A stretch of 64,000 nucleotides of DNA from Pseudomonadota bacterium (GTDB lineage Bacteria; Bdellovibrionota; Bacteriovoracia; Bacteriovoracales; Bacteriovoracaceae): positions 1-64,000 of the forward strand of contig JAIYDL010000026.1 in the NCBI GenBank assembly GCA_027487515.1, given 5' to 3'. The notes below the pieces were generated by a model. It did no database searches, was not told where the DNA came from, and was given only the letters and a program-made list of their open reading frames with translations. The first letter of the stretch is position 1, and each line of letters opens with the position of its first letter. Positions 1 to 64,000 of the stretch are shown in pieces. A program made the translations under genes and the position numbers.

Positions 1-57
1 CTCGTGATCGGGTATGATTTTAGGGACTTCAATTAGAGATACGATAGGAGCCTTCAA

Positions 58-1857
58 ATGTCATCGGTTAAAAATCTCCCCGGTTCTATGCGCACCCATC
101 ACTGCGGTGAACTCCGTGAAACGGACATCGGTAAAACCGTCACGATCTGCGGGTGGATGAACAAGTACCGAAACCTCGGAAGCCTCCACTTCATCGACCT
201 CCGGGATAAGTACGGAGTCACGCAGCTCGGGTTCGAAGCCTTTAAAGGAGACGTGGGTGAGCTGCGGAAGTTTTCTCTTGAGTCGGTTCTGCTCGCGACC
301 GGGAAGGTCGTGTCTAGACCAGAGTCGGCGCGTAATCCGAACATGGCCACCGGGATGGTGGAAGTCGAGGTCGCTGAAATTCGCCTCCTCTCTTTGGCCG
401 AAGAAGTACCGTTCCTCCCCCATGGCATGGTTCCGGCGACGGAAGACCTGCGTCTGCGTTACCGCTACCTCGATCTGCGCTCCAAGAAGTTACAGGACAT
501 CCTGACGCTTCGCTCGGAGACCACGAAAAAAGCACGGCTTTCCCTCTACGAACTTGGGTTCAATGAGGTTGAAACTCCGATCCTTTACAAGACCACCCCT
601 GAAGGCGCGCGGGACTACATCGTTCCATCCCGCGTGCATCCGGGCAAAGTCTACGCCTTGCCCCAGTCGCCGCAGACGCTGAAGCAGCTCCTCATGATCG
701 CCAACACGGATAAGTATTTTCAGATCTGCCGCTGTTTCCGCGACGAAGATCTTCGCGCGGACCGGCAACCGGAGTTCACCCAAATCGATATCGAGGTCTC
801 TTTCCCGACTCTCGAGTACATGAAGAACCTTGCGACCCATGTCGTGAAGCGGGTCTTTGGGTTCTCGGACGACTTTCAAATGCACTCGATCTCGTACGAC
901 GAAGTCATGCGTGACTACGGGTCGGATAAGCCGGATGTCCGCTTCGGTCTCAAGCAGCTCGACGTCACCGCCCTGTTCCGCGGTTCTGCGTTCGGCACCT
1001 TCGCTGACGTCGCTGCGACTCGAGACGGCATGGTGAAAGCGATGTTTATCCCGGCCTCGATGGGGGCCCTTGCTCGGAAGGACATCGATCAGCTGACAGA
1101 AGTGGTGAAGCCGTACGGCGGTAAAGGTGTCGCCTGGGTCAAGGTTGAAAACGGAGTTGCTGGCGGTGGGATCTCTAAGTTCATCGATCCTTCGTTGCTG
1201 GCCGCGCTTTATGAAAAGTCCCCAGAAAAAGGTGATGGCCTTTGGTTCTTCTGCGCCGACAAAAACTTCAACGTGACCCATGACTGCGCCGACGCTCTCC
1301 GGCGGCACTTCGGGAAGCACTTCAATCTCATTGACCCCGATAAGTATGCCTTCCTCTGGGTCTACGATTTCCCGCTCTTCGACTACGACGCCGAGGCCGA
1401 CACCCTCGGGGCCAAGCACCACCCGTTCACTCGGCCCAAGGACGAGGACATGGAACTCTACTATTCGAAAGATAAGTCCCTGGTTAAGAACGTGAAGGCC
1501 TATGCCTACGACATCGTTTGCAATGGCTACGAGATCGGCGGTGGATCACTCCGGATCTTCGATACTCAGCAGCAGTCTCGGATGTTCGAACTCCTTGGCT
1601 TCACCCCCGAAGATGCTCAGCACCAGTTTGGATTCTTCATCGAGGCCCTGAAGTACGGAACTCCTCCCCACGCCGGCATGGCCTTCGGCATGGACCGGAT
1701 CATCATGCTCCTGGCGAAGACGGATTCCATCCGGGACGTGATCGCGTTTCCGAAGACGGCCTCGGCGACGGATCTCATGGCGAGCTCACCCTCGAAACCG
1801 AGCGATGCGCAAACCCGAGAGCTTGGCTTCCAGTGGCTCGGCGGCGCGAGGGATTAA
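58..1857 (+). CDS. aspS: Aspartyl-tRNA synthetase
   Basis: Class II aminoacyl-tRNA synthetase that charges tRNA-Asp in the cytoplasm. Seen: an N-terminal OB-fold anticodon-binding part (about residues 10-110), motif 2 with FRDED at 227-231, motif 3 with AFGMDR at 542-547, and between them an insertion the size of the bacterial GAD domain. At 599 residues it has the normal length for the bacterial-type enzyme. The ATG is chosen because AGGAG (46-50) lies 7 bases upstream. TATGAT at 13-18 could be a -10 box, but its -35 would lie outside the window. The next gene begins on the base after this stop codon, so the two are probably co-translated. Whether it also charges tRNA-Asn cannot be told from this window. 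Confidence 0.98.
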   Translation: MSSVKNLPGSMRTHHCGELRETDIGKTVTICGWMNKYRNLGSLHFIDLRDKYGVTQLGFEAFKGDVGELRKFSLESVLLATGKVVSRPESARNPNMATGMVEVEVAEIRLLSLAEEVPFLPHGMVPATEDLRLRYRYLDLRSKKLQDILTLRSETTKKARLSLYELGFNEVETPILYKTTPEGARDYIVPSRVHPGKVYALPQSPQTLKQLLMIANTDKYFQICRCFRDEDLRADRQPEFTQIDIEVSFPTLEYMKNLATHVVKRVFGFSDDFQMHSISYDEVMRDYGSDKPDVRFGLKQLDVTALFRGSAFGTFADVAATRDGMVKAMFIPASMGALARKDIDQLTEVVKPYGGKGVAWVKVENGVAGGGISKFIDPSLLAALYEKSPEKGDGLWFFCADKNFNVTHDCADALRRHFGKHFNLIDPDKYAFLWVYDFPLFDYDAEADTLGAKHHPFTRPKDEDMELYYSKDKSLVKNVKAYAYDIVCNGYEIGGGSLRIFDTQQQSRMFELLGFTPEDAQHQFGFFIEALKYGTPPHAGMAFGMDRIIMLLAKTDSIRDVIAFPKTASATDLMASSPSKPSDAQTRELGFQWLGGARD

Positions 1858-3177
1858 GTGAGCTACATCTTAGTCGTCGATGACGAAGCCGACATTCGTG
1901 ATATCTTTGAGCTGATCCTGAAGCGGTCTTTCTCCCTCGAAGTCGTTCTCGCAGAGTCCGGAAACCAGGCGATCGAGGTGATCCGCACCCGGGGAGTCCC
2001 AAAGGTTGTGATCTCCGACATGAACATGCTCGATGGCGACGGCGTGTACCTGTTTTCGACCATGCGAGAGAGTGGGTGGAACGTGCCGTTCATCCTCTGC
2101 TCGACCAATGCTAAAGAAGTGCAGAAAAGATACCCGGAGATGTACGGGGTGATAGAAAAACCGGACATCGTGGGCCCGGTCGCTTTGATGGTGGACTCGC
2201 TCCTGAAGCGCTCGAGCATCAAGCTGACCTTCGTCCCAATCAGGATCACCTTCCTCATGCGGCTCGGCAGCACGAGCTACGACCTTCACATGGCGCTTTC
2301 GGATTCGAACTTCGTTAAAGTCCTCAACGCCGGAGACGCGTTCGTCGTCGGTGACGCAAGTCGCTTCCAAGCAAAGAACATCGACTACCTCTACCTCACG
2401 GCGGCGGATGCAGATCTCTTTCTCCAGAGCTTCGAGAAAAATCTTAGCATGCTTTCCGACTCCGCTCGCTCCACCAGCGACCTCACGGGGCTTAGCCTCG
2501 ATTCTCTGGAGTCGGTCGAGCGCATGGCCCGGTCACTGGGGTGGACTCCGGATGTTCTCCATGCCGCGAAACACGCCGTGGACTTAGCAGTGAAAACGGT
2601 CAGTCTCGAGTCAAATCTCTTCCGGGCCTACAAACTTCGCTTAAGTTCCGGTGGGGGGCATTACGCTCGGCACGTGGGGCTCCTCGCTTTCCTCTCTTGT
2701 GGCTTTTGCTACAAACTTGGCTGGGTTAGCGAATCAACTCAGATGAAGCTCGGTTTAGCGGCCCTGCTCCACGATCTCACGGTGGATGAGGAAGTCTACG
2801 AAGACATCAACATGTGGAATCAGGCCGCTTCCGATCTCGCGGATAAGACACCCGCAGTGGTGAAGTATCGAAACCATCCCTACGAAGTTGCGAATCTCGT
2901 CCTTTCCATGAAAAATCTCCCCCCCGATGTGGACCAGATCATTCTTCAGCACCACGAGATGCGCGATGGCCTCGGTTTCCCGCGCGGACTGAATCCGAAT
3001 CGGATCTCTCCGATGGCGAGCGTCTTCATCATCGTGGAAGACCTGATCAACTTCACGGCCGACGCCGTCGATCTAGACCAGAGCATTCAGGACTTCTTGA
3101 AGGTTAAGGAAAGCATGTACAGCATGGGGAATTTTCGAAAGGTCTTCGAGGCCATGCGGGAATCAGCGAAGGTTTGA
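1858..3177 (+). CDS. Response-regulator receiver plus HD-GYP-like domain protein
   Basis: Probable cyclic-di-GMP phosphodiesterase or sensor. Seen: a receiver domain at about 1-120 with the acidic cluster D8-D9-E10 and phosphoacceptor D54; a middle region at about 125-200; and a C-terminal HD-GYP-like domain with HD at H305-D306 and HHEMRDGLGFPRG at 365-377. The usual HDxGK lysine is absent (HDLTV), and GYP reads GFP. Family knowledge: HD-GYP domains bind two or three metals through these His and Asp residues and hydrolyse c-di-GMP, and a Bdellovibrio HD-GYP lacking the tyrosine has been studied structurally (from memory). The GTG start directly follows the aspS stop, which implies coupling. 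A paralogue of the same architecture lies at 60566-61939. Catalytic activity is inferred only. Confidence 0.85.
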   Translation: MSYILVVDDEADIRDIFELILKRSFSLEVVLAESGNQAIEVIRTRGVPKVVISDMNMLDGDGVYLFSTMRESGWNVPFILCSTNAKEVQKRYPEMYGVIEKPDIVGPVALMVDSLLKRSSIKLTFVPIRITFLMRLGSTSYDLHMALSDSNFVKVLNAGDAFVVGDASRFQAKNIDYLYLTAADADLFLQSFEKNLSMLSDSARSTSDLTGLSLDSLESVERMARSLGWTPDVLHAAKHAVDLAVKTVSLESNLFRAYKLRLSSGGGHYARHVGLLAFLSCGFCYKLGWVSESTQMKLGLAALLHDLTVDEEVYEDINMWNQAASDLADKTPAVVKYRNHPYEVANLVLSMKNLPPDVDQIILQHHEMRDGLGFPRGLNPNRISPMASVFIIVEDLINFTADAVDLDQSIQDFLKVKESMYSMGNFRKVFEAMRESAKV

Positions 3178-3191
3178 TATCCTGGCCCTGC

Positions 3192-3776
3192 CTACGCTGC
3201 TCTGGCGACTTCTCCATCCTGAGTTTTCGGCGCCGGAGCTGTGGCCAGCAGGGTCTCCAGATCAACATTCTGATTCGCGTCCCAACTCATAAGATTCTGG
3301 TACAGGTAATCGCTGGCCTGAACTTCGCTCCATACATTCCGAAACATCAAGAAGGTTAGACCTCCGGACAGGCAAAGGAGAGAGGAGTGAGTCGCCCACC
3401 GGAGTCCATGGCGGAAGCTCTTCGCGGTCATCGGGAGCCGCTTCTGCATGAGGAAGAGGCCCCAGGACTGTCCATGATTGAAGAAGTAGCTCATGAAAAA
3501 GTAGTTGAAGACTGCGAAAGGAATCACTGCACCCGAGAAGCTCTCGAGGGTTGAAAACGTAAAGAGTCCTTGGAGCTGCTGAGTCACCATGAGCGTGCTC
3601 ACCGAGACGTTGAACATGGCGATCATGACTGAGACCAGAGCGGCGGCCATCGTGAAGTCGATGAAGTGTCCGAGAAGAATTTTCCAAGTCTGTGGACTCA
3701 CCGGAGTGGGAGCGAGGAGGACCGCCGGAAGCTTTTGTGAGTGCTCTGCAAAACTGACTAAATCGATGGGATTCAT
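3192..3776 (-). CDS. RDD-family-like integral membrane protein
   Basis: Small inner-membrane protein of unknown function. Seen: about three hydrophobic segments, an early GHFIDFTMAA stretch resembling the start of RDD domains, and WGLFLMQKRL in the position where RDD proteins carry their conserved Gly/Arg segment. The hydrophilic C-terminus is Ala/Pro-rich. I chose the ATG at 3776 (194 residues) because AAGAGG lies 5 bases upstream of it. An upstream ATG at 3803 would add nine residues, but its GGAGG is only 2 bases away. The gene converges on the receiver/HD-GYP gene with a 14-base gap. The RDD assignment is tentative. Confidence 0.6.
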   Translation of the reverse strand: MNPIDLVSFAEHSQKLPAVLLAPTPVSPQTWKILLGHFIDFTMAAALVSVMIAMFNVSVSTLMVTQQLQGLFTFSTLESFSGAVIPFAVFNYFFMSYFFNHGQSWGLFLMQKRLPMTAKSFRHGLRWATHSSLLCLSGGLTFLMFRNVWSEVQASDYLYQNLMSWDANQNVDLETLLATAPAPKTQDGEVARAA

Positions 3777-3833
3777 GGACACCTCTTGGAATCCAGTCGG
3801 CATCTCCTCCCAGTTTCTTTAGGCCTTCTGCGG

Positions 3834-4169
3834 TTACAAACTCTTACAATCCTTTGGGCAGTTGCAGGTATTTTCAAAGTTTTTTGAGTCGCAGGAGCTA
3901 TCCCCACAGCGAACACAGGAGCCGTCGGTTCCAGGGGGCGTGAGTGCAGCATCTTTACACCCGAGCTTCCGGTGGTTCTCGTGCTGCCACGAATTCGTTG
4001 CCAGAAGGCCAGGGCAGCAGACTGCCGCTCCGAGACTGCTTCCTCCAGCTCTAGCGCCTACTGTGGCGCAAGAGACATTGGGAGGAACATAGGCCCCGGC
4101 ACTGCTTGATACCGCGAGCACAAGAAAAACGATGCGAAGCTTACGGAGAAGTGTGTTGGACCCAGTCAT
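3834..4169 (-). CDS. Small secreted Cys-rich protein
   Basis: A 111-residue exported protein. Seen: a basic N-terminus and hydrophobic core ending near SSSAGA (about residue 26), typical of a Sec signal peptide, then a mature part with ten cysteines. The C-terminal segment CGDSSCDSKNFENTCNCPKD plus a final Cys resembles the short CGDGxC...NCPxDC motif seen in many secreted proteins of delta-proteobacterial lineages. Its ATG overlaps the mutS stop as ATGA, so its translation is probably coupled to mutS. A role in disulfide-stabilised surface binding would be speculation. Confidence 0.7.
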   Translation of the reverse strand: MTGSNTLLRKLRIVFLVLAVSSSAGAYVPPNVSCATVGARAGGSSLGAAVCCPGLLATNSWQHENHRKLGCKDAALTPPGTDGSCVRCGDSSCDSKNFENTCNCPKDCKSL

Positions 4170-6811
4170 TGGAGGCCTGACTTGAGGTCATGGAGGATTT
4201 GGATGGCCTGGATGGGGGTTAGGTTGAGGATGTCGATCGCCTTGAGGTCCTCCTCGAGGCGCGAGAGGTAGTCAGGGACTTCGGGCTGAGGCTTGGGTGA
4301 AAAGAAACTTAACTGGGTGTCGAGGATGGCCTCGCTGCCGGACTCCTTGGCCTCGAGTTGACGGAGGATTTCGCGGGAGCGCTTCAGGACTTCCTTCGGA
4401 AGGCCCGCGAGCTCTGCTACATGGATCCCGAAGCTCTGAGTGGCACCGGCCTCGACGAGTTCGTACATGAACTGGACCTTCCCGTTTTTCTGCTCCGTGC
4501 GGACCGTGAAGTTTTTCGCCTCGGGCATGCTTTCCACGAGCTCGATCAGTTCATGATAGTGGGTCGCAAAGAGGGTGATGGGTTTGAGCCGCTTCACAAA
4601 GTGCTCGACCAGCGCCCAGGCGATCGAAAGCCCATCATAGGTGGAGGTCCCGCGACCGATCTCATCCAGGATGATGAGTGAGCGCTCGGACGCATGGCGG
4701 AGGATCTCTGCCGTCTCGGCCATTTCCACCATGAACGTGGACTGACCCTTGATGATGTCGTCGGAGGCGCCGAGCCGAGAGAAGAGGTAGTCGCAGACGC
4801 CGATCTGGGCTTCCGCCGCAGGCACGAAGCAGCCGAGCTGCGCCAGGTACTGGATGATGGCGACCTCACGCATGACGGTGGTTTTCCCTGCCATGTTGGG
4901 CCCGGTGATCAGACCGAAATAGGTCTTCTCATTGAGCTCGATGTTGTGCGGAATAAAGCTGTCCTTGATGTTCGCCTTAATGAGCGGGTGCCAGGCACCT
5001 TGGATGCGGACCAGCTTTCGGTCAGCGACGAGCACGGGACGGGAGAAGTTCTCCTGCAAGCTTACCCAGGCCAGAGATTGAAAGACATCGATCTGGGCCA
5101 GGCGCTTGGCGACATCAAGGACTAAATGGGCCTCGCCCTCGATCCGGCCGCAGATGGCCTCGAAGATTTCCTTTTCGAGCTTCATCAGGCGATCGAACGC
5201 CTGAGTCACATCTTTTTCGAAAGTGTCCAGCTCTTCCGTCATGTAGCGTTCATTGTTCACGAGGGTTTGTCGGCGCTGGAACGACTTCGGAACCTTCCCT
5301 AAGTGGGAGTTGGAAACTTCGATGAAGTACCCGGAGATGTTATTGTGTTTGATCTTGAGGTTCCCGATGCCGGTCTCCGCCCGATACTTCGCCTCAAGGC
5401 GAAGGATCTCCTGAGAGGCCGAATCAGCGAGCCGCGCGAGACGGTCGCGCTCGGCGTGGGCGTCGCTGCGGACGAGGTTGCCTTTGTCGAAGTGGGCCCC
5501 CAGCTCGTCGTTGATCGTACCCCGGATCTCAGCGGCGAGCTTGGTCAGGAAGTCGATGTCCTTTCGAGGAAGTTTTTGGAAGAAACTAAAGCCTTCAACG
5601 TCCATCTGCGCTTCGATTGCGAGGAAGGTCTCAAACGCGTGGGCCAGATTCAAGACGTCACCCGCAATTGCCTTCCGAGTGGAGATCTTTGCCATGATGC
5701 GATCGAGGTCTCGGACGTCGGTCAGGTGCGCGCGCAGGAGCTTGATCACCGAGGGGTGATCAATCATGCCCTGGATCAGGTCTAAGCGTTTATTGATCGC
5801 GGGCCCATCACACAGGGGCGACTGGAAGTACTGCTTAAGGAATCGCGCTCCCATGGCCGTTCTGGTTCGGTCGAGGAAACCCAGGATCGAACTCCCCACC
5901 CCATCGCGGGAGCGTGGAAAAATCTCCAACCCAGCGAGGGTCGAAAAGGTGACCTTCATGGTCTCGTCGTTGTTGAGCATTCGGAACGGTCTGAGGTGGC
6001 TGATCTTTTCGAGCGTCTGGGTGCTCGTGACGTAGTAGCTCAAAGCGCCGAGCGGGGCCAGGACGGCCGGGAGCTGAGCGATGATCCCGTCGCGCTGGTA
6101 CGTCGGGATAAGTTTTTGGATGTAGAAACCGGAGTGCTTTTCCTCGAAGTACTCCTGGGACAGGTGCGTCTTTAAGACGTCCATGCTGGCCAGGTAATCA
6201 TCTACGATGGGGTAGGCTTCCCACTGACCAAGGTAGGAGATGAACTCCTTGGGTCTTGCCAGGAGGAGTCTCTCGCTGAAGTCCTCGATGGTTTTAAACG
6301 TCGTACCGAAGAAATCCCCCGTCGTGAAATCCAGGAGCACCAGAATAAAGTGGGTGCCGCTCCGGACTCCGCTCGCGAGGAACTTATTCTCCGACCCGCT
6401 GGCCTTATCCAGGTCGTACGGAATTCCCGGAGACACGATCTGGGTCACGCCGCGCTTCACGATTCCCTTAACGAACTTGGGATCCTCGAGCTGCTCGCAG
6501 ATGACAACCTTCTGGCCCGCCTGTGAGATCCGATCGACGTACGTGGCCGCGGCGTGGTGGGGGATGCCGGCCATCGGGATCGGAACGTCTCCGAGTTTGC
6601 CTCGGACTGTGAGCGAAATGTTCAAGAGCCTCGCGGCTTCCCGAGCGTCCTCAAAAAACATTTCGTAAAAGTCTCCCATGCGGAACATGAGGAGGATATC
6701 CGGGTACTGTTTTTTGACCTGATAATACTGCTCCATCATGGGAGTCAGCTTGACGCCATTGGCGACCAGTTGGGCGAGGGTCAAACCCTCATGAACCATT
6801 TGATTTTGCAT
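4166..6811 (-). CDS. mutS: DNA mismatch repair protein MutS
   Basis: Recognises mismatches and small loops in newly replicated DNA and recruits MutL. Seen: the mismatch-recognition F-x-E motif (F48, E50 in MGDFYEMF), long clamp and lever helices in the middle, and a C-terminal ABC-type ATPase with Walker A GPNMAGKTT, Walker B LIILDEIGRGTSTYDG and the ATHYHEL switch. The C-terminus carries a short Gln/Leu-rich tail. At 881 residues it matches MutS1. No good ribosome-binding site precedes the chosen ATG, and an in-frame ATG four codons on is possible. The gene is divergent from the lptC-like gene; a small secreted-protein gene overlaps its stop codon. Confidence 0.98.
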   Translation of the reverse strand: MQNQMVHEGLTLAQLVANGVKLTPMMEQYYQVKKQYPDILLMFRMGDFYEMFFEDAREAARLLNISLTVRGKLGDVPIPMAGIPHHAAATYVDRISQAGQKVVICEQLEDPKFVKGIVKRGVTQIVSPGIPYDLDKASGSENKFLASGVRSGTHFILVLLDFTTGDFFGTTFKTIEDFSERLLLARPKEFISYLGQWEAYPIVDDYLASMDVLKTHLSQEYFEEKHSGFYIQKLIPTYQRDGIIAQLPAVLAPLGALSYYVTSTQTLEKISHLRPFRMLNNDETMKVTFSTLAGLEIFPRSRDGVGSSILGFLDRTRTAMGARFLKQYFQSPLCDGPAINKRLDLIQGMIDHPSVIKLLRAHLTDVRDLDRIMAKISTRKAIAGDVLNLAHAFETFLAIEAQMDVEGFSFFQKLPRKDIDFLTKLAAEIRGTINDELGAHFDKGNLVRSDAHAERDRLARLADSASQEILRLEAKYRAETGIGNLKIKHNNISGYFIEVSNSHLGKVPKSFQRRQTLVNNERYMTEELDTFEKDVTQAFDRLMKLEKEIFEAICGRIEGEAHLVLDVAKRLAQIDVFQSLAWVSLQENFSRPVLVADRKLVRIQGAWHPLIKANIKDSFIPHNIELNEKTYFGLITGPNMAGKTTVMREVAIIQYLAQLGCFVPAAEAQIGVCDYLFSRLGASDDIIKGQSTFMVEMAETAEILRHASERSLIILDEIGRGTSTYDGLSIAWALVEHFVKRLKPITLFATHYHELIELVESMPEAKNFTVRTEQKNGKVQFMYELVEAGATQSFGIHVAELAGLPKEVLKRSREILRQLEAKESGSEAILDTQLSFFSPKPQPEVPDYLSRLEEDLKAIDILNLTPIQAIQILHDLKSGLQ

Positions 6812-6923
6812 GGGGTGGAAGTTACCAAAAAGGGAGCAAAACCGTCACCTGAATTCCCCTGACAGGGCGCGCTTGATTTAAACACAACTATCTGGAATCA
6901 ATCAAAGGAGTATAATAGGGATT

Positions 6924-7922
6924 ATGAGAATCCCGGACCTAAAATCAATAATCGTTATTGCCCTGTATCTGGCCCTCAACACGTTCATCATCTGTGCGAG
7001 CCTCAACATCCGGCCCGATGCGGACACTAGAGCAGTGAAGGCGAAGGCACTTGCTCCGGAATACACCGAGATCAGTCAGCTCGAATACTTTCATGTGAAA
7101 AATGCAGTACCCCAGATGTCCCTTTCGGCCGAGCGCATGCGCTCACAGGGGGAGGAGCTCGCCGAGTTCGATTACCCCCGGGGCGTCTACAATCTGAGTG
7201 CCCAGAACCGGACCCTGAAATACAGCGCGGACCGGGGTCACTACAAGAAAGCCAAAGAACTCCTCACCCTCGTCGGTGCCGTGAAAGTGCGCTCCGATGA
7301 GGGGACCTACGTCGCGGACCGAGTCAGTTACAACTTTAAAAAAGACCTCGTGCTGGGGAAAGGAAACGTGCGGTTTGACGGAGAGGATCCCCGTACCAGG
7401 GACTACCTCACCGTCGCCTCGGAGCGGATGCGCGCGAACCCTGGACTCAAACTCTCGAAGTTCACGGGGAACGTGAGCGGGAGCCTTCAGCGCCGGAAGA
7501 AGTACGAGGGCAAGCTCACCTTCGCGTCTCGGGAGCTGCAGCTCGATGGGAACGAGTCCCTGGCCCAGCTCGTCGGTGACGTCCGGCTCAAACGAGAGTC
7601 GTACGACATAACGGCCGGAAAAGCCGATGTGTTCCTCGAAAACTTTAATAAACGCTTCAAGTATTTCGTCCTGAATGACGATGTGAAAGTGGTCGAAAAA
7701 CTCCAGACCCCAGAGGGGGTTCAGGTTCGGAAGGCGTTCGCCGAGCGCCTCGAGGGCTTTGGTCAAGAGCAGAAGATGCTCTTGACGGGGGCGCCGCGGG
7801 TAGAGATGGGAGAAGATGTGATCAAAGGCTACCGCATCACCATCCGCGAGAACACTGATCTGGTCGAAGTCGATGATGCGATGTCGGATGTGCAGGTGAA
7901 AAGAGAGAAGGCAAAGGATTAG
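6924..7922 (+). CDS. LptC/LptA-like lipopolysaccharide transport protein (apparent fusion)
   Basis: Periplasmic bridge component for LPS export. Seen: one N-terminal membrane anchor (about residues 8-28), then an LptC-like beta-rich part (about 50-170), then a second beta-rich part (about 175-325) that reads like LptA/OstA: a GDVRL strand, then AGKADVF, then LLTGAPRVEMGEDVIKGYRI near the end. At 332 residues it is much longer than E. coli LptC (191) and close to LptC plus LptA. It is followed 3 bases later by lptB, and no separate lptA lies in the cluster. The fusion is inferred from length, position and motif order. An OstA-family duplication is an alternative. Confidence 0.75.
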   Translation: MRIPDLKSIIVIALYLALNTFIICASLNIRPDADTRAVKAKALAPEYTEISQLEYFHVKNAVPQMSLSAERMRSQGEELAEFDYPRGVYNLSAQNRTLKYSADRGHYKKAKELLTLVGAVKVRSDEGTYVADRVSYNFKKDLVLGKGNVRFDGEDPRTRDYLTVASERMRANPGLKLSKFTGNVSGSLQRRKKYEGKLTFASRELQLDGNESLAQLVGDVRLKRESYDITAGKADVFLENFNKRFKYFVLNDDVKVVEKLQTPEGVQVRKAFAERLEGFGQEQKMLLTGAPRVEMGEDVIKGYRITIRENTDLVEVDDAMSDVQVKREKAKD

Positions 7923-7925
7923 GTA

Positions 7926-8651
7926 ATGATGGCGAGTTTCCATGCACGAGATCTAAAGAAAACCTACAACGGTCGCGAGGTCGTGAGATCCGTGAGCATC
8001 GACGTCGAGCGCGGAGAAGTCGTGGGCCTTCTGGGTCCCAACGGCGCGGGCAAGACGACGTCATTCTACATGATGGTCGGACTGGTGAAGGCAGACAAGG
8101 GACACATCAGCCTCGACGCCGAGGATGTGACAGACCTTCCCCTCCATGTCCGTGCGAAGCGTGGGATCGGATACCTCCCCCAGGAAGCGAGTGTCTTCCG
8201 GGAGCTCACCGTGGAGGAAAACATTTTCTCGGTGCTCGAGGTTAGAGACCTGTCGCGCAAAGAGCGGCAGAATCTCCTGGATGACTTGGTCCGCGACTTT
8301 AGCCTCGACCACATCCGACGGTCCAAAGGGCGGGAGCTCTCCGGCGGCGAGCGCCGCCGAGTGGAGATCGCCCGGGCCCTCGCACTGGATCCGAAGTTCG
8401 TGCTCCTCGATGAACCGTTCGCGGGTGTCGATCCCCTCGCGGTCAGCGACATCCAAGCGATCATCAAACGCTTGAAGCAGAAAAACATAGGTGTTTTGAT
8501 TACCGATCATAACGTTCGTGAAACGCTCGGCATCGTCGACCGCGCGTACATCATGAGCCAGGGTGAGCTCCTCGTGAGTGGCACCCCGGAAGAAATCGTG
8601 AACAATGACGTCGCTCGGAAGTTTTATCTGGGCGAAGAGTTTAAGATGTAG
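7926..8651 (+). CDS. lptB: LPS export ABC transporter ATPase
   Basis: ATPase that drives extraction of lipopolysaccharide from the inner membrane together with LptF/LptG (not in this window). Seen: Walker A GPNGAGKTT at 37-45, a Q-loop region with GYLPQE, signature LSGGERRRVEIARAL, Walker B FVLLDEPFAGVDP and the switch histidine in ITDHN. 241 residues is the LptB size. Tandem ATG codons open the gene 3 bases after the preceding stop. It sits between the LptC/LptA-like gene and rpoN, the order seen in many proteobacteria, which separates it from other ABC ATPases. Confidence 0.97.
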   Translation: MMASFHARDLKKTYNGREVVRSVSIDVERGEVVGLLGPNGAGKTTSFYMMVGLVKADKGHISLDAEDVTDLPLHVRAKRGIGYLPQEASVFRELTVEENIFSVLEVRDLSRKERQNLLDDLVRDFSLDHIRRSKGRELSGGERRRVEIARALALDPKFVLLDEPFAGVDPLAVSDIQAIIKRLKQKNIGVLITDHNVRETLGIVDRAYIMSQGELLVSGTPEEIVNNDVARKFYLGEEFKM

Positions 8652-8660
8652 AGGTTGACC

Positions 8661-10115
8661 ATGGCGATTAAGATGCATCAAGGCCTGAAACAGACTCAGG
8701 GCCTCATGATCACGCCTCAATTGCAGCAGGCGATCAAGCTCCTGACGCTGACCCATCTGGAGATGACGACACTCATCTCGCAGGAAATGGTCGACAATCC
8801 GATGCTCGAGGAGATGGACGGTGAAATGGACGCTGGTCCCGCCGAAGAATCTCGGGAGGAGATCGACGCTCACGAAGCCACCGCCGAGAACTTCTCCGGG
8901 CCCGAGCTCATCGAGGGCTCGAAGGAAACCTTCGACTGGGAGTCCTACACGGACGCCTTCAATAGTAGCTCGTCCTCCTCTCCGAACATGAAAGAGAGTG
9001 CGTCCCCGGACGATCTGCCGTCCTATGAAAACATGGTTTCAAAGAACCAGTCTCTGCAGGAGCACCTCGAGTGGCAGCTCCGCATGGAGAGCCTGGGTGA
9101 CCAGGAGCTCGCCTACGCCCTCGACCTGATCGGGAACATCGATGACGACGGGTACCTCGAGATCCCGTTCGATGAGATCGTCGCCCGGCATCCCGCCCTC
9201 GAGCGCGACACTGCGATCGGTCTCCTCGGTCTGGTTCAGCACCTCGACCCCGTCGGCTGCGGCGCTCAGAACCTCCAGGAGTGCTTGGGGATCCAAGCGC
9301 GGATGCTTCCGGAGCGCTCGCCGCTGGTGGAGCTCATCATCGAGCGCAGCCTCTCGGACCTCGAGCGGAAGGACTACGCGAAGATCGCGAAGGACTTCGG
9401 CGTCTCGAAGGAGAAGGTCAAAGACTCCGAGCTCGTCATCATGGGCCTCAACCCGAAACCGGGGCAGCTCGTGTCGGCGGATGAAACCCAGTACGTCGTT
9501 CCGGACATCTTCGTCGCCGAGGTCGGTGGCGAGTTCGTGGTGCAGGTCAACGACGAGGGCGTCCCCCGGCTGCGCATCTCGAACCTCTACCGCTCTCTCA
9601 TCAAGAGCGGGGAGTCGAACGTGGAGGCCAAGGAGTTCGTGCAAGACAAGCTCCGGGCCGCGCTCTGGCTGATCAAGTCCATCGAGAACCGGCAGAAGAC
9701 GATCTACAAGGTGGCGAACTCGATCGTCCGAACCCAGCAGGAGTTCTTCAAGAAGGGGCCCGCCCACCTCAAGCCGATGATCCTGAAGGACATCGCCAAT
9801 GAGATCGGCATGCACGAATCGACCGTCTCCCGGGTGACCACAAACAAGTTCATGCATACGCCCATCGGGACCTTCGAGCTGAAGTACTTCTTCAACGCCG
9901 GGATCGGCGGAAAGAACGGAGGGATCGACATTGCCAGCGAGAGCCTGAAGCTCAAGATCAAAGAGATGGTCGGGAACGAAGATCCGAAGAGGCCGCTCTC
10001 CGATCAGAAGATCTCCGAGCTCCTGAGCACGCGGGACATCGTCGTGGCCCGGAGAACCGTCGCGAAGTACCGCGAGATGATGGGCATCGCCCCGTCGTCG
10101 AAGCGGAAGAAATAA
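8661..10115 (+). CDS. rpoN: RNA polymerase sigma-54 factor
   Basis: Alternative sigma factor that needs AAA+ enhancer-binding activators. Seen: Gln/Leu-rich region I (QTQGLMITPQLQQAIKLL near the N-terminus), an acidic and Ser-rich linker (about 50-115), the core-binding region, a helix-turn-helix, and the RpoN box ARRTVAKYRE about 12 residues from the C-terminus. The ATG at 8661 is preferred over a TTG two codons upstream because GAGG (8651-8654) is then 6 bases away. It lies 9 bases after lptB and upstream of hpf, as in many proteobacteria. The tail after the RpoN box is basic. Confidence 0.97.
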   Translation: MAIKMHQGLKQTQGLMITPQLQQAIKLLTLTHLEMTTLISQEMVDNPMLEEMDGEMDAGPAEESREEIDAHEATAENFSGPELIEGSKETFDWESYTDAFNSSSSSSPNMKESASPDDLPSYENMVSKNQSLQEHLEWQLRMESLGDQELAYALDLIGNIDDDGYLEIPFDEIVARHPALERDTAIGLLGLVQHLDPVGCGAQNLQECLGIQARMLPERSPLVELIIERSLSDLERKDYAKIAKDFGVSKEKVKDSELVIMGLNPKPGQLVSADETQYVVPDIFVAEVGGEFVVQVNDEGVPRLRISNLYRSLIKSGESNVEAKEFVQDKLRAALWLIKSIENRQKTIYKVANSIVRTQQEFFKKGPAHLKPMILKDIANEIGMHESTVSRVTTNKFMHTPIGTFELKYFFNAGIGGKNGGIDIASESLKLKIKEMVGNEDPKRPLSDQKISELLSTRDIVVARRTVAKYREMMGIAPSSKRKK

Positions 10116-10191
10116 GGGAGGTGGAGAATGACGTAGCGAGACCCTGGAACCCTAGTGTGCGAACCAAATACCTTTCAGAGGCACGTAAATT

Positions 10192-10581
10192 ATGAAATTG
10201 AAAATTTCTTTTAAGCACCTTGACCACACTCCCGCGCTCGATGCACGCATTAAAGAGAAGTCCGAGAAATTTGAGAAGTACTTTCAGGGCAACACGACGG
10301 TGCAATGGTTCTGCTGGGTTCAGAATGAACAGCACTGGGCCGAGATCAAAGTCCACGGCCCGAAGGTTGAGTTTTTCGCCAAGGCGACGTCCGAGAACTT
10401 GTACAAGTCCCTCGATCTGGTGGTCGAAAAGATGGAACGCCAGTTCGAGAAGCAAAAAGAGATGATGCGCAATAAGATGCACGCACACCCGCTCGAGACG
10501 CCGAAGTACCGGCAGATCGAGGAATCAATCAAAGACGAAGAAGATTCTTACTATAAGCAGCTCGACGAGAAGTCCGCGTAA
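10192..10581 (+). CDS. hpf: Ribosome hibernation promoting factor (HPF/YfiA family)
   Basis: Binds the 30S subunit and silences ribosomes in stationary phase or starvation. Seen: the small S30AE-type beta-alpha-beta fold, beginning MKLKISFKHLDHTPALDARI, with the long second helix rich in Lys and Glu. There is a C-terminal acidic/basic tail of about 30 residues but no long-HPF dimerisation domain, so it is the short form (129 residues). Position after rpoN supports the call. A perfect GC hairpin with a T run follows the stop codon, ending the lptC-lptB-rpoN-hpf unit. Confidence 0.9.
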   Translation: MKLKISFKHLDHTPALDARIKEKSEKFEKYFQGNTTVQWFCWVQNEQHWAEIKVHGPKVEFFAKATSENLYKSLDLVVEKMERQFEKQKEMMRNKMHAHPLETPKYRQIEESIKDEEDSYYKQLDEKSA

Positions 10582-10592
10582 TCGGACTCCTC

Positions 10593-10617
10593 AAAAGGGC
10601 CCCAGCTGGGGCCCTTT
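10593..10617 (+). terminator. Rho-independent terminator after hpf
   Basis: A perfect inverted repeat (AAAAGGGCCCC, loop AGCT, GGGGCCCTTTT) runs directly into seven or more T. It closes the lpt-rpoN-hpf unit and insulates the cobalamin riboswitch just downstream. Confidence 0.9.
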
Positions 10618-10635
10618 TTTTGCCCTTTTAAATGA

Positions 10636-10750
10636 GTGGCCTGTGGCGTAATGTAGGAGCCACTTCACACCGCACTCCGGAAGACCGGCGAAACTCCGGC
10701 ACTGTCCCGCAACTGTAAAGTCAGACCTGGCACCCGTGAAGAAGACCATC
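10636..10750 (+). promoter_or_regulatory. Cobalamin riboswitch
   Basis: RNA switch sensing a vitamin B12 form. The conserved core is plain: GAAACTCCGGCACTGTCCCG at 10690-10709, continuing CAACTGTAAAGTCAGACCTG, which matches the B12-box pattern CCGG-N-CTGTCCCGCAACTGT followed by GTCAGACC. A GTGGC...GCCAC pairing sits just upstream (about 10642-10663). The ends are approximate. The ribosome-binding AGGAGG of the next gene (10754-10759) lies just beyond, so control is probably at translation initiation: B12 binding would hide the site. This makes the downstream receptor a B12 transporter. Confidence 0.93.
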
Positions 10751-10764
10751 CCGAGGAGGAGTCT

Positions 10765-12525
10765 TTGTCCGTTGCATTCTTGTTGCTTCTCGCACCGCTA
10801 GTTCTCGGAGCCGCGACTGAATTGGATCCAATTAATGTCGAAGCTGAAAAGGACATCGCCCGTTTCACGTTCACCTCTTCCGAGACCGTGGGCCCGGCCC
10901 AACTCGAGCACCAACCCATGGGACTCCTTTCGCAGGAACTTGAGAAAGTGCCGGGACTGATTGCGAATCAAAACGGAGGCCCCGGAGGTCGCGTTTCATT
11001 TTTTCTCCGTGGGACTGAGAGTCGGCACGTCTCGTTCACCCTCGATGGCCTAAAAATCAACGACACCTCCAACACCGATCGGCAGTTCGACGCTGCCTTT
11101 TTGACCTCGCCCTTCCTCCGAGAGGTCGTGATCCATAAAGGCCCCCAGGCCGTGCTCTTCGGATCGGACGCGCTGGGGGGAATGATTGAGCTTAAAACCC
11201 GGCGCGGAGAGAACGCTCCGGAGACGAGACTTTCTGTGAACGCAGGAAGCTTTGGAACGGTGGGCTCGGGCCTCACGAAAGATTGGGCGACGCCGACCGC
11301 CAACGGAACGCTCACGGCGACGCGCTTCCGCAGCGATGGTATTTCTCGCTTAAACCAAAAGCGCCACGATGCGACCGAACGGGACTCCACCGAGATCACC
11401 CAACTGACATCCTCCTCCGAGCACCGCTGGCATCAGAAAATCCAAACCGACCTCCTTGCGAGCTACCTCCAGGGGAGGGCCGAACAGGATGGGTTCGCTG
11501 ACGATAATTCTCACGACTACTCGGTGAACGATCAGTATGTGCTCCAGCAGAAGACGAACCTGGCCCTGGGCCAGGCCCAGGCGGTTTCGCTAAGGAATGG
11601 TCTCAGCCGTCATCAACGACGCAACGAAAGCCTCTCCTCCGGTGAAGAAGTTTTCACCGGAGACCTCGTTCAAACTGAGTTCGTGCACCGACTTGAAACG
11701 GGCCCCTGGGGTGTCATCTCAGGCCTGGCAAGTGAGCGCGAGAGCGCCCGCGCCCGCGGGCTCGATCGCTCGTTTGAGCTGCACTCGGGGTTTGTGCAAA
11801 GTTCCTTCCGGACGGGGAGATTTCGATTTCACTCAGGAGGAAGAGTGGAGCGGCACAGCCGTTACGGAACTTTTCGAACCGGTGCGGTGGGGGTCGGCTG
11901 GTCTCGCTTTTCTCTGCAGTATTCCCAGGGCTACAAGGCCCCGTCAGTCTACCAGCTCTTCGCTCCGCCACAAGGGGGACAGCCGATCGGAAACCCGGCC
12001 CTTCGTCCGGAGACAAATCACTCCCTCGAAGCCTCCTGGAAGATGTCGGCGGAGGCCCTGGACTTGGGTGTCAGTTTGTTCCGGAATCGCCTCACGAACC
12101 TCTTCACATATATCTCTGGTCAGGGCTACATCAATCAACAGCGCTTCATCGCTGAGGGTGTCGAGGTTTCTGGGAAGGTCCGGACCGAATGGGCAGAGGT
12201 TTCGTCGAGCTTCACCCACCAGCAGTTCAAGGACGCGGAGGCGGAGGTTCTCCGCCGGCCCTACAATATTCTCCATGCTGGAGTTTCGGTCTTTCCGGAA
12301 GAAACTCTGGAACTCAATGTGAGTGGCCGCTGGTTTTCTTCTCGGCGTGATTTCGATGGAAGACTAAATCCCTACGAAGTCGTCGACGTGGGAGTGCGGA
12401 AAAACTGGGACCGACACGACCTGAGCCTTCAGATCCGGAACGTGCTGAACCGAGAGTACGAAGAGCTCTACGGATTCTCCGTCCTACCGCGCTCTCTCTT
12501 CATGGGGTACGGGCTTCGACTCTAG
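10765..12525 (+). CDS. btuB: TonB-dependent outer-membrane receptor, probably for cobalamin
   Basis: Outer-membrane uptake channel powered by TonB-ExbBD. Seen: a short signal peptide ending near VLGA, a TonB-box-like DPINVEAE, a plug domain (about 40-150) with GGRVSFFLRGTES, LDGLKIND and GPQAVLFGSDALGGMIEL, then a beta barrel with a late RNVLNREYEELYGF motif and final strand ending YGLRL. The start is a TTG with AGGAGG 5 bases upstream. The cobalamin riboswitch directly upstream gives the substrate, and 586 residues fits BtuB. No periplasmic or ABC partner (BtuFCD) lies nearby. Cobamide or corrinoid specificity is inferred from the riboswitch only. Confidence 0.9.
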   Translation: MSVAFLLLLAPLVLGAATELDPINVEAEKDIARFTFTSSETVGPAQLEHQPMGLLSQELEKVPGLIANQNGGPGGRVSFFLRGTESRHVSFTLDGLKINDTSNTDRQFDAAFLTSPFLREVVIHKGPQAVLFGSDALGGMIELKTRRGENAPETRLSVNAGSFGTVGSGLTKDWATPTANGTLTATRFRSDGISRLNQKRHDATERDSTEITQLTSSSEHRWHQKIQTDLLASYLQGRAEQDGFADDNSHDYSVNDQYVLQQKTNLALGQAQAVSLRNGLSRHQRRNESLSSGEEVFTGDLVQTEFVHRLETGPWGVISGLASERESARARGLDRSFELHSGFVQSSFRTGRFRFHSGGRVERHSRYGTFRTGAVGVGWSRFSLQYSQGYKAPSVYQLFAPPQGGQPIGNPALRPETNHSLEASWKMSAEALDLGVSLFRNRLTNLFTYISGQGYINQQRFIAEGVEVSGKVRTEWAEVSSSFTHQQFKDAEAEVLRRPYNILHAGVSVFPEETLELNVSGRWFSSRRDFDGRLNPYEVVDVGVRKNWDRHDLSLQIRNVLNREYEELYGFSVLPRSLFMGYGLRL

Positions 12526-12812
12526 TGGATCTTCTTCGGAGTCGAGGAGTCCTCGAAGCAACACGAGCCCTCGTGGGCTTCGAGTTCCTGGTCTAGGCTC
12601 TGTTGGTACTGGTCGCGTGCCTCCGGGGACAATCCCAGGGAGGCGGTCAAAGTCTCTGAGAGAGTCGGGGAGATCACTTCGACGTCGATGCCGAGCTCTT
12701 CCATGTGGGCTGCGTATTCGTAGGCTTTCTCCGACGCCGCGAGCTCACATTCGAAGAGTGTCTGCTGAGACTGGACGTCTCTCACGAGGATTTTTGACTT
12801 TTCTTTTTCCAT
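12522..12812 (-). CDS. Small protein of unknown function
   Basis: A 96-residue soluble, acidic protein; I do not recognise the family. Seen: an N-terminal beta-rich part (KILVRDVQSQQTLFECELA), a helical middle (SEKAYEYAAHMEELGIDVEV), a C-terminal acidic helix and a vicinal cysteine pair in GSCCFED near the end. The start at 12812 is chosen so that it does not run into the divergent gene at 12860; a longer frame to 12899 exists but would overlap it. The last 4 bases overlap the receptor gene tail to tail. Confidence 0.55.
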   Translation of the reverse strand: MEKEKSKILVRDVQSQQTLFECELAASEKAYEYAAHMEELGIDVEVISPTLSETLTASLGLSPEARDQYQQSLDQELEAHEGSCCFEDSSTPKKIH

Positions 12813-12859
12813 GGTCCGATGGTAGTTATCGGTGGCCCTCTTTGTCAAAGGATACAACC

Positions 12860-13213
12860 ATGGGTCTGGTCCTCTGGATCGATTCGAACACGTTCGCAAC
12901 AGGACTGCTGGAGCGAGTCTATAAACAAAGGGGACTTCCGTTTTATGCGCTCGAGACCGCTGCGGATTTCAGCTACTTGATCGAAGACCTTAGGCCTGTC
13001 GTTCTTGTGATCGACGTGGCCACAGCAAAAACGGCCGGCGACGCCCTTCGTCTCCAGTACGCCACCGCACCCCTCTTTAGAACTCTTCCTGTGATCACCA
13101 TTGACGGGTCCTCGGAGGTCGACTTTCTAGAAAATAGAATCGGTCAGATCAACCGACCTTTTGATCCTTTTCAAATTCCTGATATAATTCAAGCCATGCT
13201 AGGGCAACTCTGA
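12860..13213 (+). CDS. Single-domain receiver-like protein
   Basis: A 117-residue protein of receiver-domain size. Seen: an opening strand GLVLWIDSN with D8, and LRPVVLVIDVATAK with D52 where the phosphoacceptor lies. The later strand PVITIDG lacks the usual Thr/Ser pattern, and the acidic pair near D8 is reduced to one residue, so phosphorylation is uncertain. AAAGG lies 8 bases before the ATG. It is divergent from the small gene at 12522-12812 with a 47-base gap. No histidine kinase is adjacent. Confidence 0.6.
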   Translation: MGLVLWIDSNTFATGLLERVYKQRGLPFYALETAADFSYLIEDLRPVVLVIDVATAKTAGDALRLQYATAPLFRTLPVITIDGSSEVDFLENRIGQINRPFDPFQIPDIIQAMLGQL

Positions 13214-13276
13214 AACCCGAATGAGGCGAGCTTGGATAGAGACAAGATAATTATCTCGGTTGGACTTTTGTTGACC

Positions 13277-13690
13277 TTACTGGTCTTCGGTCTGACGCTT
13301 TATTTCCGAAGCGGAGCTTTCTGACAGATTGAGCTCGGCAACCTTCGGCGGCTGATGCCGTTCTGACTGAGAAACGAAGAACGACGTGAGCCTCTTATCC
13401 ATCACTGAAAGTAAGACATCAACCAGCTCATGGTAGTGAGTGTGGATCCACTGCGCCGAGAAATGATTGGGAACTTCTAAGATGAGAACGTTGTGAGAGA
13501 TAACGAGAGGCTTCACTTCTTTAAACCATTGGTGATGGACGGCGGGCCCCAGAACGTCGCAGAGCTGATCGGACAGCACGGACCAAATATAGGAAGCCTT
13601 AACTACGGGGTGTGCCAGGTTAAGATTCTTTTCTTTAAACCGGTTATTCTGCTGAGACCATCTTGTCTTGAGACAGCGTTTTTTTTTCAT
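13277..13690 (-). CDS. Stand-alone DnaA domain I-like protein
   Basis: A 137-residue protein whose centre (about residues 34-105) reads like the N-terminal interaction domain of the replication initiator DnaA: IWSVLSDQLCDVLGP, then WFKEVKPL, then LILEVPNHFSAQWIHTHYHE, the same order as the W...L...WI.PL...LYAPN.F...W....Y of DnaA. The AAA+ ATPase and the helix-turn-helix DNA-binding domains are absent. The N-terminus is basic; the C-terminal 30 residues are polar and probably unfolded. It lies 48 bases downstream of hflX on the same strand and may be read from that operon. Family knowledge: DnaA domain I binds DnaB helicase and regulators and self-associates. A regulatory role is inference. 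Confidence 0.7.
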   Translation of the reverse strand: MKKKRCLKTRWSQQNNRFKEKNLNLAHPVVKASYIWSVLSDQLCDVLGPAVHHQWFKEVKPLVISHNVLILEVPNHFSAQWIHTHYHELVDVLLSVMDKRLTSFFVSQSERHQPPKVAELNLSESSASEIKRQTEDQ

Positions 13691-13738
13691 GGGCCAACAG
13701 CTTAAATTTATTAGACGACGTCTGACAACAAAAAAGTC

Positions 13739-15073
13739 TCAGAAAGATGGGCGATTCTGCTCCCATTCTCGGGCCTCCGCCGGGGCCAAAATAAAACTAT
13801 TGAGGCCTAGCTGTTGAAAGATAAAGTCCGGAATCCGGATCCGGTAGAACATGCCCTGTTCGTGAGAGACGGAGTTAAGGATGTTCGCGTTCCCTCGAAT
13901 CCGGGAGTGGGCTTCACCGGCCTCGTAGGGAACAAAAAGGTCGTAGTGGTCTTGTTTGGAAAGGAAGAAATTGATGACGTACTCTCTGAGGCCCCGCATG
14001 TCTTGCTCATCGTAGGAAGAGACGAGGAAGCTGTTGGCGTAATTTCGCATGATGATGCGGGCCCGGACGGGATCGTTCAGGATGTCCTTTTTGTTGAAGA
14101 CGATGACTTGTTCTTTGTCCTCAATCTTGAGCTCTTTGAGAACCTCTTGGGTCACTCGCAGGTGCTTGGCGTAGTTCGGGTCCGAGATGTCACACACGAG
14201 GATCAGAAGATCTGCCTCCATCGCCGACTCAAGCGTCGTCTTAAAGCCTTGGACCAGGGTGTTTGGAAGGTTGGAGATGAATCCGACGGTGTCGATCATG
14301 ATCATCGGAGGCTTCGAGTCTGGGTTCAGAGTGCGGAAGGTTGAGTCGAGGGTCGCGAAGAGTTTGTTCTCTTCGAGGACGTTCACCTTGCAGAGCCGGT
14401 TCATCAGAGAGGATTTCCCCGCATTCGTGTACCCCACGAGAGCGGCGGTGACTGCCTGATTCTGGCGCTTCTTCTTTTGCTGCTCTCGGGAGCGCTGAAC
14501 CTCTTCGAGTTGCTTCTTGTAGTATTCGATCCGCTCCCGCACCATCCGCCGGTCGAGCTCGAGCTGCTGTTCACCCTCTCCGCCGACGGCGCGGCCTCCG
14601 CCGCGCTGCTTAGAAAAGTGCCCCCACATGCTCGTCAGCCGAGGAAGGAGGTACTGGAGCCGCGAGATCTCGATCTGGATCTTCGCTTCCTTCGTGCGGG
14701 CATGGTGCGCGAAGATCTCAAGGATCACCGTGTTCCGGTCGACGATCTCGAGCTTGGTGATCTCCTTGATGTTCCGTAACTGGGCCCCGGTGAGTTCGAA
14801 GTCGAAGACCAGGAGTTCAGAGCCCTCCTCGCGGGCCGCATCCGCGATCTCCTGGAGCTTGCCTTCTCCGAGCATCGTCGCTGGATCGAGTTGCTTCCGG
14901 TTCTGGATGTATTCTTCGCCGCCGACGAGACCGAGGGTGCGGAGGAGCTCCCGCAGCTCGCGCAAGGAGTTATTCGTCTCAAGCACGGTGGCATGGTTTT
15001 CGAACTTCTCACAGACGATGGAGACCAGAGACGCCTTCTGGCCCAGGGGGAGCTTGTATTCTTCTTGGTTCAC
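13739..15073 (-). CDS. hflX: GTPase HflX
   Basis: Ribosome-associated GTPase, a splitting or rescue factor under stress in other bacteria. Seen: an N-terminal HflX domain (about 1-180) with DPATMLGEGKLQEI and a Gly-rich GGGRAVGGEGEQQLELDRR linker, then a G domain with G1 GYTNAGKSS, G3 DTVGF and G4 NKKD. 444 residues is typical. It begins with GTG, overlapping the panC stop as GTGA, so it is translated as the last gene of the pan/coa operon. That pairing is positional and does not imply a shared pathway. Confidence 0.96.
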   Translation of the reverse strand: MNQEEYKLPLGQKASLVSIVCEKFENHATVLETNNSLRELRELLRTLGLVGGEEYIQNRKQLDPATMLGEGKLQEIADAAREEGSELLVFDFELTGAQLRNIKEITKLEIVDRNTVILEIFAHHARTKEAKIQIEISRLQYLLPRLTSMWGHFSKQRGGGRAVGGEGEQQLELDRRMVRERIEYYKKQLEEVQRSREQQKKKRQNQAVTAALVGYTNAGKSSLMNRLCKVNVLEENKLFATLDSTFRTLNPDSKPPMIMIDTVGFISNLPNTLVQGFKTTLESAMEADLLILVCDISDPNYAKHLRVTQEVLKELKIEDKEQVIVFNKKDILNDPVRARIIMRNYANSFLVSSYDEQDMRGLREYVINFFLSKQDHYDLFVPYEAGEAHSRIRGNANILNSVSHEQGMFYRIRIPDFIFQQLGLNSFILAPAEAREWEQNRPSF

Positions 15074-15924
15074 GATACCTCCACTTGCACGTTGTCGAGG
15101 AGCCGCGTGCTCCCCAGCTGGTAAACGGCAAGGATAGTGATGTGGGTTGAACGGTCAACGTCTTCGGCGAGGGTCTCCGCGTCGCGGAGCTCGAGGTAAT
15201 TCCAGTGGGGGTCTTTGAGGACATCCGAAATGCGCCGCCGCGCCTCGGGGATCCGATGGCGTGCTCCACCGATCAGCGCTGCGAGCTGGCGGAGCGTTTG
15301 GGAGAGGACCAGCGAGGCCGCTCGTTGCTCGGGGGAGAGGTACTGATTCCGACTCGAAAGTGCTAGCCCGGAGGCTTCTCGAATGATGGGCATCCCTTGA
15401 ATCTTCACGGGGAGACAGAGGTCTTTTACCATCTGCGAAATCACGAGGTACTGCTGGTAGTCCTTGAGTCCAAAGTAGGCGGTGCTCGGGTTCACGAGGT
15501 CGAAGAGCTTGTGGACCACCGTCGCGACACCTTCGAAGTGACCGGGCCTCGATTGGCCTTCTAGGATCGTACTGAGGCCGCAGACGGCCACGGACTGTGT
15601 GTCACCAGCAGGAAAAACTTCTGTCGGATTCGCCGGAGCGAACACGACGACCTGGCGAGCCGGGAACCGGGCGGCACTCGCCTCGATCACGGAGAGGTCT
15701 TGCTCGAGAGTCCGCGGGTAGCGTCCGTAGTCTTCGGCGGGGCCAAACTGCTTCGGGTTTACGAAGATCGAAAAATAAACGACGGGGTTTTCAGCGAGGG
15801 CGCGCTCGAGGAGGGAGGCGTGGCCCGCGTGGAGGTTTCCCATGGTGGGGACGAACCCGATGGGAAGGGACTCCTGGGACCGTCGGAGGCGGAGTTCGCT
15901 GGTTTCCCGGATGAGCGTTACCAT
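15070..15924 (-). CDS. panC: Pantothenate synthetase
   Basis: ATP-dependent condensation of pantoate with beta-alanine to pantothenate. Seen: PTMGNLHAGHASL (the HxGH nucleotide motif), FVNPKQF, GLKDYQQ and ALSSRNQYLS (KMSKS-like region). The ATG at 15924 is chosen because it overlaps the coaBC stop as ATGGTAA and gives 284 residues, the E. coli size; an ATG seven codons upstream is possible. It is the fifth gene of the operon running from 19579 down to 13739. A gene for beta-alanine supply (panD) is not in the window. Confidence 0.97.
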   Translation of the reverse strand: MVTLIRETSELRLRRSQESLPIGFVPTMGNLHAGHASLLERALAENPVVYFSIFVNPKQFGPAEDYGRYPRTLEQDLSVIEASAARFPARQVVVFAPANPTEVFPAGDTQSVAVCGLSTILEGQSRPGHFEGVATVVHKLFDLVNPSTAYFGLKDYQQYLVISQMVKDLCLPVKIQGMPIIREASGLALSSRNQYLSPEQRAASLVLSQTLRQLAALIGGARHRIPEARRRISDVLKDPHWNYLELRDAETLAEDVDRSTHITILAVYQLGSTRLLDNVQVEVS

Positions 15925-17147
15925 GAGCTGCGGCCTTCGAACCATTGGACCAGCTTTTCTCCGAGCCCAAGCTTCGAAAGTTTTATCGGCCCCCGGATGT
16001 TGGTTTTCTCGACGATGTAGTATTCTCCGTGTGACTTTTGGAAGCCCTCGACCTCGGGGCCTCCGATCAGACCGTTCGAGACCTTGTTACCGATCATGAG
16101 GTCGACGGGCTTGCGCGCCATCTTTTCCATGAAGACCTCCTTCGTGGTCTCGGTCTCGGCGGCGAAGCTCACGACTTTTTGCTGGGTCCGCAGGGTGAGG
16201 ATTTCTTTGAGAATGTCTGCCGCCTGACGAAAGGGGAGAGAGGTTCCCATGGCTTCTTTCTTTAACTTGATCGCAGCGGGGTCAAATTCGATGTCTGCGA
16301 TGGCACCGGTTGAGATGTACAGATCCGAGTCCGGAAAAAGTGCCACGGCGGCGTCACGCATGAGGGCCGTTGTCGGAGTTTTTCGAAGAGCGAAAGCGGG
16401 GTGACCCAGGAGGTTCTCCGCGTCCGAAGAGCACTGGTGGCCAGCGAGCAGCGTGACCCGATGGCCCGCGGCCAGGAATGCCTTCGCGATCGAAATGCCC
16501 ATCTTTCCGCTCGACGGGTTCGTCAGGTAGCGGACGGGGTCGAGGGGCGACGCCGTCGCTCCCGCCGTGATGAGGATGTGCTTGGCCGGAGTGTCTCGTG
16601 GGACCAGCGTTTCGATCAGATCAACGACGGCGGCCACTTCTGGAAACTTCCCTGCACCGATGTCGCCGCAGGCGAGGAGCCCGGAGGCGGGGTTTACGAT
16701 GCGCACACGCCGGAGCCCTTCGAGCGTGCGGCGGTGTTCTTGAATCCGCGGATCTCCCCACATGGCCGTGTTCATGGCTGGAAAAAACAGCACCGGTGTT
16801 CCGCCCGCGGCCAGGAAGAGGCTCGAGAGGAGGTCATTCGTGATTCCGAGTGCAAGCCGGGAGAGAGTGTTCGCAGAAGCGGGGGCGATGACGATCCGGT
16901 CCGCCCAGCGAACCAGTTCAATGTGCAACACCGTTTCTCCTCGAGCGAGGGCGTCCGGAACAAAGTCATCCTCCGGGAGAAAGACGTCTTCGACCCCGAG
17001 GTAGCGGAACGTCTCCGGGACCACGAACTCGAGAGCGCCAGCGGTGAGCACGACCTTTACGGCGTGACCGTTCTTGACCAGTTGTCGGGCCACGTCGAGG
17101 CTCTTGTAGCTTGCGATCGATCCCGTGACGGCGAGGAGGATGTTCAT
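15918..17147 (-). CDS. coaBC: Bifunctional phosphopantothenoylcysteine decarboxylase / phosphopantothenate-cysteine ligase
   Basis: Adds cysteine to 4'-phosphopantothenate (CoaB) and decarboxylates the product (CoaC) in coenzyme A synthesis. Seen: an N-terminal FMN-binding CoaC part with GSIASYK, the active-site His in HIELVRWAD, PAMNTAMW and the catalytic Cys in GLLACGDIGAGK; then a CoaB part with ITAGAT and NPSSGKMG. The ATG at 17147 is chosen for its ATGA overlap with the coaX stop; upstream starts exist to 17174. 409 residues is the usual fused size. It follows coaX directly, so the operon orders kinase, then ligase/decarboxylase. Confidence 0.97.
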   Translation of the reverse strand: MNILLAVTGSIASYKSLDVARQLVKNGHAVKVVLTAGALEFVVPETFRYLGVEDVFLPEDDFVPDALARGETVLHIELVRWADRIVIAPASANTLSRLALGITNDLLSSLFLAAGGTPVLFFPAMNTAMWGDPRIQEHRRTLEGLRRVRIVNPASGLLACGDIGAGKFPEVAAVVDLIETLVPRDTPAKHILITAGATASPLDPVRYLTNPSSGKMGISIAKAFLAAGHRVTLLAGHQCSSDAENLLGHPAFALRKTPTTALMRDAAVALFPDSDLYISTGAIADIEFDPAAIKLKKEAMGTSLPFRQAADILKEILTLRTQQKVVSFAAETETTKEVFMEKMARKPVDLMIGNKVSNGLIGGPEVEGFQKSHGEYYIVEKTNIRGPIKLSKLGLGEKLVQWFEGRSSW

Positions 17148-17887
17148 TGCGGCTCGATTTGTGTTGTCATCCAAAAGTGGAGGGCCCAGTGTAGCAAATG
17201 CGGGCTACTTTCTACAACCAGGGCATGATCGAGATCTTGGAAAAAGCCTCTCCAAATGGCACCCTGGCCCCCGGTGAGGAGGATTTTTCTTAGGCCCAGC
17301 TCCAGAATGAGCTTCTTGGCAAGTGCAGCAAAGGCCGAGTAGCCGCTGGACATGGCCGACGCCGTGTCCTTAGGCAGTGCCTGGGACGGAAGGGCCTCGA
17401 GCGAAACGCCCTTGAGTTGTTCACCTTTGCCGAAGGTCTCGTAGTAAGTGCTGAGGCCCGGGATAATGAATCCCCCTTGGAAGCCTCTCTCCGTTACGAC
17501 ATCCATCGTGACGAAGGTACCGGCGTCAATGATGAGCTGTGGGATTTTCTCCCGTTTATACGCGAAGAATGCTTCGATGAGACGGTCCTCTCCCAGCGTC
17601 GCGGCGTAGTCGACGGGCATCCCCGCGAAGCGACCCCCGCGCCAGTAGTCTTTGACTCGGGTGATGAGGAACCCTTGTTCCAGGAGTTTTGTGATCTCAG
17701 TCTCCCGTGCTCGAACTTCGCACACGACGACGCTCGTGTTGTGAGCGCTCATCCCGAGCTGCGTGAGATAGAGCGGAAGCTCCACCAGGGGAACGACTTT
17801 CACCAGGCCCCAGGAACCTTGGACCTTCTGGAAAAGACCGGCGTGGGGGTTGGAGTTTCCAAAATCGAGAGTGACGAGCCCTTGCAC
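17144..17887 (-). CDS. coaX: Type III pantothenate kinase
   Basis: Phosphorylates pantothenate, the first step from vitamin to coenzyme A. Seen: LVTLDFGNSNPHAGLF (ATP-binding DxGN), VDYAATLGEDRLIEAFFAYK (the Y...G-x-DR motif, here GEDR), IIDAGTFVTMDVV and GGFIIPGL. All are hallmarks of CoaX of the ASKHA fold rather than CoaA. 247 residues fits. It starts one base after the panB stop and overlaps coaBC by ATGA. Type III kinases typically resist CoA feedback inhibition and need a monovalent cation (family knowledge). Confidence 0.93.
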   Translation of the reverse strand: MQGLVTLDFGNSNPHAGLFQKVQGSWGLVKVVPLVELPLYLTQLGMSAHNTSVVVCEVRARETEITKLLEQGFLITRVKDYWRGGRFAGMPVDYAATLGEDRLIEAFFAYKREKIPQLIIDAGTFVTMDVVTERGFQGGFIIPGLSTYYETFGKGEQLKGVSLEALPSQALPKDTASAMSSGYSAFAALAKKLILELGLRKILLTGGQGAIWRGFFQDLDHALVVESSPHLLHWALHFWMTTQIEPQ

Positions 17888-17888
17888 C

Positions 17889-18650
17889 CTACTTCCTCTG
17901 GTTGTGGAGGTACTGAGTGATGAGCTCTTTCCGGAGTTCGTACAGGTCGGCGACGGGTGGGCAAAACTTCGGCGGTGTGCGCGGCCCCATCTTCAAGAGA
18001 TCGTTGATGACGAGCACCTGGCCATCCGTCTGAGGGCCTGCGCCGATGCCGATGGTTGGAATCTTGAGTTGCTGGGTGATTTCTGTGGCCACCGGTTCGG
18101 CAACCATTTCGAGGACGACTGAAAAGCAGCCGGCGGCTTGGAGTGCCAGGGCCTCGCGCAGGAGCCGAGCGGCGTCGTCTTCAGTCTTCCCATGAGTGAA
18201 GTATCCTCCGAGCTGGTGGACGGACTGGGGAGTTAGGCCGATGTGACCCATCACGGGAATTCCAGTCTGAGTCAACCGCTCGATGAGTTTGAGTTGGTAG
18301 GGGAAAGCGCCCTCGAGTTTCACGGCCTCGCAGCGAGTGTTCTGAAACAACTTCGTCGCTGAGTGGACTCCTTGTGTGACGGTTGAATACGCGCCGAACG
18401 GAAGGTCGACGATGAGGAACTTATCCGGCGCTCCCCGGCGAACGGCCTTCCCGAAGATCTCCATTTCAGCGAGGGTCACTTCGACCGTCGTGTCATACCC
18501 TAGGACCACGTTCCCGACGGAATCACCGACGAGGATCATCTCGAGGTCGGTCTCGTTCAGGAGTGCCGCCGTTTGGAAGTCATAGCACGTGAGGACCTGG
18601 AGCTTCGTTCCTTTGGCCTTCCGGAGGTCACGCAGAGAGAGTTTTTTCAT
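17889..18650 (-). CDS. panB: Ketopantoate hydroxymethyltransferase
   Basis: Transfers a hydroxymethyl group from methylene-tetrahydrofolate to 2-ketoisovalerate, giving ketopantoate. Seen: LTCYDFQTAALL, the metal-site segment LVGDSVGNVVLGYDTT, VKLEGA, MGHIGLTPQSVHQLGGY and the late TIGIGAGPQTDGQVLVINDL. 253 residues is normal. It overlaps the IlvC-like gene upstream by ATGA. Its product needs a reductase (PanE) to become pantoate, and the only reductase in the operon is that IlvC-like protein. Confidence 0.97.
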   Translation of the reverse strand: MKKLSLRDLRKAKGTKLQVLTCYDFQTAALLNETDLEMILVGDSVGNVVLGYDTTVEVTLAEMEIFGKAVRRGAPDKFLIVDLPFGAYSTVTQGVHSATKLFQNTRCEAVKLEGAFPYQLKLIERLTQTGIPVMGHIGLTPQSVHQLGGYFTHGKTEDDAARLLREALALQAAGCFSVVLEMVAEPVATEITQQLKIPTIGIGAGPQTDGQVLVINDLLKMGPRTPPKFCPPVADLYELRKELITQYLHNQRK

Positions 18651-19579
18651 GGGCCATCCTGACGGTTTATCGTATTAAATGTCTGCTGGAGCGGCGACTG
18701 ATGCCAGCGATCCCGGATCCGGCGTCGGATCTCTTCGACGCTCGTATTCTCAAGCTCCCGGTTAAAGGTCCCATCCTGGATTTCTGCCAAAAGTGAGCGC
18801 AAGCGCGATCGGAAGTCCTCGGTGATGAGCCTTTGGTAGCCTTTCTCAGAGCCAACGAGCGCGTTGGGACTGATGAGGTCGAAGAAGGCTTCTGGGCCCT
18901 TGTCCACCATGGCATCGACGATGAGTTTGAGCTCATGCCAGCACTCGAAGTAGGCGAGCTCCGGCTCCGCTCCGCTGTCTACCAAATGAGAGAACATCTC
19001 ACCGGCCGCGTACGGCACGAGCGAACAGAGAAGACCCTGTTCAGAGTAAAGATCGGCGCGGGTTTCGCGCTCGAAGCTCGTCGCAAACGGTCCCATGTTG
19101 ATTCCAAGCGCTCGCGCCAGGCGCCGAAGCCACGCTTCGATCTCGGCTGCTGGCCCTCGGAAATGCTCGAGAGAATAGACGGCTCCGAGTTTACCTTGAA
19201 GCTGGTACTGGCGCCGCAGTTCAGAGCCGATGGACTTGGGTGCGAAGAGCACGTGCTGCAAGTGGGAATAGCGGGTCTGAAAGCGATGGTTAAGGAGAGA
19301 GAATCCGTGGGCATAGAGAATCACCGAACCCGGGGCCAGGCGCGGGGCTTCGGCTTCGAGGAACTCAGCGTGGGCCAGATCCGGCGTGAGGAGGGCGTAG
19401 GCACCATCGTTGTAGAACCCAGCGGAGCCGATTTCAACCACGTCGAGACCTGAAGCAGCGGCGGCTTTGCAAGAGGAGCTGCCGGGCCTTAGCGCCACGC
19501 GGACCGGGAAGCCTGAATCTTTAAGATTTAAGGCCCAGGATTTTGCCTGATTTCCGAAGCCAATGATTGTTAGTCGCAT
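18647..19579 (-). CDS. IlvC-family (ketol-acid reductoisomerase-like) enzyme, candidate ketopantoate reductase
   Basis: NAD(P)H-dependent reductoisomerase family. Seen: a Rossmann opening RLTIIGFGNQAKSWALNLKD, phosphate loop RPGSSS, catalytic-region H91 in YAHGFSL, then the knotted helical domain with DLYSEQGLLCS (D176, E180), YFECWHELKLIVD (E212, E216) and S237 in DLISPNA. The 36-residue gap between the acidic pairs and the 21-residue gap to the Ser equal those of class I KARI, so the metal site looks complete. The protein is 310 residues, slightly short of class I. ATG codons at 19582 and 19579 are tandem. As first gene of the pan/coa operon, it sits where panE would be. Family knowledge: IlvC can reduce ketopantoate in Salmonella and Corynebacterium. 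The role here is inference. Confidence 0.85.
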   Translation of the reverse strand: MRLTIIGFGNQAKSWALNLKDSGFPVRVALRPGSSSCKAAAASGLDVVEIGSAGFYNDGAYALLTPDLAHAEFLEAEAPRLAPGSVILYAHGFSLLNHRFQTRYSHLQHVLFAPKSIGSELRRQYQLQGKLGAVYSLEHFRGPAAEIEAWLRRLARALGINMGPFATSFERETRADLYSEQGLLCSLVPYAAGEMFSHLVDSGAEPELAYFECWHELKLIVDAMVDKGPEAFFDLISPNALVGSEKGYQRLITEDFRSRLRSLLAEIQDGTFNRELENTSVEEIRRRIRDRWHQSPLQQTFNTINRQDGP

Positions 19580-19657
19580 CATAAAAATGACTGGTTTGAA
19601 ACTCCCCAAAAAAGCTATCATGTTTACGCAGAGCTTGGCCAAGTATTAAGGGGACGC

Positions 19658-20458
19658 GTGACAGACAACAGCAATCGGGCCTTCATGTACGGCGAATCGG
19701 TCTTCACGACCATGCGAATGGTCGGCGGAATCGTTCAGGACTGGGAGCTTCACTTCGAGCGACTGCAGAAGGGGGTGGGATTTGTCTACGGGCCTTTCTC
19801 CGACACTGACGACTGGGTCGTGCTCCTTAAACGAAAACTCGAAGGACACCTCGAAGGGTTGAGCGGCGACGGCATCGTCCGACCCTCCGTGTACGTCTCC
19901 CCGGTGGGGCGAGGGCCTCTTCGCCTTGGCACCATCTCTGTCAGCGACCTTCGGATCCAAGTGGACCGTTCGCCCCTCCGGCAGCACCGGCCGGAAGAAC
20001 GAATCGCACTGAGAAGTTGTTCGTCCACGGCGAGGCCCCAGTGGTGGCCGTCCTACCTCAAGGCCGGCAGCTACCTCGAGACCATCTTGGCCCAGAAGCT
20101 TTTCCTCAAGACTGGAGACGACGATCTCCTTTTTTTATCCCCGGCAAAGACGGTGCTTGAAACCTCCGTGGCCAATGTCTTTTTCGTTCACAAGCGATGC
20201 CTCTCCACAGCACCGGCAGGGCCTAATGTCCTGGAGGGTGTCATGCGGCGGAAGGTGCTTCGGGTGGCCCGTGAGTTCTTCGACTCGGTGGTCGAGGCCG
20301 AATCGCCGTTGGAGCACCTTCAGTCAGCGGATGCGGTCTTTGGAGCAAATTCCGTCCGTGGTCTTTTTTTAGTAGACCGGATCGATGACCATGCCATACC
20401 GTATAGTCAGGACTTCCTCGAGCTCTTTGCCCGGCTCCGGGAGAGTGCGATGCTATGA
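19658..20458 (+). CDS. Class IV aminotransferase-fold PLP enzyme, probably aminodeoxychorismate lyase
   Basis: PLP-dependent enzyme of fold type IV. Seen: an early GESVFTTMRMVGG with LHFERL (the start of PabC/IlvE proteins), the Schiff-base lysine K135 in PSYLKAGSYLE, and VLETSVANVFFV followed by GVMRRKVL. In PabC (4-amino-4-deoxychorismate lyase, folate pathway) the lysine is followed by a similar x-Leu-x-Tyr pattern; branched-chain or D-amino acid aminotransferases are alternatives. The GTG start has AAGGGG (19648-19653) 4 bases upstream. It is divergent from the pan/coa operon and overlaps yacG by ATGA. The folate role would fit panB, which uses a folate cofactor. Confidence 0.75.
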   Translation: MTDNSNRAFMYGESVFTTMRMVGGIVQDWELHFERLQKGVGFVYGPFSDTDDWVVLLKRKLEGHLEGLSGDGIVRPSVYVSPVGRGPLRLGTISVSDLRIQVDRSPLRQHRPEERIALRSCSSTARPQWWPSYLKAGSYLETILAQKLFLKTGDDDLLFLSPAKTVLETSVANVFFVHKRCLSTAPAGPNVLEGVMRRKVLRVAREFFDSVVEAESPLEHLQSADAVFGANSVRGLFLVDRIDDHAIPYSQDFLELFARLRESAML

Positions 20459-20691
20459 AAAAAATCGAAGTCACGTGTCCGACGTGTAAGAAAAAATTTG
20501 CGTACTACTCTTCCGAGTTTCGGCCTTTCTGCTCAGAGAAATGCCGGCTCATTGACCTGGGCCAGTGGCTCAGCGAGTCTTACGCAGTTCCGGTGCACAA
20601 GCTTACCGAAGACGAACAGCAAACCCTAGAGCAGCTCATCGATGAAAAAAACTCTGACGAAGAAAGTATCGACGAAGACGACCGCCATTAA
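20455..20691 (+). CDS. yacG: DNA gyrase inhibitor YacG, zinc-binding
   Basis: Small zinc protein; in E. coli it binds GyrB and inhibits gyrase. Seen: four zinc ligands C8, C11, C26 and C30 in CPTC...FCSEKCRLIDLGQW, which is the YacG signature, followed by an acidic tail. 78 residues is slightly longer than usual because of that tail. The start overlaps the preceding stop (ATGA). The next gene's apparent start lies inside this gene. Confidence 0.93.
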   Translation: MKKIEVTCPTCKKKFAYYSSEFRPFCSEKCRLIDLGQWLSESYAVPVHKLTEDEQQTLEQLIDEKNSDEESIDEDDRH

Positions 20692-21508
20692 TTTGGAGGA
20701 AGTCCTCAACCACATGATCGACTGGGCCTTCGCCTGCGGGGAGATTCTTAACACCCACTTGGTGCAGTCCTACGAGACGCCCATGAAAGTCATCGACAAA
20801 GGAAAGCAGGGCGTGGCGACGGAGGCCGACGTTCAATCGGAGAAGTATGTCATGGAGCAGATCCGGGCCCTTTACCCAACCCACAAGATCCTCTCCGAAG
20901 AGGATGCTTTCGCGCGAGAGCTGAAGGTCGAGGGCGTGAAAGAGACTGAGTACCTCTGGCTCATCGACCCTCTCGATGGCACGAATAACTTTTACAACCG
21001 GGTCCCGTTCTTCGGCGTGAGCCTCGCCCTGAACCGAGGGAGCACCACCCTCGCCGGCGTCGTTTACAATCCCGTGAACTGTGAACTCTTTTACGCGGTC
21101 CGGGGAGAAGGTGCCTACCTGGTCCGACTCATCGGTGAGCAAGAGGTCCGGATCCAGCTCAAGGCCACGAAGAGCAAGAAGGGTTTTAAGGAAGCGCTCT
21201 TGTCGGCCAATCTCACCAGCAAGCGAGTGGAGAAAGACCTGTTGAAAGAATTTCCGGAAGTGCGGGCCATGCGCCGGTTCGGAAGCGCCGCCCTCGAGCT
21301 GAGCTACGTCGCCGCCGGCATGCTCGATGCGTACTGGGAGCACCGACTCCAGCCCTGGGACATGGCCGCGGCCGGGCTCATCTGCCAGGAAGCCGGAGTT
21401 AAAATCTCAGGGATAGGTGGCGAAAAGTACCATGCTTTTGGGAGCTCTGTCCTCTGCGCACACCCGGCCCTCTATAGGCCCCTTCTCAAAATTCTGAATC
21501 AGAAGTAG
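20642..21508 (+). CDS. Inositol monophosphatase family phosphatase
   Basis: Mg-dependent sugar phosphatase of the SuhB/IMPase fold. Seen: the metal-site glutamates in ILSEEDAF, LWLIDPLDGTNNF (DPxDGT) and the second metal site PWDMAAAGLICQEAG. Substrates may include inositol-1-phosphate, other sugar phosphates or 3'-phosphoadenosine phosphate; family alone does not decide. The first ATG (20642) overlaps yacG by 50 bases and lacks a good ribosome-binding site. An alternative ATG at 20714 has GGAGG about 13 bases upstream but would cut the first helix. Confidence 0.9.
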   Translation: MKKTLTKKVSTKTTAINLEEVLNHMIDWAFACGEILNTHLVQSYETPMKVIDKGKQGVATEADVQSEKYVMEQIRALYPTHKILSEEDAFARELKVEGVKETEYLWLIDPLDGTNNFYNRVPFFGVSLALNRGSTTLAGVVYNPVNCELFYAVRGEGAYLVRLIGEQEVRIQLKATKSKKGFKEALLSANLTSKRVEKDLLKEFPEVRAMRRFGSAALELSYVAAGMLDAYWEHRLQPWDMAAAGLICQEAGVKISGIGGEKYHAFGSSVLCAHPALYRPLLKILNQK

Positions 21509-21521
21509 GAAATTCTTTACT

Positions 21522-21550
21522 TTGACATAAATTCTGATGGCTTAGATAAT
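21522..21550 (+). promoter_or_regulatory. Sigma-70-type promoter
   Basis: TTGACA (21522-21527), 17-base spacer, GATAAT (21545-21550). The predicted start near 21557 leaves a leader of about 40 bases before the GTG at 21598. This is the best housekeeping promoter in the window by consensus match. Confidence 0.7.
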
Positions 21551-21597
21551 GAGAGAGCAGTCTCGTGTTTCTGCGAACTATATCCACGGAGGGGTAG

Positions 21598-22578
21598 GTG
21601 TTCGAAACGGTTGTAAATTACCTGGATAAGTTTGGGCCCGAGCTTCTTGTCATCCAGTTCGGCTTCCTGGTCATCTTGTCCACGCTCTTCCTCTGGCTGT
21701 GGTTTTCGAACCGTCGCAAGTACCACAACCTCAAGCACGCCATCCCTGCCACTGTGGTGAAGAGTTACTTGGACTCCATCATCCAGAATTCGACGGCGCT
21801 AAAGTCCCAGCTGTTTCGGGGCGGAGGTCTTGAAGCTAACGCTGTTCCTTCGGTGCTGCCATTAGCCCAGCTTTCCGGAGGCGAGTCCCTGGGTGTCTCC
21901 GGCGCGCCCTCGACGGCACTCCTTGAAGAATTGAACCAGAAGCGCGCGCTCATCGCCTCTCTGGAATCCCAGCTCTCCGCCTCTCAAGCGTCCCAGCGGG
22001 AGATCGAGGCAAAACTCGCGGCGTCCCAAGCGGCGCTGGCCGCCGCTGAGGCCCGGATCCGTGAACTCGAGGCCCTCCTTGCGCAGGCCCGGTCCGGTGC
22101 TGGCGGGGGCGATGCGGCCCTCAAAGCAGAGCTTGCGATGGTGACCAAAGAGCGCGATGAGATCCGAGACCGGCTCAAAGAATTTGAAATCATCTCCGAT
22201 GATCTCGCCAACCTCAAGCGCCTCCAGCAGGAGAACGAGCAACTGAAGCGCTCGCTTGCGGCGCAGGGGTCAGCTCCGGCCCCGGAGATCAGGCCTCCGG
22301 TCGATCCGAACAACATCCTGTCTCAAGCCGACGTGAGTGATCTCCTCCAGGACCTCGGAACCCCGGCACCGTCAGCGGCGGCAGCGGAGGACAACCAGGC
22401 ACTCGAGGATTTCCTCGCTCCTCCAGATGAGGCCGTAGCAGCGACCTCAGTTCAGGACGACATCGATAGCATGTTCGCCGAAGCCGAATCGATTCCTCAA
22501 GCACCACCTCCCCCGGGGAAAGCCGATAACATCAACAACGACGACCTCCTTTCGGAGTTCGAAAAGATGCTAGGGTAA
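21598..22578 (+). CDS. Inner-membrane coiled-coil protein with FliM-like acidic motifs
   Basis: A 326-residue protein I cannot assign to a named family. Seen: one membrane segment (about residues 16-36), a cytoplasmic region, a long Ala/Glu/Arg coiled coil (about 105-225), a Pro/Ala-rich linker, and three short acidic amphipathic motifs: ILSQADVSDLL (240-250), DDIDSMF (287-293) and DDLLSEFEKMLG (final 12). The first closely resembles the N-terminal CheY-binding motif of FliM (ILSQAEIDALL). The GTG start lies just after a GGAGGGG. It has its own strong promoter, and its stop overlaps the next ATG by one base. Scaffold or docking function is inference. Confidence 0.8.
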   Translation: MFETVVNYLDKFGPELLVIQFGFLVILSTLFLWLWFSNRRKYHNLKHAIPATVVKSYLDSIIQNSTALKSQLFRGGGLEANAVPSVLPLAQLSGGESLGVSGAPSTALLEELNQKRALIASLESQLSASQASQREIEAKLAASQAALAAAEARIRELEALLAQARSGAGGGDAALKAELAMVTKERDEIRDRLKEFEIISDDLANLKRLQQENEQLKRSLAAQGSAPAPEIRPPVDPNNILSQADVSDLLQDLGTPAPSAAAAEDNQALEDFLAPPDEAVAATSVQDDIDSMFAEAESIPQAPPPPGKADNINNDDLLSEFEKMLG

Positions 22579-23381
22579 TGATGAAAGCACTGTTCATGGC
22601 CTCACTCCTCGGAGTCTCGTCCCTCGCCTTCAGCGCCGATCAGTCTGCGGCGGAGCTTCTGAAGAATCCGGACGCCCCTCGGAAGCTTCAGCGGGAAGAC
22701 ATCGTGTCTCTCGAGCGCTTCGAACAGATGTTCATGATGGACGCCCGCGCCCCGGGCCTGGCGGCGATGCTCAAGCGCCACGCCTTCCGGCACAAGCACA
22801 AGGCCGTGCCCACACTCATCAAAGTGATGAAAGAGGGGAAGTACCCGGAGCAGAACCGCTGGCACGCGACGATGCTCCTGGCGCAGATCATGGGTGACAA
22901 GTCTGCTCCCTTCATCGCGAAGTTCACCGATCATCCCCACTGGATGATGCGCGTGGCATCGCTGAAGGCCCTGCTGGGGTTACGCCAGGCCGAGTACACT
23001 GCCGTCTACGCCAAAGCACTCAAAGACCCCTCCCTCATCGTCCGAGTCCAGGCCCTGGATAACATCTCGAAGCTCGGGATCACCAAGCTTGCGCCGAACG
23101 TCTGGAGCATGATGTACGATCAAACGAACTACACCGGAAACCAGGGCACGCGGAAGCGGACCTCGATCGTGAAGAGCATCATCCGAACCCTCGGGGACGT
23201 GCGCTTCGAGAAGGCCAAGCGACCGCTGGCCAAGCTGATCCAAAAGCCGATGTACCAGGATCTCATCGAAGACCTGGACTATTCCCTGGAGAAGATCACC
23301 GGAGAGCGCTCACCCAATGGGGTCGGAGAGCGGAGGAAGTTCTGGTCGAAGCTTGCCACCGCGCAGGTCAAGAAGATCTAA
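22578..23381 (+). CDS. Exported HEAT-repeat protein
   Basis: A 267-residue protein with a Sec signal peptide (MMKALFMASLLGVSSLAFSA), so periplasmic or secreted. Seen: helical repeats between residues 70 and 215, with recurrent P-x-L-I-x-V / V-R-V-x-A-L-x-x-I patterns of HEAT or PBS-lyase-like repeats. The C-terminus is strongly basic. It probably mediates protein binding. Its ATG overlaps the stop of the coiled-coil gene by one base, so the two are co-translated and may act together across the inner membrane. Confidence 0.75.
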   Translation: MMKALFMASLLGVSSLAFSADQSAAELLKNPDAPRKLQREDIVSLERFEQMFMMDARAPGLAAMLKRHAFRHKHKAVPTLIKVMKEGKYPEQNRWHATMLLAQIMGDKSAPFIAKFTDHPHWMMRVASLKALLGLRQAEYTAVYAKALKDPSLIVRVQALDNISKLGITKLAPNVWSMMYDQTNYTGNQGTRKRTSIVKSIIRTLGDVRFEKAKRPLAKLIQKPMYQDLIEDLDYSLEKITGERSPNGVGERRKFWSKLATAQVKKI

Positions 23382-23399
23382 CCCCTCGGGAGGCCCGGC

Positions 23400-23921
23400 T
23401 CAGAGGCCCGTTGACTCGAGCTGTTCTTTCTCCCGGGCCTTGTCGATTTCTTTGAGCTTGTTGTCGATCGCGATCAACCGCTCGATCCGGTACAAGAGGG
23501 TTTTTTCCATGATCCCGTCCGGGCTCATTTCTTTCCAGCCTTGGAGGAAGTCTTGCTCCACGAGCTGCCGCTTGTAGATCGTCACTTTCGTCACTTCGCG
23601 GGAGGAGCGGAAGCCTTTGACCACGTTCACGACGAGCTTGAACTTCGCCGCTTTGACCGCGTCTGAAGATCCGAAGGAGTCGGCGAAGTTCACCTCCAGG
23701 GTATTATCCATCCACCGAGATTTGATGAACCCCGCCTCTTGATTCTGCTGGGCGATGTCGAATTTGCGCATCACGGAGATCACCGCCTGCCAGGTCTGGT
23801 TGTAGTCGGCCTTGTAAATCTTGCTCGGGATTTCCAGTTCTTCGGTGATCTGTCGAAACTTCTCGTAGTTCGCGCACCCACTGAAAAAAAACAACGCCGT
23901 TATAAAGAGGTAAAATTTCAT
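23400..23921 (-). CDS. Lipoprotein of unknown function
   Basis: A 173-residue protein with a lipoprotein signal ending FFFSGC (acylated C16). The mature part looks like an alpha/beta domain (residues 35-125) with ADYNQTWQAVISVMRKFDI, similar in outline to the NlpC-free BamC-like or DUF4410-like lipoprotein folds, and ends in a charged helix. No enzyme motif is visible. It is divergent from kdsD and convergent with the HEAT-repeat gene. Location in the outer membrane is likely, since no Asp follows the Cys (ANYE). Confidence 0.65.
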   Translation of the reverse strand: MKFYLFITALFFFSGCANYEKFRQITEELEIPSKIYKADYNQTWQAVISVMRKFDIAQQNQEAGFIKSRWMDNTLEVNFADSFGSSDAVKAAKFKLVVNVVKGFRSSREVTKVTIYKRQLVEQDFLQGWKEMSPDGIMEKTLLYRIERLIAIDNKLKEIDKAREKEQLESTGL

Positions 23922-23971
23922 GACTTTTATGTTATCAATGATTCAAACAAAAAGAAACGCTAGGACGGAGC

Positions 23972-24961
23972 ATGGGACACAAATACCTCTTTACCCAGGT
24001 ACTACTCACCGAAGCGCGGGCCCTCGAGGAAGCCGCAGCTCGGATTCAAGAGACGGAGATCCAAAAACTCGTGGGGATCTTCGAACTCCTCGCCGGGACT
24101 GGGGGAAGTCTCATCATCTCGGGTGTCGGGAAGTCGGGCCACATCGGAACAAAGATCGCGGCGACCTTTTCCTCCCTCGGACTCCCGTCTTTTTTTCTCC
24201 ATCCCACAGAGGCGATGCACGGAGACCTCGGCCGCGTCACGAAGTCCGATGCCATCGTCCTGATCTCTAAGTCCGGCACCACCGAAGAGCTCCTGAGCAT
24301 GCTCCCCTATGTGCAGATCCCTCGGGAGCGCATCATCGCTTTGGTCGGCAAGGTGGACTCCCCGATCGGCGAGCGGGCCGGAGTTGTCCTCGACGCTTCC
24401 GTGACTAAAGAAGCCTGTATCAACGACCTCGCTCCGACGACGTCGACGACGCTTGCCCTCGCGATCGGCGATGCCATGGCCGTGCTGTACGAAAATGTAT
24501 TGGGGGTCTCGAGGGAGAAGTTCGCGGTCAATCATCCGGCGGGTCTTCTTGGGAAGTCTCTCTCCCTGACGGTCGGGCGGCTGATGATTTCTGCTCACGA
24601 TTGTCCGGTGGTAGGCCAGACGGCCACCCTTCAGGAAGCGATTCTTGCGATGACAAAGAAACCGGTCGGGATGTGTGCCATCATCGATAACGACCGCCTT
24701 TCTGGGATCCTCGTCGAAGGAGACATTCGTCGGGCCTTCGCGAAGTCACCGGATGCGATCAAGGTCCCGGTCAGAGAAATCATGACGGCCACTCCAACAA
24801 CTCTAATGACGACGACCCTGGCCTTCGACGCTCTGAAGACCATGGAAAATACTGATCGCCCACTCAGCGTAGCTCCCGTGGTTGACGAGGGTGTCTTCCG
24901 TGGAGTTCTGCGGCTCCATGACCTGTTTAAGGCGGGATTTAACTCTTCCCTCACGCGGTGA
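23972..24961 (+). CDS. kdsD: Arabinose-5-phosphate isomerase
   Basis: Converts ribulose-5-phosphate to arabinose-5-phosphate, the first step to Kdo for the LPS core. Seen: a SIS sugar-isomerase domain (about 35-190) with SGVGKSGHIG, HPTEAMHGDLG and SKSGTTEELL, then two CBS domains (about 205-325). 329 residues is the KdsD/KpsF size. A short GGAG sits just before the ATG. The last 11 bases overlap lnt tail to tail. KpsF or GutQ paralogues have the same architecture, but no capsule or glucitol genes are nearby, so KdsD is preferred. Confidence 0.93.
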   Translation: MGHKYLFTQVLLTEARALEEAAARIQETEIQKLVGIFELLAGTGGSLIISGVGKSGHIGTKIAATFSSLGLPSFFLHPTEAMHGDLGRVTKSDAIVLISKSGTTEELLSMLPYVQIPRERIIALVGKVDSPIGERAGVVLDASVTKEACINDLAPTTSTTLALAIGDAMAVLYENVLGVSREKFAVNHPAGLLGKSLSLTVGRLMISAHDCPVVGQTATLQEAILAMTKKPVGMCAIIDNDRLSGILVEGDIRRAFAKSPDAIKVPVREIMTATPTTLMTTTLAFDALKTMENTDRPLSVAPVVDEGVFRGVLRLHDLFKAGFNSSLTR

Positions 24962-26492
24962 ACTTTCTTTCCCGGAGCCAGGTCCCAAAGATGAGCAGCG
25001 CAACCACCGCGAGAAGTGGGTAGATGCCGAAGCGTTGGTAGAGCGTGGCTTCACCGGAGCCCAGGGCGACGTTCACATCTAGCCTACCTTCTTCTCCGAT
25101 CCCCAAGCGCCGTGATTCTGATCCGTCGGGGTAGATCACCGAAGAGATCCCCGTGTTGGTGCTCCGAACGATGGGCATGAGGAATTCGAGGGCCCGCCAC
25201 TTTGAGAGGAAGAGGTGCTGGTGCGGCTCTGCCGTGTCACCGTACCAGGAATCGTTCGTGTGATTGACGATGAGATGGGTGCCACCCCACTGATTCAGAA
25301 GCGAGCGCATGTAGTTGGACTCGAGGATCTCGTAGCAGATCGGAGTCACTAGTCGGTACCCTTGACGGGTTGTCATCTCTGGAGTCCCTTCCCCGCGGGC
25401 GAAAAGAGACACCGCTGGGACGACGGAAACGATGAGAGAGTTCAAGGGGCCGAATGGCAGAGTTTCACCGAAGGGAATCAGGATGTTCTTGTGGTAGGCG
25501 CTGTGCAACTTGCCGTCTCGGATATGGATCGAAGAATTAAAGACTGTCTCGACGAAGTCCCCGGCCGATTTCGATGAATCCTGATCGTACCCTCCGATCA
25601 GCAGCTCAGCGCCGGTCTTTTCCAGAACGCTAAGGAAGGTCTGGTCTAAGCGAGTTTGTGCTCCGTAAAACATGTTCGGGTAGGCCGTCTCCGGCCACAC
25701 GATGAGCTCTGGCCTGAAACCGGTTTCGCGGGTCGAGAGTTCCTCGTACTTCCGTTGAATCGCCTCGAAGGAATTAGCGTCTCCGCGCTCAGACTGGACC
25801 TTCAGGAAGTTGCCGATGTTGGCCTGGACGATGCGCACTGGCAGCACTCGCTCCGAGTACCTCTCCCGGAGAGGAATCAGAGCGTTGATGCCGATGAAGG
25901 CCGCGAGCACGATCCAGACCTGAGGCCTAAACGTCTTGAGCGCTAGCTGGGTGTAGGTCTCGAGCGCGACCCAGTAGGTGATGAAACTAAACCCCGCGAT
26001 TCCGACAGTGGGAGTGAGGCCCAGGAAGGGGGCGAGGTGCAACCACGGACTTCCGACGAAGGAGGGAAACTGCTGCGGGAAGTAGCGCTCGAAGATCGTC
26101 ATCACGAGGGCGGTCACCAGGACCCCAAGTTCGGAGTACCAAGAGAGCTCGGGCCGATACTTTTTCCAGAGCCCGTAGAGCCACCAGTGGGGCTGGAGGA
26201 TCAAGGAGAAGAGAAGCCCGAGGAGGAGAGAAACTCCGTAGGGGAGCTGTCCGAATTCTCGGAGCGTGTGCGGGATCCAGTAGTAGCCGACTAAGTTGAG
26301 ACCGAGGTTGTAGGCGAGGATGTGAAGAAGGGTGCGTCGGGCAGTGGCGGCGACTTCGAGGCGCCACAAAAAAAACGGAAGGGCCACGAACAACAGCGGC
26401 AGCCAGCCCGGCCCCAGGAACGAAGGATAGCAGAGGGCGTAGAGGCCTCCGGCGGCAGTTGTGAGGGAAAGGGATACAAGCAGCGATCGCAT
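24951..26492 (-). CDS. lnt: Apolipoprotein N-acyltransferase
   Basis: Adds the third acyl chain to lipoproteins at the inner membrane. Seen: six to seven N-terminal membrane segments, a periplasmic nitrilase domain with the catalytic Glu in LIVWPETAYP, Lys in YHKNILIPFGE and Cys in PICYEILES, then NHTNDSWYGDT, and a final membrane segment near the C-terminus. ATG at 26492 is preferred over the TTG one codon upstream. 513 residues matches E. coli Lnt. The many lipoproteins in this window would be its substrates. Confidence 0.96.
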   Translation of the reverse strand: MRSLLVSLSLTTAAGGLYALCYPSFLGPGWLPLLFVALPFFLWRLEVAATARRTLLHILAYNLGLNLVGYYWIPHTLREFGQLPYGVSLLLGLLFSLILQPHWWLYGLWKKYRPELSWYSELGVLVTALVMTIFERYFPQQFPSFVGSPWLHLAPFLGLTPTVGIAGFSFITYWVALETYTQLALKTFRPQVWIVLAAFIGINALIPLRERYSERVLPVRIVQANIGNFLKVQSERGDANSFEAIQRKYEELSTRETGFRPELIVWPETAYPNMFYGAQTRLDQTFLSVLEKTGAELLIGGYDQDSSKSAGDFVETVFNSSIHIRDGKLHSAYHKNILIPFGETLPFGPLNSLIVSVVPAVSLFARGEGTPEMTTRQGYRLVTPICYEILESNYMRSLLNQWGGTHLIVNHTNDSWYGDTAEPHQHLFLSKWRALEFLMPIVRSTNTGISSVIYPDGSESRRLGIGEEGRLDVNVALGSGEATLYQRFGIYPLLAVVALLIFGTWLRERKFTA

Positions 26493-26513
26493 CAACCCAT
26501 TGTAGGGGATTCT

Positions 26514-27551
26514 CTAGCGGTTAGCTACTGCGCGTGCAGGATTCTGAAGCTTCTGGTTCACCGAGTCGGCGAGTTCAATCGCCCGGCCGGCGTCGAGCTT
26601 CCCGGCACCGAGGATCTTCCCTTCGAAATTTTTAACTTTCAGCGAAGAGGAGAGGATGATGTTCTTGATCTGGTCGTACTTCATCTTCGGATACTTCGAC
26701 TTGATCATCGCTGCGACACCCGTGACGAACGCAGTCGCCTGGGATGTTCCGGTCATGTACCCGGCGCCGTTCCCCGGGATCGCTGAGCGGATCCGGTGTC
26801 CTGGGGCCGCGATGTCGACCGAGTTCTTGCCGTAGTTCGAAGACGGGATGATGTTCAGACCATCATCGTGTGCTCCCACAGTGATGATGTTCGTAAGACC
26901 GTAGGAAGCCGGGTAGTAGGCGTGGCGCTTGTCATCGATGTTTGAACGCTCGTTGCCAGCGGCGGCGATCACGAGGATTCCTTTCTTCTCAGCGAGCTTC
27001 AGGACTCGGAGCTCTTCCACGGAAGCTTCCGGACCTCCGCCCGAGTAATTGATCACATCCACGTTCTGGTCGACTGCGTATTGGAGTGCCCGGATCGTAG
27101 CGTCGAGGTTGGCCTGGCCCGAGGCCTTCGGGTTGTAGTACTTCAGCGCCAGGATTCTCACGTCCGGGAAGATGGATTTCACGATGCCGGCGACGTGGGT
27201 GCCGTGGCCGTGGGCATCGGTCGGAGTATTTGTCACTTTCTCACCAGAAAAATCGACGCCGAAGTTCGTCGCAGAAGGCTTCATTCCAGGGACATAGATG
27301 TTGGATTGGAGGAAGGCGTGGTCCCCTTGAATTCCGGTGTCGACGACCGCGACGATCACGTCTTTGTTCTTCTTGAACCGTGTCCACGAGTCTTTGAGAT
27401 TAATCGAGGCGAGGTGCTTGTCTGGGTCGATCCCCCAAGACGCGTACCGAGAGATGAGGAGCTCGGGATTGTAGGCCAGAGGTGCCGCAGCGGCGACCGC
27501 GAGGTTCAAGCTGAGTGCTATCGAGAGGATGGTTTTAGCAGCTTTTTTCAT
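26514..27551 (-). CDS. Secreted subtilisin-like serine protease (S8)
   Basis: Exported endopeptidase. Seen: a signal peptide (MKKAAKTILSIALSLNLAVA), then a subtilase domain with the complete triad: D71 in AVVDTGI, H116 in HGHGTHVAG, S270 in GTSQATAF, plus oxyanion N200 in AAAGNE. A pro-peptide of at most about 40 residues precedes the catalytic domain, which is short for the family, and no C-terminal secretion domain is visible. It is 345 residues long. It stands alone, 18 bases from the neighbouring lnt start on the same strand. A role in nutrient or prey protein digestion is inference. Confidence 0.93.
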   Translation of the reverse strand: MKKAAKTILSIALSLNLAVAAAAPLAYNPELLISRYASWGIDPDKHLASINLKDSWTRFKKNKDVIVAVVDTGIQGDHAFLQSNIYVPGMKPSATNFGVDFSGEKVTNTPTDAHGHGTHVAGIVKSIFPDVRILALKYYNPKASGQANLDATIRALQYAVDQNVDVINYSGGGPEASVEELRVLKLAEKKGILVIAAAGNERSNIDDKRHAYYPASYGLTNIITVGAHDDGLNIIPSSNYGKNSVDIAAPGHRIRSAIPGNGAGYMTGTSQATAFVTGVAAMIKSKYPKMKYDQIKNIILSSSLKVKNFEGKILGAGKLDAGRAIELADSVNQKLQNPARAVANR

Positions 27552-27584
27552 TCCCGTTCCCTACCACAGTTTAGTATGACCCAA

Positions 27585-27602
27585 GGAAGCTCTGAGGCTT
27601 CC
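27585..27602. repeat. Inverted repeat upstream of the subtilase gene
   Basis: GGAAGC, six-base spacer, GCTTCC, centred about 42 bases before the subtilase ATG. It could be an operator or a leader hairpin. A single site with no consensus I recognise. Confidence 0.35.
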
Positions 27603-27712
27603 GTGTAATAACTAAAGCAAAGGAGTTGCCAATCTGGGCATAGAGGTATCAGCGGGTTAGCTAGGGAGGAGCGTCGAAAGTCTCACTGGGTGTTGAAATT
27701 TTAGACAAAAAA

Positions 27713-27732
27713 AAGGGCCCTGATGGGCCCTT
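27713..27732 (-). terminator. Rho-independent terminator after the DksA-like gene
   Basis: On the minus strand: AAGGGCCC, loop ATCA, GGGCCCTT, then an eight-T run. It lies 22 bases after the stop of the gene at 27754-28125. Confidence 0.88.
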
Positions 27733-27753
27733 ATGTAATTAAAATAATTCGGA

Positions 27754-28125
27754 TTATGCCTGTCTGTAGATCTGGGATTCCTCGCGCTCTTTTTCTTCTG
27801 CGTGGGTAATACACAGCTCAGACCAAGGCTGATTTTCGAGGCGCTTCATGCCAATTTCCTCTTCGCACTCTTCACAGTGCCCGTAAGTCCCGTCGGCGAT
27901 CTTTTCAAGCGCGGCATCGATCCTCCGGAGTTTGGAGTATTCTCGGTCACGGATGGTGCAGTTGAGCTGCTGCTGAATGAGCGAGGAGGCAAGGTCAGTC
28001 TCATCGGAAAGGTCTTCCTCAGAAACATGCAGGTCTTCAGATTTATTGAGTAAGCCCACGTTAAGAATCTGCTGGCGGTACTTAAGGAGCAATTCTCTAA
28101 ATTGTTCGGTTTTCTTTTTATCCAC
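27754..28125 (-). CDS. DksA/TraR-family zinc-finger transcription factor
   Basis: Small RNA polymerase secondary-channel binder that works with ppGpp in other bacteria. Seen: an N-terminal coiled coil with the tip motif DETDLA (D41, D44, A46; DxxDxA of DksA), and a zinc finger C84, C87, C105 where the fourth ligand is H108 instead of Cys. 123 residues is somewhat shorter than DksA. The GTG start has AGGAGG 4 bases upstream. It has its own terminator and is monocistronic. The DxxDxA conservation argues for DksA-like rather than TraR-like action; the CCCH finger is unusual. Confidence 0.88.
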   Translation of the reverse strand: MDKKKTEQFRELLLKYRQQILNVGLLNKSEDLHVSEEDLSDETDLASSLIQQQLNCTIRDREYSKLRRIDAALEKIADGTYGHCEECEEEIGMKRLENQPWSELCITHAEEKEREESQIYRQA

Positions 28126-28295
28126 AGATCCTCCTCGGACGGTATGCGGGTTTTAGCTGAAATAATGCATAGTGTAAACTGAGTGACCCGCTCTTCTCTA
28201 TTCTAAGCGGCAACTCAGGCCGGCTCAAGTGACACGCTCTATCGGCAATTTTGATCAAAAAATTGAAAGCACCCAGTTGCGCTAGGGGTCGATAA

Positions 28296-28325
28296 TTGAC
28301 AATGGGAGTTTGCCGTCGGTAGTCT
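28296..28325 (+). promoter_or_regulatory. Possible promoter for the flavin reductase-like gene
   Basis: TTGACA (28296-28301), 18-base spacer, TAGTCT (28320-28325), with the ATG 32 bases further on. The -35 is perfect and the -10 weak. Confidence 0.45.
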
Positions 28326-28357
28326 AAGACCCCCTTACTGAAAAAAAACGAGGATTT

Positions 28358-28840
28358 ATGCTGCAAAGCATTACAGCAGGTTCGGTTGGCCACATTCCCT
28401 CAGGACTATTTATTGTGGCCGTCCAGGATGAGAGCGGTCAGACCATCGACGGGTACCTCGCCAGCTGGGTCCAGCAGGTTTCTTTTATGCCATTGATGAT
28501 CTCTTTGGCGATCAAGCCGGGAAGACCAGCTTATGACCTCATCAAAGCAGGGAAGATCTTCGGGGTTAATATAGTAGGAGATCACGATAAATCTTTTTTA
28601 AAGCACTTCTGGAAAGGGTATGACCCTGAAAATAACCCGTTTTCTTCTCTTGATCACTTCACCGGGCAAAACGGTGGGGTTATTTTGCGACAGGCAAAGT
28701 CCGCCCTCGAATGCCGTCTCATGAACTCCGCGCAACCGGGTGATCACGAAGTCATCTTTGCCGAGGTTCTTTCATCCTACGTGATGAGCGAAGAAGCCAA
28801 GCCGATGGTTCACATTCGAAAGTCCGGAGCAGACTACTAA
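28358..28840 (+). CDS. Flavin reductase-like (FMN-binding split barrel) protein
   Basis: Binds FMN; relatives reduce free flavin with NAD(P)H or act as small oxidoreductases. Seen: the opening HIPSGLFIVAVQDE and YLASWVQQVSFMPLMISLAI, which match the flavin-reductase-like domain (Thr/Ser-x-x-P-P segment replaced by FMPL), then GVNIVGD and a late HEVIFAEVL. 160 residues is the single-domain size. AGGA precedes the ATG. Its stop overlaps the start of the following lipoprotein gene by one base. The partner monooxygenase, if any, is not adjacent. Confidence 0.85.
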   Translation: MLQSITAGSVGHIPSGLFIVAVQDESGQTIDGYLASWVQQVSFMPLMISLAIKPGRPAYDLIKAGKIFGVNIVGDHDKSFLKHFWKGYDPENNPFSSLDHFTGQNGGVILRQAKSALECRLMNSAQPGDHEVIFAEVLSSYVMSEEAKPMVHIRKSGADY

Positions 28841-30189
28841 TGCTCCCTTCGATCTCAACGCTGAACCGCTGGTGTCTCGTCGTTGGACTCTGTCTCTTCT
28901 GGAGCTGCGGAAAGAAAGCGAAAACCAGCGGCGAGACAAAGCCTGAGGTCATCCGCCCGAGCCAGACCGAGATCGACTCCTACCTCGATAAGCAAACCGT
29001 GGACTGCCCGGGCAATCAGGCCTGTCCCAACTACTTAGCGAAGATCGTGGTCATCTTGGGGAATAACTACAAGCAGTGCACCGGTTTTTTGACCGAGAAT
29101 AACATCCTGGCCACCAGTGCCAGCTGCTTACCGGCCCTCCTACGCCTCAACGGACAGGACTGTAGCAGAGACGTCTTCTTCTTTTTTCCGGCCGCCGGTA
29201 ATCGACCGATGGAGCGCGTCGGATGCAGCAAGGTTGTTCTTGTTTCTAAAACTGAAGGCACGGATCCCATCCTCTGGCGCGACGACGTTGCCTTCCTGGA
29301 ACTTTCGACGGCACTTCCGGGCCGCCGACGAGCGGTCTTGAGCCGTGACGGCGTTCCGAATGCTCAACGGTTTACGACGTGGATGATCGACCAGCAAGAC
29401 GAGTTTTCGGCGCTGATCAAGAAAGGCACCTGCGAGAGCGTTCATAACAACTACATCAATCCCCTCGTCTGGACCGAGTCTTCTCCGAATATGCTTTTCG
29501 CCGACTGTCCGGTCCTGAGAGGCGGTACCGGGGCCCCAGTCCTGGACGCACGAGGAAGAGTCCGGAGCATCACGTCTCAGAACATAGACCCGAAGCTCCG
29601 AGAATTCCTCGAGGCAACAGGGCTCCTGCGGGAGAAGCTCAAAGACATGATCCACGCCACAAACTTCGCCTGCGCACCGACCCCGCGGGATGGAACGGTC
29701 CTCGATGAGCGCGAGTGTGCGAAGGATCTGACCTACGCTCGGGTAGACCGCTTCCGCTCGGAGATGCTCTCATCCACCATCTTGTTTGGGGACCTTCGGA
29801 AGAAGCTTGAGGAGTCGATCCGGTCTGCAAGTCGCTACGTGAGATTCGGGGTGAAGCTCGTTCCGAAAAACGGAGTTCAAGAAGCTGAGATCTTTCCTCG
29901 GTGCTTCAAACCCTTCGCCGAGTGGTTAGGGACCTTCAGCTCCAACCGGAATGTGTACGTGGATAACGTCGTCTTACCGGTCCGCTCGTTCAAGCGCAGC
30001 ATGGACGGCTACGCTCGGATCTCCGGCGAGACCGTGGAGTCCGCTGACAAGCTTAATTTTGTGCAGTTTTCACTGAAGAACATTCGCGCCTCGCGCCGGT
30101 CATCGATCTTGATGTGGACGCGCGACGAGAACGACGAACTTCGGACCTTCCCGGGGATCACCGAAGAGTGCCCGGCCTCATTGCTTTAG
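28840..30189 (+). CDS. Trypsin-fold lipoprotein with a degraded catalytic triad
   Basis: A 449-residue lipoprotein (lipobox LFWSC, C23). Seen: an S1 protease-like core with CTGFLTENNILATSASC where the usual TAAHC histidine is Ser (S95), an Asp in DDVAFLEL (D149) at the expected place, and GGTGAP (T230) where GDSGGP is expected. So His and Ser of the triad are both replaced, and it is predicted to be inactive as a protease. About 200 further C-terminal residues hold no recognised motif; many cysteines suggest disulfides. It is translationally coupled to the flavin reductase-like gene and overlaps mltG by 12 bases tail to tail. Confidence 0.8.
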   Translation: MLPSISTLNRWCLVVGLCLFWSCGKKAKTSGETKPEVIRPSQTEIDSYLDKQTVDCPGNQACPNYLAKIVVILGNNYKQCTGFLTENNILATSASCLPALLRLNGQDCSRDVFFFFPAAGNRPMERVGCSKVVLVSKTEGTDPILWRDDVAFLELSTALPGRRRAVLSRDGVPNAQRFTTWMIDQQDEFSALIKKGTCESVHNNYINPLVWTESSPNMLFADCPVLRGGTGAPVLDARGRVRSITSQNIDPKLREFLEATGLLREKLKDMIHATNFACAPTPRDGTVLDERECAKDLTYARVDRFRSEMLSSTILFGDLRKKLEESIRSASRYVRFGVKLVPKNGVQEAEIFPRCFKPFAEWLGTFSSNRNVYVDNVVLPVRSFKRSMDGYARISGETVESADKLNFVQFSLKNIRASRRSSILMWTRDENDELRTFPGITEECPASLL

Positions 30190-31203
30190 ATCTCTCCAGC
30201 TCTTCCCCTGCCGCGCCCTCGCATTCCTTTGAAAGTCATCCACGGCCCGCTCGTGATTTTCGTAGGTCTTGGAGAAGATATGAGTTCCGTCGTTCTTACT
30301 TACGAAATACAGGAAATCATGGACCTCGGGACTCAGGACTGCGCGGATGGCATCGGTACTCGGGTTTGAGATCGGGCCCACCGGGAGAGCGGGGATCTTG
30401 TAGGTGTTGTAGGGAGTGAACTCGAGGAGATCCGCTTTCCGGATGTTCCCTCGGTAGCGCTCCCAGATGCCATACACCGTCGTCGGATCGGACTGAAGGC
30501 GCATCCTTTTTTGAAGTCGGTTTGTGAAGACTCCAGCGATCCGAGGCCGCTCGACCTTCGCGCCGGTTTCTTTTTCTACGACCGACGCCAAGACGATGAT
30601 CTGGTGCCGGTTAAGGAAAGGGTGGGTGAAGTTCAGGTCCTTCGTTTTTGCCAGGAAAAGATCAACCATGCTCTTTGCCACCACCCGGGCCGGAGTTCCT
30701 GGGGCAAAGCGGTAGGTCTCTGGGTAAAGGTAGCCCTCGAGAGAGGTGGCCTCGACCTCAAGCAGGGCGATCAGATCGGGGTCTTTGACGGCGGTGAGAA
30801 AATCTCTCTCGGCAGTGATCCCGGCAGCCTCGAGCAGCCGAGCGATCTCGTACATGTTCTTCCCCTCCGGGATGGTGATGCTCGCAAGGTTCGGCTGCCC
30901 ATGGACGAGGGTCTCGAGAACTTGGGTCATGTCCGCGCCCTGGGGGATGGTGAACTGGCCGGCCTTGAACCTCGTCATGACCTTCCGGTACTTGGCGTAG
31001 TAGTGAAAGAGCCTCTTGTCCGGAATCAGTCCCTCCTCGAAGAGGCGCTGATTGATGCGACCGAAGGTTTCTCCCGTTTTCACCTCGAAGGTTTTATCCG
31101 GCCCCTGGTAGGTTTTTCGAAAGACCATGGCAAAGTGGCCCGCGATGCCACCAAGAACGAAGAGGGGGACGACGATGATCAGGATGAACAGGAGTTTTTT
31201 CAT
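30178..31203 (-). CDS. mltG: Endolytic murein transglycosylase
   Basis: Inner-membrane enzyme that cleaves nascent peptidoglycan strands and sets glycan length. Seen: one N-terminal membrane anchor, a LysM-like subdomain (about 35-105), then the YceG domain with LEGYLYPETY (155-164), catalytic E210 in ASVVEKET, and PTTVYG. 341 residues matches E. coli MltG (340). It is the last gene of dinB-ruvX-mltG (7-base gap to ruvX). The ruvX neighbour is common for mltG. Confidence 0.95.
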   Translation of the reverse strand: MKKLLFILIIVVPLFVLGGIAGHFAMVFRKTYQGPDKTFEVKTGETFGRINQRLFEEGLIPDKRLFHYYAKYRKVMTRFKAGQFTIPQGADMTQVLETLVHGQPNLASITIPEGKNMYEIARLLEAAGITAERDFLTAVKDPDLIALLEVEATSLEGYLYPETYRFAPGTPARVVAKSMVDLFLAKTKDLNFTHPFLNRHQIIVLASVVEKETGAKVERPRIAGVFTNRLQKRMRLQSDPTTVYGIWERYRGNIRKADLLEFTPYNTYKIPALPVGPISNPSTDAIRAVLSPEVHDFLYFVSKNDGTHIFSKTYENHERAVDDFQRNARARQGKSWRDLKQ

Positions 31204-31210
31204 TCACTGA

Positions 31211-31684
31211 TTATAAATCAGGACGGTCCTTCGTGCGGCGAATAAAATCTTCCAAAATCACACTCGCGGCGACGGCGTCGATCTGCTTCAGGTCCACTCG
31301 AAAGTTGTACCGAGGTGAGCGCTTCATCCGCTCCTGAGCTTCGTAGGTTGAGAGGGTTTCATCTTGATCATGGATTGGGAGAGTAAATTGCTCCCGTAAG
31401 AAGTCGATGAAGGTTTGCGCCTTGGCCGTGGTGGAAGTCTTCTTGCCATCCGTCAGGTGTGGCAGGCCAACGACGATCCGGTCGACGCACTCGTCGGATA
31501 TGATCCGGCGCAGTTCGCTGAGGACCGCTCCGGGCCCAACGTTGGCGATGCGCCCGTACGGAGTAGGGAAGGGGTCTCGGTTCACACAATAGGTCGCCGC
31601 ACCGATGAATTTCTCTCCGAAGTCTAAGGCGAGGATCGTTCTTAAGTGGAAGGGGTGGTCTTCTGGCAGGTGGAATTCGGACAT
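31211..31684 (-). CDS. ruvX: Holliday junction resolvase-like protein RuvX/YqgF
   Basis: RNase H-fold nuclease implicated in 16S rRNA 5'-end processing and recombination in other bacteria. Seen: LALDFGEKFIG (first Asp), RIVVGLPHLTDGKK, then DETLSTYEAQERM (Glu) and DAVAASVILEDF (last Asp), the order of YqgF catalytic residues. 157 residues is normal. It lies 9 bases after dinB and 7 before mltG, so it is co-transcribed. Confidence 0.94.
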   Translation of the reverse strand: MSEFHLPEDHPFHLRTILALDFGEKFIGAATYCVNRDPFPTPYGRIANVGPGAVLSELRRIISDECVDRIVVGLPHLTDGKKTSTTAKAQTFIDFLREQFTLPIHDQDETLSTYEAQERMKRSPRYNFRVDLKQIDAVAASVILEDFIRRTKDRPDL

Positions 31685-31693
31685 GGGGTGGTT

Positions 31694-32758
31694 TTAACCC
31701 AGGGCCCGGAGATCGTCAAAAAGCGGAAGCTGGAGGACGGGAACGGTGTCTTCAAACTTGACCCCAGCTCCTAAGAGTCGTACCGGCCGTGGGTCCTGGC
31801 CCCAGCGCTCTTCCAGGAGGTAGAGAAAATTTTCCGTACTCATCGGCATCGCGCGCTCGATGGTTGTGACCTTAAAGTCTGGGTACTTGATCTTCACAAA
31901 AAGGTTCTTCACCGTGCGATCGGAGTACTTCGTGAGGGCCCCTTGCACGTCCTCGCAGATCCGCAGGAGGTGGCCCTTCATTTCTTCGAAGCTTGCCACG
32001 TCTTGGGCGAAGGTTTCCTCGGACCCAAGAGATTTCCGCTCGTGCTCTGTCTCAACGGATCTCTCGTCATGGCCTCGGCAGTAGTCAAAAAGCGCATCGC
32101 CGAACTTCCCAAAATGATGAACGAGTTCACTGCGCTGGTAGCGCTGAAGGTCCCCACACGTTCGGACCCCGAGCTCGTGGAGGGCGCTGGCCGTGACCTT
32201 GCCGACGCCGTGAATCCTCTCGATCAGAACGGGCCGGATGAATTCATCTACTGAAGCGGGGGTGATGGTGAACTGACCATTCGGTTTGCGCAGATCGCTC
32301 CCCATTTTCGCGAGGAGCTTGTTGGAGGCGATTCCGGCCGATGCTGTGAGCCCACCGGTGCGTTCAAAGATCTTCTGCCTGATCTCCTGAGCGATGAGGG
32401 TCGCCGAGTTATTGAAGAGAGGGCAGTCAGTGACATCGATGTAGGCTTCGTCTAAAGAGAGGCCTTCGACTTTATCAGAGTACTCATGGAAAACTTCAAA
32501 GACGATCGCCGACGCTTCTTTGTATTTGGAGAAACTGCCCCGGACTAAGACCAGTTGGGGACAGAGCTTGAGGGCGTGGGCCGTGGCCATGGCAGAACGG
32601 ACACCGTACTTTCGCGCTTCATAGTTCGACGTGGAAATGACTCCGCGTCGGTCACTGGATCCGCCGACGGCCATGGGAACGTTCCTGAGAGCAGGATTGT
32701 CTCGCATCTCTACGGCAGCAAAAAAAGCGTCCATATCAATGTGGATGATCTTGCGCAT
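31694..32758 (-). CDS. dinB: DNA polymerase IV
   Basis: Y-family translesion polymerase. Seen: IHIDMDAFFAAVE with the first catalytic Asp, SLDEAYIDVT with the Asp-Glu pair, GIASNKLLAKMGSD, a helix-hairpin-helix IHGVGKVTASAL, a little-finger domain, and a C-terminal clamp-binding peptide QLPLF. 354 residues is typical. It heads the unit dinB-ruvX-mltG and is divergent from rho; no LexA box is obvious to me in the 223 bases between them. Confidence 0.97.
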   Translation of the reverse strand: MRKIIHIDMDAFFAAVEMRDNPALRNVPMAVGGSSDRRGVISTSNYEARKYGVRSAMATAHALKLCPQLVLVRGSFSKYKEASAIVFEVFHEYSDKVEGLSLDEAYIDVTDCPLFNNSATLIAQEIRQKIFERTGGLTASAGIASNKLLAKMGSDLRKPNGQFTITPASVDEFIRPVLIERIHGVGKVTASALHELGVRTCGDLQRYQRSELVHHFGKFGDALFDYCRGHDERSVETEHERKSLGSEETFAQDVASFEEMKGHLLRICEDVQGALTKYSDRTVKNLFVKIKYPDFKVTTIERAMPMSTENFLYLLEERWGQDPRPVRLLGAGVKFEDTVPVLQLPLFDDLRALG

Positions 32759-32883
32759 TCGCTCATCTTACGGAAAAAGTACGGACAACACAAGGGGGAG
32801 AATTAATGTCTTCTTGAGGTTCTGACTAGTGGTATTTATTTGAAATTACAATCAACCAAAGCATCGCCCGAAAAAATCAGAAT

Positions 32884-32911
32884 TTGACTTCCCTTTGATT
32901 CGGGTTAGAAT
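32884..32911 (+). promoter_or_regulatory. Sigma-70-type promoter for rho
   Basis: TTGACT (32884-32889), 16-base spacer, TAGAAT (32906-32911). Transcription would begin near 32918, which rules out start codons for rho at 32895 or 32910 and leaves a 5' leader of about 64 bases before the ATG at 32982. Rho genes are often autoregulated in the leader; no structure is evident here. Confidence 0.65.
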
Positions 32912-32981
32912 GATTAGGAATCATACTAGGTTTCGATCATTTCTCTTAATCGAGAATCAACTCCCAACAAAAATTTATTTA

Positions 32982-34520
32982 ATGACAACAAGAAAACCAA
33001 GAAAATCTGTTCCGAATGACGATCAAAGCTCTGACATGTCTTCGGATGCAGGGGCCTCCGTGGCAGAAGCCGACTCTTCTGACGTGAGCGCACCAGAAAC
33101 AGACGAGCGGACAGAGCTTACAGACTCGAGCGAGCCCCAGGCACGTCGGTCACCCAGTCCTCGAGATCGCAATGATGCTGGCAGTCGTCGGCCGTCACGA
33201 GATGATCAGCTCCGAGGCACTGGACACACAGAATCTGACATCACTAGAACACCCGTCGACCGTGGAGAAAAAATGCACCTCAGTGCCTTACGTGAAAAGG
33301 ATATCGAAGAACTGACTCAGATGGCAGAAGACTCGCAGATTGAAAACGCTGCGGGCCTCAAAAAGCACGAACTGATTTTTGCCCTCCTCACCAAGAAGGC
33401 CAAGGACAACGAAGAGATCTTCGGTGACGGCGTCCTCGAGATCCTGCCAGATGGATTTGGGTTTCTGCGGTCTCCGTCGTACAACTACCTCCCGGGGGCC
33501 GACGATATTTACGTCTCGCCGTCGCAGATTCGTCGATTCGGCCTTCGGACCGGCGACACGATCGAAGGGCAAATTCGAACTCCGAAGGAAGGGGAGCGTT
33601 ACTTCGCCCTCCTCAAGGTCAGCCACATTAACTTCCAGGACCCGGAGAAGCATCGGTCGACGGTTCTCTTTGATAACCTGACCCCACTCTATCCCAATAA
33701 AAAAATCATGCTTGAGTCGAAGCCTGCGAACTACTCGACTCGGGTCATCGACCTGTTTGTCCCCCAGGGGTTTGGGCAACGCTGCCTCATTGTGGCGCCT
33801 CCCAAGGCGGGGAAAACGATGCTCATGCAGGACATCGCAAATTCAATTTCGGATAACCATCCGGATGCGAAGCTGATCGTTCTCCTGATTGACGAGCGCC
33901 CGGAAGAGGTGACCGACATGAAGCGGAACGTCCGCGCCGAAGTCGTTTCTTCAACCTTCGACGAGCCCGCCACTCGCCACGTTCAGGTCGCGGAGATGGT
34001 CATCGAAAAGGCCAAACGCCTCGTGGAGGCCAAGCAGCATGTGGTGATCCTCCTCGACTCGATCACTCGCCTTGCTCGCGCGTACAATACCGTCGTTCCT
34101 CCTTCGGGGAAGATCCTCTCTGGGGGTGTGGACTCGAACGCGCTTCATAAGCCGAAGCGTTTCTTCGGCGCCGCTCGGAACATTGAAAACGGGGGATCAC
34201 TCACGATCATTGCGACGGCGCTGATCGATACCGGGTCTCGGATGGATGAGGTGATCTTTGAAGAGTTCAAAGGAACCGGTAACTCTGAGATCCAGCTCGA
34301 CCGGAAGCTCATGGAGAAGCGTATATTCCCATGCCTCGACATCAACAAGTCGAGCACTCGCAAGGAAGACCTCCTGATGCCAGATAAGGATTTGCAGCGA
34401 GTCTTCGTGCTTCGACGGGTCCTGAACCCGATGAACACGATGGATTCCATGGAATTCATCCTTGAGCGGATGAGGGACACGAAGACCAACCTGGGCTTTC
34501 TGGATAAGATGAACGGCTAA
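32982..34520 (+). CDS. rho: Transcription termination factor Rho
   Basis: Hexameric RNA helicase that ends transcription. Seen: an extra N-terminal polar segment of about 90 residues (rich in Ser, Asp, Glu, Arg; probably disordered), then the Rho N-domain helices ([20 protein letters not shown]), a cold-shock RNA-binding domain ([18 protein letters not shown]), Walker A APPKAGKT, Walker [17 protein letters not shown], and a normal C-terminus. The ATG at 32982 is chosen because the promoter lies upstream of it and excludes earlier starts. 512 residues against 419 in E. coli; the difference is the extension. It is the first gene of rho-DUF1385-prfA-prmC, and its stop overlaps the next ATG. Confidence 0.97.
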
Positions 34521-35644
34521 TGATTAAGACTCTTAAAAAAATCATTCTCCTCACGACCAAACAGTACACCTCCATCGGAGGCCAGGCCGTCATTGAAGGT
34601 GTCATGATGCGGTCCCCGAACGCGTTCGTTGTCGCCGTCCGGAAGCCGGACGGAAGCATCCGCCTTCGCCGAGACCAATGGTACGGACTTTCAAGGAAAC
34701 TAGACTTCCTCAAAAAGCCCTTCCTCCGGGGCATCTTGATGCTCGTTGAAACCATGGCCAATGGACTAGTCTCGCTGAACTATTCGGCCAACATTGCCAT
34801 GGCCGAAGAGGAGCGGGAGAAGGCGCTCAAAAAAGGAAAAACTCTCGCCGAGTTTGAGGCCTCGCAGAAGAAGAAAGAAAAAGTCGACATCGCCACCTTC
34901 CTCACCATGGCCGTGTCATTTGCTTTTGGGATCGGACTCTTCGTCTTCGCTCCCCACATGATTGCCTTCGGCATCGGGGATCTTCTGGGCCAGAGCTGGA
35001 CCTTGGATAGCTTTGCGTTTCACGCCGTCGACGGCGTCGTGAAGGCGCTGATTTTCATCGGCTACATCTGGGGGATCTCCTTCATGAAGGATGTCTACCG
35101 CGTGTTCCAGTACCACGGAGCGGAACATAAATCGATTGCGACCTTCGAAGCCGGACTCGACCTCACGGTCGAAAACGCGCGCAAGTTTACGAAGCTCCAC
35201 CCGCGCTGCGGAACCAGCTTCGTGTTCTTTTTGATCCTCATCTCCATCGTTCTTTTCTCGGCCGTTTTCACCCTCGTACCGATTGGGGCCAACCTGCCTC
35301 CCATCCTGCGGCACGTGGTGGCGGTGCTGTTTAAAGTCGCGCTCATGCTTCCGGTCGCCGGGATCAGCTACGAACTCATCAAAGCTTCTGGGAGGTGCGC
35401 CGATCAGTGGTGGGCACGGGCCATGGCCGCCCCGGGGATGCTGCTCCAGAAGCTAACGACGAAAGAGCCCGACGATCAGCAGCTCGAAGTCGCCCTCTCA
35501 TCCATTAAGACCGTTCTTTATCTTGAAGAGAAGTACAACCTCAAGGACGCGACGGCGAAGGTTGTGACTCTCGACGAAATCGACATCCGTCATCTTGGGG
35601 AGATCGAAGTCAACAACGGCTCCCTCAAAGAGTTCTTAGAATAG
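34520..35644 (+). CDS. DUF1385 family membrane protein
   Basis: Multi-pass inner-membrane protein of unknown role. Seen: the family signature IGGQAVIEGVMMRSP near residue 20, then a hydrophilic loop, about four membrane segments between 110 and 290, and the conserved QYHGAEHKSIATFE. The family is commonly encoded beside prfA and prmC in many phyla, as here. The ATG overlaps the rho stop by one base. No rpmE gene, usually part of this cluster, lies between rho and this gene. Confidence 0.93.
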   Translation: MIKTLKKIILLTTKQYTSIGGQAVIEGVMMRSPNAFVVAVRKPDGSIRLRRDQWYGLSRKLDFLKKPFLRGILMLVETMANGLVSLNYSANIAMAEEEREKALKKGKTLAEFEASQKKKEKVDIATFLTMAVSFAFGIGLFVFAPHMIAFGIGDLLGQSWTLDSFAFHAVDGVVKALIFIGYIWGISFMKDVYRVFQYHGAEHKSIATFEAGLDLTVENARKFTKLHPRCGTSFVFFLILISIVLFSAVFTLVPIGANLPPILRHVVAVLFKVALMLPVAGISYELIKASGRCADQWWARAMAAPGMLLQKLTTKEPDDQQLEVALSSIKTVLYLEEKYNLKDATAKVVTLDEIDIRHLGEIEVNNGSLKEFLE

Positions 35645-35665
35645 TTACCATCCAGGGAAATTGAC

Positions 35666-36736
35666 GTGTTTCATAAATTAGATGCTGTTGTCAGACGTTT
35701 TGAGATCTTGACCGAGCGCCTCGCCGACCCGAGCCTCTACGACCGGGCCCAGGAACTCCGGGAGACGAACGAAGAACGCTCGAACCTCGAGCCCATCGTC
35801 GTGAAGTACAAAGAGTACAAAAAGATGGTCGCTGACATCGCTGGCAACAAAGACATCATTCACAATGAGAAAGACGAAGAGATGCGGGAGATGGCGAAGG
35901 AAGAGCTCGCCGAGCTTGAGAAGGCCCTTCCGGGCGTTGAGCACGAACTCAAGCTCCTGTTGCTTCCGAAAGATCCCAACGACGCTCGGAACGTGATCCT
36001 TGAAATCAGGGCCGGTGCCGGCGGAGACGAAGCATCGATCTTCGTCGCGGACGTCTGGAGGATGTACAAAAATTACTTCAACTCGAAGGGCTGGCGCTCG
36101 GAAGTTGTCTCCATCTCGGAAGGGGACCGGGGTCTGAAAGAGATCGTCGTGAATGTCTCCGGAGACAAGGTCTACTCGAAGATGAAGTACGAATCCGGTG
36201 TCCACCGAGTCCAACGCGTTCCAGACACCGAGGCCCAGGGCCGGATCCACACCTCGACCATCACGGTCGCCGTCATGCCGGAAGCTGACGAGGTGGGAGA
36301 CGTGGTGCTAGACATGAACGAGATCCGGATCGACGTGTACCGCTCCTCCGGTTCCGGGGGGCAGTCCGTGAATACCTCTGACTCTGCGGTCCGCTTGACC
36401 CACCTTCCGACGGGCATCGTGATCGCCATGCAAGACGAGAGATCCCAGCTCAAGAACAAGGATAAGGCCTTCAAGATTTTAAAAACTAAAATCTTCGACC
36501 TCAAAGTCCAAGAAGCAGCGGCCAAGGAGGCGGCGACTCGGAAAGGCTTAGTTGGAACGGGAGACCGGTCCGAGCGGATCCGGACGTACAACTATCCCCA
36601 GGGCCGAATCTCCGATCACCGGATCAATTACACGGTCTACAATCTTCCCACGTTCATGAACGGTGACGTCGAGGAAGTGATCGACGCACTCATTGCGCAC
36701 AATCAGGCCATCCTTCTCCAGGGGACCGAAGAATAA
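35666..36736 (+). CDS. prfA: Peptide chain release factor 1
   Basis: Recognises UAA and UAG stop codons. Seen: the PxT codon-recognition motif as PDT in RVPDTEAQGRIHTS, and the peptidyl-hydrolysis GGQ at 231-233, whose Gln is the substrate of PrmC. 356 residues is normal. GTG start with AGGGA upstream. It lies 21 bases after DUF1385 and is followed by prmC 12 bases downstream. Confidence 0.97.
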   Translation: MFHKLDAVVRRFEILTERLADPSLYDRAQELRETNEERSNLEPIVVKYKEYKKMVADIAGNKDIIHNEKDEEMREMAKEELAELEKALPGVEHELKLLLLPKDPNDARNVILEIRAGAGGDEASIFVADVWRMYKNYFNSKGWRSEVVSISEGDRGLKEIVVNVSGDKVYSKMKYESGVHRVQRVPDTEAQGRIHTSTITVAVMPEADEVGDVVLDMNEIRIDVYRSSGSGGQSVNTSDSAVRLTHLPTGIVIAMQDERSQLKNKDKAFKILKTKIFDLKVQEAAAKEAATRKGLVGTGDRSERIRTYNYPQGRISDHRINYTVYNLPTFMNGDVEEVIDALIAHNQAILLQGTEE

Positions 36737-36748
36737 AGACGCTCCGAG

Positions 36749-37596
36749 ATGAGTGGACGGCTTTTTTTTTCGAGAATGCGGCGTTACTCGCGAACAACTA
36801 CCCAGGCATCGAACTCCCACGGTTTCTCCTGGAGGTCGAAGACATTCTAAGAGCGCGAACAGCGACCCCGCCCCTGGCTCTCGACCATTCGCTCCATCAG
36901 GTGCCGCTGCGGATTCGATGGAACCTTCGGCGAGAACTCCACCGTGGAGTCCCGTTTGCCTACCTCACCAACTTTTCAGACTTCTATCAGCACCGGTTCT
37001 TCGTGAATGAGTCAGTCCTCATCCCGAGGCCAGAGACGGAGTACCTCGTAGATCTCATCCTACGCTCGGGAAAAAAATACGCATCCATCTTCGACCTCGG
37101 AACCGGAAGCGGGGTCATCCTCTTGAGTCTTCTGGCACAGGTTCCAGAGGCCGTTGGTACAGGGACGGAAATCTCTGCGGAGGCCCTCGAGGTTGCGAAG
37201 CTCAACTCCTGCCGGCTCGGTTTGTCCCACCGGTGCGTCTTTCATCAGACCGATCGCTTCGACGGAGTTCCTCACGAAAAGTTCGACCTGGTAGTCACCA
37301 ATCCACCCTACATCAAGAGAACTGCCCATCGTTCGGGAGTCCATCGGATGGTTCATGCGCATGAGCCTGAGCTTGCTCTTTATCTCGAAGATAGTGAGTA
37401 TGATGCCTGGTTTATCCAGCTCTTCGCCGGGGCGTTTCGGGCCCTCGTGCCGGGCGGGATCTTTTTCATGGAGGGTCATGAATCCGAGGTCGAGCGGCAG
37501 ATCCCTCTCCTCAAGGCCGCGGGGTTCAGTGATCCCGAGGTTCTCCCCGACCTCTCAGGCCGTGACCGATTCCTTCGGGCTCAGCGAATGATGTAG
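36749..37596 (+). CDS. prmC: Release factor glutamine methyltransferase PrmC, apparent frameshift at a T9 run
   Basis: Methylates the GGQ glutamine of release factors. The methyltransferase part (from about 36901) is clear: RPETEYLV, DLGTGSGVILLSLL, VVTNPPYIKR. The same frame stays open upstream and encodes the normal N-terminal helical domain (LLANNYPGIELPRFLLEVED), but it contains no ATG, GTG or TTG before the prfA end. An ATG at 36749, well placed 12 bases after prfA, is in the next frame. The two meet at CTTTTTTTTT (36761-36770). A -1 shift there, or one added T, gives an intact protein of about 282 residues, close to E. coli PrmC (277). Alternatives are a sequencing error, or a short 231-residue form from a GTG at 36901. 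Confidence 0.85.
36761..36770 (+). other. Homopolymer T9 slippage site in prmC
   Basis: C followed by nine T. In the frame of the ATG at 36749, the codons read CTT TTT TTT TCG and stop at 36848-36850 after 33 residues. Slipping back one base restores the PrmC frame. U-UUU-UUU is a recognised slippery heptamer, and runs of nine or more T also promote RNA polymerase slippage (family knowledge). Confidence 0.55.
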
Positions 37597-38444
37597 AGGT
37601 AGTCGGCGATCTTCCCGTACTTTTCATCGGAGTCAAAGAGCTCGACCCCGTCGGCATCATCGACCGCAGTGGCGTCAACCATCTTGATCGTCACCGGACG
37701 CTCGTCGGGTGTTCGAGCGATGGCCCTGGCGACGCCGTCATTGTAATCCGCGTGGAACGCTCCCGTAATCACGAACCTCAGCGAATGGTGGCTACTCGTC
37801 CGAAGCGCCCACGCCATGACCGAATCGGTGTAGTTCTGCGCCTCGAAGTACCGCGCCAGGGAATCTTCTTTCCGAACGTGGTGCTTCATCTCTCGCTCAA
37901 AGCGCTCTCGGTACTGTGGGGTCCCACTGGTGACGTCGGTAGGCCTCTGAGTTGGTGAGAGCCGTGCCAGGCCATACTTTGTGATCGTTCTTTTCCAGGC
38001 GGTCGGTGCGTTGAGGCCAACGAGCTGCCCTCGAAGATCCCGGATCACTTCGAGCAGGGGAAGGTAGGCCTGGTGTTGCTCGCGGGATTTTTGCTCGGGG
38101 AAGAGTGCTTTCAGGAATTGCCAGTTACCCAGCCCCCCGTTTTGCCAGCGCTCCATCGCTTCGGTGATCTGCGGCTGTCGGGTATAGGGGAGAAATTCCC
38201 AGCCCACGCTGAATCCGGCTTCTCGGTACTTCTCCGTGACAACTTTCCGGATGAGTCGGCCTTCGGCCTCTTGGATCACGGGGGTGTAGTGGTACTCCCC
38301 GATGACGATCGTTCCACGGTCCGGGAGCCGTCTTACGAGCCGATCCTCGCTGATCCGTTTCCCGGTTGCGAGGTCTCTCACCTCCACTCGATGAGCACAG
38401 GACAGGAGGATAAAGAGTGTGGGAATCAGGACCGTAAAAGCCAT
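37581..38444 (-). CDS. ChaN-like lipoprotein
   Basis: Lipoprotein (lipobox ILLSC, C16) of the ChaN / haem-binding uptake family. Seen: TIVIGEYHYTPVIQEAE, the conserved GE-x-H start of the fold, VGWEFLPY, a middle helical region and the late FVITGAFHADYNDGVA histidine region. Relatives bind haem or iron at the outer membrane. 287 residues fits. Its 3' end overlaps prmC by 16 bases, and it sits reversed inside the prfA-prmC-murA gene order, so it may be an insertion into that cluster. Haem binding is inferred only. Confidence 0.8.
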   Translation of the reverse strand: MAFTVLIPTLFILLSCAHRVEVRDLATGKRISEDRLVRRLPDRGTIVIGEYHYTPVIQEAEGRLIRKVVTEKYREAGFSVGWEFLPYTRQPQITEAMERWQNGGLGNWQFLKALFPEQKSREQHQAYLPLLEVIRDLRGQLVGLNAPTAWKRTITKYGLARLSPTQRPTDVTSGTPQYRERFEREMKHHVRKEDSLARYFEAQNYTDSVMAWALRTSSHHSLRFVITGAFHADYNDGVARAIARTPDERPVTIKMVDATAVDDADGVELFDSDEKYGKIADYLYIIR

Positions 38445-38500
38445 AAAGACAAATCCTCTTTTTACTCCTAGAATCGACCTACTCTAACGGAGATCAATCT

Positions 38501-39766
38501 ATGGATAAACTCATCGTCAACGGACCCTGCACCCTCACCGGCGAGGTCCGCGTGTCATCGGCGAAGAACGCGACTCTGCCGATCCTCGTTGCCACTCTAT
38601 TATGCCCGTACCCGGTCAACTTTGAAACCATTCCTGCACTGATGGATGTCGGTACCATCATAAAGCTCCTCCAGAGCCTCGGAGTAAAGTTGACCGTTGA
38701 AGGTCCCACGACCACCTTAGATGCCACCGAACTGGCGAACCAGCATGCGGACTACGCCCTCGTGAAAACGATGCGTGCTTCGGTCCTCGTCCTCGGTCCG
38801 CTGCTGGCCCGGTACGGCCAGGCCTCGGTTTCTCTCCCAGGCGGTTGCGCCATCGGCGCACGGCCGGTGGACATCCACCTCATGGGGATGGAAAAGCTCG
38901 GCGCAGAGATTCACATCGAAAATGGCTACATCAAGGCCCGGGCGAAGAAACTCAAAGGCGCCGTGATCACGCTCCCGTTTCCGAGCGTCGGAGCGACGGA
39001 GAACCTCATGATGGCCGCGGTCCTTGCGGAGGGAGTCACGGTCATTGAGAACGCGGCGATGGAGCCAGAGATCGATGACCTTGCCGACTTCCTCATCGCA
39101 CAAGGAGTGCGCATTGAAGGGGCCGGAACTTCTCGGATAACGATCCACGGGGTGGAGCTAAAGGACCTGAAGCCGTCGGCGAAGCCCTACCGAGTGATCG
39201 GAGACCGGATCGAAGCCGCGACCTTTATCATCGCGGCCATCATGACTGGCTCCGACGTGAAAGTCTCGGGCCTGAATCCGAAGCACCTCTCCTTCGTCCT
39301 TGAAACTCTCACGAAGATGGGGGCCGGCCTGGACGTTGGTCCGGACTTCGTTCACGTGAGAAAGTCCCCGCGCTTAAAGGGAGTCGCCATCGACACGGCA
39401 CCGTATCCTGGCTTCCCGACGGACGTCCAGGCCCAGATGATGGCGCTCATGAGTGTGGTTGACGGCAACTCCATTGTGACGGAAACCATTTTTGAGAACC
39501 GTTTCATGCACGTGCCAGAGATGGGGCGGATGGGGGCCAAAATAACTCTGAAGGGGAAGTCTGCGTTGATCGAGGGGGTCGAGAGCTTGAGCGGTGCTCC
39601 TGTCATGTGCACGGATCTCCGTGCCTCTGCGGCCCTCATCCTCTGTGCCCTCAAGGCCGAGGGCCAAACGGAGATTCAACGGGTTTACCACCTCGATCGA
39701 GGGTATGAGAAGATTGATGAAAAGCTCACGCACCTCGGAGCCACGATCCGGCGAGTAAAGGCCTAG
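38501..39766 (+). CDS. murA: UDP-N-acetylglucosamine enolpyruvyl transferase
   Basis: First committed step of peptidoglycan synthesis. Seen: the substrate-site K22-N23 in [11 protein letters not shown], the flexible loop with catalytic C116 in [14 protein letters not shown] (so fosfomycin-sensitive by the usual rule), and DRIEAATFI. 421 residues matches E. coli (419). CGGAG lies before the ATG. It is followed 1 base later by the HIT gene. Confidence 0.98.
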
Positions 39767-39767
39767 G

Positions 39768-40112
39768 ATGGACGACTGTATTTTTTGTAAGCTCTTCGAA
39801 GGTAAGATTCCGTCGACGAGGATCTACGAAGACGACACCGTGATCGGGTTCAAGGACCTGAGACCGCAGGCCCGGATTCATCAGCTTTTTATTCACAAGC
39901 AGCACACCCGGGACATCAACGACCTCGTGAGCACCGATCCGAATCAGTTAACCGAACTCTTTCGAGCGATCGCAGCGTACACGGCCCGAGAGGGGTTAAC
40001 CCGAGGGGGCTTCCGAATCGTTACGAACCTAGGTCCGGATGCCGGCCAAACCGTGTTCCACACACATCTCCATCTCTTGGCCGGAGAACAGCTAGGCCCC
40101 TTTGGGGCCTAG
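39768..40112 (+). CDS. HIT-family nucleotide hydrolase (HinT-like)
   Basis: Purine nucleoside phosphoramidate hydrolase type. Seen: an N-terminal CIFCKLFEGKIPS typical of HinT, and the catalytic HIT motif H98-x-H100-x-H102 in FHTHLHLLAGE. 114 residues is standard. It is co-transcribed with murA. The stop codon lies inside a perfect palindrome. Confidence 0.95.
   Translation: MDDCIFCKLFEGKIPSTRIYEDDTVIGFKDLRPQARIHQLFIHKQHTRDINDLVSTDPNQLTELFRAIAAYTAREGLTRGGFRIVTNLGPDAGQTVFHTHLHLLAGEQLGPFGA
40092..40112. terminator. Palindrome between convergent genes, possible terminator
   Basis: CTAGGCCCC, loop TTT, GGGGCCTAG: a perfect nine-base stem that includes the stop codon of the HIT gene. It lies 3 bases from the end of the convergent peroxidase gene. 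There is no T run on either strand, so it is not a canonical intrinsic terminator; it may act with Rho or shield 3' ends. Confidence 0.45.
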
Positions 40113-40115
40113 TCC

Positions 40116-42164
40116 TTAGTTCAGCGCCTTCTCGAGGACTTCTTGAGTGAGCTTGGAGGGGCTTGGAGTTCCGCCACCGATCTCCGTGGTGCTCAGGTTA
40201 AGCTCCCGCAATAAGGATTTCCCGAACTTCTGAACCTCGGTCTTAAGAATCTTTGTTGTTTCGAACTCGATCGCCCAGGTTTCCTCGACTGCGCCGGTCT
40301 CTGTGCGGAGGAGGGAGCGCTGAAGGATGCACTTCACCGGTTTGCCCTCCACGGTGAGAGAGAAGGTATTGGTCTCCTTCCGATTAAAGGAGGTTGGCAC
40401 GTAAAGGACATCATCCTTCGCTTGGTTCAGGACATCAGAAATTCGATCGGCACCGGAGAACTTGAGTCTCCGGAAGCCGTCGTTGATCTGACCGATGTCG
40501 CTCCGGATGATCGCCAGTTCTGTGACTGGAAGAGGATCGTTCCGTGTTCCGTTATTGTAGGTGTAGATGCGCTGGAAGATATCAAGGTACGGGCCTTCGA
40601 TGGCGCCCAGATCCTCGCTCGAAACGAACTGCTTCTCGAGGCGGTTGAAGGTTCCCCCGAGGACGAGGCCATCGTCCGCGACGGCCGTTTTGTAGATCTG
40701 TTCTCGGAAAACGAGATCCGTCCGGTCTCCCTTTTTAACCAGGATGAGCCGGATCGGTTGAGCGAGTTCCCGGAGGAAAAATCCGCCTTCAAGGAAGGCA
40801 TCGAAGTAGTAGAACGTTTCTTGGTCGCGAACGCCGGAGAAGCGGTGATCGAGCTTTTCAAAACCCGACGGCTTAAGCTGTAACCGGAAGTACGTTTCGT
40901 AGTCGCCGTCAAACTCCCTGGCCAGGAGTCGTTTGTCGGTCAGAGCTGTGGTGAGGAACTCTGTGAGGGCCTTCTCCTCTTCCTCTTCGAAGTGAAGCTT
41001 CGGAGTGAGCTTCGTGGAAAGAGCACTCACGCGGAGGTCATCGTTTCTGTGATCGTGATCAGCGATTTTTTCGACGTAGTTCTTCCAGTTGTTAACGAGC
41101 TTGAAGCCCGTCAAGCTTTCAACAATCATGTCGTAGTGCTCCACAACTTGCGCCAGGGTCTTGATGGATCCATTGTGCATGTAGGGGGCAGTAAGGGCGA
41201 CGTTTCTTAGAGCAGGAACGCGGAACGCGTAGAGGTTATCGCTCTGCACACTCCACTGGTGACGGCCAAGGTCGTCACCAGCAGTTTTTCCGGGACCGAT
41301 CTGAGGAACCCCGATGTTGTGGAATTCGAAGTTGGATAGGTGTTGACCCTTGTGGCATTCTCCGCATTTCCCTTTCCCGAAAAACACCTCCATGCCGACC
41401 TTTTGGATCTCATTGAGAGCTGTTTTGTCGCCACGAAGGTAGCTATCGTAGGGTGTCTCGTTAAACGCAAACGCCGCGCGCTGGAACTCGGCCAGCGCTT
41501 CCCCAAGGTGACCGATGTTGATGACCTGCCCTGGATAGATTTCACTGAAGAGCGCGCGGTATTCCGGCACGGCCAGAACACGCTTCGTGACAAGGTCCCA
41601 AGCCTCTTGTTCGCTCTTGGCATCAGCGATTTCATTGCTCCCCGGACGCCCCCGCATTTCAGCATGGTCGGCGATCGGGAAGATGGCCTGGGCCGCCAGA
41701 GCACTCCGGAGCGTGGCCTTGACGTCATTCCGAAGCGGAACTGGAGTCGTGAGTTCTTTGGTCTCCGGATTAAACGAAACCCGGCCATCCCAGAACAGGG
41801 TGTTGACGCCGTCGAGGTTAAAAAGTGAAGGAGTATTCCGGGCCAGGATTTTCCCGTTCTTCTGGAGCCGTAAGCGCCCTGCGGCCTGGATCCCTTCGGC
41901 GCCTTCGCCGACACTTAGGGGAAGCCCATCAACGGTCATGCTGCGAGGATGGTGGCAGTCACGGCAGGTGATGTTGCGGTTCCCTGCGAGGACCGGGTCT
42001 TCAAAGAGCTCGTGACCCAGCTGGGCCAGTTTAGCGTTAACGCCTTGGGGTCTGCTGAGAGGGGAGAGATTGAACTTTTCGATGTATTCTGAAAGTTTCT
42101 GGTCGATGTCAGCGTGACAGGTGAAAGAAGCAGCAACAAAAAAGCCGGCCAAAAGAAAACGCAT
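40116..42164 (-). CDS. Di-haem cytochrome c peroxidase / MauG-like protein with extra C-terminal domain
   Basis: Periplasmic redox enzyme. Seen: a signal peptide (to about residue 18), haem-binding CRDCH at 67-71 and CGECH at 267-271, with the peroxidase-type middle (NTPSLFNLDG, FWDGRV, AFRVPALRNVALTAPYMHNG). This core ends near residue 420; the remaining 260 residues match nothing I know and have no further CxxCH. Bacterial di-haem peroxidases are about 330 residues, so this protein is about twice the family length. It could reduce H2O2 or modify a partner like MauG. A 16-base palindrome lies 31 bases upstream of the start. Confidence 0.88.
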   Translation of the reverse strand: MRFLLAGFFVAASFTCHADIDQKLSEYIEKFNLSPLSRPQGVNAKLAQLGHELFEDPVLAGNRNITCRDCHHPRSMTVDGLPLSVGEGAEGIQAAGRLRLQKNGKILARNTPSLFNLDGVNTLFWDGRVSFNPETKELTTPVPLRNDVKATLRSALAAQAIFPIADHAEMRGRPGSNEIADAKSEQEAWDLVTKRVLAVPEYRALFSEIYPGQVINIGHLGEALAEFQRAAFAFNETPYDSYLRGDKTALNEIQKVGMEVFFGKGKCGECHKGQHLSNFEFHNIGVPQIGPGKTAGDDLGRHQWSVQSDNLYAFRVPALRNVALTAPYMHNGSIKTLAQVVEHYDMIVESLTGFKLVNNWKNYVEKIADHDHRNDDLRVSALSTKLTPKLHFEEEEEKALTEFLTTALTDKRLLAREFDGDYETYFRLQLKPSGFEKLDHRFSGVRDQETFYYFDAFLEGGFFLRELAQPIRLILVKKGDRTDLVFREQIYKTAVADDGLVLGGTFNRLEKQFVSSEDLGAIEGPYLDIFQRIYTYNNGTRNDPLPVTELAIIRSDIGQINDGFRRLKFSGADRISDVLNQAKDDVLYVPTSFNRKETNTFSLTVEGKPVKCILQRSLLRTETGAVEETWAIEFETTKILKTEVQKFGKSLLRELNLSTTEIGGGTPSPSKLTQEVLEKALN

Positions 42165-42194
42165 AATTAATCCTGTTAAGAGAAAAACCTTTTA

Positions 42195-42210
42195 GTTTGG
42201 TATACCAAAC
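42195..42210. promoter_or_regulatory. Perfect 16-base palindrome upstream of the peroxidase gene
   Basis: GTTTGGTATACCAAAC, its own reverse complement, 31 bases before the peroxidase ATG (minus strand) and after the end of the gene at 42254. Size and symmetry fit a dimeric repressor or activator operator. I cannot name the regulator. Confidence 0.5.
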
Positions 42211-42253
42211 CTTTATTGGCTTTTACAAACAGAAAATTGTTAAACCGCCTAGA

Positions 42254-43024
42254 TTAATGCTGGAGACCATTGAACAGCCCAGCGAGAACCGTTCTCTGAA
42301 GCTGATTGAGTTGTCCAAGCCGGGCCATGAAGATGATGGGACTCCGTTCGACCTGGGCGGTTGCCACGAACTGACCTTTGGCCCCATTAAACTCTGTGAC
42401 CTCGAAGACGTCATGAAACTTCTCGAGGTACGTCTGCATGAGTTCTTTCTCTCTCAAAGCACCCGGAGTGAAGTTCCCCTTTTTTGCTCCAGAGAGGAGG
42501 GCCTGAGTGAGCTTCGGGCGCTCTCTCTTCTCGTTGTTCTCATCCTTCTCTTCTGACGACACAACGTCGTTGAAGATGATCGACAAATCCGTGGCCCCAA
42601 GATTGCGCTTGAGCCAGTACCAGAGTTCTTCGAAGAAACTGAGCCGATCTTTTTTCCAGAGCTCTCGGAAGTGGTTCGTGAGCTTGAAGAGATCTTCGAC
42701 GGAAGAGAGGTTCTGGTGAAGAGTCCAGCGATTCATGATCTTCAGGTAAAGATCCTTAAACTGCTGGGCCGGGAGTGCTTCGAAGGCCGTGAAGCCAAGG
42801 TCCTCTTCCCGGGCGTCCAGGATCGGGTAGTGCGACTTTTCTTTCTCGAGGAGGCTCACCAACGAACTGAAGTGATCGTTGTCATCGATGAAGAGGCCCT
42901 GAAGATTCTGGTCCGGAAGGTCGGTGACGTCGATGATCTTCGAGGAGAGTGAATTCTGCGTCCAGTCCAGATCCTTGATCAGAACCTGACTGCTTGAGCG
43001 GATGAAACCGAGTGAAATGATCAT
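42254..43024 (-). CDS. Cytoplasmic protein of unknown function
   Basis: A 256-residue soluble protein that I do not recognise. Seen: no signal peptide or membrane segment; an N-terminal alpha/beta part (about 1-85) of receiver-like size without a clear phosphoacceptor; a Trp-rich helical middle (SFFEELWYWLKRNLGATDLS); a charged linker (SSEEKDENNEKRERP); and a C-terminal alpha/beta part. ATG at 43024 is chosen because AAGGAAGG lies 6 bases upstream; longer frames run to 43051. It is divergent from the gene at 43086 and upstream of the peroxidase on the same strand. Confidence 0.6.
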   Translation of the reverse strand: MIISLGFIRSSSQVLIKDLDWTQNSLSSKIIDVTDLPDQNLQGLFIDDNDHFSSLVSLLEKEKSHYPILDAREEDLGFTAFEALPAQQFKDLYLKIMNRWTLHQNLSSVEDLFKLTNHFRELWKKDRLSFFEELWYWLKRNLGATDLSIIFNDVVSSEEKDENNEKRERPKLTQALLSGAKKGNFTPGALREKELMQTYLEKFHDVFEVTEFNGAKGQFVATAQVERSPIIFMARLGQLNQLQRTVLAGLFNGLQH

Positions 43025-43085
43025 GCAAAACCTTCCTTTAAACCGTCTCATACTAACAAAGCCGGGTTTAAGTTACAATGGACTC

Positions 43086-43727
43086 ATGGTGCAGCATTGG
43101 TTGATTTTCTTCTTCCTAACTTTTCCTCTGGCAGGTCTCCGGGCCCAGGATGAGCGCTACTACCGGCAGATTTTCACTGGAGAGCTTCCGAAAGTTAACG
43201 ACGACGTCTCCGTCACCCGCGGGCCCCAGTTCATTGTCTCCGGCCCTCGCTACCACATCGACCTTGACGGAGACCGGATCGAGGAAGTTGTGATTTCGCA
43301 GAAGCGCGACGGGGTCGACTGGCTTGAGATTCAGAATTCTTCCGGGCGCTCGTTGTTCTCAGCGAAGCTTCTCGCGTCGGGTGCGTTCAGCACGCTCTAC
43401 AAGATTCGGCTGGTGCACATCACGCCGAAAGCGAAGGCCCTGCTCCTCTTCCTCGATGAGGGTCGAACGGAGGGACGGCGCTTCGAGTCCACCGCTCGAC
43501 TTTTTATTCTCTCGTTCGAGGGGCACGAGATCTCCCGGGCCACGCTCACCCAGGGACCCCACTTCTTTCACGAGAAACAAAAGCAGCGCGAGCAATACTG
43601 GCGCCGAGATTTCACGGTCAGTGTCTTCGACATTAATGGAGACGGGAGCCGGGAAATCCTCGTGCACTTCAACCACATGCAGCGGGTGCTGAAGTACCGT
43701 GGTCACGGGGAGTGGGAGCGGCTCTAG
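43086..43727 (+). CDS. Exported protein with FG-GAP/VCBS-like calcium motifs
   Basis: A 213-residue protein with a Sec signal peptide (MVQHWLIFFFLTFPLAGLRA). Seen: two Asp-rich loops, DLDGDRIEEVV and DINGDGSREILVHF, that match the DxDGDxxxD/E pattern of FG-GAP or VCBS repeats, one near each end. Likely periplasmic or surface-bound, calcium-stabilised. The ATG at 43086 is chosen to give the signal peptide; the frame is open further upstream to 43002 but would overlap the divergent gene. The 3' end overlaps the next gene by 4 bases tail to tail. Confidence 0.6.
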   Translation: MVQHWLIFFFLTFPLAGLRAQDERYYRQIFTGELPKVNDDVSVTRGPQFIVSGPRYHIDLDGDRIEEVVISQKRDGVDWLEIQNSSGRSLFSAKLLASGAFSTLYKIRLVHITPKAKALLLFLDEGRTEGRRFESTARLFILSFEGHEISRATLTQGPHFFHEKQKQREQYWRRDFTVSVFDINGDGSREILVHFNHMQRVLKYRGHGEWERL

Positions 43728-44146
43728 GAAACCTTCCGGACCTGCTCTTCGCTCTTCTTCTCTCGTTCCTTGCGATACTTCTCAAGGAGTTCGATGTTCG
43801 ACGCACTCTCGAGGGAGGCTTTCTTCTTTACGTTAGACATGATCATGAACCAGACGGAAAGGGGAAGTCCTAGCCCAAGAGCGAGGGCGAGCATGATCGT
43901 CTTCACGGACATCCCCGGATCAGCGCTTCCGGTGACTTTCGCTGGGGCCGCTGGGGCAGCTTTTCTTCCGGCCTCGATCCGGCTGATGTCTTGTTCCAAA
44001 TTGTAGAGAGACTCGGATCCCTGCGGTGCTACCCGCGACTCTTCCACGTCGATGCCGACGAAGTCCTCAACGGCCGGCTTCCTCCCCTGGGCCAGGGCAG
44101 CACAAGAGAAGATGAGGAACACGAGTCCAAGTGTGCGGAAGGTCAT
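43724..44146 (-). CDS. Small membrane protein of unknown function
   Basis: A 140-residue protein. Seen: an N-terminal signal peptide (to about AALAQG), a periplasmic acidic part of about 60 residues, an Ala/Pro-rich linker, one membrane segment (about 80-101), and a basic cytoplasmic tail ending in a Lys/Glu-rich helix. A type I topology. No family recognised. It is divergent from the TPR gene at 44258. Confidence 0.6.
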   Translation of the reverse strand: MTFRTLGLVFLIFSCAALAQGRKPAVEDFVGIDVEESRVAPQGSESLYNLEQDISRIEAGRKAAPAAPAKVTGSADPGMSVKTIMLALALGLGLPLSVWFMIMSNVKKKASLESASNIELLEKYRKEREKKSEEQVRKVS

Positions 44147-44257
44147 GAGCTGTTCTCCTTCAATGATTATCGGTTCTTCTGATCAAATTCTTTAGCTAAA
44201 GATTCCCTCGGAAAAACCGATAGAAATGCGAGTCTTTTCTTCTGTTTAAGGTGGACC

Positions 44258-44971
44258 ATGAAGATTCTTTTCGTCTTTCTCTTGCTCTCCTTCGGCTACG
44301 TATTTTCCCTGTGGAAATGGGGTGGCCTCGATAAGTCTGTGACGGCCAAGTGGGAGGCGCAGCTTCGGCACGAGCAGGCGGCGCTCGCTCTCGCTAAGGA
44401 TAATCGCCAGCTGCGCAAGACCATCTCGGACCTCGAATACAAGGTCTCTGAGCTCGAGTCGAAGAACAAGTACTTCGCGGCCCAGTCGGCCCCGGCAACG
44501 ACTCCAGCCTCCCGCGCGATCGCGAGCATCCCCAAGCCGAGCGCCGAAGACCTAGTGAACTATGAAGTCTACAAGTGGACTCCGGAGAAACTCCTCGCGA
44601 TCGGAGAGAAAGAGTTTCATTTCAAAAACTACGAAAAGTCAGCGCAGTTTTATCACGAGCTCATCCACCGGTTCCCGAAGCATGACCTGGTGGGGGACCG
44701 AGTGCTCTTCGGCGCCGGCGTTGCCGCTTTCGAAACCGGGAAGCGCTACGACTGGTCCGAGAAGTACCTCGCTCGCCTGGTCAAAGATCACCCGAAGTCA
44801 GAGTTCTACCGCGGGGCCAAACTCTGGCTGGCCCTGGCGCAGTACAACCAGGGCGATCACCAGAAATTTCTGAAAACCGTTGAGGAGTTCCGCCTCAAAT
44901 ACCGTAACACAGACGAATGGAAAATCTTAAGCAGGTACTATGAAGACATCTCGTATAAAATTAAGCAGTAG
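44258..44971 (+). CDS. Membrane-anchored coiled-coil and TPR protein
   Basis: A 237-residue protein. Seen: one N-terminal membrane segment or uncleaved signal (about 2-20), a coiled coil (about 30-70), a Ser/Pro/Ala linker, then TPR-like helices (about 110-235) with LLAIGEKEFHFKNYEKSAQF. The plan resembles YbgF/CpoB or BamD helpers of envelope machines, but no tol-pal genes are nearby. It overlaps the FecR-domain gene by 32 bases, so the two are co-translated. Confidence 0.72.
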   Translation: MKILFVFLLLSFGYVFSLWKWGGLDKSVTAKWEAQLRHEQAALALAKDNRQLRKTISDLEYKVSELESKNKYFAAQSAPATTPASRAIASIPKPSAEDLVNYEVYKWTPEKLLAIGEKEFHFKNYEKSAQFYHELIHRFPKHDLVGDRVLFGAGVAAFETGKRYDWSEKYLARLVKDHPKSEFYRGAKLWLALAQYNQGDHQKFLKTVEEFRLKYRNTDEWKILSRYYEDISYKIKQ

Positions 44972-45962
44972 CATCCTTCTCCTCATCATCTCGGCGGCGG
45001 CAGCGGCGAAGCCCGTGGCCCAGGTGGTGGAGGTCTCGGGGAACGTTTTCACGACCGGAGCCGACGGCAAGACGTCGCAGCTGAAGTCTGGCCAGCAGAT
45101 CGAGGAGCGCTCCGACATCATGGTCGAAGAGGGCGGCAGTGTGACGGTGAACGATTACTACAATGCGACTTACCATCTGACGGGCGGATCGCACCTGAAG
45201 TTCTTTAACCGGTCGGTGCAGCTCAAGCGCGGGAAGACTTGGATTCAGTCGGTGAACACCCGAGTTCCTCTGGCCCTGACGACGGCCAATGGCCACGTCG
45301 ATTTTTGGAAGGGCGAGTTCATCACCACCTTCGACCTGGCCTCGAGCCGCTCGCAGGTTCTTGTGGTCAACGGCGAGGTGGAGGTTTCTAACGTCCTCAA
45401 TCGAGGTCTGAAGACCACCGTCTCTGCGGGATCCTTCACCATGGTGGACCCAGAGGTCGAAAGTGGGACTCCCCGGGCCCCGACACGAGTGGGGCTTCAG
45501 TCCCTGAACGCGGCCCTGGGGGAATTCAAGAAACTCCCACAGAAAATGCTCAACACTGAAGCACCGTCGAGGTCCATCGCCTCCGTTGAGGCACTCCCAC
45601 CGGCAACGGAGATGAGCGCAAAAAAGGGTGAGATCATTTTCATCCAATCTCACCGGATGCCGGCGTCGGTGAAGCCCGGGGACGCCCATTCGTACTTTAA
45701 AAAAGTCACTCGTTCGGCGAAGCCTTCGAAGACACCAGTTCCGATAAAAATCTACGGAGTCGCCTGGAAGGAAACACAACCTGCCGCGGCCCCGAGAGTC
45801 CCGGCTTCTGTGCCTGTGATGTCTCCCCCAACTCCCAAGGCGAGCACCCCATCGCTTGAAACCGACACAGAGTTTGGTGACTCCCTTAAGAAGCAAGAAG
45901 GTGAGCAGCCCAAGTATTCGAAAGAACTTAAAAGTCTGATTGATGAGCTTAAAAGTTACTAA
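44940..45962 (+). CDS. FecR-domain exported protein
   Basis: A 340-residue protein with a signal peptide (to about SAAAAA). Seen: a FecR-like beta domain (about 25-160): VAQVVEVSGNVFTT, a GGSHLKF strand, TTANGHVDFWKGEF and VLVVNGEVEV. The C-terminal 170 residues are Pro/Ser/Thr/Lys-rich and end in a short helix. There is no TonB receptor or sigma factor beside it, so it is not a classic FecIR pair; stand-alone FecR domains occur in delta-proteobacterial envelope proteins. Coupled to the TPR gene upstream. Confidence 0.8.
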   Translation: MKTSRIKLSSSILLLIISAAAAAKPVAQVVEVSGNVFTTGADGKTSQLKSGQQIEERSDIMVEEGGSVTVNDYYNATYHLTGGSHLKFFNRSVQLKRGKTWIQSVNTRVPLALTTANGHVDFWKGEFITTFDLASSRSQVLVVNGEVEVSNVLNRGLKTTVSAGSFTMVDPEVESGTPRAPTRVGLQSLNAALGEFKKLPQKMLNTEAPSRSIASVEALPPATEMSAKKGEIIFIQSHRMPASVKPGDAHSYFKKVTRSAKPSKTPVPIKIYGVAWKETQPAAAPRVPASVPVMSPPTPKASTPSLETDTEFGDSLKKQEGEQPKYSKELKSLIDELKSY

Positions 45963-46105
45963 GAGTTAACAAAAACCACTCAATCTTTTTTTTTCTTGCG
46001 GCAATCTTTCTAGAGCATTGGAATTAATAAAACAAAAAATCTATAAAATAGATTTAAGATATCTTGAGTTTATTCTCCATCTTTATTTGCCTTATCATAG
46101 CCGAC

Positions 46106-46783
46106 ATGGATAAGAATAAAATGCATGTCACCATCATAGACGACAATCAAGACCTATTAGAAGCCCTTTCGGGCTCATTGTCTGATTCTTTTGCAACAGA
46201 ATTGTTTACGGAGCCCGACCGTGGACTAGAATTCATCAGAAACAATCACACAGATGCCATTCTTCTGGATCTCCATATTCCGGGGAAAGACGGGTTCGAG
46301 GTTTACGAAGAGGTTAAGCGGGCAAAACTCAACCTTCCTGTTCTCTTCCTGACTGGGGATTCCGACATCGCCGCTCGGGTCAAAGGGCTGGACATCGGGG
46401 CCGATGACTTCCTTCTCAAGCCCGTTCAGACTGAGGAACTGGTAGCGCGGATCCGAAACCGGATCACGCTTTCTAAGCGGAACCTCCAGAGCAATAAATT
46501 AATTAAGTTTAAAGACCTGACCATCGACCTCGATGGGCACCAGGTCATCCTGAACAATCAGGCGGTGCGCCTGACTCCGAAAGAGTACCAGTTGCTCCTT
46601 GTGCTTTCGCAGAACCCGAACCGAGTCATCCATAAAGACGACTTGATTCACATGCTCTGGAAAGATGTGCACGTCGAAGTGAACAACCTGGACACTCATT
46701 TCTCGAACCTGCGGCGGAAGTTGAAGCCTTTTTCGACACACATCAAAACGCTTAAAAATCTCGGCTACGTTCTTCGCATATAG
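46106..46783 (+). CDS. OmpR-family response regulator
   Basis: DNA-binding regulator controlled by phosphorylation. Seen: a receiver domain with the acidic pair in IIDDNQDL, phosphoacceptor in ILLDLHIPGKDGFEVY and the switch lysine in FLLKPVQ, then a winged-helix domain (LTPKEYQLLLVLSQNPNRV, NNLDTHFSNLRRKLKPF, LGYVLRI). The ATG at 46106 is a choice: 46121 is also possible and neither has a good ribosome-binding site; the frame is open to a TTG at 46064. The 143 bases upstream are AT-rich and hold no clear promoter. No histidine kinase is adjacent, so it is an orphan. Confidence 0.93.
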   Translation: MDKNKMHVTIIDDNQDLLEALSGSLSDSFATELFTEPDRGLEFIRNNHTDAILLDLHIPGKDGFEVYEEVKRAKLNLPVLFLTGDSDIAARVKGLDIGADDFLLKPVQTEELVARIRNRITLSKRNLQSNKLIKFKDLTIDLDGHQVILNNQAVRLTPKEYQLLLVLSQNPNRVIHKDDLIHMLWKDVHVEVNNLDTHFSNLRRKLKPFSTHIKTLKNLGYVLRI

Positions 46784-48304
<1,521 letters not shown>

Positions 48305-48308
48305 AACT

Positions 48309-49856
48309 ATGAAAAGCTCCGTCTGGATCGTGGATTTCGGTTCTCAGTATACTCAGCTCATCACTCGGAAGTTCCGGGAACTCGGTGTGACGTCTGAGAT
48401 CATCACGGTGGAGGAGGGAGTCGAGCGCCTCCGGACGACCAAGCCCCGGGCCCTCGTTCTTTCCGGGGGACCGCAGAGCGTCTTCGAAGACAAGACGGAC
48501 TACTCCTCGTTCTTCGACGATCCCGCACTCCCGATCCTCGGGATCTGCTACGGGATGCAGGTCATGGGCCAGTTCTTCGGCGGAAAGGTGGAGAAAGGTG
48601 TGCAAGGCGAGTACGGTCTCGCGAAGCTCCGCTGCCTTCCGGGAATCCAGGTTCCTGGGCTTCCGGCCGAGTCTGACGTGTGGATGAGCCACTCTGATCA
48701 TGTCTCGAAACTTCCGAGCGACTTTTCTTTAATCTTTCAAAGTGATAACGGACTCACTGCGGGAATCAGGCACGCCTCGAGACCCATCCTCGGGTTGCAG
48801 TTTCATCCGGAAGTTCACCACACCGTTCACGGAAAGGATGTGCTCTCCTATTTCTTGAACCAGGTCGCGGGGCTCAGGCAAGACTGGTCCTCGAAGGCCA
48901 TGCTCGAAACCTCTCTTGAAGAGGTGACGGCGGTGAAAGGGTCGAAAGTCCTCTGTGCTTTCTCCGGGGGCGTCGACTCCCTAGTGGCGGCGACTCTCAC
49001 CCAGAGGGCCATCGGCGCTGACCTCTACTGCTTCTTCGTGGACAACGGTCTTCTGCGGCCCCAGGACTACCACCACATCAAGCTTCTCCAAGAGGAGACT
49101 TCCCTGAACATCGAGGTCATCGACGCGAGTGAGCTTTTTCTTCATGCTCTCGAAGGCCATAAAGATCCGGAGGCCAAGCGCAAAATCATCGGAAAGACTT
49201 TCATCGACGTCTTCGAGAAAAAGGTGCACGAGTTCGAGCGCTCTCACGGCATCAAGTTTGCCTACCTTCTCCAAGGGACCCTTTACCCGGACGTGATCGA
49301 ATCGATTTCCCCCCACAAGAAAGGTGGAAAGTCTGTGACGATCAAATCTCACCACAACGTCGGGGGCCTGCCGGAACGGATGCACCTCAAGCTCCTTGAA
49401 CCTCTGCGCTTTCTGTTCAAGGACGAGGTCCGTGCCATGGGCCTCGAGCTCGGCCTCAAGCGGGAGTGGGTCTTCCGGCATCCCTTCCCAGGACCTGGGA
49501 TCGGGGTCCGCGTTCTCGGTGAACTCACGCGGGACGGAATTCGCAAGGTTCAAGAATCCGATCAGATCCTCTTCCAAGAGCTGAAAGATCATAAGCTCTA
49601 CGACTCGACATGGCAGGCTTTCACCGTGCTTCTCCCTGTGAAAACAGTGGGAGTCAAAGGGGACGGCCGTGCCTATGAGGAAGTGATTGCCCTTCGGCTG
49701 GTGAATTCCCAGGACGGGATGACGGCGAGCGTGACTGAAGTTCCGTGGTCCTTCTTGAACCGCGTTTCTTCGCGGATTTGTAATGAAGTCAAGGGCATCA
49801 CCCGAGTGGTGTACGACTGCACGTCGAAGCCTCCGGGCACTATCGAGTGGGAATGA
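48309..49856 (+). CDS. guaA: GMP synthase (glutamine-hydrolysing)
   Basis: Converts XMP to GMP. Seen: a class I glutamine amidotransferase domain with catalytic C80 in LGICYGMQ and His in LQFHPEV, the ATP pyrophosphatase motif SGGVDSLVAA, and a C-terminal dimerisation domain ending in the IEWE tail typical of GuaA. 515 residues is slightly under E. coli (525). It forms an operon with guaB. Confidence 0.98.
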   Translation: MKSSVWIVDFGSQYTQLITRKFRELGVTSEIITVEEGVERLRTTKPRALVLSGGPQSVFEDKTDYSSFFDDPALPILGICYGMQVMGQFFGGKVEKGVQGEYGLAKLRCLPGIQVPGLPAESDVWMSHSDHVSKLPSDFSLIFQSDNGLTAGIRHASRPILGLQFHPEVHHTVHGKDVLSYFLNQVAGLRQDWSSKAMLETSLEEVTAVKGSKVLCAFSGGVDSLVAATLTQRAIGADLYCFFVDNGLLRPQDYHHIKLLQEETSLNIEVIDASELFLHALEGHKDPEAKRKIIGKTFIDVFEKKVHEFERSHGIKFAYLLQGTLYPDVIESISPHKKGGKSVTIKSHHNVGGLPERMHLKLLEPLRFLFKDEVRAMGLELGLKREWVFRHPFPGPGIGVRVLGELTRDGIRKVQESDQILFQELKDHKLYDSTWQAFTVLLPVKTVGVKGDGRAYEEVIALRLVNSQDGMTASVTEVPWSFLNRVSSRICNEVKGITRVVYDCTSKPPGTIEWE

Positions 49857-49923
49857 GTCGGGAGACTGGAAGACTTCCGTAAATCATGATACTCCTTCGA
49901 AACACAATTCAAGGAGTCGAAGA

Positions 49924-50661
49924 ATGACTAAAGTTGCAATCGTAACCGGTGGCTCGAGTGGCATTGGCCTTGCCATAGTGAAAGATCTCCGAGCACAAGG
50001 GATCACCGCTGTTTCCTGGGACCTCAAGGCCCCCACCGAAGACCTTCCCTTCGTCGAATGCGATGTGACCTCCGAGGCCATCGTCCAGGCCGCCTTCAAT
50101 AAAACCGTTGAGCTCTACGGTGCTCCCTCCATCCTCGTGAACAACTGCGGTCTCCAGTTCATGGCACCGGTGGACGAGTTTCCTCTGGAGAAGTGGAACC
50201 AGCTGATCGCGATCATGCTGACGGGGACTTTCCTTTGTTCTAAAACCGTGATCCCGGCGATGAAGAAGAATGGTTGGGGACGCATCATTAACGTTTCGAG
50301 CATCCATGGCAAGGTCGCGAGCCCGTTCAAGGCAGCCTATGTTTCTGCGAAGCACGGTGTTCTCGGTCTCTCGAAGGTCATGGCGATCGAGCTCGCGGAG
50401 TGCAACATCACCGTGAACTCCATCTGCCCCGGCTTCGTCGACACCCCACTCATGCGCGCGCAACTGACCAAGCAGGCAGAACTCAACAAGATGTCCGAGG
50501 AGCAAGTTGCGACGGAGATCATGCTCAAGCCCGCCTACATCAAGAAGTTCACCTCGACGCAGCAGGTGGCCGACATGGTTCGATTCTTTGTCTCTGATTC
50601 GGCGTCCACCATCACTGGGGAAGCCTTTAGCATGACCGGTGGCTGGGGCATGGGCCACTAG
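49924..50661 (+). CDS. D-3-hydroxybutyrate dehydrogenase (SDR family)
   Basis: NAD-dependent oxidation of 3-hydroxybutyrate to acetoacetate. Seen: the SDR nucleotide motif TGGSSGIG, NNCGLQFMAPVDEFPLEKWN, active-site Ser in INVSSIHG, YVSAK, and NSICPGFVDTPL. The GLQF.APVEEFP and IHG.VASP.KAAYVSAKHG blocks are typical of 3-hydroxybutyrate dehydrogenases. AAGGAG lies 7 bases before the ATG, fixing the start inside a longer open frame. It converges with a GntP-type permease, with which it may share a physiological role. Confidence 0.88.
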   Translation: MTKVAIVTGGSSGIGLAIVKDLRAQGITAVSWDLKAPTEDLPFVECDVTSEAIVQAAFNKTVELYGAPSILVNNCGLQFMAPVDEFPLEKWNQLIAIMLTGTFLCSKTVIPAMKKNGWGRIINVSSIHGKVASPFKAAYVSAKHGVLGLSKVMAIELAECNITVNSICPGFVDTPLMRAQLTKQAELNKMSEEQVATEIMLKPAYIKKFTSTQQVADMVRFFVSDSASTITGEAFSMTGGWGMGH

Positions 50662-50682
50662 GCGGAGAAGAATATTTTAACG

Positions 50683-50713
50683 AAAAAGGGGACCGCAATC
50701 GGGTCCCCTTTTT
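50683..50713. terminator. Bidirectional Rho-independent terminator
   Basis: AAAAAGGGGACC, seven-base loop, GGTCCCCTTTTT: a perfect stem with T runs on both strands, placed between the convergent dehydrogenase (plus) and permease (minus) genes. Confidence 0.88.
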
Positions 50714-50716
50714 GTT

Positions 50717-52105
50717 TTAGAAAGAACCGAAGGCGGAGCCGAGGACGATCACCACAATCGTCGAGATCACAGGAATCGCACAGGCGGTGACGAAGATGTC
50801 GAGGTAGGAGTCCTTGTGCGTGAGTCCACAGATTGTCAGGAGACTAATCACGGCGCCATTGTGGGGGAGCGTGTCGAAGCCACCAGAGCTCAGGGTTGCC
50901 ACCCGGTGGAGGAGATCTGGGCTGATGTTGAGCTGGGTCGCGAGTTCGAGGTAGCGGGCCCCGAGGACTTCGAGGCCGATGCTCATGCCTCCGGAAGCAG
51001 AGCCGGTGATGCCGGCGAGAGCGTTGATGGCGATCGCCTCGGAGATGAGCGGGTTACCTGGAGAAATGCTCATGACGGATTCTTTCAGCACCGCAAATGA
51101 AGCGAGGGAAGCGATGACGGCACCATACCCAACTTCTGAGGAGGTGTTGAAGATCGGCAGCAGGGAGCCCATCGTGCCCTCGTTGATCGACTCCACTGTT
51201 TTTGCGTTGTGCCGGCGCATGGCCAGGAGAATGAAGCCGATGGCGAGAGTGAGAGAGAGGATGATCGCCCAGAGTCCTTTCACGGCTTTCAGTTCAACGC
51301 CGCCGAACTTTGTCCCCGAAAGGAAGCCTGCTTCCCATTGAGGGATCAGGACCTGAGAGAAGAGGAAGTTAGCTACGATCACGATGAGGAGGGGTGTAAT
51401 CGCCAGAAGGAATGAGGGCCTATCTCCTGCCGTCACCTGTTTCGCTGCTTTGGTCACCGGGATCTGTGACTTCCCAGAATGCCAGTTCATCCAGAGCATC
51501 CCAAGTCCGAACATGATGAGACCAGCGATGATGCCAAGGCCCGGCGCCGCGAAGGATGTGGTACCGAAGTAGGGCATCGGGATGGCGTTTTGAATCGCCG
51601 GTGTTCCGGGAAGAGCGGTCATGGTGAACGTGAAGGATCCGATGGCGATGGCACCGGGGATGAATTTCTTGTGGATCCCGGCCTGTGCGAAGAGCGAAAC
51701 GCTGATGGGGTAGACGCAGAAGGCGACGACGAAGAGAGACACACCACCGTAGGTCAAAATGGCGCAGGCGAGCACTGTTGCGAGGATCGCGTGCTTGGGG
51801 CCTACCTTGTTTGAGATGGTTTCGCCGATGACTTCAGCGGCCTTAGAATCGTTCATGAGTTTCCCGAAGATCGCGCCGAGGAGAAACACGGGGAAGTACT
51901 GGATGACATATTTGCCGAGTGCACCCATGAAGACCTGAGTATAGAAGGCCAGGGTCATTCCCTGGGTCGCCGAGTCATAGAGTTCCGGTTGGAACAGAAC
52001 AGCGAGGGTGGCGCATAATGGGGCAAGTACCAAAACGTTCACGCCGCGGTACGCGAAATACATGAGGGCCAGGAGAGAAACGATGAGTCCAATGAGTCCG
52101 ATCAT
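50717..52105 (-). CDS. GntP-family permease, possibly for 3-hydroxybutyrate
   Basis: Inner-membrane solute:proton symporter of the GntP group. Seen: 462 residues with about eleven membrane segments, YGGVSLFVVAFCVYPIS and TMTALPGTPAIQNAIP, both typical of GntP proteins, and LPHNGAVISLLTICGL late in the sequence. GntP members carry gluconate, other sugar acids or short hydroxy acids. The convergent 3-hydroxybutyrate dehydrogenase suggests the latter; that is inference from position. Confidence 0.88.
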   Translation of the reverse strand: MIGLIGLIVSLLALMYFAYRGVNVLVLAPLCATLAVLFQPELYDSATQGMTLAFYTQVFMGALGKYVIQYFPVFLLGAIFGKLMNDSKAAEVIGETISNKVGPKHAILATVLACAILTYGGVSLFVVAFCVYPISVSLFAQAGIHKKFIPGAIAIGSFTFTMTALPGTPAIQNAIPMPYFGTTSFAAPGLGIIAGLIMFGLGMLWMNWHSGKSQIPVTKAAKQVTAGDRPSFLLAITPLLIVIVANFLFSQVLIPQWEAGFLSGTKFGGVELKAVKGLWAIILSLTLAIGFILLAMRRHNAKTVESINEGTMGSLLPIFNTSSEVGYGAVIASLASFAVLKESVMSISPGNPLISEAIAINALAGITGSASGGMSIGLEVLGARYLELATQLNISPDLLHRVATLSSGGFDTLPHNGAVISLLTICGLTHKDSYLDIFVTACAIPVISTIVVIVLGSAFGSF

Positions 52106-52274
52106 AGAGAGTGCCTTTTTTCAATTAACGATCCAAGGATGCTACCTAATCGCAGCGCGCTTGTTAAACAAATTTCGTCAGGAAGCACAGCGCGGAGGTA
52201 AGTTATTGCTGAGGAGCACCCACCTAAAGGTTTTTCTTCGTCACCCATGGCCTCTTGTGGTAGTTCTTACCCCT

Positions 52275-52631
52275 ATGAAACTACTCCCCATCCTCTTGAT
52301 CATGAGTTCTTGCACCAGAAAATTCGCCGACTACGATCTCATCCGAAAAGTAGATTTTAATAAGGAAGTCTTCGAAAGACCCGTCACGGCCATGCAGGTC
52401 GTCTCGGCCGGCGGAAAAAAAGACACCCTGGACGCCTGCTTTAACCAGTGGCTTTTTTTCTCAAACGCAGAGAAAGAGAAGAATCAGGCGATCCCGCTGC
52501 TCGTCCGGAGTCTTTGCCCGGGCCACGACTACCTCGTCCGATCACAGATGGTGGAGACCTGGGGGACCGTGCTCGTCTTCAGCCGCTCCTGTGTCACCGT
52601 TGAGACAACCTGCGCTGATCTAAAAAAGTAG
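52275..52631 (+). CDS. Small lipoprotein of unknown function
   Basis: A 118-residue protein with a short lipoprotein signal (MKLLPILLIMSSC, C13). The mature part has four further cysteines and is probably outer-membrane (Thr after the Cys). No family recognised. The ATG at 52275 is chosen for the lipobox; the frame is open well upstream, but there it would oppose the permease gene. Confidence 0.6.
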   Translation: MKLLPILLIMSSCTRKFADYDLIRKVDFNKEVFERPVTAMQVVSAGGKKDTLDACFNQWLFFSNAEKEKNQAIPLLVRSLCPGHDYLVRSQMVETWGTVLVFSRSCVTVETTCADLKK

Positions 52632-52653
52632 CCGCGACCGCTTCCGGGGCTCG

Positions 52654-53337
52654 TCAACGCGTTGGCAACCCAGTGAAGTCTGCGATGCTTGGGAAATCCG
52701 AAGCTTGGGTTCCTGGCCTCACGACATGTGTGACACTCATCCCGGCACTTCGGGCCGCCTCGAGTTCCTGAGGGATGTCAGAAAAAAAGCGGATTTCTCC
52801 GGGGGACAAGTGCGTGGCGGTGGCGATGTTTGTATAGGACGTGCGCTCGCGTTTTCCGCCAATCTTCGTGTCAAAGTAGTGCGCGATCAACGGCGTGAGG
52901 TCTCCTGCGGTCGAGAAGCCGAAGATAAGTTTCTGAGCGTGCACGGAGCCCGAGGAATAGATTCCAACCGTGGCCCCGGAGTCGAGGATGCGCAAGAAAC
53001 TCGGTGCCACGTCATCGTAAACGTGGCCCTGGAAGTCGTTCCTTGAATACCCGAGGTCCCAGATGTGCCCCTGGATCTCTTTGAGCGCACCGTGCTTCCG
53101 GTCCTCGTCAATCCACTGGAGAAGTTTCGCGATGGCCCCGTCGAGGTCGACGGTGCGTCCTTCCTCTTTGAGCACCGTCGCTTGGACGTCGCTCACCGCG
53201 GCCGCGATGGTCTCCTCGTGGTGGTGGTTGCGGACGAACTCTGGCAGCTGCGTTCTCGAGTAGGGAAAGAGGACCGTGTGAACGAAGCGAATGTCCGTGG
53301 TGGTTCCCTCGATGTCGAAGAGGTAGAGCTTGATCAT
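52654..53337 (-). CDS. mtnC: 2,3-diketo-5-methylthiopentyl-1-phosphate enolase-phosphatase
   Basis: Methionine salvage enzyme of the HAD superfamily: enolises and then dephosphorylates the diketone phosphate to acireductone. Seen: the nucleophile motif LFDIEGTTTDI (D8, E10), FVHTVLFPYSR, the Ser in YSSGSVHAQ, and the late FFSDIPQELEAA acidic motif. 227 residues is normal. It overlaps mtnD by ATGA. Confidence 0.96.
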   Translation of the reverse strand: MIKLYLFDIEGTTTDIRFVHTVLFPYSRTQLPEFVRNHHHEETIAAAVSDVQATVLKEEGRTVDLDGAIAKLLQWIDEDRKHGALKEIQGHIWDLGYSRNDFQGHVYDDVAPSFLRILDSGATVGIYSSGSVHAQKLIFGFSTAGDLTPLIAHYFDTKIGGKRERTSYTNIATATHLSPGEIRFFSDIPQELEAARSAGMSVTHVVRPGTQASDFPSIADFTGLPTR

Positions 53338-53861
53338 GAGTTGTACGCTTTCTCTTTCCCACTGTGGGTGTAGTTTGCGACCCAGCCGTCGGGAGACTGG
53401 AAAATGCGGATCGCTTTCACATGGTACTTCGGCGCGAGGTCGAACCAGTGGGGGACTCCCTTCGGAACGGAGATGAAATCGCCCTTTTCGCAGAGAAGTT
53501 TGAACACCTCACCGCGGTCGATGAGGTGGAAGAAGAACTGGCCCTCGCCATCGACGAAGAATCTCACTTCGTCTTCCGAATGCGTGTGCTCTGAAAGAAA
53601 CTTACTCCGGATCGCTTCGATGTTCGGTGTCTCTTTGTGGACGCTGATGACGTCCGCGCTTTGGTATCCGTGCGCCTTCATGTAGGGGGAGAGTTCGTGG
53701 TCATAGGCCCGGAGGATGGTCTCGGTGGAGTCGCTGTCCTTGAGCTCGATGGCCGCGGCCCACTGCTCGAAGATGATGCCGCGCTCGTTCATGAAGCGCT
53801 TGATCTCCGCGGGACCGCGGAGTTCTTTTTTGACGGGATCGAGAAGGCTAAGTAGGGCCAT
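53334..53861 (-). CDS. mtnD: Acireductone dioxygenase
   Basis: Cleaves acireductone with O2 to the methionine precursor keto acid (Fe form) or to the off-pathway product with CO (Ni form). Seen: the cupin metal ligands H92, H94, E98 (HTHSEDEVR) and H138 (VPHWF). ATG at 53861 gives 175 residues, the family size; the frame is open further upstream but runs into mtnB. It lies 2 bases after mtnB. Confidence 0.96.
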   Translation of the reverse strand: MALLSLLDPVKKELRGPAEIKRFMNERGIIFEQWAAAIELKDSDSTETILRAYDHELSPYMKAHGYQSADVISVHKETPNIEAIRSKFLSEHTHSEDEVRFFVDGEGQFFFHLIDRGEVFKLLCEKGDFISVPKGVPHWFDLAPKYHVKAIRIFQSPDGWVANYTHSGKEKAYNS

Positions 53862-53863
53862 GG

Positions 53864-54490
53864 TTAGATTCTCCTCTGGGCAGCGTAGCAGTCGAACAGG
53901 AACTCGAAAGTTTCGACGTGGCGGCGAGCGGCTGCCACAGTGCTCGCCCAAGTGTAGAGGCCATGGCCCGCGATCAGAAACCCGTGGACTCGAGGTGAAA
54001 AGCGCTCCTCCATGCTCCGGAGGATCTCGGACATTTTCTGGGAGTTCGGAACGATCGGAAGCACTTCCCGCAGCTCGTGGGTTTCGTTTCCTTCGAGGCC
54101 CTTGAGGATCTCGAGCCCTTCGAAGACGAGCTGCTCCTGGGCCAGGAACTTTTGGGAGAGCACTGTTCCTAGAACCGAATGGGTGTGAAGCACGCATTCG
54201 GCTTCGGGGAAGCGAGCATACAGGGCCGTGTGGATCTCGGTTTCGGCGGAGGACTTCACCCCCGGCTGATTAAACGGTGGTAGGATCTTTCCGTCCGAGT
54301 CGATGACAATCAGGTCCGAGCGCTCGAAGCGACTTTTGTCCACTCCCGAGCGAGAGATGAGAAATTGTTGGGGGTCTTCTGTGCGGATCGAATAATTGGT
54401 TGATGTCGCGGGCGACCAGCCACGGTGATTAAAAAATCTGATACTTTCTAACAGCTCTTGGGCGAGCTCTGAGGTGCGGGCAGTCAGCAT
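53864..54490 (-). CDS. mtnB: Methylthioribulose-1-phosphate dehydratase
   Basis: Dehydrates methylthioribulose-1-phosphate in methionine salvage; class II aldolase fold. Seen: GWSPATSTNYSIR (phosphate loop), the zinc-site HTHSVLGTV, and GHGLYTWAS. 208 residues is typical. First gene of mtnB-mtnD-mtnC. mtnA (isomerase), a methylthioadenosine-releasing enzyme and the final aminotransferase are not in the window. Confidence 0.94.
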   Translation of the reverse strand: MLTARTSELAQELLESIRFFNHRGWSPATSTNYSIRTEDPQQFLISRSGVDKSRFERSDLIVIDSDGKILPPFNQPGVKSSAETEIHTALYARFPEAECVLHTHSVLGTVLSQKFLAQEQLVFEGLEILKGLEGNETHELREVLPIVPNSQKMSEILRSMEERFSPRVHGFLIAGHGLYTWASTVAAARRHVETFEFLFDCYAAQRRI

Positions 54491-54661
54491 ATTCGTGTCC
54501 CTTGTCTAAGGGTATTACGTATCGCGATAAGCGTGCATTTACAAGGGAGTTTGCGAGGCGTTAATGGACCCAATCAGTGCGGTGCTGGAGCTTTGTCTTT
54601 TGCTCACAAAAATGGTTATCTAAAGGTCTCCAACTTCAGCTCATATTGAGGACTCAGCACC

Positions 54662-57600
54662 ATGAAAAATCCCTTCCTCGGGAGTGACTTTTATAACACT
54701 CAGAAGGACAGCTTCACGCACCTTCATCTCCACACTCAGTACTCGCTCCTCGACGGGGCCATCCGACTCGGTGACCTCTTCAAGCGTGCCAAAGAGCTCG
54801 GCATGCCGGCGATCGCTTGCACTGATCACGGGAACATGTTCGGAGGGATCGATTTTTATACGCGAGCGATCTCGGCCGGGATCAAACCGATCCTCGGGTC
54901 CGAGATCTATTTCACCCCGGGGTCCCGGCACGACCGTCGCGCACCGAAGAATCTCAAGACCCTCGACTCGCAAGACGAGCTCGAGGGGAAGCACCAGATC
55001 CACCACCTGATTCTTCTCTGCAAGAACCTCACCGGGTACCAGAACCTTTGCAAGCTCCTCTCGAAGGCGTACCACGAAGGATTCTACTACAAGCCTCGAG
55101 CGGACATGGAGCTTCTGCGCGAGTACTCCGAAGGTCTCATCGCAACCACGGCCTGCCTCAAGGGTGAGGTCGGGTACAATCTCTTCACCGGGCAGGATGA
55201 GCGCGCGTACCAGGCGGCGATGAAGTTCCGGGAGATCTACCGGGACGATTTTTACTTGGAGATTCAGGAGAACGGGATCCCGGAACAGGTCGAGGTGAAC
55301 AAGAAAATCATTGCGTTTGCCCGGGAGCACGCGATTCCTCTGGTCGCTACCAATGACTGCCACTACCTGACGCGAGAGGATGCGGCGGCCCAAGAAGTCC
55401 TCATGTGCATCCAGACCGGGAAGACCTTCGAGGACGAAAAGCGCATGAAGCTAAGTACCACGGAGTTTTACCTCAAGTCGGCGCAGGAAATGCGAGAGGC
55501 GTTTTCCTACGCTCCCGAGGCCTGCGACAACACGCTCCGGATCGCCGACGCCTGTAACCTCGAGCTGCGGTGGCAGGACGACAAGGGCAAACAGATCTAC
55601 CTTCTCCCGAAGTTCGAGATCCTCACCGCCGAGCCCGAGGACGAGTACTTCGCGAGACTCTCGCGTGAAGGCTTGGTCGAGCGATTTAGCGGGCCCCATT
55701 TTAAGCACCTCGTGACCAAGCCCAATTGGGAGACCGAGCTGCGGCCCCAGTATCATGAGCGCCTTGAGGTCGAGATCAATCTGATTAAGCAGATGGGCTT
55801 CACGGGCTACTTCCTCATCGTTTCGGACTTCATCATGTGGTCGAAGGCGCAAGGAATCCCCGTGGGGCCTGGCCGGGGTTCCGGGGCCGGGTCCATCGTG
55901 GCCTACGCGCTGAAGATCACCAACGTGGATCCGATTCCTTACAACCTTCTCTTCGAGCGGTTCATCAACCCCGAGCGGATCTCCATGCCAGACTTCGACA
56001 TCGACTTCTGCCAGGACCGTCGGCAAGAAGTCATCGAGTACGTAACGAAAAAGTACGGCGAAGAGCGCGTGGGCCAGATCATCACCTTCGGAACCCTTTC
56101 GGCGAAGGCCGTGCTGCGAGATGTGTCGCGGGTCTTCGCTCTCCCGTACGCTGAAGCGGATGCCCTCGCCAAGCTGGTTCCAGAGGAGCTCGGGATCGAA
56201 CTTCAGGAGGCGATCGATAAGGAACCGAAGCTCAAAGAACTCGAGGACGCCGATCCCAAGATCCGCCGCATCCTCCAGATCTCGAAGCGCCTGGAGGGCC
56301 TCAACCGCCACGCCGGGATCCACGCCGCCGGCGTGATCATCACCAACGAGCCCCTCGTGACCTACTGTCCCCTCTTCCGTGGGGCCAAGGGTGAACAGGT
56401 GGTTCAGTTCGATAAAGATTTCTCAGAAAAAATTGGTCTGGTGAAGTTCGACTTCCTGGGCCTCAAAACTCTGACCGTGATCTCCAACGCGTCGAAGTTC
56501 ATCCAGCGCGACTGTGTCCCGGACTTCGACATCGAAGACATCGACATCACCGACCAGAGCGTATACGAGATGATTTCCGAGGGCAAAACGGTGGGTGTCT
56601 TCCAGCTCGAGTCGAGCGGGATGCAGGACCTCTGTAAACGGATTAAACCGGGCTCCATCGACGACATCACGGCGATCAATGCGCTCTACCGACCGGGCCC
56701 CATGGGCTCCGGAATGCACCTTGAGTTCGCCGAGATAAAAAACAAAATCAACGGAAAAACGGAGCAGTACTCCTTCGAGGAACTCAAGCCGGTCCTCCGG
56801 GACACCTACGGGATCATCGTCTACCAAGAACAGGTGATGAACATTGCCCGGGTCGTCGCCGGGTACTCGCTGGGCCAGGCGGACATGCTCCGCCGGGCGA
56901 TGGGGAAGAAGAAGGCCGAAGAAATGGCCATGCACAAGGAGATCTTCCGGAAGGGCGCGATCGAGCGCGGCTTCGACGAACAGAAGGCCATCGCCCTGTT
57001 TGACCTCATGGAGAAGTTCGCCGAGTACGGCTTCAATAAATCTCACGCGGTGGCGTACTCCGTGGTCGCCTACCAGACGGCGTTTATGAAGCGCTACTAC
57101 CCGGCCCAGTTCTTCGCAGCTCTTCTCGGGACCGAGATCAACAACAAAGACAAGATCACCGCGTACATTCAGGAGGCGAAGGAGTTTGACATCGAAATCC
57201 TCCCGCCGGACATCAACGAGTCCCTGTGGCTCTTCAACGTCATCGGGAACACCCGGATTCGCTTCGGCCTGGGCGCCGTCAAGGGAGTCGGGGAGGGAGC
57301 CGTCGAAGAGATTGTCCGGGAGCGCACCGACCACGGGCCCTACGCCGGGTTCGTGGATTTCTGTGAGCGCGTGAATCTCAAGAGTGTGAACAAGCGGGTC
57401 CTCGAATCTCTCATCAAGGTCGGTGCGTTCGACGCCTGCGAGAGTTTCAACCGGAAGACCCTCCTCGAGAACATGGAGTTCATCGTTGCGTTTGCCGAAA
57501 AGAAGAAAGAAGAAAAGCTCATGGGCCAGACTTCGCTCTTCGACATGGGCGACGGCTCCTCCTCCCCGACGGACCAGCTCAACATCGCTCCGAGTGCGGA

Positions 57601-58318
57601 GTTCGACGAGAAGCAGAAGCTTTCGATGGAAGCCGAACTCCTCGGGATCTACGTCTCGGGCCATCCGCTTCAGCGCTTCAAAGACATCCTGACCAAACTC
57701 ACCTCCATGAACCTGGCGCAGATCCACGAGCTTCCGACGGTCTCCAAGCCGGAAGGTTTCAATCCTCGCCTCGGCGATGAGCACGATCCGTCGAAGCGCA
57801 GCGTGGTGATCGCTGGGATGATCTCGGAGTCGAAGATCATCCTCACCAAGAAAGGCGATAAGATGGCCTTCGTGACGCTCGAGGATCTCTCCGGGAAGAT
57901 CGAGTGCCTTTTCTTTCCGAAGATCTTTGCCGAGTTCCAGCAGTTCTTAACCATCGACGAGCCGCTCATCATGTCCGGCTTCGTGAGCCTCGAGGACGTG
58001 AAGAAGTTTTTCCCTACGAAGGTCACGTTGCTCAAAGATGAGTCCGAGGATCGAGTCACCAGCGTGAGGGTCAATGTCCCGCTCGAGCAGCTTCACCCGC
58101 ATTCGCTTCCTCAGATGAAACAGATCCTCCTGTCCTACCGCGGGTCGGTACCGATCCACTTCATCTTCGATACTCCCGAGGGGCGAGCGCGCATGCCGCT
58201 GGATGATAATTTCCTCGTGAGCCCTTCGCCGCAGATGGCTGCGAAGATCAACGAACTCTTGAGCGCCAACGCGGTCTCTTTCATCGTCGACGGCAAGGTA
58301 GAGGAAGTCCGTTCATGA
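54662..58318 (+). CDS. dnaE: DNA polymerase III alpha subunit
   Basis: Replicative polymerase. Seen: an N-terminal PHP domain (THLHLHTQYSLLDGA, CTDHGNMFGG), GPGRGSGAGSIVAY, the catalytic Asp motif PDFDIDF with D444, D446 and D448, a helix-hairpin-helix region, and an OB fold near residue 1000. 1218 residues is a little longer than E. coli (1160). Its PHP metal ligands look largely kept, which fits an intrinsic proofreading or structural role. The stop overlaps the next gene by ATGA. The 171 bases upstream hold a weak TTGTCT-N17-TTATCT promoter candidate at 54593-54621. Confidence 0.98.
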   Translation: MKNPFLGSDFYNTQKDSFTHLHLHTQYSLLDGAIRLGDLFKRAKELGMPAIACTDHGNMFGGIDFYTRAISAGIKPILGSEIYFTPGSRHDRRAPKNLKTLDSQDELEGKHQIHHLILLCKNLTGYQNLCKLLSKAYHEGFYYKPRADMELLREYSEGLIATTACLKGEVGYNLFTGQDERAYQAAMKFREIYRDDFYLEIQENGIPEQVEVNKKIIAFAREHAIPLVATNDCHYLTREDAAAQEVLMCIQTGKTFEDEKRMKLSTTEFYLKSAQEMREAFSYAPEACDNTLRIADACNLELRWQDDKGKQIYLLPKFEILTAEPEDEYFARLSREGLVERFSGPHFKHLVTKPNWETELRPQYHERLEVEINLIKQMGFTGYFLIVSDFIMWSKAQGIPVGPGRGSGAGSIVAYALKITNVDPIPYNLLFERFINPERISMPDFDIDFCQDRRQEVIEYVTKKYGEERVGQIITFGTLSAKAVLRDVSRVFALPYAEADALAKLVPEELGIELQEAIDKEPKLKELEDADPKIRRILQISKRLEGLNRHAGIHAAGVIITNEPLVTYCPLFRGAKGEQVVQFDKDFSEKIGLVKFDFLGLKTLTVISNASKFIQRDCVPDFDIEDIDITDQSVYEMISEGKTVGVFQLESSGMQDLCKRIKPGSIDDITAINALYRPGPMGSGMHLEFAEIKNKINGKTEQYSFEELKPVLRDTYGIIVYQEQVMNIARVVAGYSLGQADMLRRAMGKKKAEEMAMHKEIFRKGAIERGFDEQKAIALFDLMEKFAEYGFNKSHAVAYSVVAYQTAFMKRYYPAQFFAALLGTEINNKDKITAYIQEAKEFDIEILPPDINESLWLFNVIGNTRIRFGLGAVKGVGEGAVEEIVRERTDHGPYAGFVDFCERVNLKSVNKRVLESLIKVGAFDACESFNRKTLLENMEFIVAFAEKKKEEKLMGQTSLFDMGDGSSSPTDQLNIAPSAEFDEKQKLSMEAELLGIYVSGHPLQRFKDILTKLTSMNLAQIHELPTVSKPEGFNPRLGDEHDPSKRSVVIAGMISESKIILTKKGDKMAFVTLEDLSGKIECLFFPKIFAEFQQFLTIDEPLIMSGFVSLEDVKKFFPTKVTLLKDESEDRVTSVRVNVPLEQLHPHSLPQMKQILLSYRGSVPIHFIFDTPEGRARMPLDDNFLVSPSPQMAAKINELLSANAVSFIVDGKVEEVRS

Positions 58319-59619
58319 GATCTTTTTTAGTGGTGCTTTGCTTCTTCATCGTGCCAGGGGCCTGGGCGGTACCGGAGGTTGAGCGAAGGGTCGCGGTCTC
58401 AGTTCAAGTGGAGTCCGAGGCCCAGGCGAAGCCTCTCCTGCTCCACACCGCAGTGGCAGAGCTTCTGCGGGAGAAGGGAGCCGAGCTGGGGATCGATCCC
58501 GTGGCCTTCGATCAGGCCCTCACCCAGCGGTTTGAAGCGTTCTTCGCAGCCTATAAAGAGCGTCGGCTGGTGGAGCGCTTTGGCCGTGAGGCACTCCCGA
58601 CGCTTCCGGAGGATCAGCGCCAGACATTCTTCAACGGGCTCGAGGGAGACCGGTTCCTGGAGCTCGTTCGCTTCGCGCGATTGAGTCAATTGGTTGAGAG
58701 TCACAGCTTTAAGAGCATCGAGAAAACGCCGGAGTCGACGTGGAAGGCTTCTCTGAATTTCACGCTCAAGCCGGAGTCGGTCAAGATCATGGGCCGACGG
58801 CTTACGGCACCCGTTGACCAGCAGTTCGAGCGTCTTTTTCTTGTGCCGGAGCTCGAGGCCTTGGGCTTTTCCTGGGAAACCATGGGCGTCAAGGATCAAA
58901 CCGGCTTTGAAGCGACGCTTGCCGAGTCCTGGGGGAAATGGCTGGTCGCGAATTCACCGGAAAACCTCGGGGGAGTGGAGACGTGTGATCAGGTCTGTAG
59001 GGACGTCTTTTCTCGCTGGCTTCAAAGGTCGGCAGACGACCGTTCGACCGTTTCTGAGACCATCTTGAACGGTCTGTGGCTTCGGGTCACGTTCAACCTC
59101 CGTCAGCTCGCGCATCGGGCAGCGATCAACGAATGGGAGTTTGAATGGAGCGGTAGCGCCGTCCTCCAGGACGCCAACACGAAGATGGTTCTGGCAAGCC
59201 TCACGTTAGAGACAGAGAGGAGGACCTGGAGAGGCCTGGATCAAAAGGCGCTCAACTCCGCTCTTGCGAGTGCGATTTACCGATCGGCCCTCGAGCCCCT
59301 GACGAGGATTGTTCGCCGGATTCGCGAGGCGCACCGGCCCAGCCGAGTGACCTCGCTCACCGTCCAGGGTCACCGGCAGCTGGGGGATATCTTATCCCTG
59401 ATCGATCTTCTCAGAAAAGAGGGCAAGGACCTTGAGCTCGATCTGAAGCTCGCGACCTTCGGCCAGCGAGAGGCCCAGCTCACTTGTACCTACCGGGGCG
59501 AGGAAAAATCGTTTACTGATTTATTGTCTCGACTAAAAGCGCTAAGATCAACCTATAGCTACCGGCTCGTCAGTGATCTCACTGGGGCACACCCCATGGT
59601 AAAACTGATCGCCGAATAA
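58315..59619 (+). CDS. Exported protein of unknown function
   Basis: A 434-residue protein with a Sec signal peptide (MRSFLVVLCFFIVPGAWA). Seen: a mostly helical mature part with charged patches, two cysteines in ETCDQVCRD and one near the C-terminus, and a C-terminal alpha/beta region (QGHRQLGDILSLIDLLRKEG). The periplasm is the likely place. No named family recognised. Translation is coupled to dnaE by ATGA, and the FlgT-like lipoprotein gene follows 17 bases later, so the latter is the more likely functional partner. Confidence 0.7.
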   Translation: MRSFLVVLCFFIVPGAWAVPEVERRVAVSVQVESEAQAKPLLLHTAVAELLREKGAELGIDPVAFDQALTQRFEAFFAAYKERRLVERFGREALPTLPEDQRQTFFNGLEGDRFLELVRFARLSQLVESHSFKSIEKTPESTWKASLNFTLKPESVKIMGRRLTAPVDQQFERLFLVPELEALGFSWETMGVKDQTGFEATLAESWGKWLVANSPENLGGVETCDQVCRDVFSRWLQRSADDRSTVSETILNGLWLRVTFNLRQLAHRAAINEWEFEWSGSAVLQDANTKMVLASLTLETERRTWRGLDQKALNSALASAIYRSALEPLTRIVRRIREAHRPSRVTSLTVQGHRQLGDILSLIDLLRKEGKDLELDLKLATFGQREAQLTCTYRGEEKSFTDLLSRLKALRSTYSYRLVSDLTGAHPMVKLIAE

Positions 59620-59636
59620 ATGTTCAAGGATGAAAC

Positions 59637-60566
59637 ATGCTCTCCCTTCGACTCGGACTCTTTTCCGTCCTCTTCGCTGCGCTCGCAATAACGGCCTGTG
59701 CTCCGATCACCCGCCGCGGGCCCATCTCCCAGGCCTCGAAAGTGAATTCGGTCTCGGAGTTTAGTCCGATCAAAAAAAAGATCGCTCTTCTCTCCTTTTA
59801 CAACGAGTCCCCGATGGGGGGTGAGGATCTGGCCGTGAACGCAACGGAAGAATTTCGCAGAGAAGTCATGAAAGCGCGAGAGTTCCTCTTTGATCCAGAA
59901 GCGGAGGCGACCTTCGGGACGTCTCGAGAAATCTACGCCGGTGGAGGGATCAAGCTCGCCCAGTTAGCGCGGAAGGCGAAGATGTCGGGAGTGAACATCG
60001 TTGTCTTCGGCCGAATCCGCGAGGCCCGGGTCCGGCAAAAAAGTGATGAGATTGGGTTCGTGCGGAAGGTGAAGTCCCTGGCCGAAACCGTCGTCGAAAT
60101 TAAGGTCTATGATGTGCTGTCGAACAAAGAGCTCTTCTCTGAGTCCGTCGATGGGAACATCACCGATGATAACCTGCGGTTCTACAACGCTGAATCGGAG
60201 GAGAATCTCTCGTACCGACAGGACCTCCTCCGGTACTCCGTGCGAGTCGCGATTCGAAAGCTCGTCCCGCAGGTCGTGAAGATCGGATCCCGGCTCGACT
60301 GGATGGGGCGAGTGGCGAAGATTATTGGCACGCGGATCTTCATCAACGCAGGCCGAAGCTCCGGAGTTAACTTAGGAGACATCCTTAAAGTCATCACGGA
60401 GGGACAGGAAATCTACGATCCGGAATCTGGTGCTATGATTGGCATGTCCCAGGGTGAGGTCAAAGGAACCCTTGAAGTCATCGATTACTTTGGGCCTGAC
60501 GGCGCTGTTTGCTCCCTCCACTCCGGCGGGTCGGTGACCGAAGGTGACTTCGTGCAGCTCTATTAA
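59637..60566 (+). CDS. FlgT/CsgG-like lipoprotein
   Basis: A 309-residue lipoprotein (lipobox ITAC, C21). Seen: a CsgG/TolB-N-like alpha/beta domain (about 45-165) with KKIALLSFYNESPMGGEDLA and VNIVVFGRI, and a C-terminal domain (about 220-309) with RVAKIIGTRIFINAGRSSGV, NLGDILKVI and EGDFVQLY, the pattern of the FlgT C-terminal domain. FlgT is part of the outer flagellar H/T ring in Vibrio; related lipoproteins occur in other envelope machines. No flagellar genes are nearby, so the machine is unknown. Its stop overlaps the next start by one base. Confidence 0.75.
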   Translation: MLSLRLGLFSVLFAALAITACAPITRRGPISQASKVNSVSEFSPIKKKIALLSFYNESPMGGEDLAVNATEEFRREVMKAREFLFDPEAEATFGTSREIYAGGGIKLAQLARKAKMSGVNIVVFGRIREARVRQKSDEIGFVRKVKSLAETVVEIKVYDVLSNKELFSESVDGNITDDNLRFYNAESEENLSYRQDLLRYSVRVAIRKLVPQVVKIGSRLDWMGRVAKIIGTRIFINAGRSSGVNLGDILKVITEGQEIYDPESGAMIGMSQGEVKGTLEVIDYFGPDGAVCSLHSGGSVTEGDFVQLY

Positions 60567-61939
60567 TGAAAACGTCTCAGAAGCTCCCGTTCCTCGTTGT
60601 GTCATCCTCGCCCTACATGCGGGGGATTCTCAAGTTCGTGCTAGAGACCATGCTGCACACGGATGTCACAGAGCTCGAGTCCGAGGAGAAAGCTCTAACG
60701 TTTCTCAAGACTCTGGATCACGTCCCGAGCATGATCGTCTATGACTACACACCGAACGCTTACCTCCTAGAGGATTTCATCGGCTACCTTAGGAACCACT
60801 CGAAGCTTGTGAAGATCGCGATCCTCGTCGACGTCGTTCGAGAGGAAGGCCGAGAACTCCTCCGGGATCAGCAGCACATGATGCTCCTGGACGAGTCCAC
60901 GCTTCCGGGGACGCTGATCGAAGAGGCGAAGGGAATCTTCGCAGGGTCGCCCTACGTGAACGACGAACCGTACTGCCGGATCGACATCGGGTTTCTTTCG
61001 ATCCTCGACGGGATCAATAAGAACCTCTTCATCAAGATCGGTCAGGACAAGTTCATCAAGCTCTTCAATGAGGACGAGACCACCAACATCCTCGACATCC
61101 AGAAGTACCGCGCGCGCGGGATCAATTACCTGTACCTTCGCCGGGAGACCGCCGACTGGGTGACGTCCCAGATCCAGAAGCAGATCGACATCTTTCTCAA
61201 GGCCAATAACTTTCGCTTCGTCCTCCGGGGGGCGACGGATACCGCGGAGAAACGCTTCGAGCAGAAGCTCCTGCGGATCGATGAAGAAGTGCACGTCGAT
61301 AAGCAGTTCCGGGAGCTGATCGAAGCGTCGATCGAACGGATCCGCGCCAACGTCGACCGGGACACCCGCATCGATAGCTACCTCAAGGTGCTTCGAGAGC
61401 GCCAAGACCAGATGGCCTTCTTTACGATCAAGATAAATCTTCTAAGCCTCATCTCCTGCGCTCTAGCACGGGAACTCGAGTGGATCTCGAAGGTGACGAT
61501 GGATAAGCTCGTCTACGCTGCGGTCCTCGGAGACATCACCCTTGCCGTAAGGCCCGATCTTCTTAAGCTCCGAACCCTCGAAGAATTCGAGGCCGTGAAG
61601 GATGAACTCAGCGAGGAGGATCAGAAGCTCTTTCTGTCGCACCCGAAGGACGCCGCGAACCTCATCAAGCGCTACTTCACGTCGGCGCCACCGGATACCG
61701 ACGCGATCGTCTTCCAGCACCACGAGCTTCCGGACGGAACGGGCTTCCCGCACGGGCTACGCGCGGAGAAGATCTCTCCGCTCTCGGCACTCTTCATCGT
61801 CGCCACGGATTTCACGTACTACTATCTTCTGGACGAGGAACCCTCACTCGAGGAGTTCCTCCTCCGCTGCCAGAGCCGCTATGACTTCGTGAACTTCCGG
61901 AAGGTGCTAAAAGCCTTCGAAAAGATACAGCACAAATAG
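60566..61939 (+). CDS. Degenerate receiver plus HD-GYP-like protein
   Basis: Paralogue of the protein at 1858-3177 with the same three-part plan. Seen: an N-terminal receiver-like domain keeping D60 (VYDYTPNA) but with SSSP where the acidic pair should be; a middle domain homologous to that of the paralogue (KYRARGINYLYL against RFQAKNIDYLYL); and a C-terminal HD-GYP-like domain with HHELPDGTGFPHG at 385-397, but LGDIT (G322-D323) in place of HD. With the HD histidine and the acidic pair lost, it is probably not an active phosphodiesterase and may bind rather than hydrolyse c-di-GMP. It is coupled to the FlgT-like lipoprotein gene. Confidence 0.8.
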   Translation: MKTSQKLPFLVVSSSPYMRGILKFVLETMLHTDVTELESEEKALTFLKTLDHVPSMIVYDYTPNAYLLEDFIGYLRNHSKLVKIAILVDVVREEGRELLRDQQHMMLLDESTLPGTLIEEAKGIFAGSPYVNDEPYCRIDIGFLSILDGINKNLFIKIGQDKFIKLFNEDETTNILDIQKYRARGINYLYLRRETADWVTSQIQKQIDIFLKANNFRFVLRGATDTAEKRFEQKLLRIDEEVHVDKQFRELIEASIERIRANVDRDTRIDSYLKVLRERQDQMAFFTIKINLLSLISCALARELEWISKVTMDKLVYAAVLGDITLAVRPDLLKLRTLEEFEAVKDELSEEDQKLFLSHPKDAANLIKRYFTSAPPDTDAIVFQHHELPDGTGFPHGLRAEKISPLSALFIVATDFTYYYLLDEEPSLEEFLLRCQSRYDFVNFRKVLKAFEKIQHK

Positions 61940-61945
61940 GCGACC

Positions 61946-62272
61946 CTAGTCTTTTTTTCGTTCTGCTCTCTTCCGCTCTTTCTCTGCCCTGCGTGCCTCG
62001 TGCTCTGCTTTCCTTTTCTGGCGATAACCTTGCACTTCTTCCTTGATCTCCTGTCGGTCGCTCTTGAGTTCTTCGTGGCATTTTTTGAGAGCGGCGTGAT
62101 CAGCGGCGGCGGAGACGCATGCCTTCTTTTCGTTGAGGGCAGCGATGCGCTTGTCGAGGATCTGGGACATAAATGCTTTCTGCTCCTGCAGGCCCTGCTC
62201 TTTATTATGTTCATCCTGAGCGACCACCGCCCAGGAGAGCAAGCAAACCGAGATCGCAATAAGAGACTTCAT
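61946..62272 (-). CDS. Small exported charged protein
   Basis: A 108-residue protein with a signal peptide (MKSLIAISVCLLSWAVVA). The mature part is one long, strongly charged helix with two cysteines (ACVSAAADHAALKKC) and a Lys/Arg/Glu-rich tail. It may be a periplasmic coiled-coil protein of the Spy/CpxP kind by size, but I see no LTxxQ motif. AAGGAG lies 6 bases before the ATG at 62272. Confidence 0.6.
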   Translation of the reverse strand: MKSLIAISVCLLSWAVVAQDEHNKEQGLQEQKAFMSQILDKRIAALNEKKACVSAAADHAALKKCHEELKSDRQEIKEEVQGYRQKRKAEHEARRAEKERKRAERKKD

Positions 62273-62318
62273 ACACACTCCTTGTGTTAGGTAACGGTGG
62301 GCTTAGTTTAGACCGAAT

Positions 62319-62987
62319 CTAGCGGTAGTCAATCGGGTCATCGATTCCGGCTTCCCGAAACCCGCGCCGTCGCAGCACGCAGGAATCGCAGATCCCGCAC
62401 GCGAGGGCCGAATCCTTGTAGCACGACCAGCTGAGGTGAAACGGAACATGGAGCTGCCGACCACGCTCGACGATCTGCCGCTTCTTGAGACTTATGACGG
62501 GGGTGAGGATTTCGATGTCTCCGGCCTTGGTTCCTTCTTTGATCACTTCGTTGAACGCTCGGTAGTAGCTCGGTCGACAGTCGGGATAGCCCGGAGAGTC
62601 TTCGTGGTTGGCACCGATGTAGAGTTTCGCCGCACCGATCGCCTCCGCCCATGACACCGCGAGGGAAAGGATGATGGAGTTCCGGAAGGGGACGTAGGAA
62701 TCTGGGATCACGGATGAGTCCCCGGAGAAGTCCTTCACGTCGATCCGGTCGTCGGTGAGAGAGCTGCCGCCGATCTGCTTGAGGAAGGCCATGTCGATGA
62801 CCTTCCGATCCGCCATCGAGACCGAGTAGAAGTCGGCGATGTCCTCAAAGGAGCGCCGCTCACGACCGGACGTCTTCTGGCCATAGTTAAGGTGGAGCAT
62901 GGAGATGCGATGGCCCGCGGCTTTGGCTTCCCCAGCACAGACGAGTGAATCCATTCCGCCGCTAAGTAAAACGATGGCGTGCTCCAT
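62319..62987 (-). CDS. queC: 7-cyano-7-deazaguanine synthase
   Basis: ATP- and ammonia-dependent conversion of 7-carboxy-7-deazaguanine to preQ0, for queuosine in tRNA. Seen: the PP-loop SGGMDS at 9-14, LHLNYGQ, the P-F-R-N motif in YVPFRNSIILSLA, GANHED, and the zinc Cys cluster CYKD...CGICDSC near the C-terminus. 222 residues is normal. Its ATG overlaps the phosphohexomutase stop by one base. Other queuosine genes are not in the window. Confidence 0.96.
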   Translation of the reverse strand: MEHAIVLLSGGMDSLVCAGEAKAAGHRISMLHLNYGQKTSGRERRSFEDIADFYSVSMADRKVIDMAFLKQIGGSSLTDDRIDVKDFSGDSSVIPDSYVPFRNSIILSLAVSWAEAIGAAKLYIGANHEDSPGYPDCRPSYYRAFNEVIKEGTKAGDIEILTPVISLKKRQIVERGRQLHVPFHLSWSCYKDSALACGICDSCVLRRRGFREAGIDDPIDYR

Positions 62988-64000
62988 TAGACCATCTCGC
63001 AGATCTCGCGGATCTTCGCTTCGATGAGCCGGACACGGTCGAGGGCCCGCGCTTTCTTCTGCGCCAGATCGCCGTCGGTCACCCGGACCATGGTGTAGAA
63101 CTTAATCTTCGGCTCAGTCCCGGAGGGCCTGAGGAACAGTCGGTTGCCGGAGGCAAAGGTGAAACTCAGGACATTACTTCTGGGAAGGGCAATGCTCCGC
63201 TGGACTCCAGATTTAAGTTCCGTCATCCTCGAAGCTTCGTAGTCCTCTGTGGCAACGATCTCCTCGCCGGCGAAGCTGTGCTCCGGGTAGTGGCGGAAGT
63301 GCTCCATGATCCTTTGGATCTTCTTCGCTCCCGCGATGCCCTCGAAGTCGAGAGACACCAGAGACTCGTAGAAAAAGCCAAAGCGCGCGTAGATTTCGTC
63401 GAGGGCATCGACGAGGGTCATGCCCTTCTGCTTGAAGAACAGAGCCGCTTCGGACATGAGGGCCATGGAACTCACACCATCCTTGTCTCTCGACTCCTTG
63501 TGAGGCATGTACCCGAACGATTCCTCACTTGCGAAGACGAAGTTCAAAGGCGAGCCCTTCTCTTCGAGCTCCCGCAGAAGCCCGGCCATCCACTTAAATC
63601 CAGTGAGCGTATCAAGGACGGTCCCACCGAAGGATTCGACGATCGCATTCTGAATGGGAGACGTGACGATGGATTTAATCACGAGCGGATTCGGCGGGAG
63701 ACTTCCCTGTGCCGCCTTCATAGAGAAAACGTAGTAGATCATCAGAGCACCGATCTGGTTTCCGTTGAGGATCTCTGGAACTCCCCGGTTGTTCACCACG
63801 ACTCCTAGTCGGTCTCCGTCCGGGTCTGTGCCAAAGACGATGTCGGCCTTGGTCTTCAGCATGGAGTCGATCGCTAAGGCCAGCGCCTTGGGGTCCTCAG
63901 GGTTCGGGGACTTCACCGTGGGAAAATTGCCGTCGGGTTTGGCCTGGGAGGGGACAGAATGGAACGAAGAAAACCCAAGGCGACGCGCGGCCTCAGAGCA
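62987..64000 (-). CDS. Phosphoglucomutase/phosphomannomutase, partial
   Basis: Interconverts hexose 1- and 6-phosphates. The 5' end lies beyond the window. Seen: PDGNFPTVKSPNPEDP (sugar-binding region) in the same frame up to the window edge, the Mg site DPDGDRLG, the sugar specificity loop FASEESFGY, and the phosphate-binding RPSGTEPKIKFY near the C-terminus. The phosphoserine loop is not in the window, so PGM and PMM cannot be separated. A GTG at 63914-63916 is internal, not the start. It is followed by queC. Confidence 0.95.
   Translation of the reverse strand, partial: CSEAARRLGFSSFHSVPSQAKPDGNFPTVKSPNPEDPKALALAIDSMLKTKADIVFGTDPDGDRLGVVVNNRGVPEILNGNQIGALMIYYVFSMKAAQGSLPPNPLVIKSIVTSPIQNAIVESFGGTVLDTLTGFKWMAGLLRELEEKGSPLNFVFASEESFGYMPHKESRDKDGVSSMALMSEAALFFKQKGMTLVDALDEIYARFGFFYESLVSLDFEGIAGAKKIQRIMEHFRHYPEHSFAGEEIVATEDYEASRMTELKSGVQRSIALPRSNVLSFTFASGNRLFLRPSGTEPKIKFYTMVRVTDGDLAQKKARALDRVRLIEAKIREICEMV

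Follow-up and report, generated by a model that had tools for sequence, protein, structure and literature searches.

The window analyzed here, a stretch of 64,000 nucleotides from a member of the Bacteriovoracaceae, contains a minus-strand unit of six genes at positions 13739–19582, encoding a protein similar to ketol-acid reductoisomerase (KARI) followed by the products of panB, coaX, coaBC, panC and hflX. These genes and a divergent neighbor outside the unit are as follows:

18647..19582, minus strand: KARI-family protein, predicted ketopantoate reductase (pan-linked KARI), 311 amino acids
17889..18650, minus strand: panB, ketopantoate hydroxymethyltransferase (TIGR00222, 263.8 bits; cut-off 207.55)
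17144..17887, minus strand: coaX, type III pantothenate kinase (PF03309, 73.9 against 24.7; TIGR00671, 66.3 against 58.2)
15918..17147, minus strand: coaBC, ATG start at 17147 with an in-frame TTG at 17174 (TIGR00521, 289.2 against 219.7)
15070..15924, minus strand: panC, pantoate--beta-alanine ligase, ATG at 15924 with a further in-frame ATG at 15945 (TIGR00018, 269 against 212.75)
13739..15073, minus strand: hflX GTPase, in the same orientation as panC and overlapping it by 4 bases (TIGR03156, 382.8 against 216.75)
19658..20458, plus strand: class IV aminotransferase (PabC-like), divergent and outside the unit (PF01063, 112.9 bits; TIGR03461, 87.5, below the cut-off of 176.85)

A preliminary description of this DNA had proposed the six-gene order, and the analysis bore it out to the base. 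The Pfam domains of the six products are KARI_N and KARI_C, Pantoate_transf, Pan_kinase (type III), Flavoprotein and DFP, Pantoate_ligase, and the HflX GTPase domains, respectively; NCBIfam concurs, with scores above cut-off, for panB, coaX, coaBC, panC and hflX. Recomputation of the junctions gave a 4-base overlap between the KARI gene and panB, a 1-base gap between panB and coaX, a 4-base overlap of coaX with coaBC, a 7-base overlap of coaBC with panC and the 4-base overlap of panC with hflX, the same values as first described (overlaps of 4, 4, 7 and 4 bases plus one 1-base gap). hflX is a member of the unit by position alone and has no role in the pathway.

We found that the first protein of the unit has both KARI superfamily domains above the gathering score (PF07991, 85.7 against 20.6 bits; PF01450, 100.5 against 29.1 bits) and lies below both ilvC equivalog cut-offs (TIGR00465, 181.1 against 226.15 bits; NF004017, 193 against 336 bits). 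In Pfam searches at an E-value of 0.01, neither the PanE (ApbA family) domains PF02558 and PF08546 nor the PanG domain PF10728 (DUF2520) was detected on it. Close relatives of this protein bear the database name ketol-acid reductoisomerase. Its catalytic set, numbered from the first ATG (19582), is H92, K116, D177, E181, E213, E217 and S238; the residues H91, D176/E180, E212/E216 and S237 listed previously are the same ones counted from the second ATG (19579). All seven are kept in 52 of 52 rows from the class (8 of which are second copies of a locus), and the residues of the isomerase site are kept in the window protein except at the T240 position. Five features of the sequence were placed on the DNA:

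19040..19054, minus strand: KARI metal-ligand pair D177...E181, kept in 52/52 class rows and 36/36 pan-side rows
18932..18946, minus strand: KARI metal-ligand pair E213...E217, kept in 52/52 class rows and 36/36 pan-side rows
19535..19537, minus strand: W16, pan-group signature four residues past Q12 of the GxGxQ motif; W in 34/36 pan-side rows and 0/30 others
19229..19231, minus strand: I118, pan-group signature two residues past K116; I or V in 36/36 pan-side rows and 0/30 others, P in 15/15 ordinary KARIs
18863..18865, minus strand: N240, at the site of the Thr of S-x-T-A in ordinary KARIs; non-T in 34/36 pan-side rows, T in 15/15 ordinary KARIs and 27/30 non-pan rows

The three signature positions (W16, I118 and N240) were chosen after inspection of a table of 29 non-catalytic positions. 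W16 and N240 presumably correspond, by motif spacing rather than by alignment, to Q140 and T520 of the spinach enzyme. The KARI tree proposed at the outset places the pan-side rows, including pan-linked homologs, in a group separate from the other KARIs with support of 100/98. Two trees, both unrooted and the second of which took in 25 of the 52 class rows, agree in setting the pan-linked proteins apart from ordinary KARIs. KARI matched 114 plasmid records, 60 of which were listed; ten of these sequences were taken for variety, and nine served as references.

The genome to which the window belongs is a draft (93.85% complete). Searches for a panE gene and for a second ilvC beside ilvBN/ilvD had been suggested. 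The draft gave no second KARI, no PanE (two weak matches only) and no DUF2520 protein of the PanG type. IlvD gave no match in this 93.85% complete genome, and the same search was positive in 14 of 14 control genomes. The candidate second KARI (L002) was rejected, as in our reading it resembles adenosylhomocysteinase, and so were the two possible hidden PanE proteins (L003 and L004), which resemble UDP-glucose dehydrogenase and 3-hydroxyacyl-CoA dehydrogenase. With PanE, DUF2520 and a second KARI all sought, the KARI gene of the pan (pantothenate, vitamin B5) operon is the only known candidate for the ketopantoate reductase (EC 1.1.1.169) that this genome offers. One true branched-chain aminotransferase is encoded there (L097, contig position 66670; TIGR01123, 363.4 bits against 250.05); the divergent aminotransferase at 19658, whose best score is to PabC and below cut-off, is unsupported as the supplier of 2-oxoisovalerate.

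To see how general this arrangement is, we analyzed 129 genomes of the class, every one labeled as the same single family. The divergent KARI was present in 105 of them, all of which have panB, and panB lies directly downstream of it in 102; hence, the arrangement is not due to chance. In the other three (G059, G060 and G061) the KARI gene is apart from panB, the contig in G059 being 3.9 kb long. IlvD occurs in 4 of the 129 genomes and is absent from 104 of the 105 with the divergent KARI; 101 of the 105 have neither IlvD nor a PanE-family protein. Ordinary KARIs were detected in three genomes of the class (G062, G120 and G121), all with IlvD on the same contig. In G120 the ordinary KARI adjoins an IlvB-type enzyme, LeuA-like proteins and IlvD, and a separate divergent KARI lies in the pan operon (L075). 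Full-length PanE-family proteins were found in five of the 129 genomes, three of which also have the divergent KARI (G004, G042 and G058) and one of which (G056) has no panB match; in some genomes this search scored only 16 candidates, out of as many as 24 from the first look. Two proteins, L030 (G061, 267.6 bits) and L031 (G070, 217.7 bits), were not counted as ordinary KARIs because they have R at K116 and have lost E217, and G008 has a KARI fragment of 95 residues (62 bits) that was left out of the counts. The low-scoring rows of the class search consist of short matches that resemble the L002 match in length and in position on the model.

Thirteen genomes of the class have panB and lack the divergent KARI. 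Ten of these contain a DUF2520 gene, which in all ten immediately precedes panB and shares its strand and in nine scores above the Pfam cut-off, and a search of the 105 genomes with the divergent KARI gave no DUF2520 at all. The remaining three (G020, G084 and G122), each at most 75% complete, have no reductase of the families searched. A ketopantoate reductase of Francisella, PanG (FTT1388 type), is reported to belong to the DUF2520 family (PMC4572677, PMC4494066). In these ten genomes, DUF2520 proteins fill the same slot as the KARI relative; they belong to another Pfam family (PF10728) and are about 240 amino acids long. The DUF2520 operons also differ in that panC directly follows panB and that coaC and coaB have a frame each in nine of ten and share a single frame in L098.

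Outside the class but within the phylum, at least nine genomes have KARI directly upstream of panB, as judged in a check of 44 loci that left two (L147 and L150, KARI by profile model and unmarked by BLAST) unjudged. KARI without IlvD is common there and not linked to panB where examined. A KARI above the ilvC cut-off occurs in 33 genomes of the phylum, and 29 of these have no IlvD match; therefore, absence of IlvD alone is no mark of the pan-linked kind.

Based on the absence of PanE, IlvD and a second KARI and on the grouping in the tree, which together support the earlier suggestion, the gene at 18647–19582 most likely encodes a predicted dedicated ketopantoate reductase derived from KARI. 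Weighing against this are the three of the 105 genomes that have a PanE-family protein as well, the three whose KARI gene is apart from panB, the three panB genomes with none of the reductases searched for, the frequency of KARI without IlvD in the phylum, the incompleteness of the draft and the kept isomerase-site residues other than T240. A broader role, which overlaps with this one, is unlikely: the protein would be a pathway enzyme that reduces ketopantoate and another 2-oxo acid outside the pathway. KARIs are described as promiscuous (PMC4353338), and three genomes have KARI away from panB, but the co-occurrence with panB in 105 of 105 genomes and the exclusion by DUF2520 in the same slot suggest a single role. 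It is very improbable that an unrecognized enzyme elsewhere is the true ketopantoate reductase and that the KARI relative serves CoA metabolism in some other way: a PanE-family protein accompanies the gene in three genomes, but the ketopantoate step is the sole reduction between PanB and PanC, and such proteins occur in only the five genomes noted above, one of them without panB. Likewise very improbable is an ordinary branched-chain IlvC that sits in the pan operon by chance and acts on ketopantoate as a side activity, as in Corynebacterium glutamicum; all KARI catalytic residues are kept, there is a precedent for IlvC serving both pathways, and IlvD went undetected in 29 of the 33 phylum genomes with a KARI above the cut-off, but the scores below the ilvC cut-offs, the separate tree group and the ordinary KARI beside its own valine-pathway genes in G120 argue against it. 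KARI without IlvD gives no route to valine, and since IlvD was not found in this genome or in 104 of the 105 genomes with the gene, that reading fails.

With a dedicated ketopantoate reductase, valine taken up externally may be converted to 2-oxoisovalerate by the branched-chain aminotransferase, and PanB would then make ketopantoate. The KARI-derived enzyme would hold ketopantoate at its two-Mg2+ site and use NAD(P)H to reduce its 2-oxo group, and PanC, CoaX and CoaBC would take pantoate onward toward CoA. The alkyl-migration step would no longer be needed by the enzyme; two changes would agree with this, namely the missing Thr close to the catalytic Glu and the Trp gained close to the Gln that binds nicotinamide.

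The protein has about 30% identity to class I KARI (IlvC, EC 1.1.1.86). It differs from that enzyme in a start that lies about 15 residues further in (residue 1 of the model aligns with residue 16 of 1np3), in W16, I118 and N240, in its ilvC scores below cut-off and in a genome without IlvD. IlvC is reported to act as ketopantoate reductase in Buchnera, C. glutamicum, Bacillus subtilis and Salmonella (PMC4353338 and other sources), so a KARI-family enzyme in the PanE role is already known. Those IlvCs are valine-pathway enzymes with a second job, whereas the window protein, for which the PanE step is predicted, belongs to a separate subfamily encoded directly upstream of panB, in the class mostly without IlvD (104/105). 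BurG, a KARI-family cyclopropanol synthase, differs in belonging to secondary metabolism, in binding NAD+ and in its reaction. In the titles and abstract openings by which most open-licence papers were judged, we found no description of a KARI encoded beside panB, and the open-licence literature gave nothing on Bdellovibrio with ketol-acid reductoisomerase or on Bacteriovorax with pantothenate.

It is an evenly balanced possibility that a single ancient recruitment of KARI in Bdellovibrionota gave a stand-alone ketopantoate reductase that lost the isomerase half, outlasted the loss of valine synthesis and swaps with PanG before panB, a third dedicated kind beside PanE and PanG. If the prediction is true, a third enzyme family is dedicated to the ketopantoate step, and the missing step toward coenzyme A is filled. 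Going by the database name ketol-acid reductoisomerase, these bacteria would be assigned a step of the valine pathway for which most of their genomes give no further evidence (IlvD in 4/129). The three signature positions are directly testable by swaps between the two KARI kinds, and in a reduction-only KARI nature would have uncoupled the two half-reactions of an enzyme that textbooks present as bifunctional.

In the unit under study, a KARI-family gene precedes panB:
13739-19582, minus strand, pan unit in the order KARI-like gene, panB, coaX, coaBC, panC, hflX
18647-19582, minus strand, KARI-family protein of 311 amino acids

The assembly that contains the window is a draft of 3.41 Mb in 27 contigs (completeness 93.85%). 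The preliminary description saw no panE in the unit, and none was found in this draft: the matches were read, and none reads as PanE. A check for a second ilvC likewise left a single KARI, the other match reading as adenosylhomocysteinase. DUF2520 (PF10728) was sought in this draft and not found, and IlvD, the valine-pathway enzyme after KARI, gave zero matches, with control genomes positive in 14/14 cases. Without IlvD, by pathway knowledge, valine could not be made via the KARI and IlvD route. The PanB substrate 2-oxoisovalerate could nevertheless be obtained from valine, because the genome has a branched-chain aminotransferase (score above its equivalog cut-off).

We then analyzed 129 genomes of the class, all carrying the window's family label; all absences refer to draft genomes and to the families searched. 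The ilvC model matched in 117 of them, ten of these having only short matches resembling the adenosylhomocysteinase match. A divergent KARI, scoring below the ilvC cut-off and predicted to be a dedicated ketopantoate reductase, was detected in 105 genomes; G120, one of them, carries an ordinary KARI as well, and G062 and G121 have an ordinary KARI as their sole KARI by this search. PanB was found in 118/129 genomes, including all 105 with the divergent KARI, and in 102 of the latter the KARI lies immediately 5' of panB on the same strand, the matched segments being 14 to 184 bases apart. In G107, whose KARI adjoins one panB, a second panB (L113, G107:C90) adjoins an IclR-like regulator family gene. 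IlvD was present in only four class genomes (G062, G120, G121, and G122) and had no match in 104/105 divergent-KARI genomes; 101/105 have neither IlvD nor a full-length PanE-family protein. Full-length PanE-family matches, from a search that in some genomes scored 16 of up to 24 candidates, occurred in 5/129 (G004, G042, G056, G058, and G127; four over the cut-off). The divergent KARI is present in three of the five as well. In G056, panB had no match and the PanE-family protein adjoins a BadF-type ATPase (L077:9309-11035); membership of the PanE family therefore does not by itself imply ketopantoate reductase function in these genomes.

The same arrangement was observed in named public contigs, the closest to the window being a Proteobacteria-labelled MAG, at 87% identity, along with numerous MAGs bearing the label Bacteriovoracaceae. 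On this basis, the organism is probably Bacteriovoracaceae-like, within the Bdellovibrionota. Of 22 loci, 20 belong to the divergent-KARI group and two are thaumarchaeal KARIs. KARI is followed by panB in 19/20, and gene order is intact to hflX in 16 of those 19, the remaining three stopping at contig edges. Flanking genes were also noted. In most class loci, a gene for a PabC-like class IV aminotransferase (window 19658-20458) is oriented divergently to the pan unit, and behind it comes an inositol monophosphatase family gene. After hflX lies a 137-amino acid protein (window 13277-13690) whose sole domain found is DnaA N-terminal (PF11638); of the 16 named loci reaching hflX, 15 have it, and the sixteenth stops inside hflX.

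Thirteen class genomes have panB but lack the divergent KARI. DUF2520 was matched in ten of these, nine over the Pfam cut-off, and in no other class genome. By match coordinates it adjoins panB, 5' and on the same strand, in all ten (six were scanned as whole proteins), although these are not ten independent exchanges, as G066-G069 belong to one genus and G026 and G028 to another. One of the ten, G127, also holds a PanE-family protein just under the cut-off. The remaining three genomes (G020, G084, and G122) are 75, 59, and 68% complete. DUF2520-type homologs have been named in Francisella (FTT1388), Enterococcus, and Clostridium, and the Francisella protein is reported to convert 2-dehydropantoate to pantoate (PMC4572677, crediting Miller 2013 on PanG). 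Thus, two reductase families appear to alternate in one slot before panB, and of all the evidence this alternation argues most strongly for the predicted ketopantoate reductase function.

One genome, G120, holds both kinds of KARI. One adjoins an IlvB-type TPP enzyme and LeuA-like proteins (L070), with IlvD on the same contig, and a separate pan-linked KARI lies in KARI-panB-coaX-coaBC-panC-hflX (L075). G062, without a pan-linked KARI, has the order ilvD-ilvB-ilvN-KARI (L069), and DUF2520 precedes its panB (L107).

In a 68-row tree, the 52 class rows, including eight second copies of a locus, formed one group (support 100/100) apart from 16 other KARIs. A tree of 66 rows, which added phylum members and kept 25 rows of the class group, separated 36 pan-side rows from the remaining 30 (support 100/98); many support values inside the pan-side group were low. 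Every panB-adjacent KARI in this tree belongs to the pan-side rows, four of which lack demonstrated panB adjacency: L023 and L074 are apart from panB, and L155 and L158 end at contig edges. Near the non-pan rows taken from genomes, no panB was found in the fetched stretches, some of them short; the nine plasmid reference rows have 300-base flanks only. A single recruitment of KARI to the pan side would be the simplest reading rather than proof, because the trees are unrooted.

Across the phylum (368 genomes), IlvD was matched in eight genomes and PanB in 312 (194 outside the class), and 33 genomes have a KARI that exceeds the ilvC cut-off. Only four of these 33 have IlvD (G062, G120, G121, and G295). 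The other 29, without detected IlvD, include an odd KARI relative (G061) and panB-linked KARIs (G302 and G303); therefore, missing IlvD alone is no mark of the pan-linked kind. Among the matches listed in the ilvC-model search, unnamed families f2-f12 gave short matches only, except G187. Nine non-class genomes have a KARI immediately 5' of panB (G297, G302, G303, G307, G308, G317, G329, G333, and G358), a count resting on 44 loci at 40 distinct places. coaBC follows in 9/9, panC wherever the contig extends far enough, and all nine genomes lack an IlvD match. In most of the 194 non-class PanB genomes, no panB-linked KARI was seen. Separately, L120-L145 and L159-L163, mostly from families f13-f16 and f28, hold KARIs that exceed the ilvC cut-off; their genomes gave no IlvD match, and no panB was found in the fetched stretches around these KARIs; among 13 examined, E217 is missing in three and D177 is replaced by N in three.

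K116, D177, E181, E213, E217, and S238 (window numbering from the first ATG) are kept in 36/36 pan-side rows and H92 in 35/36. At 26 positions, one residue occurs in at least 85% of the 52 class rows and is absent from seven comparison rows. Three signature positions, common to the whole pan side, were chosen from 29 tabled non-catalytic positions after the table had been seen; most other tabled positions distinguish the class only. W16 occurs in 34/36 pan-side rows versus 0/30 others. Position 118 is I or V in 36/36 versus 0/30, and P in 15/15 ordinary KARIs. Position 240 is not T in 34/36 pan-side rows, and is T in 15/15 ordinary KARIs and 27/30 non-pan rows. By motif spacing, N240 and W16 would correspond to spinach T520 and Q140. 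A computational study of the spinach enzyme places T520 in a hydrogen-bond network beside E319, which is linked to methyl migration, and reports that Q136 interacts with NADPH and that Q140 is among redesigned positions (PMC11264209). Changes at 240 and 16 would suit an enzyme that no longer has to carry out the isomerase half of the reaction. Odd KARI relatives, L072:8261-9337 (G061) and L073:9598-10608 (G070), occur beside these genomes' divergent KARI; both have R at K116, lack E217, and lie directly 3' of a D-2-hydroxyacid dehydrogenase gene. They look like KARIs moved to another reaction.

That IlvC can perform the PanE step is already known. Buchnera ilvC is reported to rescue an Escherichia coli panE ilvC strain, E. 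coli ilvC giving very limited growth (PMC4306246); missing panE in Corynebacterium glutamicum is compensated by IlvC, as cited in PMC4353338; and PanE, PanG, and IlvC are all reported to contribute to ketopantoate reduction in Bacillus subtilis (PMC11487621). No published description of a panB-linked KARI subfamily was found in the open-licence literature, mostly at title and abstract level. In those three organisms the valine-pathway enzyme does the PanE step, whereas here a separate KARI subfamily is encoded with panB in genomes mostly without IlvD. Such a subfamily, with its predicted function in ketopantoate reduction, looks new.
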